From the NCBI GenBank assembly GCA_029553545.1, contig JAKPKU010000059.1:1-39811 (forward strand): DNA of 39,811 bases, written 5' to 3'. Origin of the DNA: Candidatus Cloacimonadota bacterium (GTDB lineage Bacteria > Cloacimonadota > Cloacimonadia > Cloacimonadales > WRIO01). Shown here one piece after another: positions 1 through 39,811 of the stretch. The position numbers and the translations under genes were made by a program. Position 1 is the stretch's first letter. Every line of letters begins with the position of its first letter. The notes under the pieces were generated by a model. It worked only from the letters and a program-made list of their open reading frames with translations, did no database searches and was not told the origin of the DNA.

Positions 1-8
1 TGAACCTG

Positions 9-163
9 AATAAGTCTAAGGGTTATACATATTCAGGTTCAAATACTGTAGGTAATGTCGCTTTTGTACCTACATCATGAGTCTGGCTACCAGAATTACT
101 CTCATACCAAGCGACATTACCTACAGTATTTGAACCTGAATATGTATAACCCTTAGACTTATT
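9..163. repeat. 55-bp perfect inverted repeat at window edge
   Basis: Bases 9-63 are the exact reverse complement of bases 109-163, with a 45-bp spacer. The right arm is normal coding sequence of the FGE-domain gene, and the left arm replaces what should be the rest of that gene. In addition, bases 1-12 repeat 131-142 directly and 1-11 are the reverse complement of 31-41. This nested fold-back at the very end of the sequence is what a chimeric or mis-assembled contig end looks like. A real inversion or hairpin end is possible but less likely. Confidence 0.9.
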
Positions 164-1792
164 GCCTCCTCGAGCAGCATACTCCCATTCAGCCTCAGTG
201 GGCAAACGATAACCATTGGCAGACCAATTACAAGTCACATTATTGCCATTGATCGTATAAACGGGGGTCAAACCCTCTTTTTTACTCAATTTATTACAAT
301 ACTCGACAGCATCGTACCAAGTTACTTTCTCCACAGGGCGATTATCACCCTTATAATAAGATGGATTATTGCCCATTACACTTTGCCACTCTTTTTGTGT
401 CACCTCATATTTACCGATAAGGAAGGAAGAGACTGTAACAGAGTGCACTGGCTTTTCATCTGAATATCCACTTGTTGACCCCATTTGAAATGTCCCACCC
501 TCAACAAAGACCATATTAGCAGGGATATCTGAACCTTTTTGTGTCTCAATATTAGCAGGCGTATCTGAGCCCTTTTGCATCTCAATATTATGCTCTGTTC
601 TCTCTTGGTCTCTGATATTAAATTTCCCTTTATATGATTTAAATCCGCTGGCATTAGCAGTAATATCATAATTACCTTCAAGCAAGTCTCTGACGATCTG
701 TGAACCAGTGATAGTTTTGATCACCTTGCCATTTTGTGAGATCTCAATAGTTGCTGTATTGGGATTTACCAAGAACATCAATTCTCCGTATTTAGGAGTG
801 AGGGTGATTGATTTTGTCAGCGTCTCGCCAAGCTTTACTTCAACTGTTTCGGTAAAGCTCACATGAGATTCTGCCTTTACCTCCATTTTATAAAAACCAG
901 GGCTCAATTCCATTTTGCTATAAGAACTTTTTAATTCATTATTCAAATAAACCTGAGCATTTGTTGGTTTTACACTGATACTCAAATATCCCGTGTTCTT
1001 GGTCAGGCGATAACTGAATGAGTTTGTGCCTTTTTCTGTCACATCTATGGTCCCTGCTACTTCCAGATAATTATCCTTATGTATTTTGACATTATAAGTG
1101 CCAGGATAGATATAAAAAGTACGTGGTGATTTCCCCTTATTCACATTATCGACATAGATATCTGCCTCATCTGGCGTGCTACTAACCGTCACCAAAACAA
1201 CATCTATCTGCTTGAGATCATAGTTAAATAAAATACTCGTTTCGCTTACTTCGATCACCTCTTGTAAACTCTTATAGCCCTCCTGGCTTATCTTTACCTG
1301 ATGCCTACCCAGGGCTAATGGCTGCGGCTCACCAGATTTAAATGTCTTTTCTCCTACGAGGATAGTTGCGTCTGCAGGCTTGACATTGAAGATCACAGGC
1401 ACAGAATTTCCTATTCCTGCTTCTTCGCTAATATCCTCTAAAGCATAGTATCTGCCCTCTTGCGCTTGCAGATTACTAATTTGGATACGACACTCAACAT
1501 AACCAACCGACTTGATAATAATAATCTGATTACGCATAGGCTTTAAATACAACTTGTACTTCCCATCCAATGACATATCATCAATCTTTACGATACTGTT
1601 CATATTTGAATCAAAACGTAAATTGGGTATGGTGGTATAGATTACCAAACCGCCATCCTCTGGATTGGATAAAAAAAGCTCTCTCCCACCAGGTGGCTCA
1701 ATCTGACGTGCCTTCATCTCTTTAATTCCATACAGGTTTGCCGTCAGCATCACGCTGAGCAAGATAAACAGAATAATAAGCTTTGTTCTCAT
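23..1792 (-). CDS. PEGA-repeat / FGE-sulfatase-like secreted protein, 3' end truncated
   Basis: This is an exported protein. The start chosen is the ATG at 1792 (MRTKLIILF...), which has a GGAG 8-9 bases upstream and opens a hydrophobic signal peptide; an in-frame start 13 codons earlier has no such support. About four PEGA-like beta repeats follow (roughly residues 130-400), with motifs such as LALGRHQVKISQEGYKS and LLEGNYDITANASGFKS. A linker then carries a 12-residue tandem repeat (QKGSDxPAN). The C-terminal domain is of the formylglycine-generating-enzyme/SUMF1 type (VEGGTFQMGS, KYEVTQKEW, YRLPTEAEWEYAARGG). Such domains in PEGA proteins are usually non-catalytic binding modules. The FGE domain stops after about 150 residues instead of about 230-250: past DVGTKA the frame reads into the reverse complement of itself and terminates. 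The C-terminus is therefore probably not genuine. Single gene with its own promoter, divergent from lptE. Confidence 0.85.
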   Translation of the reverse strand: MRTKLIILFILLSVMLTANLYGIKEMKARQIEPPGGRELFLSNPEDGGLVIYTTIPNLRFDSNMNSIVKIDDMSLDGKYKLYLKPMRNQIIIIKSVGYVECRIQISNLQAQEGRYYALEDISEEAGIGNSVPVIFNVKPADATILVGEKTFKSGEPQPLALGRHQVKISQEGYKSLQEVIEVSETSILFNYDLKQIDVVLVTVSSTPDEADIYVDNVNKGKSPRTFYIYPGTYNVKIHKDNYLEVAGTIDVTEKGTNSFSYRLTKNTGYLSISVKPTNAQVYLNNELKSSYSKMELSPGFYKMEVKAESHVSFTETVEVKLGETLTKSITLTPKYGELMFLVNPNTATIEISQNGKVIKTITGSQIVRDLLEGNYDITANASGFKSYKGKFNIRDQERTEHNIEMQKGSDTPANIETQKGSDIPANMVFVEGGTFQMGSTSGYSDEKPVHSVTVSSFLIGKYEVTQKEWQSVMGNNPSYYKGDNRPVEKVTWYDAVEYCNKLSKKEGLTPVYTINGNNVTCNWSANGYRLPTEAEWEYAARGGNKSKGYTYSGSNTVGNVAWYESNSGSQTHDVGTKATLPTVFEPEYV

Positions 1793-1821
1793 AATATACT
1801 CCATTTTATCATATTGGTGCA

Positions 1822-1850
1822 AAGATATCATAGCTGATAAAAATTGTCAA
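1822..1850 (-). promoter_or_regulatory. predicted sigma70-type promoter of the PEGA/FGE gene
   Basis: On the minus strand, TTGACA (1845-1850) is followed after 17 bases by TATCTT (1822-1827). This places a start of transcription about 20-25 bases before the ATG at 1792 and its GGAG site. The rest of the 405-bp gap 1793-2197 holds the divergent lptE promoter and otherwise nothing I can interpret. Confidence 0.5.
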
Positions 1851-2162
1851 TACCTTTTTTAAGAGAATTTTAGTAAATCACAAAATATGATAGATAGAAT
1901 AAAGCAAAAGCTATTTGTGCGAAGAGCCAACGCCTGTTATTACTGTCGCAATTATCAGGAGAATATGGCAATACTTTTTTTTCGATCTTATCTTTGCTTG
2001 TCTCTTATCAAACACAAAATGTACGTATTTGATCGCTCAGTTAAGTATTATCGTATTATTATCTTTTGTGTGAGATATAATAAAATAGCCGCAAAGGGGG
2101 TGATTGATACATAAATAATACGCCACTGCGATTATTTTTTCAGCAGATATTAAAACAATTTC

Positions 2163-2190
2163 TTGACATTAAAACTATTATTATTATTTT
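2163..2190 (+). promoter_or_regulatory. predicted promoter of the lptE operon, possibly leaderless
   Basis: TTGACA at 2163-2168 is followed, after 16 bases, by TATTTT at 2185-2190. Transcription would then begin about 7 bases later, at or next to the ATG at 2198. No Shine-Dalgarno sequence lies before that ATG; the upstream bases are only T and A. This arrangement suggests a leaderless message. The -10 assignment is uncertain because the stretch is almost pure A/T. Confidence 0.4.
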
Positions 2191-2197
2191 ATATTCT

Positions 2198-2698
2198 ATG
2201 GTCAAGAGAATTTATTATTTATTTTTATTATTACTATTTTTAAGTGGATGTTCTTACTCAGTTTATACCAGCGAATACCCACATTTGAAGACTATTCTCG
2301 TCCAGCCCTTTGAGAATAAAACCGTAGAATACACCCTTGGGCAAGACGCTCAGAATAGCCTGGTAAACGCCTTTATGAAAGATGGGCGACTGAAGATTAA
2401 TACCCAAAATCCTGATGCAGAGCTGAGAGGCGAAATTTTAGACTTTCGTAAAAGAATATTCTCGTATGATAATGCGGGCAGTGTAGAAGAATATCAAATT
2501 CAAATACTTTTTTCTGTCACTTTTTACGATTTAAAACTAAATAATGAGATTTATGCAAACAAAAACTTACTTCTTACTCGAACTTATAACCCCACTTCTG
2601 ATAATATTAATGTCGAAAAAACAGAAGAAGAGGCTATCAATAAGATATTAAGTAATCTTTTTGATGATATTATTAAAAATACATTGGAGAACTGGTGA
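2198..2698 (+). CDS. lptE: LptE-like LPS-assembly lipoprotein
   Basis: Likely outer-membrane lipoprotein LptE, the plug partner of LptD in lipopolysaccharide insertion. The 166-residue protein starts with a lipoprotein signal peptide whose lipobox is LSGC (Cys at about residue 18). The mature part has the family pattern: an early segment reading TILVQPFENKTVEY, which is typical of LptE, then a region with alternating beta strands and RTYNPTSDN near the C-terminus. Length fits the family. It is first in a plus-strand operon and overlaps the next gene by 4 bases (GTGA). There is no Shine-Dalgarno sequence before the ATG. No LptD is present in the window. LptE is poorly conserved in sequence, so the call rests on lipobox, length and pattern. 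Confidence 0.7.
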   Translation: MVKRIYYLFLLLLFLSGCSYSVYTSEYPHLKTILVQPFENKTVEYTLGQDAQNSLVNAFMKDGRLKINTQNPDAELRGEILDFRKRIFSYDNAGSVEEYQIQILFSVTFYDLKLNNEIYANKNLLLTRTYNPTSDNINVEKTEEEAINKILSNLFDDIIKNTLENW

Positions 2699-3468
2699 GA
2701 ATTAATAAGTTTTTGGCTGAATGCCAATTAGGATCACGACGCAAAGTCGAAGAATTTATACTCAATGGCGATATCAAAATTAATGGCGATATTTGCACAG
2801 ACCTCGGAAAACAAATAAACCCCGAAGAAGATATAGTACTCTATAAAAATAAAAGAGTAAAACCCGATAATGAACAGATCTTTATCCTCTTGAATAAACC
2901 ACCTAATTATATTGTGACAAAAAAAGATGAATTTGATCGCAAAACAATATACAAGCTTTTACCTGAATTTGCACTAAAGCTCGATCCCGTCGGTAGACTC
3001 GACTATGCCTCGGAAGGACTGCTTTTGCTCACCAATGACGGAGACCTCGCATACAAAATCACACACCCAAAGTATATGATGCAAAAGACATACTTTGTCC
3101 ATGTAAATGCCATGCTTACTCATGATGAAGTGCAAAAACTGCGCGATGGTATAATCATCGATGGTAAAATAACTCTCCCTGCACAAGTCTTTATGAAAAA
3201 AGTCGGCGATAAATACTGCGAACTAAAAATGACCATCTCCGAAGGTAGAAATAGACAAATTAGACGCATGATCGAAGCACTGGGACACGAAGTTACAAAA
3301 TTAAAACGTGTACAGATAGGAGATATCACCTTAGATAATATTCCCACTGGAATGTGGCGCTATCTTACCCCTGCTGAAATACTCTACCTCGTAAAAAAAA
3401 CATCAAGAATACCACTAAATAAACCTCTAAGGAAGAAAAATGAAAATAGGAATAAGCGGACTACCTAA
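2695..3468 (+). CDS. rluB: RsuA/RluB-family pseudouridine synthase
   Basis: Isomerises a specific uridine in ribosomal RNA to pseudouridine; the RluB-like subfamily (23S rRNA) is the best guess but RsuA/RluE/RluF cannot be excluded. An N-terminal S4 RNA-binding domain (residues 1-60, INKFLAECQLGSRRKVEEFI) is followed by the catalytic domain. The signature GRLDYASEGLLLLTNDGDL (about residues 100-118) contains the catalytic Asp; the usual Thr after GRLDxx is Ser. The second family motif EGRNRQIRRM is present near residue 183. The start is GTG at 2695 and overlaps the lptE stop by 4 bases, implying translational coupling. The last 29 bases overlap ychF. A basic tail (LRKKNENRNKR) is created by this overlap. 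Confidence 0.88.
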   Translation: MRINKFLAECQLGSRRKVEEFILNGDIKINGDICTDLGKQINPEEDIVLYKNKRVKPDNEQIFILLNKPPNYIVTKKDEFDRKTIYKLLPEFALKLDPVGRLDYASEGLLLLTNDGDLAYKITHPKYMMQKTYFVHVNAMLTHDEVQKLRDGIIIDGKITLPAQVFMKKVGDKYCELKMTISEGRNRQIRRMIEALGHEVTKLKRVQIGDITLDNIPTGMWRYLTPAEILYLVKKTSRIPLNKPLRKKNENRNKRTT

Positions 3469-4516
3469 ATCCGGAAAAACAACAATATTTAATGCTCTTA
3501 CAAAACTCGAAGCAGATACAAGTTTATATGACCAAAAAAGCGAACCAAACTTGGGCGCCGTGCAAGTCTTTGACGAACGTATAAAACACTTGTCTGATAT
3601 ATATAAGCCAAAAAGCACTATCTATGCTAATATAGAATTCATCGACTTCCCTGCTATGGCAGAAGATAGCCAAGACCATCAATTCCTCAGTAGTAACTCT
3701 ATGACCTTGCTCAAAAACACCGATGCACTGGCTATTGTTTTGAGAAACTTTGCCGATACAATTCTCGATGAAACGTATCATAAAGCCGACCCAGTAAAAG
3801 ACTTCAAGGCTATCTATGAACAATTCATCCTCTCTGACCTGATCTCCGCAGAGAAAAGGTTAGAAAAGATTGAGCTCGGCTATAAAAGAGGAATAAAAAC
3901 ACCCGCTCTGCAATTGGAAGAAAGTGTCCTCAAAAGAATTATCGAGACGCTTAATGAGATCAAGCCTATTTCAAGTATCGAATTAAATGACGATGAACAA
4001 AAAAGCATACGGGGCTTTCAATTTCTCAGCCTAAAACCTATCCTAATCGTCTTAAACTCAGATGAAAATAATCTCTTTCAAAATGATAATGTCATCAATG
4101 AATTGAAAAACTTTGGCGAATATATCGAGTTCGCTGGTAAATTTGAAATGGAATTGGGTAAGCTCGACGAAGAAGAAGCAAAGATGTTTATGGATGATAT
4201 GAATATCAAAGACTCTGCAATAAATGTCTTTATCAAAGCAGCATATGCAACACTCGGACTGATCAGCTTTTTTACCGTCGGTACAGATGAAGTGCGCGCT
4301 TGGACAATCAATAAAGGTGACCCCGCACTCGAAGCTGCAGGTAAGATACACTCTGACTTGGCAAGAGGCTTTATCAGAGCAGAAACCTTTAATTATAATG
4401 ACTTCAAAACTTATGGCTCAGAAAAAGCAATCAGAGAAAAAGGACTCTTTCGACTCGAAGGCAAAACGTATGTCGTGCAAGATGGCGATATTATTAATGT
4501 GAGATTTAATGTCTAA
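3440..4516 (+). CDS. ychF: YchF/OLA1-family nucleotide-binding protein, divergent G motifs
   Basis: Homologue of the ribosome-associated ATPase/GTPase YchF. The P-loop is GLPKSGKTT (residues 7-15; family norm GLPNVGKST). The C-terminal TGS/DUF933 region is highly typical: FFTVGTDEVRAWTI, the segment ending GKIHSDLARGFIRAE, and a terminal VVQDGDIINVRFNV. The G4 motif appears as LNSDEN, close to the YchF NxxE form. The G3 motif is abnormal: DFPAMA in place of DIAGLV, so the glycine of DxxG is missing, and the following GxGNKFL stretch is not recognisable. Length (358) is near the usual 363. The ATG at 3440 has AAGGAAG upstream, inside the end of the rluB-like gene (29-base overlap). It overlaps ftsK by 8 bases. 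Confidence 0.85.
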   Translation: MKIGISGLPKSGKTTIFNALTKLEADTSLYDQKSEPNLGAVQVFDERIKHLSDIYKPKSTIYANIEFIDFPAMAEDSQDHQFLSSNSMTLLKNTDALAIVLRNFADTILDETYHKADPVKDFKAIYEQFILSDLISAEKRLEKIELGYKRGIKTPALQLEESVLKRIIETLNEIKPISSIELNDDEQKSIRGFQFLSLKPILIVLNSDENNLFQNDNVINELKNFGEYIEFAGKFEMELGKLDEEEAKMFMDDMNIKDSAINVFIKAAYATLGLISFFTVGTDEVRAWTINKGDPALEAAGKIHSDLARGFIRAETFNYNDFKTYGSEKAIREKGLFRLEGKTYVVQDGDIINVRFNV

Positions 4517-6752
4517 AGAAAGAAAAGTAGAGAAGAAAAAACATAATGTAGAGTACTATATTGTTTTTAGTATAATACTGTTTTTCAATGTCATACTGAT
4601 TATTTCTAATATTACCACCACAACAAAGTTGGAAACAGATATAGCGACTTTTAAAGAATTTCCTTTTAGTATAGTCGATCTCTTTATGCATAAATACCCG
4701 CCTGCGAGCAATTACTGTGGGTATATCGGTGTCTTCTTTGCTTGGCTCTCTTTTTACCTCTTTGGACAAGCATTCAGCCTCTGTCTGTACTCACTCTCTT
4801 TTATCTTCGGGATTAATAAACTGCTCTTCAAACAGCCAAGAATACAAAGAGCAAGCATTTATCTGATAATTACGTCTTTTTTTACTATCGCTTATTCATT
4901 TTATTTTGATTATAATCAAGATTATTCCATTATTTATAAGACTTATACCAACTTTCTCTTGGGCTTGCTCAATAAAACAGGCGCTATTTTAATAAACACA
5001 CTATTTTTATTTATCGCACTGACTGTTTTTCTACGTATTCATCGAGTGAAAATGCTCCTGGCAAAGCTGTTTGAAAAGACCGAAAAACCCCTGCAAAATG
5101 CTAATCTGAAAAACGAACAGATCACGACAATTAATGAAGAAAAACCTTTTGAGATAATCACTAAAAAAGAAGAAGAAAATGTAGGGATAAACTTCCTCAA
5201 TGAAGAAAATAAAGCAGAGGCACAAAAAGAATTTAAAAAAGCAAAAGCAATAAATAAAGAGCCTGAAGCAGATCTCGAACATGATAACCAATTGGCTTAT
5301 GTGAAACCAAAAATAGAGAACTTTTTACTTAAAACTGAAAATAATACCAAAAAGATAGATAAAGCCGCTCTGCAAGAAGAAATCAATCAAACATGTCAGA
5401 TACTCTTAAATAAATTGGCTGAATTTGATATTGAGGCAAAAGTTGTGAATGTCAATATCGGTCCGATCATCACACAATATGAGCTACAACCAGCGCCTGG
5501 CATCAAAGTAAATAGATTTGTCTCATTGGCAGATGACTTGGCTCTCGCAGTAAAAGCAAAAAGTATTCGCGTGCAAGCTCCAATCCCTGGACGTGGACTC
5601 ATCGGCATAGAAATACCAAATAAACACTCAGATGTGATCTATCTCAGAGATGTCTTACTCTCGGACGCTGCTGAAAAAGATAGCTCCATACTCAGTATTG
5701 GACTGGGTAAAGATATCGCTGGACGACCAATTGTGACGAATCTCGCCAAAATGCCGCACTTATTGATCGCAGGCGCAACAGGCGCAGGAAAAAGCGTGTG
5801 CATTAATACTATCATCGGATCTATTCTCTTCAATACCAGCCCCGATGAGGTACGACTCGTCTTAATCGATCCAAAAAGAATTGAACTCTCTGGCTATGAA
5901 GGAATACCGCACTTGATCCAAAATGTGGTGATTGACCCTGACGACGCTATGACCGCATTAAACTGGGCTGTCTATGAAATGGAACGACGATATGAGCTGC
6001 TGCAAGAATTTAAAGTGCGTGATATAGATGGCTATAATCAAAAAATCAATGAGCAATTTGGGACAGAAGAAGCAGTCATTCATAAACTACCCTATATTGT
6101 GCTTATCGTTGATGAATTTGCCGACTTGATTATGACCGCAGGACGTGAAATAGAAATGCCTATCACCCGCCTGGCGCAAATGGCAAGAGCAATCGGTATT
6201 CATCTGATACTCGCAACTCAAAGACCTTCGATTAAAGTTATTACGGGTGTAATTAAAGCAAACTTCCCAGCGAGAATCGCTTTTCGTGTATCTTCAAAAG
6301 TGGATAGCCGCGTGATTTTAGATTCAATGGGCGCTGAAAAACTGCTCGGACGTGGCGATATGCTCTTCTTGCCGCCTGGTAAAGCAAACCCTGAAAGAAT
6401 ACATGGCGCTTATATTTCAGATTCAGAGATCGAAACATTAGTGGAATATCTGAAGACTCAGCCTAAACCCATGAATATGATAGAAATGACAAAGCCTGAA
6501 TTGAGCAATATCGATGAATTTGAATATGACGATGATTTATTCCCTGAAGCTGCAAGGCTCGTCGTGGCTGCCAACTCTGCATCTGTGTCTATGTTTCAAA
6601 GACATTTTAAAATTGGATATGCACGGGCTGGACGACTGATCGACTTGCTCGAACGCGCACAAGTCGTCGGACCACATGTGGGAAGCAAACCACGCGAAGT
6701 ATTAATGAGTATGGAGGACCTGGATGCGACAGAATTTAATCAAGATAATTAA
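4509..6752 (+). CDS. ftsK: DNA translocase FtsK/SpoIIIE
   Basis: Membrane-anchored DNA pump that clears and aligns chromosome termini at the division septum. Four predicted membrane segments lie within residues 15-180. A short charged linker (about 180-275, rich in Lys and Glu) follows. The motor domain has the alpha-beta entry region with GPIITQYELQPAPGIKVNR, Walker A GATGAGKS (422-429) and Walker B IVLIVDEFADL with Asp about 535. The C-terminal gamma winged helix (about 670-740, motif FKIGYARAGRLIDLLERA) recognises polar DNA motifs (KOPS/SRS). The 747 residues fit the short-linker type seen in many phyla. It overlaps ychF by 8 bases at the 5' end and lolA by 29 bases at the 3' end. ftsK followed by lolA is a conserved gene order in proteobacteria as well. 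Confidence 0.96.
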   Translation: MSKERKVEKKKHNVEYYIVFSIILFFNVILIISNITTTTKLETDIATFKEFPFSIVDLFMHKYPPASNYCGYIGVFFAWLSFYLFGQAFSLCLYSLSFIFGINKLLFKQPRIQRASIYLIITSFFTIAYSFYFDYNQDYSIIYKTYTNFLLGLLNKTGAILINTLFLFIALTVFLRIHRVKMLLAKLFEKTEKPLQNANLKNEQITTINEEKPFEIITKKEEENVGINFLNEENKAEAQKEFKKAKAINKEPEADLEHDNQLAYVKPKIENFLLKTENNTKKIDKAALQEEINQTCQILLNKLAEFDIEAKVVNVNIGPIITQYELQPAPGIKVNRFVSLADDLALAVKAKSIRVQAPIPGRGLIGIEIPNKHSDVIYLRDVLLSDAAEKDSSILSIGLGKDIAGRPIVTNLAKMPHLLIAGATGAGKSVCINTIIGSILFNTSPDEVRLVLIDPKRIELSGYEGIPHLIQNVVIDPDDAMTALNWAVYEMERRYELLQEFKVRDIDGYNQKINEQFGTEEAVIHKLPYIVLIVDEFADLIMTAGREIEMPITRLAQMARAIGIHLILATQRPSIKVITGVIKANFPARIAFRVSSKVDSRVILDSMGAEKLLGRGDMLFLPPGKANPERIHGAYISDSEIETLVEYLKTQPKPMNMIEMTKPELSNIDEFEYDDDLFPEAARLVVAANSASVSMFQRHFKIGYARAGRLIDLLERAQVVGPHVGSKPREVLMSMEDLDATEFNQDN

Positions 6753-7338
6753 TCTTAGCTTATTCCTTTTTATTTGCACACTATCTTTTGCCTATACAAA
6801 AAATGATATAGATATGGTTTTACTTAAATATCAAAATAGCGCATACTTTCAAATTAAAATAGAACAAGATAATTACTTTGAGGCACAAAAAACGAGCCTG
6901 AAATCTTATGGCACACTTTACCGAGAGAATAATGATTTTCTGATTGTCTTTGATAAACCTCATCATCAGTTTATTAAATTTTCAAATAATACTATCGTCA
7001 TGTACGACTCTTCAATTAAGACAGCATACCAGATTTCTGCAGATCAATTCCCTAATTTTAATCCACTGTCTATTTTTGCCAAAAATGCGAGCCTCAAATA
7101 CACGCTAAAATCGAAAGATAATCCCTTCGATATAGTCATACCATCACTAAGTGAATATATCGATTTTTTGACCATTGATTTTGATTTTAAACGTACATTA
7201 ATCAAAAGCATCTCTTATAAAGATAATCTGAATAATAAAGTATTATTAAAATTCAAACAAAATACCTTCTCAGAAAAATCTGCTATAAAGATCCCGCAAT
7301 ATTCTTACCCTGCTGGGACAAAAATAGTAAAACCCTAA
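6724..7338 (+). CDS. lolA: LolA-like outer-membrane lipoprotein carrier
   Basis: Probable periplasmic chaperone that carries lipoproteins from the inner to the outer membrane. It has 204 residues with a Sec signal peptide (hydrophobic INLSLFLFICTLSFA, cleavage near residue 23). The body is built of beta strands with the LolA pattern: a GTLYRENNDFLIVFDKP strand pair resembling the family G.....P..fr...p, followed by MYDSSIKTAYQI. The ATG at 6724 has a strong GGAGG inside the ftsK reading frame, so the 29-base overlap is credible. Its position just after ftsK supports the call, since ftsK-lolA is a known neighbourhood. Sequence conservation is weak, as usual for LolA. manC follows after 10 bases. 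Confidence 0.75.
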   Translation: MRQNLIKIINLSLFLFICTLSFAYTKNDIDMVLLKYQNSAYFQIKIEQDNYFEAQKTSLKSYGTLYRENNDFLIVFDKPHHQFIKFSNNTIVMYDSSIKTAYQISADQFPNFNPLSIFAKNASLKYTLKSKDNPFDIVIPSLSEYIDFLTIDFDFKRTLIKSISYKDNLNNKVLLKFKQNTFSEKSAIKIPQYSYPAGTKIVKP

Positions 7339-7348
7339 GGAGAATAAA

Positions 7349-8404
7349 ATGATCGGCTTAATCATGGCTGGCGGCGCTGGAACACGGTTTTGGCCCCTCA
7401 GTAGAAAGAATAAAGCAAAACAGTATTTAAGACTATTTGGAGATAAGTCGCTGATACAATTGACTTTCGAGCGACTTAATAAGTTTATTAAGACAGAAGA
7501 TATTTATGTCATCACCACTATCGATCAAAGAAAGATGGTGCATGAACATCTCCCACTATTAGAAAAAAAGAATGTTATTATCGAACCTTATGCAATGAAT
7601 ACAGCAGCTTGTATTGGCTATTCTGTGAACTACCTGAACACGCTATATGAGTCGGATGAAACGCTTTTGATCGTGCCTTCAGATCACCTTATCGATGACT
7701 TAGATGAGTTTAGTCAAAAAATAAAGCTCGGAGAGAGTTTTGCTAAAGAAAACAATCATATTATCTTTGGAATAACACCTACATATCCTGCAACTGGCTA
7801 TGGTTATATACATGCAGGTCAAGAAGTTAGCAACTCAGTGTTTCATGTGAAACAATTCAAAGAAAAGCCAAATCTTGCTTTAGCTCAAGAGTTTATTAGC
7901 ACAGGAGAGTACTTTTGGAATTGTGGAATCTTTCTTTGGACCTTAAAGACAATAATCAGCTCCTTCCAAAAGAATTATGCTGAAGGTTATACTATCTTAG
8001 AAGAAATAAAACGGCTTGAGTATAAGAGTGAAAACTTTTATAAGATTCGATCCCTTTATAAAAAGCTCCCAAGAATCCCTATTGATATCGCTATCATGGA
8101 AAAAGCAGAAAACAGACTTGTTCTTCCACTCAATTTGAATTGGAGCGATATCGGTTCATGGAAATCACTACATGAAGTAGTTGATAAAGATGATGATCAA
8201 AACTATATTCCTAATAAACATATTGCGATTAATTCGAAGAATAATCTCATCGTCAGTAAGAAACTGGTTTGCTGTATAGATGTTGATAATCTTATTGTAA
8301 CTGAAACAGAAGATGCGATTTTGATTTTACCTATTGAAGCATCAGAAAAAGTAAAAGAGATTGTTAAGCAAATCGAAGAGCAAGGTTTAAAAGAGTATCT
8401 CTAA
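7349..8404 (+). CDS. manC: mannose-1-phosphate guanylyltransferase
   Basis: Makes GDP-mannose from GTP and mannose-1-phosphate for surface glycans. The nucleotide-binding signature GGAGTRFWPLSR sits at residues 8-19, followed by KAKQYLRLFGDKSL (the usual form has KPKQFL). Other family motifs are VPSDHLI near residue 110, the Y/GYGYIH motif near 150, FKEKPN near 170 and WNCGIFLW near 190; LNWSDIGSW is near residue 265. At 351 residues it is the single-function GMP form, lacking the C-terminal cupin (phosphomannose isomerase) domain of the 460-480-residue AlgA type. The ATG at 7349 is preceded by AAGGAG. It is last in the operon and meets the DUF58 gene tail-to-tail with 10 bases between them. 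Confidence 0.93.
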   Translation: MIGLIMAGGAGTRFWPLSRKNKAKQYLRLFGDKSLIQLTFERLNKFIKTEDIYVITTIDQRKMVHEHLPLLEKKNVIIEPYAMNTAACIGYSVNYLNTLYESDETLLIVPSDHLIDDLDEFSQKIKLGESFAKENNHIIFGITPTYPATGYGYIHAGQEVSNSVFHVKQFKEKPNLALAQEFISTGEYFWNCGIFLWTLKTIISSFQKNYAEGYTILEEIKRLEYKSENFYKIRSLYKKLPRIPIDIAIMEKAENRLVLPLNLNWSDIGSWKSLHEVVDKDDDQNYIPNKHIAINSKNNLIVSKKLVCCIDVDNLIVTETEDAILILPIEASEKVKEIVKQIEEQGLKEYL

Positions 8405-8414
8405 AACTCAATCT

Positions 8415-9305
8415 TTACTGCATATTATTTCTACGATGTAGAAAAGAAGACAATACCTTGGTGAAATCCTGGTTGGTTTGAAAGTCTATATAATCGTATT
8501 TCAACTGATAAGTTGCATCTTCAATACTTTTATAATGCTCCTGCAGAAACTTAATGTAATCATTTCTAATCTCAGATGCATTAATATTCAAAACTTCACC
8601 TGTCTCAAGATCATGCATTTCAATTAAACTCTTATAATCCAAACTGAGCTCTTTTTGATCATTAATATTAATCAAAATCACATCATTCATATTATATTTC
8701 AAATGCCTGAGTGCTGAGTTTAATTCTTTTGTCTCGTCTAAAAAGTCAGAGATGATTATAATCATATTGCGCTTTTGTATCTTTTCGGCAATCTCATGTA
8801 AGCATTCGCTGAGTGAAGTCTCCCCTACAGTATCTGTCACATTAAGGTTGTTCAGAATCTGATCAATCCAATTAGCTTTTGACTTGGCAGGTAAATACGA
8901 AGTAATCTTATTATTAATAGTAAAAAGTCCGACTGCATCTTTTTGTTTCAATGCTAAATAAGATAAAGTTGCAGTTACCAGCTTACCATAATTGAGCTTA
9001 TCGGAATTGCTTTTCTCAGATGAAAATTGCATTGACTTGCTGTGATCAAGCACGATATAAACACGCACATTGGTCTCATCTTCATATCGTTTGATATAAT
9101 ATTTATCTGTTCTTGCGAACAATTTCCAATCAATAGAGTCAACAGGATCTCCACTAATATAAGGTCGATGCTCAGAAAACTCTACACTAAATCCATATAA
9201 GGGAGATTTATGATTCCCAGTGATAAAACCTTGAACTATGCTTTTAGTTATGAGCTTGAATTTCTCTATATTGTGAAAAATATCACTAAACTTAATCTCA
9301 GTCAT
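8415..9305 (-). CDS. DUF58 / vWA-like protein
   Basis: A cytoplasmic protein of the DUF58 family, whose members usually pair with MoxR-type AAA ATPases and Bat-type von Willebrand A proteins. The N-terminal DUF58 signature is visible: the segment around GFSVEFSEHRPYISGDPVDS leading to IDWKLFARTDKYYIKRYEDE (residues 40-80). A vWA-like fold with a MIDAS-type DHSKSM motif (DxSxS, near residue 90) follows. No MoxR ATPase or Bat gene lies beside it here, so its partner is elsewhere or absent. It is the last gene of the long minus-strand run and overlaps the small upstream membrane-protein gene by ATGA. The molecular role is not established for the family. Confidence 0.88.
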   Translation of the reverse strand: MTEIKFSDIFHNIEKFKLITKSIVQGFITGNHKSPLYGFSVEFSEHRPYISGDPVDSIDWKLFARTDKYYIKRYEDETNVRVYIVLDHSKSMQFSSEKSNSDKLNYGKLVTATLSYLALKQKDAVGLFTINNKITSYLPAKSKANWIDQILNNLNVTDTVGETSLSECLHEIAEKIQKRNMIIIISDFLDETKELNSALRHLKYNMNDVILININDQKELSLDYKSLIEMHDLETGEVLNINASEIRNDYIKFLQEHYKSIEDATYQLKYDYIDFQTNQDFTKVLSSFLHRRNNMQ

Positions 9306-9475
9306 TTTGTTTTAATTAAAAATGCAGCGGGTATAAAGACCAAATAACCTAAGACAAGCAGTACAGTTGATATGCTACGATCGCCAGTTTTGAGGATAAT
9401 ATATCCTACAATGAGCATGATAATTGCCAGGATAAATAAGATAATATTGATCTTTCCAAACTTAAATCTTTCCAT
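9302..9475 (-). CDS. small two-helix membrane protein (DUF3098-like)
   Basis: A 57-residue protein starting MERFKFGKINIILF. It has two membrane segments (about residues 9-27 and 36-53) and a short basic tail. The FKFGK..N opening and two-helix layout resemble small DUF3098 proteins of Bacteroidota, but this is only a resemblance. The start at 9475 is chosen because AGGAGA lies 6 bases upstream; a longer reading frame with a TTG at 9496 has no ribosome site. It lies between an outer-membrane barrel gene (9-bp gap from that gene's stop to this start) and the DUF58 gene (4-base overlap). Function unknown. Confidence 0.7.
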   Translation of the reverse strand: MERFKFGKINIILFILAIIMLIVGYIILKTGDRSISTVLLVLGYLVFIPAAFLIKTK

Positions 9476-9483
9476 GATCTCTC

Positions 9484-10218
9484 CTAAAAGTTCCAACGAT
9501 AATTGATTTGTATAGAGCGATTGAAACTCTCAGCATTAGGTCTATTAATTAGTAAATCTTGTGCAATAACCTTGAGAGATAGTTGTTCATTGATTTGCAA
9601 TTCCACACCAGCATTTAAATAGCCTTTATCTATACCATTCAATTCATGAGTTCCATTATCATTAGAAGCCAAATCATAGTCTGCCATTACAGTGAGACTT
9701 TTTCCTATAGTTTTGTAAGCACCAACAAATAGATTTAGATCTTTGTCTTTATCATCTTTTTCTAAAGAGTAGTTCAATCCACCATCGATTCCTAAGAGTC
9801 CGAGCATATTAAAGTTCTTGGAGACTACGCCATAAAAGCCACGTGATTTGATATCGTATCTATTATTTGTTTTATTGTATTTTCCATAGCCTTGACTATC
9901 AAAACCGATAGCTATTGCTGGGCACTTTTCTGTCTCATTGATTACTCTGAATTTAGCATTGAATTCTACACGATTATGCCATTGAGGTTTATTTTCTCCG
10001 ACAAGTTCCTCTCCCCCATATGAGAAGCCAAACATAAAGCTGTCGAATAATCCTACACTTGCTCCAATAATCATTCCATTATCTTTGTAGATTTTATTGG
10101 CAATCTTTGCTTCGCCACGTGTCAATATTCCAGCAGTTGGAATGGTTGCTTCTTGAATTCTTTCAGCAAATAAAGTTGCTGCAAAAAGCAAGATAGTTAA
10201 TAAAACTATTTTTCTCAT
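9484..10218 (-). CDS. outer-membrane beta-barrel protein, YjbH-like
   Basis: An exported protein of 244 residues with a clean signal peptide (MRKIVLLTILLFAATLFAE, cleavage after ALFA-like LFA). The mature chain alternates polar and hydrophobic residues in strand-like blocks with glycine turns and ends in an aromatic residue (NYRWNF), as outer-membrane barrels do. The early part, TIPTAGILTRGEAKIANKIY and GASVGLFDSFMFGFSYGGE, resembles YjbH-type barrels found in FCB bacteria. A role cannot be given; it may be structural or linked to surface polysaccharide. Overlaps DUF116 by 4 bases (ATGA) and precedes the small membrane protein. Confidence 0.7.
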   Translation of the reverse strand: MRKIVLLTILLFAATLFAERIQEATIPTAGILTRGEAKIANKIYKDNGMIIGASVGLFDSFMFGFSYGGEELVGENKPQWHNRVEFNAKFRVINETEKCPAIAIGFDSQGYGKYNKTNNRYDIKSRGFYGVVSKNFNMLGLLGIDGGLNYSLEKDDKDKDLNLFVGAYKTIGKSLTVMADYDLASNDNGTHELNGIDKGYLNAGVELQINEQLSLKVIAQDLLINRPNAESFNRSIQINYRWNF

Positions 10219-10991
10219 ATCTCTCTCCTTATAATTTTACTTAAAACTTTCTCTAATATTTCTGTTTTTACTCTTGTATTGATACATGGACCTTCGGGTC
10301 TTTCGTTTAATAATCCATAAACAGGGATAGGAAATACATCCAACATGCCGTCAACCAAATCTCTTTCACATGCAACAGCAAGTATGAGTTTAGGTCGTGT
10401 TTTGATAATAATTCTTCTTGCCAAAGTTCCACCAGTAGCGACAGCGATATTTACCTTATACTTTTGTGCGAGGTTTACCAAGTCAGAGATATCGCATTTT
10501 CCACAATGCACACAGTTCTCGATATTATAATTAATTCTAATTTTGCATTCTATATTTTGTAAACAATGTGGCAAGAGGATTAAGATTTCATGTGGTGCAT
10601 ATTGTTTTTTGTAAGCCTTAATGAAGGAATTATTAACATAGACATAAGAATTGCGAATCTTATCTTTAGGAATAGTTAGGATTTTACCTAAAAGCACAGT
10701 TATAGGAAATAGAAAATTGATACTTATTCTCACGATAGGCAGTGCAAATTTAAATACCTTTTCAAGAAAGCAAGTGATATACAGGAAGATGATTCCACTG
10801 ATAATGAGTAAGTAGAATATGCGTAGTAAAGTCAAAACTGATTTAGCAAGATAAGTATTGATTTCATGTAACCGTGGCGAAATAAAGTACCATAATAGGG
10901 TAGTGATCCCCATGATGATAATCAAGCTAATCGTAGCCAAGGAGAGGAATAATTCTTTTCCTTTTGTATTTATTTCGAGATCAATTGCCAA
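10215..10991 (-). CDS. DUF116 family protein
   Basis: 258 residues with two or three membrane segments in the first 110 residues, then a soluble cysteine-rich domain of the DUF116 family. Typical motifs are LLPHCLQNIEC, NCVHCGKCDI, ATGGTLARRII, ILAVACERDLVDG and PVYGLLNERPEGPCINT. The six or so conserved cysteines suggest metal or Fe-S binding (inference). The start is TTG at 10991: AGGGGA lies five bases upstream, and it overlaps the fmt stop by 11 bases. DUF116 genes sit near fmt in several other bacteria, so the neighbourhood is expected, but the function is not known. Confidence 0.88.
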   Translation of the reverse strand: MAIDLEINTKGKELFLSLATISLIIIMGITTLLWYFISPRLHEINTYLAKSVLTLLRIFYLLIISGIIFLYITCFLEKVFKFALPIVRISINFLFPITVLLGKILTIPKDKIRNSYVYVNNSFIKAYKKQYAPHEILILLPHCLQNIECKIRINYNIENCVHCGKCDISDLVNLAQKYKVNIAVATGGTLARRIIIKTRPKLILAVACERDLVDGMLDVFPIPVYGLLNERPEGPCINTRVKTEILEKVLSKIIRREI

Positions 10992-11940
10992 AGCTATCCC
11001 CTATCTTTAAGCGTGCACCATTAATAAAACTGGCAGCGCTCATTACTGGTTTACCTGGGTTCTTTACTTCAAGGATATGCAGGTCATAATCCGTCGTTGC
11101 GACTGAAAAGTGACTATTTTTAACAATGTCAGTAATAGTTCCAATAGGTAATGTAGATTTGTTTTCAGACATCTGCGTTCTAATTATCTTTATTTCTTTA
11201 TCATTTAGTATAGAATATGCGGCAGGCACTTCACTATAAGCACGGACAAAGTTATGGATATTTTTACAAGTCTGTTGCCAATCTATTTGAAATGTTTCAC
11301 GGGAAACCTTTGTTGTAAGTGTCGCTTTATCATGATCTTGCCTTATTTGTATAGCATTATAATCTTCTAAAGTCTTCATTTTATCTATCAGATTCAAGAA
11401 TTTAATCAGATCTTCACCTGCATGCTCTGCAAGTATATCATCTAATTGTGTAAAGTTCCATTCTTCAGCTATTTCATATCTTTTTTGATAGAGGATTGCA
11501 CCCGCATCCATCTGTGCATTAAGTTTGAAGATAGCTATTCCTGTTGTCTGATCACCGTGCAGAAGTGCCGCCTGAATAGGAGTACTTCCTCTGTACAGTG
11601 GCAGCAAAGAAGGGTGAATATTAATCACCCCAAACTTAGGCATTTTCCTGATTTCTCTACCGATATAACCACCATAAGAGATAGTGACAATGATGTCTAA
11701 ATCGAGCGACTTTAACAATTCTATCATCTCGTCTGAATTGATATCTTCTGGTTGTAAGACTTCTATGCCGTATTCCATGCCGATATTCTTGACAGGTGGT
11801 GCAGTTAATACTAATTTACGTCCTTTTGGTTTATCGGGTTGAGTTATGATAATAGTAGGCTGATACTGGCTTTTAATCAGAGCCAATAGAGAAGGCACAG
11901 CGAATTGAGGTGTGCCAACAAACCCTATCTTTTTAATCAT
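10981..11940 (-). CDS. fmt: methionyl-tRNA formyltransferase
   Basis: Formylates initiator Met-tRNA using 10-formyl-tetrahydrofolate. The N-terminal formyltransferase domain starts GFVGTPQFAVPSL; the active-site segment is INIHPSLLPLYRGSTPIQ (about residues 105-122) with Asn and His, and the catalytic Asp is in MDAGAIL (about 143). The C-terminal tRNA-binding domain runs from about 205 and includes FVRAYSEVPAAYS. 319 residues fits the family. It overlaps def by 8 bases at its start and DUF116 by 11 at its end; the def-fmt pair is a classic linkage, coupling addition and removal of the formyl group. Confidence 0.97.
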   Translation of the reverse strand: MIKKIGFVGTPQFAVPSLLALIKSQYQPTIIITQPDKPKGRKLVLTAPPVKNIGMEYGIEVLQPEDINSDEMIELLKSLDLDIIVTISYGGYIGREIRKMPKFGVINIHPSLLPLYRGSTPIQAALLHGDQTTGIAIFKLNAQMDAGAILYQKRYEIAEEWNFTQLDDILAEHAGEDLIKFLNLIDKMKTLEDYNAIQIRQDHDKATLTTKVSRETFQIDWQQTCKNIHNFVRAYSEVPAAYSILNDKEIKIIRTQMSENKSTLPIGTITDIVKNSHFSVATTDYDLHILEVKNPGKPVMSAASFINGARLKIGDSFGN

Positions 11941-12484
11941 TTCTTATATTAATCCCATTTTCTTCGGTAGTAGATTCGAGTTCTTTTAGCTGTTTTCTTA
12001 TAATTAATTTTCTAATTTGTGGTATTTTATCGATAAAGAAAACCCCATTTAAGTGATCATACTCATGTTGTAAAGCGATTGCAAACAGCTCTTCGCCTTC
12101 ATAGATCACTTCTTCCCACTTCTCATTTCTTGCTTTAATCTTTACATACTTAAATCGGGTCACTTTTTCAAAGATATTTGGAAAACTCAAGCAGCCTTCT
12201 TCATTCGTTTCGCTCTCTTCCATCGTGATAAATTCAGGGTTAATAAAGACTAAAGGTTTTCTTTTATCTTCTGTCGTCCATTTAGTGTCAACGACAAAGA
12301 TACGCAATGATACGCCTACTTGAGGTGCAGCCAGCCCTACCCCATCTTTTTCATACATAGTATGTGTCAAATCTTCGATAAATTCGGCAATTTCAGGTGT
12401 AATTTGCTCGACTGGTTCTGCCTTTTGGCTTAATACTTTATCGCCGTAGATGCGTATTGGCAGTATCTTTGGTTTTCTATTCAT
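11933..12484 (-). CDS. def: peptide deformylase
   Basis: Removes the N-formyl group from nascent proteins; a metal-dependent hydrolase at the ribosome exit. All three family motifs are present: GVGLAAPQVG (about residues 49-58), EGCLSFP with the metal-binding Cys (about 97), and QHEYDHLNG with two metal-binding His and the catalytic Glu (about 138-146). The family normally has HExDH, here HEYDH. 183 residues, with an acidic tail. The ATG at 12484 lies within the end of yajC (8-base overlap), and the 3' end overlaps fmt by 8 bases. Confidence 0.97.
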   Translation of the reverse strand: MNRKPKILPIRIYGDKVLSQKAEPVEQITPEIAEFIEDLTHTMYEKDGVGLAAPQVGVSLRIFVVDTKWTTEDKRKPLVFINPEFITMEESETNEEGCLSFPNIFEKVTRFKYVKIKARNEKWEEVIYEGEELFAIALQHEYDHLNGVFFIDKIPQIRKLIIRKQLKELESTTEENGINIRND

Positions 12485-12800
12485 TGACTATTTTTCCTGA
12501 AATAGCGCTTCTTTGAAATTCAATGCGAGCGCCACTTGTATCGTCTACTCTCAAAACGATGATATTTTTGTCTGTTTTAATATTAACTACGATCCCAATA
12601 ATACCGCTGTTAGTAATAACTTTATCGTTGATTTCGAGTGCATTAAGCATTGCTGCGTGTTCTTTTTGTTTCTTTGATTGTGGTCTAATTATAAAAAAAT
12701 AAATAACAACAAACATCAAAGCAAATGGTATTAACATACCGAAAATACTCTGTTGTGGTGCTGCTTGCGCCTGCGCTTGTGCTAATATTAATGTGTTCAT
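12477..12800 (-). CDS. yajC: Sec translocase accessory protein YajC
   Basis: Small inner-membrane partner of SecDF. 107 residues: a Gln/Ala-rich N-terminus (AQAQAQAAPQQS), one membrane helix (about 22-41, MLIPFALMFVVIYFFIIRPQ) with the family signature FFIIRPQSKKQKEH, then a small soluble domain containing VITNSGIIGIVVNI. The ATG at 12800 has AGGAG seven bases upstream. secD and secF are not in the window. The 23-bp gap to pgpA holds nothing else. Confidence 0.95.
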   Translation of the reverse strand: MNTLILAQAQAQAAPQQSIFGMLIPFALMFVVIYFFIIRPQSKKQKEHAAMLNALEINDKVITNSGIIGIVVNIKTDKNIIVLRVDDTSGARIEFQRSAISGKIVNE

Positions 12801-12823
12801 TATTTCTCCTATTTCATTTTATT

Positions 12824-13342
12824 TTATTTAAAAAAGTTTGGATATATTAAAATCAAAATCTGCATTAAAGCATTGGCAAATAGGCCCGCAATGGCATCGT
12901 CAATCATCACGCCCCAGCCGCCTTTAAGGTTTTGAGATTTTCTAATTGGATAAGGTTTGGCGATATCAAAGACTCTAAACAAGACAAAAGCATAGATGCA
13001 TATCATCAATGTTTTGGGTAAAAACAATACTGCTACAAGGTATCCGACAAGCTCATCAAAGATGATTTTTCCATTATCTTTTCCCAACTGTTTTTCAGCC
13101 TGTCCTGTCAGATAAACTCCTAAAAGGAATAATACTGCGACTATTCCGCTCATAATAGCGTATTCGAAGATATAAATTGTCTTTTCGGTACTATTATAGA
13201 AGATATAGTCAGGGATTAAAAACCACATTATAGCGGTTGCCAATGTACCAAAAGTACCTGGCATGAAGGGTATATAACCTATACCAAATAAGGTCGATAA
13301 ATAAGTATTAGTTTGTTCTATTAATTTCTTCAATAAATTCAT
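12824..13342 (-). CDS. pgpA: phosphatidylglycerophosphatase A
   Basis: Dephosphorylates phosphatidylglycerol phosphate in membrane lipid synthesis. 172 residues with several membrane segments. Family motifs: GIGYIPFMPGTFGTLA near the N-terminus, FDELVGYLVAVLFLPK in the middle (DExxG-type metal site), and KPYPIRKSQNLKGGWGVMID-type segment followed by DDAIAGLFAN near the C-terminus. The start at 13342 lies 35 bases inside the upstream foldase gene and has only a weak ribosome site, so translation may depend on coupling. Confidence 0.92.
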   Translation of the reverse strand: MNLLKKLIEQTNTYLSTLFGIGYIPFMPGTFGTLATAIMWFLIPDYIFYNSTEKTIYIFEYAIMSGIVAVLFLLGVYLTGQAEKQLGKDNGKIIFDELVGYLVAVLFLPKTLMICIYAFVLFRVFDIAKPYPIRKSQNLKGGWGVMIDDAIAGLFANALMQILILIYPNFFK

Positions 13343-14603
13343 TCAATCTATCCTCAAAAATATGGATATAGTATTCTTTTTTCACTTGTTCTATCCAGTT
13401 CTTAGCGTTTTCATTTTGCTTTTTATTAATCAAAATTCTCTGAGTGAGCTCTTTATATGTGGTAAAAAAGTCTTGCTCATTATTTAATTCGCTTTTTTGA
13501 AAAATATAAAAGGTATTATCATGTTGAATAACTAGCGAAAAGCTATTATCTTCAATTTGTGCGATTTCTTCTCTGAATAATTCAGGGAACTCTTGTTCAG
13601 TAAAATTACCTAAAAAGCCACCATTCATACTAGTTTCTTTATCTTGTGAATATTCTCTTGCAAGTTCAGCGAAATCTTCTCCACTGTTGAGTCTATTATA
13701 AATACCCTCCATAAACTCATTTTCACGCTCAAAATCGTCTTCATTTGGGGTGGTTAGTATGAGAATATGGCTCGCTCTAATTTCATTGCCTTTTTTATCG
13801 TCTAATTGAATAATATGATAACCGAAATCTGTTTTAACTATATCAGAAATCTCCCCAATATTAAGTTTAAAGGCAGCATTTTCGAATTCTTTCACCATCA
13901 TTCCTCTACTAAACCAACCCAAGTCTCCCCCACTTTGACCGCTTGGGCATTGGCTAATTTCTTTTGCTACAGTTTTAAAATCTTCGCCAGCTTTGAGTCT
14001 ATTCTTTACTTTTGTAATTTCAGCAAAAGCATTATCAATTGTCTCTTTACTTGCTGAGACATTTCTCAAGAGCAATGATATTTTGTAGACTTTATATTGA
14101 TTGATTATTTCATCTTTATGTTCACTGTAATAGCTCTCAACTTCTTTATCGCTCACTTGTATATTCTTATTTATATGCGTTTGCACGAGTTGATTTTGTA
14201 GTTGTTGTTCATTAATTGTATCAAAATAATACTGTTTTAAATCGCTTTCGGTCATATTTGCCTGACGAAGATCGCTGTAAAAGGTTGATTCATCGGGATA
14301 TTTTGCTTTGATATTCTTAATTTGTGTATCAACGATGTTTCTAATTTTATTTTCATCAGGTTTAATTCCTACTTCTTTAGCTCTGGCAAGGATAATTTTT
14401 CCTACAATCATATCTTCCAACACGTCTGCTACGGTCATTTCATCATTCCACATATTAGCATTTTTCATTTGGAATATTTGTCTTTGTAGGTCTGATTTCA
14501 TAATGATATCTTTAGCAACTTTAGCGATGATATAGTCACTTTTTTTAGCGAAAAGTGAGCAGATAGAGACGATAATTATTATTGAAATAAAGAGTTTTTT
14601 CAT
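13308..14603 (-). CDS. SurA-like periplasmic peptidyl-prolyl isomerase
   Basis: A periplasmic foldase resembling SurA, which assists outer-membrane protein assembly. A signal peptide (KKLFISIIIIVSICSLFA) is followed by a SurA N-terminal helical domain (about 25-165; YIIAKVAKDIIMKSDLQRQI) and two parvulin domains (about 180-270 and 277-370). The first parvulin has CPSGQSGGDLGWFSRG and FGYHIIQLDDKKG; the second has ASHILI and MNGGFLGNFTEQEFPE. The start is placed at the ATG at 14603 because GAGGA lies just upstream; a TTG four codons earlier (14615) would overlap the preceding stop codon. The 3' end overlaps pgpA by 35 bases. A second parvulin-like gene precedes it, so the two probably act together. 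Confidence 0.88.
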   Translation of the reverse strand: MKKLFISIIIIVSICSLFAKKSDYIIAKVAKDIIMKSDLQRQIFQMKNANMWNDEMTVADVLEDMIVGKIILARAKEVGIKPDENKIRNIVDTQIKNIKAKYPDESTFYSDLRQANMTESDLKQYYFDTINEQQLQNQLVQTHINKNIQVSDKEVESYYSEHKDEIINQYKVYKISLLLRNVSASKETIDNAFAEITKVKNRLKAGEDFKTVAKEISQCPSGQSGGDLGWFSRGMMVKEFENAAFKLNIGEISDIVKTDFGYHIIQLDDKKGNEIRASHILILTTPNEDDFERENEFMEGIYNRLNSGEDFAELAREYSQDKETSMNGGFLGNFTEQEFPELFREEIAQIEDNSFSLVIQHDNTFYIFQKSELNNEQDFFTTYKELTQRILINKKQNENAKNWIEQVKKEYYIHIFEDRLNEFIEEINRTN

Positions 14604-14611
14604 AGATTTCC

Positions 14612-15421
14612 TCAAAATGATGATATGATATTTGATTCAGCTTTAATACTTTTAATCATGTTATTATAAATTTGTATTCTTTTTTCATTACGTATAATAC
14701 TTTTGATTTCTTCTTTTGCATCATCAAACGATGTTTCTTGTTCGACTTCTACTTCATCATAGTATCTAACGATAATATAGCCATTTGAATAGGGCATTGT
14801 TGTATATTTATATTTTTCAAGCGATTTTACTACATCATAGATATTTGCATAAGTACCATCAGCAGTAATTGATTCGGACATATATCCGCCATAAGCGCCA
14901 ATACCTTCTTCAGAATACTTCATTGCAGCGGGTGTAAATAGTATTTCTTGAGAGTCAAGCATGCTTTTTACTCTATTCATATCTTCTTGATTTTTAAAAT
15001 AAATTCTCTGAACTTTATAAGCTACTGAATTACTTTTATAGTCACCACGGTGTAATCTATAATAATTAAACAATTCTTCTTCAGAGACTTTAATTGTTTG
15101 TAAATGTTTATTAATATATGCATTTGCTTTAATCTTCTTCTTTGCATTTTCTATTTTAAATTTAATAATGCTATTATCTTTCAAGAGGTCATCTTCATCG
15201 GCTTTTTGTGCGATCAGAGTGAGCTCGATCCAATTATTAATCAAGTCTCTTTTTTCTTCTTTGGTCAATTTTTCATATTCCATTTTAGGCATGCTATTTT
15301 GAAAATCTTCAAGTGTTAAAATATCATTATTGACTTGAGCTATAACGGTCTTGCCATTCTTGTCGCAACCTATGCTTAATAAAAGTAGAAAAATCACAGC
15401 AATAAATACTAATTTTCTCAT
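14612..15421 (-). CDS. parvulin-like lipoprotein foldase
   Basis: A lipid-anchored peptidyl-prolyl isomerase-like protein of 269 residues. The signal peptide ends in a lipobox LSIGC (Cys at about residue 19). The mature part starts like SurA/PrsA proteins (VIAQVNNDILTLEDFQNSMP), then a helical region (NWIELTLIAQKADE), then one parvulin-type domain (about 130-225) with YKVQRIYFKN and SEEGIGAYGGYMSES. The domain is divergent and may be non-catalytic (inference). RBS AAGGAT. It is followed within 8 bases by the SurA-like gene, implying joint expression. Confidence 0.82.
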   Translation of the reverse strand: MRKLVFIAVIFLLLLSIGCDKNGKTVIAQVNNDILTLEDFQNSMPKMEYEKLTKEEKRDLINNWIELTLIAQKADEDDLLKDNSIIKFKIENAKKKIKANAYINKHLQTIKVSEEELFNYYRLHRGDYKSNSVAYKVQRIYFKNQEDMNRVKSMLDSQEILFTPAAMKYSEEGIGAYGGYMSESITADGTYANIYDVVKSLEKYKYTTMPYSNGYIIVRYYDEVEVEQETSFDDAKEEIKSIIRNEKRIQIYNNMIKSIKAESNIISSF

Positions 15422-15423
15422 GA

Positions 15424-16653
15424 TTAATCCTTTCTAAAAGAAGAGAATCTTATTTTAACTTTTGGTCTTTTGGTAATATCAACGCTATTTATATTATAGA
15501 AATTGATACGTGAAAAGTCCATATTTTGATAATTAGACTTAATAATAATACCATTATTTGCTTTAACTTTAGAAACATATGCTTGAATAGGTGAAGTAAT
15601 ATTGACAAATAGTTGATTAGATTTTAGTGTATCCACGACTGAATGTGCCAAGAGTAAGTTTTCTTTAGTAAAATAGCTTTGGTCGACAAGTGGGACGGTC
15701 AGATAGTAAGAAGAGACGCTATTCTTTTCATTTGTAAATGGGAATATCTCTTCTGTTTTAGTAAGGATCAGGTCAGCGCGGTTAATAGTAATCAATCTTA
15801 AATCATCTTCAGAAGTGATAGAAGAATCCGCCTCGGCAAACAGTTCAAAAGGTACATTTATTTTCATTGCAATGGCTCTTGGAGCGATATTCCATAGAGA
15901 CAATACATCATCAGTTACATTCAAATTATCTTCAGCATTATGAATAAATATATCGGCAGTAGATCTATTTTTGTATTGCAATTCTTTGCCTTTATCATTT
16001 GTATAATCGAATTTGAGTATAGGGGATAAGACTGTTGAATAGCTTTCTGTTGAGTAAAATTCTACAAACTGACTATTTCTTGGTCTTGTTTTTTCTTTGA
16101 TAATCAATCCAAAATTTGTTGTATCCTGCTCAATCCATTGTGTAATAATGCTGCTTGGAATACTAAAACCAATGCTATCAGCTCTGGTAGCATTTATAGT
16201 AAAGTTGGCAATTTCTTCACTGACAAAATCTCCACCATTACTATCCCAATTGCTACTTTTGCTGTATTTTGTCCAACTTGCTTGATTATCTACCCATTTT
16301 TTGCTAAGTAAATGCACAGAGTATTCAGCATCAGTAGTGAGATTATTCTTATAAATACTTAAGCTGACACTCACATTTTTAATATCGGTTGGGTTTTTAG
16401 GGAAATTAGCAAAGCGCACCAATACTCTACTTTCGATATTGTCATAAGAGCCCAAAACCAATTTAGAATTTCTTTCAAAAACATTAATGCTATCTCCCCA
16501 AGTATAGGATATTTGAAAGCATGAATCAGGCAGTGTAATTTCATAAATATCGATTTTACTTCCAGGAAAACCTACCATTGAGTTTTTATTTGAACATGAT
16601 ATGATTATAAAAATAGTGAGGATAAAGAAAGATGCTCTTATTAATTTATTCAT
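15424..16653 (-). CDS. DNRLRE-domain lipoprotein
   Basis: A 409-residue lipoprotein: signal peptide with Cys at about residue 20 (IFIIISCSNK). Residues about 40-220 have the DNRLRE/CBM96-like beta-sandwich pattern, including SRVLVRFANFPKNP, LSIYKNN, WVDNQASWTKY and IPSSIITQWIEQDTTNFGLI. Such domains are found in secreted and surface proteins of many bacteria and may bind polysaccharide. The C-terminal half is not recognisable. AAGGAA precedes the ATG at 16653. It opens the 12-gene minus-strand run and lies beside the oriC-like region. Why it leads a run containing foldases is unclear; it might be an envelope-structure protein. Confidence 0.75.
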   Translation of the reverse strand: MNKLIRASFFILTIFIIISCSNKNSMVGFPGSKIDIYEITLPDSCFQISYTWGDSINVFERNSKLVLGSYDNIESRVLVRFANFPKNPTDIKNVSVSLSIYKNNLTTDAEYSVHLLSKKWVDNQASWTKYSKSSNWDSNGGDFVSEEIANFTINATRADSIGFSIPSSIITQWIEQDTTNFGLIIKEKTRPRNSQFVEFYSTESYSTVLSPILKFDYTNDKGKELQYKNRSTADIFIHNAEDNLNVTDDVLSLWNIAPRAIAMKINVPFELFAEADSSITSEDDLRLITINRADLILTKTEEIFPFTNEKNSVSSYYLTVPLVDQSYFTKENLLLAHSVVDTLKSNQLFVNITSPIQAYVSKVKANNGIIIKSNYQNMDFSRINFYNINSVDITKRPKVKIRFSSFRKD

Positions 16654-16701
16654 TATTATTATTTCCTTTTAATTAATTTAATTAGTAGTAGTAATAGGGG
16701 C

Positions 16702-16890
16702 TGTGGATATGAGTATAAGTCCAGTAATACATTGTTTAAGTTATTGTTAAAGAATAGAATATGCTTTTTGAAATGCTGTGAATAAGCTGTGTATAATTTG
16801 TTATGATACAAAAAGTTATTCACAAAATAATTTAAAGAAAATATATTTTCCTTCTTATACACATTGTTCCACTCATATTCATGTGTATAA
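16702..16890. other. oriC candidate, dnaA-downstream half: DnaA-box cluster
   Basis: In a 296-bp non-coding gap there are five exact matches to TTATNCACA: TGTGAATAA 16777-16785, TGTGTATAA 16788-16796, TTATTCACA 16816-16824, TTATACACA 16855-16863 and TGTGTATAA 16882-16890. A 8-of-9 match to TTATCCACA (reverse strand) is at 16702-16710. Sites occur in both orientations with very AT-rich sequence between 16825 and 16854, which could be the unwinding element. Together with dnaA next door this is a strong origin candidate. No genes are in the gap; an open frame across it is low-complexity. Confidence 0.75.
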
Positions 16891-16949
16891 GTATAGATCT
16901 TGTATTTATTATCTTTAATTGTATGATAATTGGTACAATACAAAATAGT

Positions 16950-18275
16950 TTATCCTTTAATATCTTTGATTAGCTTTTCGATTTCAATTCTGAGATCATT
17001 GTCATTTTTAAACTTATTTTCAATCATTCTTTTTGCGTGTAATACTGTTGTATGGTCATTTTTCTTATAATAATTGGCAATATCTTTCAGTGATATGCTC
17101 GGAATGAGTAGATTAGATAGATACATTGCTATTTGTCGTGGAAATGCGATATTAGTTTTACGCGTTTTATCCAGCATTTGTGAAGGTGTGATATTGTAAT
17201 AATTACATACTTTTTGAAAAATATTATCCATACTAATATCTTTAACTCTTTCTACCAATAAATCTGTCAATATTTCTTTAGCAATTTGAATATCGATATT
17301 ATCTGGATTCATATCATTATAGGAAGAATAGGCGAGCAGTCTGATGAGAGAGCCTTCCAGCTTTCTTACATTATCAGAGATATTTTCTGCGATAAATTCT
17401 ATTACTTCGTCTGCTAATTGAATATGTTCAGCTTCGCTTTTTTTCTTAAGAATAGCTATACGAGTTTCGAAATCGGGGCTCTTTAAATCAGCAAGTAGTC
17501 CCCATTCAAAGCGTGTAACGAGGCGGTTTTCGAGGTCTGGTATATCTTTAGGTGGTCTATCAGAAGTCATTACAATCTGCTTTCTATTTTCATATAAGGC
17601 ATTAAATGTGTGAAAAAACTCTTCTTGTGAGCCTTCTTTTTTTGATAAAAAGTGGATGTCGTCGACTAATAAAACATCTATTTTTCTGTACTTATTTCTA
17701 AATTCTTGTGTTTTATTAGATCTAATAGCTTCAATCATCTCATTTGTAAACTGTTCTGTAGTGATATAAAACACGTTCTTTTTGGAATTTGTTTCTACCA
17801 GAAAATTGCCAATAGCCTGCATCAAGTGCGTCTTTCCCATACCAGATTCGCCATAAATAAATAGTGGATTATATGTAGTACCAGGCGATTCAGCGACTGC
17901 CATAGAAGCTGAGTGAGCAAAGTTATTGCTTTTACCCACGACAAATTCAGTGAAATTGTATTTAGGATTTAACTTACTCGCTTCGAGATGCTTTTTATGA
18001 GCCTCTGAGTGAAGGTCGTTTTGTTCTTTTGGCTGGTAATTTTCAGTAAATTTAATGCTAAATGATTTATCATATTCAGTTTCTGCAATCTCTGTTATAG
18101 TATTGACATAAGTTTTATTCAAGTAATCTGCTGCCAGCTTTGTGGGCACATATATTACCATCGAATTGTCATCAAAATCGATCAGCTGTGTTTCATTAAA
18201 CCATGTTTTGAAGCTCTGTTGGTTAATTCTTTTTTCTAATTGATCCATTATAACTTGCCATACATCCTGATCCAT
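16950..18275 (-). CDS. dnaA: chromosomal replication initiator DnaA
   Basis: AAA+ ATPase that binds DnaA boxes and opens oriC. All four domains are visible in 441 residues: domain I (1-75, WQVIMDQLEKRINQQSFKTW), a short linker, the AAA+ domain with Walker A GESGMGKTH (142-150) and Walker B VLLVDDIHFLS (Asp 205-206), an arginine-finger region (SRLVTRFEWGL-like NRLVTRFEWGL), and the DNA-binding domain IV with the DnaA signature DHTTVLHAKRMI near 415. The ATG at 18275 has GAGAGGG upstream. The gene is flanked by DnaA boxes on both sides. dnaN, recF and gyrB do not follow, so the classic dnaA operon is broken up here. Confidence 0.98.
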   Translation of the reverse strand: MDQDVWQVIMDQLEKRINQQSFKTWFNETQLIDFDDNSMVIYVPTKLAADYLNKTYVNTITEIAETEYDKSFSIKFTENYQPKEQNDLHSEAHKKHLEASKLNPKYNFTEFVVGKSNNFAHSASMAVAESPGTTYNPLFIYGESGMGKTHLMQAIGNFLVETNSKKNVFYITTEQFTNEMIEAIRSNKTQEFRNKYRKIDVLLVDDIHFLSKKEGSQEEFFHTFNALYENRKQIVMTSDRPPKDIPDLENRLVTRFEWGLLADLKSPDFETRIAILKKKSEAEHIQLADEVIEFIAENISDNVRKLEGSLIRLLAYSSYNDMNPDNIDIQIAKEILTDLLVERVKDISMDNIFQKVCNYYNITPSQMLDKTRKTNIAFPRQIAMYLSNLLIPSISLKDIANYYKKNDHTTVLHAKRMIENKFKNDNDLRIEIEKLIKDIKG

Positions 18276-18419
18276 AACTCAATCCCTCTCCAATTTGTCC
18301 ATAATAATGTTAAAAAAATACAATAATACCTCCAATATTTAAAAGATTTTCTTAAAAATACCCATAATCACTCTATATCAAAACTCTTCAATAAATAAAA
18401 ATGAAGGTTGATAAATGCA

Positions 18420-18447
18420 AAAATAATCTCTTCAATATATTTGTCAA
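18420..18447 (-). promoter_or_regulatory. predicted dnaA promoter
   Basis: On the minus strand TTGACA (18442-18447) is followed after 16 bases by TATTTT (18420-18425), about 140 bases before the dnaA ATG. An exact DnaA box (18459-18467) lies 12 bases upstream of the -35, so DnaA could regulate its own synthesis, as in E. coli. Confidence 0.45.
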
Positions 18448-18458
18448 GAATTGTTCAT

Positions 18459-18563
18459 TGTGCATAAAAAATCCTCAGAAAAATAACGTTTTATTAAGTG
18501 GTTGGTATTTAAACATATATAATCAAACACCTCCTTTTTAAAAAGTGTGCAATATGTGTATAA
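18459..18563. other. oriC candidate, dnaA-upstream half: two DnaA boxes
   Basis: The 340-bp gap between dnaA and dacB (18276-18615) contains exact boxes TGTGCATAA at 18459-18467 and TGTGTATAA at 18555-18563, separated by AT-rich sequence (18481-18545). With the cluster downstream of dnaA this gives a bipartite layout like that of Bacillus subtilis or Helicobacter pylori. No gene is visible in the gap. Confidence 0.55.
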
Positions 18564-18615
18564 CTTATTATATCTATGTTTTTAGCATTTATTTTAAATA
18601 TTTTCTGAAACATAT

Positions 18616-20142
18616 CTAAATCTCTTTAAGTTCATAGAGTTTATCAACTCTTTCGAAGTTTGTCAGGCGCAATAGTATCTTTTCTTTTAATTTTTGAAAA
18701 TCTCCATTTCTACCCATATTACCATTAGCAAAAATGCTAAAACAAAGTCTTTCATTATCTTTTGTGGTAAGATATCCTGAAAGTGTATTGACACGATCAA
18801 TAGTGCCCGTCTTGCCTCGTAAATTATTATAAAGAGGGTAAAAATGCATATCTTTTTTCAAAGTACCATCTACGCCTGCAATTGTCAAACTCTCATAAAA
18901 GCTTTTCTGGTGCGAGCTATTGCTCATCGCCAATAATAATCCAACTTGCAATTTGGGGCTTACTTGGTTGATAGGGGAGAGGCCGCTACCGTCATCCAGG
19001 ACGAGAACAGAATGGTCAACCGACATTTTTTGCAAGTACTCTCTAATTGTATTTTCTGTCTCATTTACATTATTTTTGATTAAATATCCAAGACTAAGGT
19101 AGATTTGATTGGCGATAAAGTTATTACTATCTTTATTTAATCTTTTGATAATAGTAGCCAGTTCTGGTGATTGGTAAATATATACTTCTTTTGCATTTGT
19201 ATAGTCTGGCATTGTGTTGACAATATTTACTTTACCTACGATATTCAGGTGTTTTTTAAATTCAGAATAGAGCACATTGCAAGCGTAGTTGGCAGGATTT
19301 CCCACGCTGATTGTGTTTGTTACAGATTTATTTTTATTTATACTACCAGAAATAGTTACAGTATTATCATCGCTTCTATCGAGTCTTGCTGAGCTTCTTT
19401 TCACATTTGCAGTTTTGCCCCTATTATTGATTGTGAGCCCTGCAGTTGAGGGGTAAATTGAGTAATTAGGCGCTTTACCAATTGTTTTGTTACCCGTGAT
19501 AGTGACCTTTATGCAATTTTCATTGATTGAAAAGGCAGAGGGGAGAGCTGCATAGGCAAAAAGCTTATTTGAGGGTTTCCAACCATGCCCGATATTTGCA
19601 TTACCGAAAGCTGAATTATCAACGATCAAATCCCCTTCTATTCTATTTATGCCATTAGCTTTAATCTCATCAGTCCATTGTTTAAATAATTCTGTTATCT
19701 CCATATCCAGTAATTCTTTGCTAATAGAGGGGTCACCTTCTGCTTTGACAATTAAGTTTCCTTTTAAAGTACCATTTGTAATATTACCATCAGCATAGAA
19801 TTTTGTTTGCCAACGGTAGTCAGGTCCCAATGCTTCCAATGCGACAGCAGACGTGATAAGTTTTAAATTAGAAGCAGGCATAAATGGATCTTCTTCATGA
19901 TAACTGAAAAAGTTTTCATTTGTTGCGACCGAGTTTACCATAATTCCTAACTTTGTGTCTTCTCGATTATATTCAATCAGAAGGCTATCAAGATCAGCTT
20001 GTAACTGTATAATAGCGGGATCGACAGGTTTTTCTTTTTCACTTTTATGAAAATATGGTGAATAAGCAAAACATGAATACAAAACAATTAAGCTAACAAT
20101 GGAAGCTAATCCAACTTTTTTAAAGAGATATCTTCTTTTCAT
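18616..20142 (-). CDS. dacB: D-Ala-D-Ala carboxypeptidase/endopeptidase, PBP4 family
   Basis: Periplasmic peptidoglycan hydrolase of peptidase family S13. 508 residues start with a basic stretch and a hydrophobic signal/anchor (about 12-27). The active-site triad motifs are present: SNLK (Ser91, Lys94), SNN in NKDSNNFIANQ (about 340), and KTG in RGKTGTIDRVNTLSGYL (about 443). The inserted domain typical of PBP4 lies between (about 150-330). A DDGSGLSPINQVSP motif is near 395. It follows pepD by 31 bp on the same strand. AAGGAT lies 15 bases before the ATG, a loose ribosome site. Confidence 0.94.
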   Translation of the reverse strand: MKRRYLFKKVGLASIVSLIVLYSCFAYSPYFHKSEKEKPVDPAIIQLQADLDSLLIEYNREDTKLGIMVNSVATNENFFSYHEEDPFMPASNLKLITSAVALEALGPDYRWQTKFYADGNITNGTLKGNLIVKAEGDPSISKELLDMEITELFKQWTDEIKANGINRIEGDLIVDNSAFGNANIGHGWKPSNKLFAYAALPSAFSINENCIKVTITGNKTIGKAPNYSIYPSTAGLTINNRGKTANVKRSSARLDRSDDNTVTISGSINKNKSVTNTISVGNPANYACNVLYSEFKKHLNIVGKVNIVNTMPDYTNAKEVYIYQSPELATIIKRLNKDSNNFIANQIYLSLGYLIKNNVNETENTIREYLQKMSVDHSVLVLDDGSGLSPINQVSPKLQVGLLLAMSNSSHQKSFYESLTIAGVDGTLKKDMHFYPLYNNLRGKTGTIDRVNTLSGYLTTKDNERLCFSIFANGNMGRNGDFQKLKEKILLRLTNFERVDKLYELKEI

Positions 20143-20173
20143 ACTTTTTTATATAATTATCCTTTTTTTTAAT

Positions 20174-21610
20174 TTATAGTGCAGAGAGCAATTTAGTCAC
20201 AAAGTTTAAGATCTTGGTCAAAGACTCCAGTTCCATTCTCTCTTGTGGACAGTGTGGCGAGCGAATATTTGGTCCCATCGAGATCATATCCATGCCCTCA
20301 TGTTTGGCGCCAATTATGCCACATTCCAGTCCAGCGTGGATCACATTTACTTTAGCCTCTTTTTTGTAAAGCTCTAAATAGAGATTTTTGCATTTTGCTA
20401 ATAAAGGTGATGACCAATTTGGTTGCCATGCGGGATAGCCATTGCCGGATTCAACTTTTGCTCCTGCCAATTTTGCCACATTTTCTATTTTTTTGGTGAT
20501 AAATTCTCTTCTTGAAGCAGATGAACTTCTCTGACTGGTAAGTATTTTCAACTTATCATCGTCAATTGTGACGATTGCAAGATTATTCGAGGTTTCAACC
20601 AGCTGTGGATTTTCAGCTGACATAAAAGTGACACCATGGGGGAGAGCCATCAGCATTTCAATTATTTTTTTACTATCAGCTTGCGTGATAGCCTTGATAT
20701 TTTCTTTATTTTCATAAGTATAAGCAAAATCAATCTCTGGATCTGTATGTTTAAATTCTTTTTTTAGATCATCCATAAAAGCAGCTAATTGATCTTTTTG
20801 TGCTTGCTCAAAAGCGTGATCCACAGCTATGGTAATTTGGGCATCGCGTGGAATTGCATTGTGTGCTATGCCTGCATTTACCTGTACAATTTGATACGTA
20901 AAGCTCTCACTGATAAAATCAACGATTCTTGCCATTAATTGCAAGGCATTTGCTTTATTCTGGTCAATTTCAATGCCAGAATGTCCGCCAGCAAGCTTAC
21001 TGATTTTTAAGTTAAATAAATTAGCTTTTTTTATTGTCTCATAGTGTAAGTCAAGCTCGATATGTGTGTCTTTACCACCAGCGCAACCAATGGTAAACTC
21101 GCCTTCCTCTTCAGAGTCAAGGTTCAATAGGATTTTACCTTGCAAAGAATTAGCTTGCAAATGGTTAGCACCTGTCAGTCCACGCTCTTCATCGACAGTA
21201 AACAAGAGTTCCAATGGAGGGTGTACGATTGTTTGATCTTCAGCAATAGCGAGCGCCATAGCCACTGCGATGCCATTATCAGCGCCAAGTGTTGTGCCTT
21301 TTGCCTTCAGCCAACCATTTTCTTCATAAGTTTGAATAGGGTCTTTTGCAAAATCATGTACACAATCTTCATCTTTTACACAAACCATGTCCATATGCCC
21401 TTGCAAAACGACTACAGGTGCATTTTCAGGCTTACCTTTGGCAGGTACATTAATGATAACATTACCCACTTCATCTTGTTTGCAGGCAAAATTCTTTTCT
21501 TTTGCCCAGTTCACCAACCATGCGCCTATTTGACCTTCATTGCCTGAGCAATGCGGTATCTGACATATCTCATTAAACTTTTGTAATGTGTTTTCATAAA
21601 GATTTTTCAT
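20174..21610 (-). CDS. pepD: cytosol nonspecific dipeptidase (M20C)
   Basis: A two-metal aminopeptidase acting on dipeptides. 478 residues with family motifs: GHMDMVC (metal His/Asp, about 80), GADNGIAVAMALA (metal Asp, about 117), DEERGLTGA (catalytic and metal Glu pair, about 147), CGIIGAKH (about 427) and a C-terminal metal His region (RSPHCPQERM). The insertion domain lies about 185-375. Length matches PepD. AAGGGGGAAAAGC precedes the ATG at 21610. First gene of a two-gene unit with dacB. Fits an organism that ferments amino acids, though that is inference. Confidence 0.95.
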   Translation of the reverse strand: MKNLYENTLQKFNEICQIPHCSGNEGQIGAWLVNWAKEKNFACKQDEVGNVIINVPAKGKPENAPVVVLQGHMDMVCVKDEDCVHDFAKDPIQTYEENGWLKAKGTTLGADNGIAVAMALAIAEDQTIVHPPLELLFTVDEERGLTGANHLQANSLQGKILLNLDSEEEGEFTIGCAGGKDTHIELDLHYETIKKANLFNLKISKLAGGHSGIEIDQNKANALQLMARIVDFISESFTYQIVQVNAGIAHNAIPRDAQITIAVDHAFEQAQKDQLAAFMDDLKKEFKHTDPEIDFAYTYENKENIKAITQADSKKIIEMLMALPHGVTFMSAENPQLVETSNNLAIVTIDDDKLKILTSQRSSSASRREFITKKIENVAKLAGAKVESGNGYPAWQPNWSSPLLAKCKNLYLELYKKEAKVNVIHAGLECGIIGAKHEGMDMISMGPNIRSPHCPQERMELESLTKILNFVTKLLSAL

Positions 21611-22190
21611 TTTCGCTTTTCCCCCTTATAATTCATAATATTTACCTTATTAAGACATTTTAAAAAAACTTACAAATCAATCAAGCATTTTTTTTATAAT
21701 TTATCTTCAACCCAATAGGCGCATTTTGTTTTGCGCCACTACTTTTTTTTCTTGGTCGATTTTTGTTAATCTTTTTTCTATATTATGTCCTTTTGACTCC
21801 CTTTCGATTCCCTTTAAATTACTTTTCATTCTCCAAGATAGCAAGGGGAGTGTAAGGGACATCTATCTGTAATATAGGCAGATATGCGATATGGTGAAAT
21901 TGGGTGAAAAGATGCCTAATTTTGCCTTTTTAATGTGAGATTTCTTACTATTTTTTATTTTTCCAAAAGTACTAAAAAGAAGAGTAGAATTATTTACAAA
22001 AGTATCTTAAGTATATATTAATAGTATTTTTAGCACATTTATGACTTAGGAATGGGGCTTTTGCTCTAATAATAAAGTTGAAAAGCGGTAATATTATAAA
22101 AAAATATTGACAAACTTAAATCATCGGATATGATAAGATACAATTGAATAGTTAACCATTATTGTCCAAAACTCAAAATGGAGGCAAATA
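21611..22190. other. 580-bp intergenic region, no gene seen
   Basis: Between divergent pepD and a small unknown gene. I find no credible gene. It contains a GC-rich hairpin GGCGCA/TGCGCC (21718-21723 and 21732-21737) followed on the plus strand by nine T residues (21742-21750), resembling a terminator that has no gene reading into it. A further short inverted repeat is ATCTG/CAGAT around 21863-21885. The promoter of the small gene lies at its right end (22108-22135). About 330 bases between these have no explanation; an untranslated RNA is possible but unsupported. Confidence 0.5.
22108..22135 (+). promoter_or_regulatory. predicted promoter of the small unknown gene
   Basis: TTGACA (22108-22113), 16-base spacer, TATGAT (22130-22135). 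Both hexamers are near consensus. The 5' leader to the ATG at 22191 would be about 48 bases and contains GGAGG. Confidence 0.65.
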
Positions 22191-22529
22191 ATGAAATCGG
22201 AGAAAGCAAGTTTTTTCAGTGCAGGTCTTCCAGCCCCTCAAGAAATAGAAGTTTTAATAAAGGACTATGTAACTATGTTTTTTCACTGTCATGATCCAAA
22301 TGATAGTAACTCATTCTATGAGGGCTCTCTTAATATGTTTAATCGCTACAGTTTGTATCTGGCAGAAGAGGCAGGATATTTGTCAAAAGAAGATATCAAA
22401 GTCATTCGTACGGCTGACAAGGAGAATATTGACAAATATATTAAAGGGCGATTTCAAAGTAGTTTTTCATCAATCAATAATGAGCTCTATGATTTTTTTG
22501 AGTGGTTGACGGATATATTGTTACGTTAA
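22191..22529 (+). CDS. small protein of unknown function (112 aa)
   Basis: Not recognised. The ATG at 22191 has a strong GGAGG eight bases upstream, and a near-consensus promoter precedes it, so it is very likely expressed. The protein is soluble and predicted mostly helical, with an aromatic/His segment MFFHCHDPNDSNSF near residue 30-43 and a C-terminal hydrophobic helix NNELYDFFEWLTDILLR. No signal peptide or membrane segment is seen. It lies 77 bp upstream of pgk, with another TTGACA between, so it could be a separate unit. Confidence 0.75.
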   Translation: MKSEKASFFSAGLPAPQEIEVLIKDYVTMFFHCHDPNDSNSFYEGSLNMFNRYSLYLAEEAGYLSKEDIKVIRTADKENIDKYIKGRFQSSFSSINNELYDFFEWLTDILLR

Positions 22530-22548
22530 AGATTTCTACAAAAATAGA

Positions 22549-22581
22549 TTGACAAATAATTCAGGTTTTATAAGCTATATA
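22549..22581 (+). promoter_or_regulatory. possible pgk promoter
   Basis: TTGACA at 22549-22554. Candidate -10 hexamers are TATAAG (22569-22574, spacer 14) or TATATA (22576-22581, spacer 21); neither spacing is ideal, so only the -35 is convincing. Confidence 0.3.
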
Positions 22582-22606
22582 AAAAATAATAATATGAGAG
22601 GTGAAC

Positions 22607-23893
22607 ATGAGCAAGTTTGAACAACTACCAAAGCTTCAAGACGCCGATTTAAAGGGCAAAGTAGTCTTAGTGAGAATGGATCATAATGTCGTCAAGAAAG
22701 GTAAAATCAAGGATAATTTTCGTATCGATCAGACAATAGCAACTTTAGTTTATATCATTGCTAAGGGTGGCAAGCCGATCTTGATGACTCATGTCGGTCG
22801 CCCAAAAGACAAGAAGACAGGCAAAATAACAGTTTCAGCAGATGAAAATGTTCTGCCTATAGTCAATTATCTCAAGCAAAAAACAGCATTAAATATCGCA
22901 GTTCCAGAGTTTCCATGCCAGGAAGATGATGGGTATTTTGCACTTGATAGCTCAATTAATTTTATGCTCAATGACTTAAAGGCGGGTAAAATCGACATGA
23001 TTTATTTGCCCAATACACGCTTCTTTATCGGTGAAGAGGCGAAAGATGAGAAGAAAGATGCCTTTGGTAAGCAGCTGGCAGGTTTGGCAGATATTTTTGT
23101 CAATGATGCCTTTGGTTCGTGGCAACCGCATGCTTCGACAGTCAAGCCTACAGAATATCTTCCTTCTTTTGCAGGGCTACTTATGCAAAAAGAGCTGATT
23201 AATTTACAGCGAGTTTTTGAGCCAAAACGTCCTTTCTTAGCGGTGGTAGCTGGCTCAAAGTTTGATACCAAGATCGCACCCTTGCGTTCTATCATTGCCA
23301 AAGTTGACCACTTGCTTTTAGGTGGTGTGATTTACAATGCCTATCTGGCAGTAAAATATAATCTCGAAATCAAAGGCATTGATCCAGCAGATTTGGACAT
23401 TGCCAGAGAGTTTGTTGCTTTGGCAGAAAAAACGCCTGGTAAAGTGCTCGAACCACAATTTATTGTTGAGTCAGATACTCTTGAACAGCGCATTGAAGGT
23501 CAATGCAGAATACACAATGTCAAAGAATTAAAGCCTGGCACAAAGCTCAATTATGTGCTGGATATCGGAGCGGAGTCTTATCAAGATGAAAAGATTAGAG
23601 AGATTATTTTAAATGCAGAAACAGTCTTTGTGAATGCAGTAATGGGCTTTACACCTAATTTTTATGAAGGCACAGAAGCACTTTACAAGCTGATTCATCA
23701 GAATAAGAAGGCTCACAAAATGTATGGCGGTGGCGATACCTTGCAAGAATTTAAAAATCTCTTGCCTGGCATTTATCTGTCATGTCTTGATGATGAAAAT
23801 TATTATTTCTTTACAGGTGGCGGTACTGTCCTCACAGCCATTGAGCTTGGTTCACCCTGGGATCTTGCATCGATTAAGGCATTATTGAAATAA
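22607..23893 (+). CDS. pgk: phosphoglycerate kinase, divergent
   Basis: Glycolytic enzyme converting 1,3-bisphosphoglycerate and ADP to 3-phosphoglycerate and ATP. The start is the ATG at 22607 (MSKFEQLPK), with GAGAGG upstream; a GTG two codons earlier is less likely. Recognisable motifs: LVRMDHN (22-27, usually VRVDFN), THVGRP (61-66), NTRF with Arg138, NDAFGSWQPHAST (166-178), FTGGGT near the C-terminus (usually STGGGA), and GGGDTLQEF. The usual NDAFGTAHRAHAS is shortened, so one Arg of the substrate-binding basic patch seems absent. 428 residues is longer than the usual 390-417. It is monocistronic with a strong terminator. Activity is probable but the changes deserve attention. Confidence 0.9.
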   Translation: MSKFEQLPKLQDADLKGKVVLVRMDHNVVKKGKIKDNFRIDQTIATLVYIIAKGGKPILMTHVGRPKDKKTGKITVSADENVLPIVNYLKQKTALNIAVPEFPCQEDDGYFALDSSINFMLNDLKAGKIDMIYLPNTRFFIGEEAKDEKKDAFGKQLAGLADIFVNDAFGSWQPHASTVKPTEYLPSFAGLLMQKELINLQRVFEPKRPFLAVVAGSKFDTKIAPLRSIIAKVDHLLLGGVIYNAYLAVKYNLEIKGIDPADLDIAREFVALAEKTPGKVLEPQFIVESDTLEQRIEGQCRIHNVKELKPGTKLNYVLDIGAESYQDEKIREIILNAETVFVNAVMGFTPNFYEGTEALYKLIHQNKKAHKMYGGGDTLQEFKNLLPGIYLSCLDDENYYFFTGGGTVLTAIELGSPWDLASIKALLK

Positions 23894-23911
23894 AATGAAA
23901 TATTTAATACA

Positions 23912-23944
23912 AAAAAAGGCTGGAGAATTTATCCAGCCTTTTTT
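23912..23944 (+). terminator. Rho-independent terminator after pgk
   Basis: Perfect stem GGCTGGA/TCCAGCC (23918-23924, 23932-23938), loop of seven bases, flanked by A6 on the left and T6 on the right, 19 bases after the pgk stop. The flanking A run makes it potentially active in both directions. Confidence 0.92.
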
Positions 23945-23975
23945 ATATTTCCAAAGAGTTAAGAAATTATTTCTG

Positions 23976-24004
23976 TTGCATTTCCGATTTATTTAAGTTA
24001 TAAT
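23976..24004 (+). promoter_or_regulatory. predicted promoter of the TerB-like gene
   Basis: TTGCAT (23976-23981), 17-base spacer, perfect TATAAT (23999-24004). Leader to the ATG at 24034 about 22 bases, with AAAGGAG. Confidence 0.7.
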
Positions 24005-24033
24005 ATCATATAGTAATAGAAAGGAGAACATCA

Positions 24034-24444
24034 ATGCATCTTAGAGTTTTGAAAGAAAAAGAGAAGAAAGGCTTGATCGATTTAGCCTTTTATTTATTTA
24101 ATTTAGATGGCGAATTTGATGAACACGAGCAGAACTTTATCAGTATTTATAGCCACGCAACTATGATGAATTTGTCAGCTTATCTCCCGCAGAAACAGAG
24201 CCTTCAGCAAATATATTTGCAGTATAAAGACAGCTCGGTCATTGTCAAAGAATCAATCTATTATGAATTAGTCTTTCTTACCTACAGAAATCATATACCT
24301 ACAGAAAAAGAATTAAAGTTTTTGGAAAACCTTAGATTAGAATGGGATATTAACGAAGAAAAGCATAAAAAAGCCTTACTCGATATCAAAGAAATGCAGT
24401 CAATTCAAAGCAAAAAACAAGTCAATGGTGAGAATCTCCAGTAA
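24034..24444 (+). CDS. TerB-like small helical protein
   Basis: 136 residues, cytoplasmic. The first third (LIDLAFYLFNLDGEFDEHEQNFISIY, here abbreviated by its pattern) matches the TerB/DjlA-type helical fold with DGEFDEHE as the acidic metal-like turn between helices. The second part, YELVFLTYRNHIPTEKELKF, resembles the second helical repeat of that fold. Function cannot be assigned; TerB-like domains occur in stress and envelope proteins. Own promoter and AAAGGAG ribosome site. The next gene has its own predicted promoter, so this is probably a single-gene unit. Confidence 0.6.
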   Translation: MHLRVLKEKEKKGLIDLAFYLFNLDGEFDEHEQNFISIYSHATMMNLSAYLPQKQSLQQIYLQYKDSSVIVKESIYYELVFLTYRNHIPTEKELKFLENLRLEWDINEEKHKKALLDIKEMQSIQSKKQVNGENLQ

Positions 24445-24458
24445 ACTTTTTTCTTTTA

Positions 24459-24487
24459 TTGAGATTTGGAAAAGAAATTGCTATAAC
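24459..24487 (+). promoter_or_regulatory. predicted promoter of the large secreted-protein gene
   Basis: TTGAGA (24459-24464), 17-base spacer, TATAAC (24482-24487), about 33 bases before the ATG at 24520, which has TGGAGG upstream. Confidence 0.5.
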
Positions 24488-24519
24488 AATAATGAAATAT
24501 AACAACAAATGGAGGATTT

Positions 24520-27500
24520 ATGAAGCGATTAGCTATAATAGTATTAGCGATCTTGGGAACATTTACCTTTTTAATGGCAAATGTCGAATGGGAAAACCCT
24601 GTGCCGATAAGACAGGGCATAAATATTGAGTGGTTTAGAACAGCTGCAACAGTCAATGAGGGCATTGTCTATGTCTGGTCTGATACACGCTATGCAGAGA
24701 GAGATCTTTACGCTCAATTAGTTAGCCCGACAGGTGAAAACCTTTGGGGTGCAAATGGCTTGGTAGTGAGCAATAAACCAGATAGACAAGAAGATCCTGT
24801 GATTGTGACCACAAGTGACAACTGCGTAATCATTGCTTGGGTAGACTTTTCTGATGATAAAGATGGCAATGTCTATGCACAAAAACTCAATTCCTCAGGC
24901 GAGATGCTTTGGGGTGTTGATGGTGCTGCTCTTTGTACCGCTCCTGGTGTACAGATTAGTTTGAATATGATCCCTGATAATGATGGCGGCGCAATAGTTG
25001 TTTGGAATGATGAGAGACAGGCAGAAGTTGGTTTTTATGCACAGAGAGTAAATGCACAAGGACAAGTAAGCTGGGAAGCAAATGGCGTTCGAATTGGCAT
25101 TCCTGGCGCTAATGTCTTGGCAAATACATTTTGGGAAGATGGTCAAAATGGCGGCATCATAGCTTTTACAGCAAAAGGTGCTGGTAATATAATAAATATT
25201 TATGGTGCACGAATTAGTGCTAATGGAACTTTTAGCTGGGGTCCAAGCCTTATAACAAACTTTACCACAGATATCAATGCACCTGCTGCTGTGCGTCTTG
25301 CACCCACCTCAAATAATGAATTTATTATTGCTTGGGAGCAAAAGACAGCAACCGATATGGGTTCTGATTATGAGATTTTTATGCAAAAGATTAATCTTGC
25401 TGGCGAAAAACAATTTGGTGTAAATGGAATAAATATAACAAATGATCCTGCAACTCAAGAAAAACCACGTGCTACAGCAGGAGTAAATGGTGATTTCTTT
25501 ATTACTTGGGAAGATAAGAGATTAGATCCAAGTGGCATTAATCCTGATATCTTTGTACAAAAATTCAACAATGCTGGTACAGCTCTTTGGAGTACACCAG
25601 TTGTGGCTGTAGAAATGGAAGAAGGACAAAGTCAAGTTCGTATTGCATCTCTCAGTGATGGTGGCTGCGTTTTGGTTTGGGAAGATGACCGAAATGCCAG
25701 CATTGGCTATAGCACAGACGTTTATGCACAAAAAGTGAATGCTGATGGTAGTGTTGCTTGGGAAGAAAATGGCAAAGCTATCGCAAGCTTGCATGGAAAA
25801 CAGACAGCTGCGAATGTAAAAGTACTTGATAATAAAGTTTTCTTGATTTGGGCTGATGAAAGTCAAGGCTCTTTGGGTTTATCTCAACAGATCATTTCCA
25901 GTGATAATCAATTATTATTTGATGAAAATGGCAGTGTGATGTATGAAGGTTTATCTGGTAATGCGACAGAGATGCTTACTTTTTCATATAATGGCGATGC
26001 ATTTGTGACTTGGTATGATGGTAGATTTGGCGATACTGGCGGACAAATATTCCTGCAAAAAGTTGATGCTGCTCATAACTTACTTTTCCCAGAAAATGGA
26101 ATCTCTATTACAGAAGAAAACTCTGATAAAAAACATTATAATGCAATGATGGATAGTAATGGCAACTTAGTCTTTATTTGGTATGAACTTGAATATGGTG
26201 TAGAGACGCCAAAAGCACAGAAGATTTCTCCTACAGGTGAAAGACTTTGGGGAGATAATGGTATTAAATTGGCACAGCTTACTATGGTTGGTAAAAACCT
26301 TTATTTGGCAGTAGAAGAAATTGCAGGAGATTATTATTTTTATTGGACCGATACAGTGCTTGATCTGATGATTCCTGCTCAATGTATTAAAGGACAAAAG
26401 ATTTCAGGCGATCAGCTTCAATGGGGAACTAATGGTAAAATGCTGGTAAATAAAGCTACCAACTATGACCCATATGGCAATGATGAACCAAATATAGAAG
26501 TTAGCTTATTTGGTGCTAATAAATTCTATTTAGTCTTTAGACAAGAAAAAGATCTCTACCTCTATAAGATTCAAGAAAATGGTACAAAAGACCCACAATG
26601 GCCTACTGGCGGTGTACCAGTGGCTGTAAATCCATATGACTATGAAAAAGATCCACAAATTCACATTACAGATCAAGGTGTTATGGTGCTTTGGGTTGAT
26701 AATAGAGAGCTTGATAATGAAGTAAATATCTACTCGCAACTCTTTAATATGCAAGGAGAACCACAGTTTGTTGCAAATGGCGTGCCTGTCGCAAGTTATC
26801 CGCAATCACAAGATCAGTATGTATCAAAATGGGATGGTCGCTTGACAGTAGCGTGGAGAGATTTCCGCGATTCAGTGGACGATAATTATGATATCTTTGC
26901 CCAAAGATTTAATCTTTCAGATGATGTACTCAATCCTGTTTGGGATCCTCAAGGCGTCGGTATTGCAGTAATGGACTCAGCACAAACTCATGTCGATATT
27001 GCAATTATGTATGAGCGTGTCCTGGCTGTTTGGGAAGATGCTTATTATGACCGCGATATCTATATGGGCATGATAGACTCTGATGGATCAGTGATGGGAC
27101 AACAGATTCGCCTTACAGATCATATTAAAAAGCAGACTGAACCAAAAATTGCGAAGATAGATCATGAAAATGCTTATGTATCTTGGCTTGACTATATCTC
27201 TTCAGGTAAAGAAGAAATCATCGGTATCTATATGCAAAAAGTCTCTACAGCAGGCTTTACTCCTATCGCTGATAATACTATTCCAAGAAAAGCAGTCACT
27301 CTACATCAAAACTATCCAAACCCATTTAACCCTACTACTACTATCTCTTTTGCTATGAAAAATAGCGACAGAGTAAATCTAAATATCTATAATGTAAAAG
27401 GACAAAAAGTAAAAGAACTCGCTAATGACGTCTTTGAACAAGGCATACATACCCTCGTTTGGGATGGTAAAGATGCAAATAATAAGAGCGTCGCATCGGG

Positions 27501-27567
27501 TATCTATTACTATCAAATTAAGAGTGGCGGATATACTCAGACAAAGAAGATGTTGCTGATGAAATAG
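24520..27567 (+). CDS. large secreted repeat protein with C-terminal sorting domain
   Basis: 1015 residues. A signal peptide (LAIIVLAILGTFTFLMANVE) leads into about 12-14 degenerate repeats of roughly 55-65 residues. Repeats contain motifs like VYAQKLNSSGEMLWG.DG and IIAWVDFSDDKDGN, i.e. a strand pair with W-D-R/D-N turns and Y.Q..N..G...W..NG. This predicts a beta-propeller-like extracellular architecture. The last 80 residues form a Por-secretion-tail/T9SS type A-like sorting domain: LHQNYPNPFNPTTTISF, LNIYNVKGQKVKEL, GIHTLVWDGKD and GIYYYQIKSGGYTQTKKMLLMK. These tails are known to direct secretion and anchoring by type IX secretion in Bacteroidota; whether this organism has type IX secretion is not shown here. 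Own promoter. Confidence 0.85.
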   Translation: MKRLAIIVLAILGTFTFLMANVEWENPVPIRQGINIEWFRTAATVNEGIVYVWSDTRYAERDLYAQLVSPTGENLWGANGLVVSNKPDRQEDPVIVTTSDNCVIIAWVDFSDDKDGNVYAQKLNSSGEMLWGVDGAALCTAPGVQISLNMIPDNDGGAIVVWNDERQAEVGFYAQRVNAQGQVSWEANGVRIGIPGANVLANTFWEDGQNGGIIAFTAKGAGNIINIYGARISANGTFSWGPSLITNFTTDINAPAAVRLAPTSNNEFIIAWEQKTATDMGSDYEIFMQKINLAGEKQFGVNGINITNDPATQEKPRATAGVNGDFFITWEDKRLDPSGINPDIFVQKFNNAGTALWSTPVVAVEMEEGQSQVRIASLSDGGCVLVWEDDRNASIGYSTDVYAQKVNADGSVAWEENGKAIASLHGKQTAANVKVLDNKVFLIWADESQGSLGLSQQIISSDNQLLFDENGSVMYEGLSGNATEMLTFSYNGDAFVTWYDGRFGDTGGQIFLQKVDAAHNLLFPENGISITEENSDKKHYNAMMDSNGNLVFIWYELEYGVETPKAQKISPTGERLWGDNGIKLAQLTMVGKNLYLAVEEIAGDYYFYWTDTVLDLMIPAQCIKGQKISGDQLQWGTNGKMLVNKATNYDPYGNDEPNIEVSLFGANKFYLVFRQEKDLYLYKIQENGTKDPQWPTGGVPVAVNPYDYEKDPQIHITDQGVMVLWVDNRELDNEVNIYSQLFNMQGEPQFVANGVPVASYPQSQDQYVSKWDGRLTVAWRDFRDSVDDNYDIFAQRFNLSDDVLNPVWDPQGVGIAVMDSAQTHVDIAIMYERVLAVWEDAYYDRDIYMGMIDSDGSVMGQQIRLTDHIKKQTEPKIAKIDHENAYVSWLDYISSGKEEIIGIYMQKVSTAGFTPIADNTIPRKAVTLHQNYPNPFNPTTTISFAMKNSDRVNLNIYNVKGQKVKELANDVFEQGIHTLVWDGKDANNKSVASGIYYYQIKSGGYTQTKKMLLMK

Positions 27568-27610
27568 AGCGGGTACTCGCCTCGCAACTATAGATAGACT
27601 TTACAATAAA

Positions 27611-27645
27611 TAAAAAAGCTCGCCTCCCAGTTGGGAGGCGAGCTT
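27611..27645 (-). terminator. terminator between converging genes, best for pruA
   Basis: Stem AAGCTCGCCTCCC / GGGAGGCGAGCTT (27616-27628, 27633-27645) with a four-base loop AGTT. Read on the minus strand it is followed by CTTTTTTATTTA, a good U tract, so it serves the pruA-type gene. On the plus strand the run after the stem is weak (AAATTATTT), but the stem may still stop reads from the secreted-protein gene. Confidence 0.88.
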
Positions 27646-27701
27646 AAATTATTTCCTCTTCAAGTTATCTGCTTTAAGCAAAACAACTATGAATTAGAAT
27701 C

Positions 27702-29324
27702 TTATTTCATATATTCGTATTGCCAATCTCTATTAGCATTGAAGTTTTCTTTAATAGTGCGTGGGCTTGCCCATCTGATGAGGTTCAAGTAGCTACCAGC
27801 TTTATCATTGGTACCAGAAGCTCTTGCGCCGCCAAATGGTTGTTGACCGACGATTGCACCAGTTGGTTTGTCATTGATATAGAAGTTACCAGCGCAATGA
27901 GTGAGTCTGTTTGCCAGATGCTTGATTACATGTCTATCGCGTGCAAAGATTGAGCCTGTGAGAGCGTATGGAGATGTTTCATCGAGAAGTGTTAATGTTT
28001 CTTCAACTTGATCATCTTTGTAAACGTAGATTGTGAGCACAGGTGCGAATATTTCTTCTTGCATTGATTTGAATTTTGGATCAGTTGTTTTAATGACAGT
28101 AGGTTCGATGAAATAGCCTTTGCTATCGTTGCCATTGCCACCAAAGACAATTTCAGCATCTTTGCTATCTTTTGCATAGTTGATATAGCTCATAGTTTTA
28201 TCAAAGCTTACTTTATCGATCACTGCATTGATGAAGTTTTCAGGTTCTCTTGGAGTTCCCATTTTGAACTCTTTCATAGCTTTGCCCATTCTTTCTTTCA
28301 CTTCTGGCCAGATAGATTCGGGTATATAAGCCCTTGATGCAGCGGAGCATTTTTGTCCTTGGAACTCAAAAGATCCTTGCACTAAGCCAATTGAGAGTGT
28401 TTCAAGATCAGCAGATGGATGAGCAAAGATAAAGTCTTTACCGCCAGTTTCGCCAACTATGCGAGGATAGCTCACTAATTTATCGAGGTTTTCTGAAGAT
28501 GTTTTCCAGATTTGACGGAATACTTCAGTAGAGCCTGTAAAGTGTACGCCAGCATAGTGTTTATTTGTCATAGCAACAGCTGAGAGCTCTGTACCGCGGC
28601 ATGGGATGAAGTTAATTACGCCATCAGGTAATCCAGCTTCGTGGAAGAGTTTCATCAGATAATAGTTTGATAAAACGCTTGTTGAGGATGGTTTCCAAAC
28701 AGCGACATTACCCATCATAGCAGGTGCAGATGGCAAATTACCAGCAATAGAAGTAAAGTTAAATGGTGTGATAGCCAGTATAAAGCCCTCTAATGGTCTG
28801 TATTCAACGCGATCAATGTAACCAGGTGTTGATTCAGGTTGATCTCTATAAATTTGTTCAACATACTTTGCGTTAAATCTAAAGAAGTCTGCCAGCTCGC
28901 AAGTAGCGTCAATTTCAGCTTGGAAGATATTTTTAGATTGTCCGATCATTGTTGCAGCATTTAAAATATAGCGATACTTGGTAGAAATCAATTCTGCAGC
29001 CTTTAAAAAAATAGACACTCTTTCAAACCAATCAAGGTTTTCCCATTGAGCTTTAGCAGCCATTGCTGCATCGATAGCCATTTGAATCTCTTTTGCACCA
29101 GCCATGCAGTATGTGCCGAGATTGTGTTGGTGATCGTGTGGGCAAACAATTCTCTGTGTCTTTTCTGTAAAAATCTCTTTACCGCCAATAATCAGTGGGA
29201 TTTTGTACTCTGTAGCCCACATTTTGTCATATTCTTGGAATAGGCGTTCTCTCTCTTTGGAGCCTTTCAAATACTTAAAAATAGGCTCATTTTTTGGGGG
29301 ATTAACTGTGTTCAATGCGTTCAT
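27702..29324 (-). CDS. pruA: L-glutamate gamma-semialdehyde dehydrogenase
   Basis: NAD-dependent ALDH4-type enzyme oxidising glutamate semialdehyde/pyrroline-5-carboxylate to glutamate in proline or arginine breakdown. 540 residues, matching the stand-alone (eukaryote-like) size. Catalytic residues are visible: Glu292 in VGETGGKDF and Cys326 in FQGQKCSAASR. Other motifs: ITPFNFTSIAGNLPSAPA, VWKPSSTSVLSNY, VHFTGSTEVFR and NFYINDKPTGAIVGQQPFGG, the last being typical of this subfamily. AGGAG precedes the ATG at 29324. A perfect 9-bp inverted repeat lies upstream (29388-29410). No proline dehydrogenase gene is adjacent. Confidence 0.93.
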   Translation of the reverse strand: MNALNTVNPPKNEPIFKYLKGSKERERLFQEYDKMWATEYKIPLIIGGKEIFTEKTQRIVCPHDHQHNLGTYCMAGAKEIQMAIDAAMAAKAQWENLDWFERVSIFLKAAELISTKYRYILNAATMIGQSKNIFQAEIDATCELADFFRFNAKYVEQIYRDQPESTPGYIDRVEYRPLEGFILAITPFNFTSIAGNLPSAPAMMGNVAVWKPSSTSVLSNYYLMKLFHEAGLPDGVINFIPCRGTELSAVAMTNKHYAGVHFTGSTEVFRQIWKTSSENLDKLVSYPRIVGETGGKDFIFAHPSADLETLSIGLVQGSFEFQGQKCSAASRAYIPESIWPEVKERMGKAMKEFKMGTPREPENFINAVIDKVSFDKTMSYINYAKDSKDAEIVFGGNGNDSKGYFIEPTVIKTTDPKFKSMQEEIFAPVLTIYVYKDDQVEETLTLLDETSPYALTGSIFARDRHVIKHLANRLTHCAGNFYINDKPTGAIVGQQPFGGARASGTNDKAGSYLNLIRWASPRTIKENFNANRDWQYEYMK

Positions 29325-29387
29325 TCTTTACTCCTTTCTTTTATAAAGTCTGACATAATTGCCAGTCATTTACTCATCAATTATCAT

Positions 29388-29410
29388 AATTCTTAAGTGT
29401 ATTAAGAATT
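29388..29410. promoter_or_regulatory. palindrome upstream of pruA, possible operator
   Basis: AATTCTTAA (29388-29396) and TTAAGAATT (29402-29410) form a perfect 9-bp dyad with a 5-base centre, 64-86 bases upstream of the pruA-type start codon. On the minus strand a weak promoter (TTGATG ... TATGTC) follows it, so a regulator binding here could act at this gene. No regulator gene is in the neighbourhood. Confidence 0.35.
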
Positions 29411-29516
29411 AACTCACTTACCAATTATTATTATAGTTAAAAACTTGTAAAGCTTTATTTTGATTAATTGATGAAAATACGCTAATATCCTTATAGTCAG
29501 ACAATTAGCTTTTCTA

Positions 29517-30866
29517 TTATTCTTTAATAGAGTGGTCAATTTTGTAAATCAAAGGGTAGAAAAAGAGAAAAGCAATGATTGATGTCAAAATATCTGTAAT
29601 TGGCATTGCCCAAATAAGTCCATCAAATTGGAAATACTTGTTTAAGATCAAGACTAATGGAATGTAGATCAGCCCTTGCCTACTCAATGATACGATCAAT
29701 GAGGGGATAGCTTTGCCCATCGCCTGCAAGGTTACCATATAAATCATCTGCAAGACTGCAAAAGGTATCGCTGCAGTAAAGACTAAGAGCATTTTACTGC
29801 CAAACTCTATTACTTGTTCATCATTGATAAAGATTATTACCGCATACTTTGAGAAAAATAAGAATGAGAGAACAAATACCACCGCCAAACTCAGCCCAAG
29901 TCGAGTAGAGAAGCTTAATGAATCCCTCAATCTTTTGGTATTGCCAGCACCGTAACTATAGCCGATGAGAGGTTGAATACCATTAGCGAGCCCAATAAAA
30001 GTGAAAATAACGATAGATATGACACGTTGTGATACACCCATAGCAGCAAGTGCATGATCGCCATAATCTGATGCCAATTTGTAAGAAATAGAGCTACCTA
30101 CACTCATCATGAGCTGACTGAGTGAAGTGGGTAAACCTATTTTCAAGATCTCTTTGAAATATTCAGATTTAAAACGAATAAAGCGAAATGACGGTGTCGC
30201 TAAGCCCTTGAATTTCAGGTAATAATATATATAATAGAGTAAGGATAAAACATTGCCGATCACTGTTGCTACTGCCGCTCCAACTACTCCTTGCTTTAAG
30301 ACAAAGATAAATATTGGGTCGAGAATAATATTCGCTCCCGTACCTACAATCATGCCTATAAAGACAATTTTAGCATTGCCTTCTGAGCGTAATAGCTGAC
30401 TCATCGCAAAGTTGAGCATAATCGGTATTGCGCCATAGAGAATAATAGCGAGATATTTCCTGCAATATTCATAGGTGTTTGGGCTCGTGCCCACTGCATC
30501 GAGAATGTGTTTGATATAGATATTAGCAAAAATACTGATTAGTAAACCCATTATAGTGATGCAGAAGAGCGCCAGGCTACTTGTCGAACGCGCATCTTTA
30601 TATCTCTTTTGCCCCAATAAACGCGATATATACGAGGCTGCACCATTGCCAAAAATACCTGATAATGCCATCAGCATCATAAAGAGGGGCATTGTAATAG
30701 TCACTGCTGCAACTTGATAAGGGTCGTTTAGCTTTCCAATAAAAAATGTGTCTGTGAGATTGTAAAAAACCTGTACCATCATACTCAAAATAGTTGGTAC
30801 AATGAGTGTAATAACTGCCTTTTTGATTGGCATTTTTTCTAAAATAAATAAATTTTTATGATTCAT
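29517..30866 (-). CDS. MATE-family efflux transporter
   Basis: 449 residues with about 12 membrane segments. The N-terminal half shows MATE/NorM-type motifs (IPTILSMMVQVFYNLTDTFF resembling VPTILSMLVQALYNVVDTIF), and GNGAASYISRLLGQ near residue 75; the second half repeats the pattern with QLMMSVGSSISYKLASDYG and IQPLIGYSYGAGN. It probably exports drugs or metabolites with Na+ or H+ coupling. The substrate cannot be predicted. AGAGGT precedes the ATG. Single gene with its own promoter. Confidence 0.92.
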   Translation of the reverse strand: MNHKNLFILEKMPIKKAVITLIVPTILSMMVQVFYNLTDTFFIGKLNDPYQVAAVTITMPLFMMLMALSGIFGNGAASYISRLLGQKRYKDARSTSSLALFCITIMGLLISIFANIYIKHILDAVGTSPNTYEYCRKYLAIILYGAIPIMLNFAMSQLLRSEGNAKIVFIGMIVGTGANIILDPIFIFVLKQGVVGAAVATVIGNVLSLLYYIYYYLKFKGLATPSFRFIRFKSEYFKEILKIGLPTSLSQLMMSVGSSISYKLASDYGDHALAAMGVSQRVISIVIFTFIGLANGIQPLIGYSYGAGNTKRLRDSLSFSTRLGLSLAVVFVLSFLFFSKYAVIIFINDEQVIEFGSKMLLVFTAAIPFAVLQMIYMVTLQAMGKAIPSLIVSLSRQGLIYIPLVLILNKYFQFDGLIWAMPITDILTSIIAFLFFYPLIYKIDHSIKE

Positions 30867-30918
30867 TCGATAAGTTACCTCTTTGCAATTGATATATTTA
30901 ATTAATACATGTACGATC

Positions 30919-30947
30919 TAAATATTTTCGTATAGCTTATTTGTCAA
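30919..30947 (-). promoter_or_regulatory. predicted promoter of the MATE gene
   Basis: On the minus strand TTGACA (30942-30947), 17-base spacer, TATTTA (30919-30924), about 50 bases before the ATG at 30866. Confidence 0.5.
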
Positions 30948-31100
30948 GCGTTTATTATGTGACAAGGTTTCAGTGAGGTACATTGTTTCGCATAAGGCAA
31001 GAGGCTTCATCGCTTAAGACGAGCAGAGCACTATTGGAACGGGAACTATTTAGCTAAAAAAAACCATCTGTAAACCCGCTCGTAGTTGGCATCTGCTGAT

Positions 31101-31140
31101 TTATAGGAACTTCCTAACCCGCAGCGTAGCGAGGACCAAA
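31101..31140. repeat. dispersed hairpin repeat, copy 1
   Basis: Contains the palindrome TAGGAACTTCCTA (31103-31115), the linker CCTAACCC, and the block CCCGCAGCGTAGCGAGGACCAAA (31118-31140). The last block recurs with a single change at 39195-39217 and as a shorter copy at 39608-39624. It lies just beyond the end of the sigma-factor operon. The rest of the gap 30867-31100 has no gene. Confidence 0.7.
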
Positions 31141-31143
31141 ATC

Positions 31144-31638
31144 TCAGTCCCGATCCAACTCACGTGCCATGATATAGCACAAATCCGAAAGTCTATTGAT
31201 ATATTGCAGCACAAATGGATTAATTTCTGCTATCTTATGCAGACTAATAATCCGTCTCTCTGCTTTTCTGGCGATTGTCCGACAGATATCCAACTTTGCT
31301 GATTGAGCAGTTTTGCCCAGGTAAACAAAGCCGCTCAAATGCACGTTTTTCTCAAATTCATAGACATAATTAGCGATTTTATCAACTTGTTCTTGTTTCA
31401 GGGCAGGCTCTTTATTTATAGAGGCTAAGTCGCCCATCAAAATACGTAAATCAGCTTGCACATCATTTATAATCTCAATCATCTGCTCGGACCCAACATA
31501 ATGCTTTGCTTCGCCCAAATGCGAGTCCAGTTCATCAACAGTTCCATATGCTTCAACTCTCACATCGTCTTTATCGAGTCTTTCTCCTGTCCAAGCGCTG
31601 GTTTTGCCTTTATCTCCGCCCTTTGTTACGATTGACAT
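31144..31638 (-). CDS. PduO-type cob(I)alamin adenosyltransferase
   Basis: Transfers adenosyl from ATP to reduced cobalamin, giving coenzyme B12. 164 residues from the ATG at 31638 (MSIVTKGGDKGKTSAW); that start is chosen for its GAGGG site and because it begins one base after the previous stop codon. Family motifs: TKGGDKGKTS (ATP-binding), VEAYGTVDELDSHLG, IARKAERR (Arg and Glu of the active site) and INRLSDLCYIMARELD. A single helical-bundle domain without extras. Last gene of the operon. Confidence 0.95.
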   Translation of the reverse strand: MSIVTKGGDKGKTSAWTGERLDKDDVRVEAYGTVDELDSHLGEAKHYVGSEQMIEIINDVQADLRILMGDLASINKEPALKQEQVDKIANYVYEFEKNVHLSGFVYLGKTAQSAKLDICRTIARKAERRIISLHKIAEINPFVLQYINRLSDLCYIMARELDRD

Positions 31639-31639
31639 T

Positions 31640-32227
31640 TTACCCTCTTTTCTTGATATATTCATCAAAAAGTGACTTCCATAATTTGATAAAAAAATCA
31701 TCTTTCATCTGTGTTTTTGTTGTGATAAAAAAGTTATCTAATTGTACATTTTGTTCTTTTTGGTAAATTAAGGCTTGCATTAGCATTTCTATCTTGTCCA
31801 TTTGTTTCACATATCTTCCTGTCGGACTACTACCAGCCTCAAATTCAAGCCAAATCTTATACAAACTTTCACTATTTTGATAATCCTTTAATAAATAAAT
31901 CAGGCTTTTGATTTCCAATTCTAATTTATCGCCCTGACTCACCATCTCTGTAGGAATTATATCCCCCACAAGCGACTCTGGCAAATCATGAATCAAAGCC
32001 ATGATCAGCATCTTCTCTGTCTCAAGCGGCTCAGGGAAAGCGCTTTGATACTTTAAACACAGCATTGCTAATGAGAAAGTATGATCTGCCACACTTTCGC
32101 ACTTATCTTTTTCCAAGCCCGCAAATAGCCAACCTTGTCGATATAGGTTTTTTAATTGAAAGATATTTTGATAAAAGCCAAAGGCATTAGAAGGAAAGTC
32201 CAGATTATCAATTTTAGTCTTTTTCAT
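31640..32227 (-). CDS. HD-domain phosphohydrolase (YfbR/HDDC2-like)
   Basis: 195 residues. The HD motifs are ESVADHTFSLAML (His and Asp near 48-49) and ALIHDLPESLVGDI (His-Asp pair near 80-81, Glu 84), with QMDKIEMLMQAL near 143. The family includes 5'-deoxynucleotidases acting on dNMPs. The role fits with the neighbouring cytidine deaminase in nucleotide turnover, but this is inference. Three-base gap to suhB upstream and one base to the adenosyltransferase downstream. Confidence 0.88.
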   Translation of the reverse strand: MKKTKIDNLDFPSNAFGFYQNIFQLKNLYRQGWLFAGLEKDKCESVADHTFSLAMLCLKYQSAFPEPLETEKMLIMALIHDLPESLVGDIIPTEMVSQGDKLELEIKSLIYLLKDYQNSESLYKIWLEFEAGSSPTGRYVKQMDKIEMLMQALIYQKEQNVQLDNFFITTKTQMKDDFFIKLWKSLFDEYIKKRG

Positions 32228-32230
32228 AGT

Positions 32231-33019
32231 TCACTTCTTTTGCGTAATACTATTAATTTGATTAAAAAGTTCCTGATGTATAGCCCCATTACTTGCAACA
32301 ATTAATTCATCTGAAAAAGACCACTCTTTCAGCGCTGATCCTGTAACTGTCCCTCCTGCTTCTTGAACAATCAATATCCCTGCGCATACATCCCAGGGGT
32401 TTAAATAAAACTCCCAATAGCCATCAAAGACGCCTTTCGCAACATAACATAAATCAAGCGCTGCACTACCCGCCCTGCGTATAGCATGCACCTGACTTAG
32501 CATACTGCGAAAAACACTTACATTGTCCACTTTTGCATTGGTAAAATCATAAAAAAAGCCTGTTGCTAAGAAGGTCTTACTAAAATCAGATTCGCCACTC
32601 ACACATATTTTATGATCATTGAGATAGGCGCCCTTGCCTCTTTGTGCGGTATAAAACTCATTCATCATCGGATTGTAAACATAGCCATATTTTAGCTGAC
32701 CATGCAACATATAAGCAACAGAAATACATGAAAAAGGGAATTTATGTACAAAGTTTGTTGTGCCATCTATCGGATCAATTATCCACAGTTTTTCTGCAGT
32801 TTTGTGTTGAGCATCACTCTCTTCTGCCAGAAATTTTGAACCGGGGCATACTGTCTTTAATCTTTCAATCAAAAATGCCTCAATCCCCTTATCTGTCTCC
32901 GTTACAAGGTCATAATGGATAGACTTTGTACTGACTTTCTTCTCTTCAGAAAATGCATTTAAGAGCATTATACCCGCTTCTAAAACTATCTCTTTTGCTT
33001 GTTGAAACAAATCTACCAC
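32231..33019 (-). CDS. suhB: inositol-phosphate phosphatase family (SuhB-like)
   Basis: Mg-dependent phosphatase of the inositol monophosphatase fold. 262 residues: LAEESD (about 65), WIIDPIDGTTNFVHKFPF (the metal-binding DPIDGT motif, about 85), and the C-terminal WDVCAGILIVQEAGG (about 207). Starts with GTG at 33019, preceded by GAGAGGTGAAGCGGA. SuhB also acts in rRNA transcription in E. coli, so the cellular role here is open. 13 bp from the radical-SAM gene. Confidence 0.93.
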   Translation of the reverse strand: MVDLFQQAKEIVLEAGIMLLNAFSEEKKVSTKSIHYDLVTETDKGIEAFLIERLKTVCPGSKFLAEESDAQHKTAEKLWIIDPIDGTTNFVHKFPFSCISVAYMLHGQLKYGYVYNPMMNEFYTAQRGKGAYLNDHKICVSGESDFSKTFLATGFFYDFTNAKVDNVSVFRSMLSQVHAIRRAGSAALDLCYVAKGVFDGYWEFYLNPWDVCAGILIVQEAGGTVTGSALKEWSFSDELIVASNGAIHQELFNQINSITQKK

Positions 33020-33032
33020 TCCGCTTCACCTC

Positions 33033-33923
33033 TCATTCTTTAAAATTTGGTGTCCATTCTGGTGTAATACCCATCTCCTGTGTAAATCCATTTTCAAAGC
33101 CTAAACCTTCCATAATATGCACGGCATAATCGTATTCATCACATGTTATTGGTCTATTTATTTCTGGGAATTCATCTGCGCGATGCGTAGGGTAATATTG
33201 CGACATCAGGCTCAAATAAGTCATATTGCCCACTTCTTCAGAAATCCAATTGAGAACAGACTGTATCCCATTAATATTCTGTGGCAAGACTAAAAGCCTG
33301 ATCAATAGCCCGCTATATGCCAACCCTGTATCGTCATCAATCTTTAAATTGCCCACTTGCCTGTACATCTCCAAAATTGCTTTTTTTGCATGCTCTGCAT
33401 AGTTTGGTGCGGCAGAATACTTTATTGCATTATTATCATCCCAGTACTTAAAATCTGCCAAATAAATATCAACTAAACCCTCAAGTTGAAGCAATGTCTC
33501 AACACGCTCATAAGAGTTAGAATTCCAGACGATTGGAATATCCAAGCCCTTCTCCTTTGCCAAGATAATTGCCTCTTTGATTTGCAGTGAATAATGAGTT
33601 GGTGAGACTAAATTAATATTATGAGCACCATTTCTTTGCAAACTTAACATAATCTCAGCAACCTCATCTACCGTATAATACTTGCCATAGCCCCAATCGC
33701 TGATCTTATAGTTTTGGCAATATACACATTTCAAATTGCAATGTGAAAAAAATATCGTTCCGCTTCCATTTTCGCCACTTATTACGGGTTCTTCCCCTTT
33801 ATGTAGCAAATAGGTATTGATTTTTATTTGATTATTTGCTTTACACAAACCCAACACTGTTACTCGGTCCACATCACAGCAATGCGGACACTGACTACAC
33901 GCACCAGAATTATCTGATTCCAT
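33033..33923 (-). CDS. PflX-type radical SAM protein
   Basis: Belongs to the PflX group, related to pyruvate-formate-lyase activating enzymes but of unknown substrate. 296 residues. A cysteine-rich N-terminus (CSQCPHCC, then LGLCKA) precedes the radical-SAM core CNLKCVYCQ (CxxxCxxC, near residue 63-70). Family motifs: GSGTIFFSHCNLKC, NLVSPTHYSLQI, NSNSYERVETL and a final MSQYYPTHRADE. The ATG at 33923 has AAGGAG inside the end of cdd, a 14-base overlap. No PFL-like glycyl radical enzyme is nearby. Confidence 0.9.
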   Translation of the reverse strand: MESDNSGACSQCPHCCDVDRVTVLGLCKANNQIKINTYLLHKGEEPVISGENGSGTIFFSHCNLKCVYCQNYKISDWGYGKYYTVDEVAEIMLSLQRNGAHNINLVSPTHYSLQIKEAIILAKEKGLDIPIVWNSNSYERVETLLQLEGLVDIYLADFKYWDDNNAIKYSAAPNYAEHAKKAILEMYRQVGNLKIDDDTGLAYSGLLIRLLVLPQNINGIQSVLNWISEEVGNMTYLSLMSQYYPTHRADEFPEINRPITCDEYDYAVHIMEGLGFENGFTQEMGITPEWTPNFKE

Positions 33924-34332
33924 AAACTCCTTCTTTTTCTTTGTTTTTTAAGCTAAATGAATGTGGCAATAATTCTCGTAAAGCCACTTTATTGCTCTCT
34001 TTATTATTAAAATATATCACTTCGCATTGATCTCCGAACTCAGCTAAAAACTGTCTACAAGCGCCACATGGCGGGAACGCTATTTCACTATCGACATAAA
34101 TAGCAATCAGCTTAAAATTAATATCATTATGATACACAGCTTGAGTTGCGGCATTTCTCTCTGCACAAATTGTGAGTGAATACGAGGCATTTTCAATATT
34201 TGCTGCTTGATAGATATTACCTTTTTCTGTCAAAATCGCTGCACCTACCTTGAAGTGCGAGTATGGCGAATAGGCATGGCATGCAGCTTCTCTCGCTTTA
34301 TCCATAAGGTTCTTTTCTTCTTCATTATACAT
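33910..34332 (-). CDS. cdd: cytidine deaminase
   Basis: Zn-dependent deamination of cytidine/deoxycytidine in pyrimidine salvage. 140 residues (homotetrameric size). Zn and catalytic motifs: TICAERNA (Cys and Glu near 56-58) and PCGACRQ (two Zn Cys near 91-94). The N-terminal YSPYSHFKVGAAI motif and NIENASYSLT are typical. 21 bp separates it from the GAF gene upstream. Overlaps PflX by 14 bases. Confidence 0.96.
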   Translation of the reverse strand: MYNEEEKNLMDKAREAACHAYSPYSHFKVGAAILTEKGNIYQAANIENASYSLTICAERNAATQAVYHNDINFKLIAIYVDSEIAFPPCGACRQFLAEFGDQCEVIYFNNKESNKVALRELLPHSFSLKNKEKEGVYGIR

Positions 34333-34353
34333 TTTTCTATATCCTGTTCAATT

Positions 34354-35184
34354 TCATATCTTTAGTATTTTGTCACGTCTGCTATCTTTAATATACTTCT
34401 CAAAATGGGGGGACTCAAGCTCCAATAATTTTTTTAATATATCACTAATTCGCACTATCTGATCTTCTGCTGCACGTAATCTTTTTAACTTTTCTTCATC
34501 ATTTTCCATGATTGTTAGCAACTGCAAATTACCAGAAATGATCATCAATGGGTTATTTATTTCATGATTGAGACTACCCACTGTTGCTGACACAGCCTCT
34601 TTATTTTGCATCAAAAGCAACTTGTTTTGCGTAGCATTAAGCGCTTTATTTATCTCCATTATCTCATTATTCTTTATGCGTAAAGTTTCAATATAGTGAT
34701 TTTGTGACAGCATCGCAGCGACAAATGGTGCAATGACTTGCATAAAAGACATGGAAGATTTTTTAAAGGCATTAGCTTTATAATGCCCAAAATTGATTAA
34801 TCCATAAAGATTGCTTTCTATTTTCAAGGGCACACTCATAAAAGAACGGATAGTCTGCTCCTTTTCAACATCTTCTTTGCCCTTGATATTATTGAGCAAG
34901 ACACTCCTCTGTTCCTTCACCAGCCACGCTGACAAGCCTTTACCCAGGTCAAACTCTATCTCTTTTATCATATCTATTTCATTGCCAAAGCTGGCTATGA
35001 GCTCTAATTTCTTTTCATATTGGTTTAAAAAATAAATGCTTGCAGAGGAAAAGTTTACTATATTTTTGAGTATCGAAAACAACTCCATATAATGCATTTC
35101 TTTATTATCTTGGTCAAAATCCTCAAACAGTTTAGTTATCTTCAATAGAATGGGGCTCTTAATCATAGGTTTATGCTTTTTCAT
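34354..35184 (-). CDS. GAF plus histidine-box protein without ATPase domain
   Basis: 276 residues. Residues about 25-160 form a GAF sensor domain (SSASIYFLN, GKGLSAWLV, IRSFMSVPLKIESNLYGLIN). A coiled-coil linker (165-195) follows, then a histidine-kinase dimerisation helix with a clear H-box LNHEINNPLMIISGNL (His207). The polypeptide ends about 65 residues after the His with no N, G1, F or G2 boxes. So it cannot phosphorylate itself alone; it may be a phospho-acceptor or a scaffold, or need a separate ATPase protein. Its ATG follows directly on the TAA of a 35-codon gene. It belongs to the sigma-factor operon. Confidence 0.82.
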   Translation of the reverse strand: MKKHKPMIKSPILLKITKLFEDFDQDNKEMHYMELFSILKNIVNFSSASIYFLNQYEKKLELIASFGNEIDMIKEIEFDLGKGLSAWLVKEQRSVLLNNIKGKEDVEKEQTIRSFMSVPLKIESNLYGLINFGHYKANAFKKSSMSFMQVIAPFVAAMLSQNHYIETLRIKNNEIMEINKALNATQNKLLLMQNKEAVSATVGSLNHEINNPLMIISGNLQLLTIMENDEEKLKRLRAAEDQIVRISDILKKLLELESPHFEKYIKDSRRDKILKI

Positions 35185-35292
35185 TTACAATTCCCTATCC
35201 TTTTCTAAAATGATATTAATAATCTCGCCAATAAGGCTTTCAATTTCATCTTTATCTTCATTAATGATAGTCTCTTGCTCTGTGTTTTCCAT
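35185..35292 (-). CDS. 35-residue acidic microprotein
   Basis: A short gene found in the space between the FliK-like and GAF genes. The ATG at 35292 has AAAGGTG eight bases upstream; the frame runs 35 codons and its TAA abuts the ATG of the next gene exactly (TAAATG). The peptide begins MENTEQETIINEDKDEIES and continues into an amphipathic helix LIGEIINIILEKDREL. It is acidic with no signal sequence. Its place in a tightly packed operon, good ribosome site and abutting stop argue that it is real. Function unknown; an adaptor for its neighbour is possible. Confidence 0.6.
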   Translation of the reverse strand: MENTEQETIINEDKDEIESLIGEIINIILEKDREL

Positions 35293-35304
35293 TGCTTTTC
35301 ACCT

Positions 35305-36219
35305 TTAATTATTGATGGTTTTATCAAATAAACTGACCATATTGTCAGGCAGCTGAGCGCTCATCACCCCGAGCTTTAGATTAATTTCTTCTTTAATTGA
35401 GCCATCTAAGCGCTTTTTTAAAGAATTGAAATCCTCTATAAAATTCCTCTGATAAATTTGATTCTCAAAATCAATATTTACTGTCCAACCCGCACTCTTT
35501 TGCCCATTAATATTAATCTGCCCAAAATTCTTGGTAAAGAGACAGCTACTCAATCGCGAGAGATTATCCCCCTGTAAGACAGTCTCAACAGGCAATAAAA
35601 GAGTATTCTCAGACACGGGTATTTCCCATTGTTCAAGCCTCAGCCCCGCATGGGCTATACTCTCATTAAAGGCATTCAATAGCTCACCCTCTACGCTTCT
35701 CTTAACTTTGCCAGATTCTTTCTTAAGGTATTTCATGCTATACAGTTCCATCAAGTCTATAAAGCTCAGGCTCGAGTTAAAAAATAGTGATAGCTGTATA
35801 ATTTGAAACTGCGTTTTAACCGCCAATAAGTCCAATAGCACCTGCATTTGCTCAGGCTCAATCTGCTCTTTCCCTTTTGGCAAATATGGATAAGCCTCAT
35901 TGAGCAAGACATATTCTGCATAGTCCAGCGTCAGCTCTTGTTCTGAAAGCATCGTCAGCATACTATTCTTCTCTGAAAAGAGGAGTTGCAGCCGCGGAAT
36001 AGGCTTTGTTTCTATAACTCTCACAAATGCGTCTTTACTCCGCAAATCTACCTCTGAAAAAGCGTTCAGCAAGACATTTTTAATTCGCACAGCATAATAG
36101 TTTGCTGAGATTTGTTTTTCAATAGCTACTGGTAAGACGATACCTGGTTTTAAAAAAACACATAACTCGTCTAATTGCTTTTGATTTATTTGTAACTTGG
36201 GCTTTTCTTTCTCATCCAT
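35305..36219 (-). CDS. FliK-like protein, function unclear
   Basis: 304 residues, cytoplasmic. Not firmly recognised. The N-terminal part (residues 25-85) has a pattern like the FliK-associated beta domain: LKPGIVLPVAIEKQISANYYAVRIK, then LLNAFSEVDLRSKDAFVRVIE and PIPRLQLLF. The C-terminal part (about 200-280) has LLLPVETVLQGDN, FGQININGQKSAGWTVNIDF and LKKRLDGSI, comparable to the hook-length control C-domain. Placement in a sigma28-type operon supports a relation to flagellar genes, but no flagellar structural gene is seen. The ribosome site is weak (GATAGG). It could be an independent family. Confidence 0.45.
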   Translation of the reverse strand: MDEKEKPKLQINQKQLDELCVFLKPGIVLPVAIEKQISANYYAVRIKNVLLNAFSEVDLRSKDAFVRVIETKPIPRLQLLFSEKNSMLTMLSEQELTLDYAEYVLLNEAYPYLPKGKEQIEPEQMQVLLDLLAVKTQFQIIQLSLFFNSSLSFIDLMELYSMKYLKKESGKVKRSVEGELLNAFNESIAHAGLRLEQWEIPVSENTLLLPVETVLQGDNLSRLSSCLFTKNFGQININGQKSAGWTVNIDFENQIYQRNFIEDFNSLKKRLDGSIKEEINLKLGVMSAQLPDNMVSLFDKTINN

Positions 36220-36233
36220 AGATGCCTATCAGG

Positions 36234-38012
36234 CTAATCTGCCATTTTTATTATAAATTCTATTTCACGTTGAGACAATTGCAATTCTTTTGCTATTTCT
36301 TCGATAGCCCACCCGTCATTATATAGTTTCAAAATCATTTTCTTTTTATATTCATTATCTGCAAAGGCATCATCATCAGATTCAACAGGGGCATATTCGT
36401 CGGTTTTATCTTTTTTAACGATATTGATAAAATCCTCTTCTTCTTCCTTAAGCTCAATTTCTTCTTTTGCTGTCAATTCTTCTGCTACATATGGAGGATT
36501 ATCATAGTCTGTCTCAGAGCTCGACTGAACAACTTTTTCACTAAAGTCAAAATCTTCTGCTTCATCTTTATCTTCTTTTGCTTCTCGCTTATTATCATAG
36601 GCTTTTTTCAAATTCTTTTTATGAACAGCAAGCTCTTTGTCAGAAATGCTTGTATCCGCTTTGTTCTTCTTGGCTTGTAAAATCAAAAATGTAATCACAA
36701 TACCAACGACCAGCAAGCCCAAGGCTAAAACAAGTGCTAACCATAATTTAACAGGGGTTTGCATGATATCGCCCCTCTCGATCTTCAATGAATCTGCAGA
36801 CATTTGAGCATAAAGCAGTGTCGCATCAATATCATTACCCATTCTTCTATAGACCTCATAAAGCGTCTCATTTGCTGGCTTTTTAAATTCAGAACACACA
36901 GGTATGTTTTTCAAATATTCTATTGCTTCATTGTTTGCCCCAACCTTGGCTGCCACGTCGCCAAGTAAGTATTCTTGCATAACTGAGTCGGACTCTATAG
37001 ATTGAAAGAGCTCAAGCCACAGCTTATCATGAATGCCTGTTGTATTGGGCAATACTGCTTTAATAACTGGCACGGGTTCTTCGACAATTGCTGGTTGAAT
37101 CTCTTCAACTTCAGACATTGTCTCAACAGTTTCTGTTTTAGCAGCAGGTATTGGTGTTTCTGCTTTAGGTTCTTCTTTTGGCTCTACTACTGCTGCAGGT
37201 TTTTTGGGCGATAAGTCTGGTCTGGTTAAAGGGTATCTCATCGCATATTTCATTGATATTATAGTGTTTTCTTTTGCAGGTTCTTCGTCCTTTTTAGGCG
37301 TTTCAGCTGCAGGCTCTGTTTCTTCTTTTTGCTCTACTTCTGGCACCACTTTAGGTTCTGTTTTAGGCTCTACTTTAGCAGGTGCAGGCTCAGCTTTTGG
37401 AGTTGGTTTTGGTGCAGGCTTTGCAGCAGGCTTTGTTTGTTGTGCTTTTTTAGCAGGTGCAGGCTTACTTGCTGGTGCCTTTGCCACAGGCTTTGGTGCA
37501 GGCTGTTTTGAAGCTGTTACACTTGCTTTAGGGTCAATTTCTTGCGCCTTAGTCAAGTATTGTTGAGAGGCAGTATTATTGCCGATTGCGCGGTAATAAT
37601 TAGCATAAGAAAGCAGCTCGTTTAAAGTGGTTGGATTTGAACTATTAAATACATCGAATATCAAAATATGTCTATTGCCGCTTATCTCGCTATCTCTAAC
37701 TTCTGCAAATGCCTTTGTCGTATTGATGCTAACATTGATCTGATTGCCATTATTCTGTACATTAATACTTTTAACCACGGGGTAATTATAGTTTTTTACT
37801 TTGCCATCAGCATTCTGTGTATTAAACAGACTTATTTCTATTCTCTGAGCGGCAGAATTCTTCTTTATGCTCACGCTTGCTTTTTGGCTCAGCTCAAGTC
37901 TGACTCTTGCAATATCACCATAATTGACAACATTGTAATTCAATAGTTTTGCTTGTGCAAAAAGGCAGACTGACAAAAATGATAATAAAACAAACAAACT
38001 TATTTTTCTCAT
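36234..38012 (-). CDS. AMIN-like, single-pass membrane protein with DUF6115-like C-terminus
   Basis: 592 residues. Signal peptide (ISLFVLLSFLSVCLFAQA), then an AMIN-like beta domain (about 20-135: ARVRLELSQKASVSIKK, KSINVQNNGNQINVSI). Next is a low-complexity linker of about 150 residues rich in Pro, Ala, Lys and Glu (PAPKP-type repeats), and a TPR-like region (about 325-405: WLELFQSIESDSVMQEYLLG). One membrane helix lies at about 424-447. The cytoplasmic acidic tail ends in KMILKLYNDGWAIEEIAKEL followed by QLSQREIEFIIKM, the helix-turn-helix-like motif of DUF6115 proteins, which are known from flagellar operons. GAGG precedes the start. It may link envelope sensing to the sigma factor upstream (inference). 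Confidence 0.7.
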   Translation of the reverse strand: MRKISLFVLLSFLSVCLFAQAKLLNYNVVNYGDIARVRLELSQKASVSIKKNSAAQRIEISLFNTQNADGKVKNYNYPVVKSINVQNNGNQINVSINTTKAFAEVRDSEISGNRHILIFDVFNSSNPTTLNELLSYANYYRAIGNNTASQQYLTKAQEIDPKASVTASKQPAPKPVAKAPASKPAPAKKAQQTKPAAKPAPKPTPKAEPAPAKVEPKTEPKVVPEVEQKEETEPAAETPKKDEEPAKENTIISMKYAMRYPLTRPDLSPKKPAAVVEPKEEPKAETPIPAAKTETVETMSEVEEIQPAIVEEPVPVIKAVLPNTTGIHDKLWLELFQSIESDSVMQEYLLGDVAAKVGANNEAIEYLKNIPVCSEFKKPANETLYEVYRRMGNDIDATLLYAQMSADSLKIERGDIMQTPVKLWLALVLALGLLVVGIVITFLILQAKKNKADTSISDKELAVHKKNLKKAYDNKREAKEDKDEAEDFDFSEKVVQSSSETDYDNPPYVAEELTAKEEIELKEEEEDFINIVKKDKTDEYAPVESDDDAFADNEYKKKMILKLYNDGWAIEEIAKELQLSQREIEFIIKMAD

Positions 38013-38027
38013 ATTAACCTCATTATT

Positions 38028-38783
38028 TTAAAATTCCATATTTATACTATTTCTCAGTTTAATAATTGCTGAGGAATGAATTTGTGATACACGTGATTCA
38101 GTGACGCCGATAATAATGCCAATTTCTTTTAAGCTCAACTGCTCATAGTAATACAAAGAGATGACGATTCTTTCACGCTCGGGCAATTCTTGGATAGATT
38201 GCATAAGCTTTTTTTTCATTGCTTGTTTATATTTTTCAATCTCATAATTTTCTATCTGATCGTCAATTAGCTGATTCTCATTGGTATTAGTATGCCCCTC
38301 AAAAAATTGCTCTTCATTATCAAGAGAAGATAAAAACATTGGTCCCAAATTATCAGTGATTTTATAATAATCATCCAAGCTGATTTCTAATTCATCAGCT
38401 ATTTCTTCATCACTTGGCATTGCATTGTTTTTGGAAAACAAATAATGAATAGCTGAATCGATCTTTTTTGATTTTTGACGTATAGAGCGTGGCACCCAAT
38501 CAAAACGGCGGATCTCATCAATAATAGCGCCTCTAATGCGATAACCAGCAAAGGTCTTGAACTCGATCCCCTTTGATACGTCAAATCTCTCTATCGCCTC
38601 TAATAAACCTATCACGCCTGCACTATACAAATCATCTTTATCAAGGCTTCTCGATGCATAAACTACAAGTCTATTGGCAATAAAATGCACTAACCTTAAG
38701 TAACGAACAACTATATCCTCTTGCAGATCTGGATCCCCTGTCTTTTTGTAAAGTTCCCAAAGCTTCTTTTCTTCGTTATCCAT
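38028..38783 (-). CDS. FliA/WhiG-family RNA polymerase sigma factor
   Basis: Alternative sigma factor of the sigma28 group. 251 residues: region 2 (DDLYSAGVIGLLEAIERFD with FKTFAGYRIRGAIIDEIRRF), the FliA hallmark DWVPRSIRQKSKKIDSAI in region 3, a short region 3 helix (MPSDEEIADELEISLDDYY), and region 4 (LPERERIVISLYYYEQLSLK and IGVTESRVSQIHSSAI). All parts are present and well conserved. It is the first gene of the ten-gene operon. Upstream, TTGACA sequences on the minus strand (38982-38987 and near 38878) could belong to its promoter, but no clean -10 was found. Confidence 0.94.
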   Translation of the reverse strand: MDNEEKKLWELYKKTGDPDLQEDIVVRYLRLVHFIANRLVVYASRSLDKDDLYSAGVIGLLEAIERFDVSKGIEFKTFAGYRIRGAIIDEIRRFDWVPRSIRQKSKKIDSAIHYLFSKNNAMPSDEEIADELEISLDDYYKITDNLGPMFLSSLDNEEQFFEGHTNTNENQLIDDQIENYEIEKYKQAMKKKLMQSIQELPERERIVISLYYYEQLSLKEIGIIIGVTESRVSQIHSSAIIKLRNSINMEF

Positions 38784-39022
38784 CTAAAAACCCTTTCTTT
38801 ATTTTTACCCTAAATAATAGCATAAAAAACTATTAAAATACATCCTTCTGTAAGGTTGTCTTTTTTTGCATTAATGTCAAGATAAATCTTTAATAATAAA
38901 ATATATTATTCAAAATACCATATTTAAACCACTTTTTCTTTACCTTTATATCTGTATTAATTATTTATAATACCATTTTTTTGTCAATGAAAAAAGAAAA
39001 ATGAGGAACTTTTCTCCGCCTA

Positions 39023-39261
39023 ATGTAGGGGCGAGCTTTGCTCGTCAGAAAACTGACCAACTCGCTTGCTTCGCTTCTGGCTACCTTTAAAAAAACCTTT
39101 CACGAATGTGAAAGTACCTAACCTTCGACGAAGTCGAAGTACCTAACTTTTCACGGAGTGAAAATACCTAACCTTTTCGGAGAAAAGCACCTCACCCGCA
39201 GCGAAGCGAGGACCAAATAATGTAGGGGCGAGCTGCGCTCGTCAGCCAGCGACGAAGTCGC
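39023..39261. repeat. array of mini-hairpins with GNA-type loops
   Basis: Tandem units of 23-25 bases. Stems and loops are: CTTTCAC-GAAT-GTGAAAG (39097-39114), CTTCGAC-GAA-GTCGAAG (39123-39139), TTTTCAC-GGA-GTGAAAA (39148-39164), CTTTTC-GGA-GAAAAG (39173-39187), a block containing GCGAAGC (39195-39217), and GCGAC-GAA-GTCGC (39249-39261). Linkers between them are TACCTAAC or close variants (39115-39122, 39140-39147, 39165-39172, CACCTCAC 39188-39195). CGAGC-TTT-GCTCG (39032-39044) and GCGAGC-TGC-GCTCGT (about 39228-39242) carry related stems. Arms differ but each stays self-complementary. Confidence 0.85.
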
Positions 39262-39345
39262 ATCAAACGTAGGTACAATCTATCTTAGTTGTACCAAAAT
39301 AAGACCGCAAAATTCCTTATAACAAATAAAAATCAGTGAAGCTGT

Positions 39346-39370
39346 AGGTAATTTCACTGCGTGAAATTGA
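39346..39370. repeat. 25-bp exact repeat, copy A
   Basis: AGGTAATTTCACTGCGTGAAATTGA; identical to 39476-39500. It contains ATTTCAC-TGC-GTGAAAT (39351-39367). On the minus strand this reads ATTTCAC-GCA-GTGAAAT followed by TACCT, the same arrangement (GNA loop, TACCT linker) as the array at 39.1 kb. Confidence 0.9.
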
Positions 39371-39413
39371 GTGATTGAATCTATTACATACTCGAGAGCA
39401 GCCATTGGTTCTT

Positions 39414-39435
39414 ATACAAATAAGGATATTTGTAT
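39414..39435. repeat. hairpin with AGGA loop, copy 1
   Basis: ATACAAATA-AGGA-TATTTGTAT; nine perfect base pairs, loop AGGA at 39423-39426. Confidence 0.85.
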
Positions 39436-39475
39436 TTACAAATTTATATTATTGTAAATGATAGGTTTTGGGAAA

Positions 39476-39500
39476 AGGTAATTTCACTGCGTGAAATTGA
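39476..39500. repeat. 25-bp exact repeat, copy B
   Basis: Identical to 39346-39370, 130 bases apart and same orientation. Confidence 0.9.
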
Positions 39501-39518
39501 AAGACTGATCTGGAACAC

Positions 39519-39540
39519 ATTGTTTATCGTGACAAACAAT
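39519..39540. repeat. short inverted repeat
   Basis: ATTGTTT (39519-39525) and AAACAAT (39534-39540), loop ATCGTGAC. Part of the same hairpin-rich region, but without the GNA or AGGA loop. Confidence 0.7.
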
Positions 39541-39550
39541 AGCTTCACTG

Positions 39551-39570
39551 CACAACTAAGGATAGTTGTG
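39551..39570. repeat. hairpin with AGGA loop, copy 2
   Basis: CACAACTA-AGGA-TAGTTGTG; eight perfect pairs, loop AGGA (39559-39562). Its arms differ from copy 1, but the core TAAGGATA is shared. A degenerate relative on the minus strand lies at 39272-39295 (GGTACAA ... TTGTACC, core CTAAGATAG). Confidence 0.85.
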
Positions 39571-39576
39571 GGTACG

Positions 39577-39604
39577 TTTAAAAAAATCTACCGATTTTTT
39601 TAAA
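39577..39604. repeat. 12-bp A/T hairpin, terminator-like
   Basis: TTTAAAAAAATC (39577-39588) and GATTTTTTTAAA (39593-39604) with loop TACC. Low GC makes it a weak terminator; it may be another member of the hairpin region. Confidence 0.65.
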
Positions 39605-39607
39605 ATA

Positions 39608-39624
39608 CCCGCAGCGAAGCGAGG
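39608..39624. repeat. dispersed hairpin repeat, short copy
   Basis: CCCGCAGCGAAGCGAGG, identical to the block at 39195-39211 and one base different from 31118-31134. Confidence 0.85.
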
Positions 39625-39792
39625 ATTAAAATGGCTTTTGTCTCTACAAGTTGGTATGCGAAGGTGTACAATTAGAGGGTGTTGAATAAAGCCGTTATAT
39701 TGACAATAAAAGCATTCATAAAGTTCAGATTTTGATTTTCATTTTTAGAGAGGTCGTAATTATTCAAAAATAACAAAAAAGGATAAGAAAAA

Positions 39793-39811
39793 ATGTCTTT
39801 TTACAATAATA
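39793..39811 (+). CDS. start of a gene running off the right edge
   Basis: ATG at 39793 opening MSFYNN, preceded by AAAAAAGGATAAG, a plausible ribosome site nine bases upstream. Only six codons are visible, so nothing can be said about the product. Confidence 0.35.

Follow-up and report, generated by a model that had tools for sequence, protein, structure and literature searches.

What kind of element keeps its pairing, its loop and its linker while the sequence of its stem changes from one copy to the next? The question is posed by four mini-hairpins that stand in tandem at positions 39097-39187 of the window, the whole 39,811-nucleotide stretch analysed, which is the entire contig C104 of a 2.88-Mb genome in 268 contigs. 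As an earlier, sequence-only reading had claimed, their stems differ, all of them are perfectly paired, their loops are of the C(GNA)G kind, and they share the linker TACCTAAC, of which the array holds three exact copies and a fourth that reads CACCTCAC. The spacing is as regular as that reading held, but the steps measure 26, 25 and 25 bases and not the 23-25 that it gave. In this report, we argue that the array is very probably a mosaic cluster of REP-like elements, the units of which would be recognised and moved by a RAYT encoded in the same genome.

The cluster is larger than first described, running from 39021 to about 39630 (Table 1). The outlying units already listed by the sequence-only reading are in place, namely GCGAC-GAA-GTCGC at 39249-39261 and the reverse-strand ATTTCAC-GCA-GTGAAAT with TACCT at 39346 and 39476, 130 bp apart. 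To these we add GTAGGGGCGAGC hairpins at 39021 and 39218, a hairpin with an AGGA loop (39414-39435) and, at 39542-39620, a 79-nt module with a three-way junction. Within the 1,011-bp intergenic region are 10 hairpins with a stem of at least 5 and a loop of 3; dinucleotide shuffles give 2.0, and never more than 7 in 500. The window itself closes, at 39676-39811, with the end of a multicopy insertion sequence that has 9 near-identical full-length matches, mostly at contig ends.

Table 1. Features of the repeat cluster in the window (positions are those of the window).
Feature	Position	Strand	Remarks
Family B hairpin, copy 1	39021..39048	+	GTAG tag, GGCGAGC-TTT-GCTCGTC; same hairpin on both sides of RAYT-B
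Family A hairpin CTTTCAC-GAAT-GTGAAAG	39097..39114	-	tag GTAC on the - strand
Linker TACCTAAC	39115..39122	-	reads GTTAGGTA on the - strand, which contains the GTA tag
Family A hairpin CTTCGAC-GAA-GTCGAAG	39123..39139	-	stem type A1
Linker TACCTAAC	39140..39147	-	
Family A hairpin TTTTCAC-GGA-GTGAAAA	39148..39164	-	stem type A2, tag GTAT
Linker TACCTAAC	39165..39172	-	
Family A hairpin CTTTTC-GGA-GAAAAG	39173..39187	-	stem type A3
Array-end module E, CCGCAGCGAAGCGAGG	39196..39211	-	covaries with CCGCAACGAAGTGAGG elsewhere
Family B hairpin, copy 2	39218..39245	+	loop TGC
Hairpin GCGAC-GAA-GTCGC	39249..39261	.	12 strand-counted matches in a 0.8-Mb sample
C unit 1	39346..39368	+	GGTA tag + AATTTCAC-TGC-GTGAAATT
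Hairpin ATACAAATA-AGGA-TATTTGTAT	39414..39435	-	part of the 130-bp unit; loop reads TCCT on the opposite strand
C unit 2	39476..39498	+	130 bp past C unit 1
Module M, three-way-junction palindrome	39542..39620	.	GCTTCACTGC-[ACAACTA-AGGA-TAGTTGT]-GGGTA-[hairpin]-TACCC-GCAGCGAAGC; fold -25 kcal/mol, z -7.8
Array-end module E, second copy	39607..39630	-	overlaps the end of module M

The cluster is one of many. About 1.07 Mb of genome stretches were read, and patterns were searched for in the whole genome. Units bounded by two linkers occur 63 times in the 2.88 Mb and the family B (GTAGGGGCGAGC) hairpin 87 times, with no match to the reversed-pattern controls in either case; the C-unit hairpin (AATTTCACTGCGTGAAATT) gives 45 strand-counted matches genome-wide and none with its pattern reversed. 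In 802,574 sampled bases, TACCTAAC is present in 98 copies, a fourfold excess over the mean of 25 for permuted octamers, and a hairpin of at least 5 bp follows 57 of these copies immediately, compared with 2.2% for control octamers. Just 9 of 299 sampled elements lie inside open reading frames of at least 120 aa, though 87% of the sample is coding. Contigs picked by number, not by matches, contain 6 clusters in 267 kb, which extrapolates to about 65 scattered clusters genome-wide. Family A has in common with REPs that it is a short palindrome, extragenic and of high copy number; a search of Rfam returned only a chance-level snoRNA match, below the gathering score. The copy count and the test of intergenic placement that the sequence-only reading had advised show numerous copies, placed between genes and confined to this genome.

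The arms of the family A stems change in concert. Perfect stems are found in 79 of 99 linker-bounded units, against 30 when the right arms are dealt at random. Both-sided changes affect 4 of 7 positions in the 7-bp stems and 2 of 6 in the 6-bp stems, and in two stem alignments, into which the linkers were entered as consensus and the stems as found, the covariation score is 0.34 (0.16 when shuffled) and 0.21 (0.06 when shuffled). Compensatory stem change with a kept loop, as originally proposed, is thus real; independent changes are few, because the stem types were copied and about seven main types make up most copies. Neither a want of excess over controls nor a want of paired changes, which the sequence-only reading had named as grounds against itself, is found: the excess is large, both for the hairpin context of TACCTAAC and for the two-linker units, and paired stem changes are present.

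What stays constant is bound to one strand. On the GTTAGGTA strand, the loops of 100 linker-bounded units are TTC (62), TCC (18) or TGC (15) in the main, with a final C in 96, and the feet are GTAC in 73 and GTAT in 13. Read on this opposite strand, the unit is GTAN-stem-TNC loop-stem-GTTAG, which is the layout of a REP-like hairpin preceded by a 5' tag. Hairpins with d(GNA) triloops are exceptionally stable. The fold energies do not favour the GNA-loop strand (-5.7 vs -6.1 kcal/mol), and the units fold on both strands. Since the tag is strand-fixed, the strand with the TNC loop is probably the one recognised. Nearly all hairpins of an array share one orientation, and the arrays follow a loose grammar: module E (CCTCGCTTCGCTGCGG), a 6-bp-stem hairpin, 7-bp-stem hairpins and, last, a start module, for example AAAAATC-NNNN-GATTTTT. 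The order and number of modules vary between arrays on one linker, i.e., the arrays are mosaics. Since the strict 5' GT[AG]G tetranucleotide is lacking at the hairpin foot, we file family A as a REP-like variant and not as a canonical REP. Family B does carry a 5' GTAG within 0-2 nt of its hairpin; its structure is GTAG, GG and then GGCGAGC-TNT-GCTCGTC, with 7 pairs that include one G-T.

A search of the genome for Y1 transposases, in line with the earlier advice to look for a RAYT or TnpA, yielded one IS200 TnpA and one weak second match, RAYT-A. This single-copy gene (C113:15446-16096) encodes 216 aa that score 80.5 bits against the model for REP-associated tyrosine transposases (NCBIfam NF047646, REP_Tyr_transpos; cut-off 80); the protein has no match to the IS200 model. 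Its sole significant match in the PDB is TnpAREP (4er8), in an alignment that covers W165-N190, and an HVH motif is present in the translation. Further, W165, Q166, H172, R175, Y186 and N190 match functional residues of E. coli TnpAREP (PMC6006769). RAYT-A thus has the HUH motif, the catalytic Tyr and the WQ..H..R residues for guide binding that belong to an HUH/Y1 enzyme of this family. On its 3' side lies module M, related to that at 39542-39620 of the window; on its 5' side are a partial M, then C units, and then a TACCTAAC array about 640 bp from the gene start, so that the module directly touching the gene is M and not the array. Neither a GTAGGGG hairpin, in the 2.6 kb read around the gene, nor a TnpB or IscB gene beside it was found. 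The IS200 TnpA was considered as a partner and rejected: at about 2690-4300 of locus L071 (C186), an IscB gene is directly followed by the IS200-type TnpA gene, and the sequence read beside them contains no such repeats.

The only repeats on either side of a second gene, RAYT-B (C20), are GTAGGGGCGAGC hairpins. RAYT-B scores 60.3 bits against NF047646, below the cut-off of 80, and we call it RAYT-like by its flanks and motifs. A second copy of RAYT-B is broken into two pieces, one at an end of contig C62 and one at an end of C130, and B hairpins lie beside each piece; the break in C62 carries the end of a multicopy insertion sequence, the same end as that which closes the window. Both RAYT genes thus sit inside clusters of matching hairpins, RAYT-A in A-type modules and RAYT-B in B hairpins. 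These flanks place each gene within its own repeat family, in agreement with PMC6006769.

Two further kinds of sequence were observed in the vicinity of the repeats. At 16860-17220 of locus L055, adjoining the RAYT-A repeats, short tandem TGTGTTGCAG-type repeats are interleaved with a longer unit that contains GTGTGCCATGGAACTGTTTGCCAAAG, and CAACACAC runs resembling them stand beside other clusters. C-terminal coding ends of the C-type-lectin/FGE-like kind, with many variable codons, are found at positions 1-210 of locus L023 (C166), C16:43676-43778 and C75:303-411. These three related copies, with 73-100% identity, resemble the target regions of diversity-generating retroelements, and two of them are close to repeat clusters.

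The enzyme is widespread in the phylum, and the array is not. Of 125 genomes of the phylum, 84 encode a RAYT-A homologue; two-linker units are confined to the present genome (none in 124 relatives), and the family B hairpin is missing from all 20 relatives' genomes searched. The nearest genome belongs to another species. In a genome of the same genus, which is about 72% identical at the protein level, RAYT-A and the repeats are both absent, and two orthologous intergenic regions lack arrays. At 29 RAYT-A homologues, 96 GTAN-tagged hairpins stand within 450 bp of the gene (4.0/kb, vs 0.2/kb beyond 700 bp); they are present at 22 of the 29 loci and on both sides at 18. Their tags are GTAA (42), GTAG (37), GTAC (15) and GTAT (5), from which we take the tag of the clade to be GTAN, and their foot-strand loops are mostly GCC or TCCN. 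One locus from a related genus (L248 of G003, 1060-2350) has a RAYT-like gene with head-to-tail 30-bp units, GAAATC-GGA-GATTTC-TGCTACGG, on both sides, about 15 and 7 in number, and further hairpin copies within the gene. Read on the other strand, this unit has the tag GTAG and the loop TCC, the same geometry as the window array with a single stem. Beyond the phylum, the search of the genome collection returned distant RAYTs only. A literature search under the presumed phylum name found no publication on the REPs of this group.

We propose that each unit would serve as a single-strand recognition site, composed of a 5' GTA tag within the linker GTTAGGTA, a short, perfectly paired stem in which the sequence is free, and a loop of the form TNC. 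Biochemical work on group-3 TnpAREP found that perfect stems are required, that the stem sequence is largely free and that the loop bases are critical; a GTAC tag was still used, with the cutting site changing predictably (PMC8266576). Because the arrays display this very pattern, with stems free but paired and with tag and loop fixed to one strand, we infer that RAYT-A most likely reads tag and loop on single-stranded DNA and moves the units. The stem would act as a spacer in which any sequence is allowed so long as it pairs, and the linker would hold both the tag and the probable cutting site, with RAYT-A cutting in or near it. Units transferred between sites could then be inserted as whole hairpins in head-to-tail order, and mosaics would arise by their shuffling. 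A second REP family, presumably served by RAYT-B, is formed by the GTAGGGGCGAGC hairpins of the same cluster.

RAYTs act on single-stranded REPs, and the earlier suggestion of a single-strand recognition element is for this reason compatible with our proposal, in which recognition itself is putative. Its alternative suggestion, a REP-like mobile repeat, gains support from the number of copies, their intergenic placement, their restriction to this genome and the RAYT genes within matching hairpins. Most likely, the clusters spread through the genome by way of a RAYT that cuts single strands. A stricter version, in which RAYT-A reads nothing except the tag and the triloop, the stem is a free "barcode", and single units enter the linkers so that arrays grow in the manner of an integron, is a tentative idea that we consider doubtful; our literature search found no description of such growth for REPs.

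The closest known system comprises the GTAG-tagged REPs and their RAYT/TnpAREP (REPtrons, group 3, perfect palindromes; PMC3733652, PMC6006769, PMC8266576). In common with these are the short perfect hairpin, the 5' GTA-tag, the conserved loop and the complementary stem changes, as well as the many intergenic copies, the clusters, the RAYT gene within matching repeats and the one REP family per RAYT. PMC2817692, PMC3733652 and PMC6006769 already describe REPs and RAYTs, their complementary stem changes and clusters, and the pairing of one family with one RAYT. What marks the present case as a variant is the GTAN tag and the stringing of heterogeneous hairpins head to tail on a fixed linker. 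Thus, family A has GTAC or GTAT where REPtrons have GT[AG]G; its head-to-tail arrays, rare elsewhere, combine differing stems with one fixed 8-bp linker and with start and end modules; and two REP families are mixed in one cluster. The bacterial interspersed mosaic elements (BIMEs) of enterobacteria are likewise intergenic mosaic clusters of REP subtypes, but their REPs alternate in orientation, according to PMC2817692, whereas all units of family A face in one direction. RAYT-A also recalls the TIR-flanked RAYTs (TIRtrons/TIRYT, PMC3733652) in being bordered by a long palindromic module, M, which has GCTTCGCTGC ends and is also dispersed; unlike theirs, M carries AGGA/TCCT-loop hairpins beside GGTAC tags and accompanies arrays of tagged hairpins. 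With the IS200/IS605 insertion sequences, the system shares an HUH/Y1 transposase whose substrates would be hairpin ends in single-stranded form, each preceded on its 5' side by a guide sequence. It differs in that the RAYT-A gene is present once, that its product matches the REP family model instead of that for IS200, and that neither TnpB nor IscB lies beside it.

Could the arrays be passive? One ancestral composite cluster might have been spread once, by a RAYT or an insertion sequence, and its tandem units altered since only by slippage and template switching; replication slippage and template switching within hairpins would then keep the stems perfect with neither selection nor an enzyme. 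The stem types are few and follow a similar order in many clusters (E, A3/A4/A5, A2/A6, A1, S), as if whole arrays had been copied, and imperfect stems do occur (20 of 100 units). We nonetheless judge this explanation unlikely. Module order and number vary; template switching should sometimes flip the loop, yet almost every unit keeps TNC on the strand of the tag; and in the related genus, a head-to-tail array with a different stem flanks a RAYT.

It is more improbable still that the hairpins are mainly RNA or DNA control elements of neighbouring genes, such as terminators or mRNA stabilisers, with mobility secondary. Such roles have been reported for REPs elsewhere (PMC3733652, PMC6006769), and intergenic units that fold on both strands would suit them. 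The clusters show no preference for gaps between convergent genes, however (8 convergent, 13 divergent and 26 co-directional; background 40, 58 and 211), the window cluster stands upstream of a sigma-factor gene and not at the gene's end, and absence from the relatives argues against a conserved regulatory role. A structured array with variable stems and a fixed core also brings to mind the attC sites of integrons, and C191 does encode a tyrosine recombinase. That the units are attachment sites, whether for an integron or for some other tyrosine recombinase system, is nevertheless highly improbable: the best IntI score is 79.9 bits against a cut-off of 265, so that the array does not qualify as one of attC sites, the units measure about 25 bp and follow one another with no intervening cassettes, and the linked enzyme is a RAYT. 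The analogy with phage N4 hairpin promoters, drawn by the sequence-only reading from the likeness of small purine-triloop hairpins, finds no support here and is very improbable, as these repeats are multi-copy, dispersed, intergenic, chromosomal and tied to RAYT genes, and the neighbouring window genes scanned offer no phage context.

A REP-like mosaic moved by RAYT-A would bear on how such repeats multiply, for the spread of REPs is hard to show when most REP families have one stem. Here, a fixed tag and loop on varying stems separate, by natural variation, the parts that a RAYT would read from those that need only to pair. The GTAN tags found across the phylum broaden the known range of guide sequences. 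Finally, two RAYT/REP pairs in one genome may provide an internal test of specificity.
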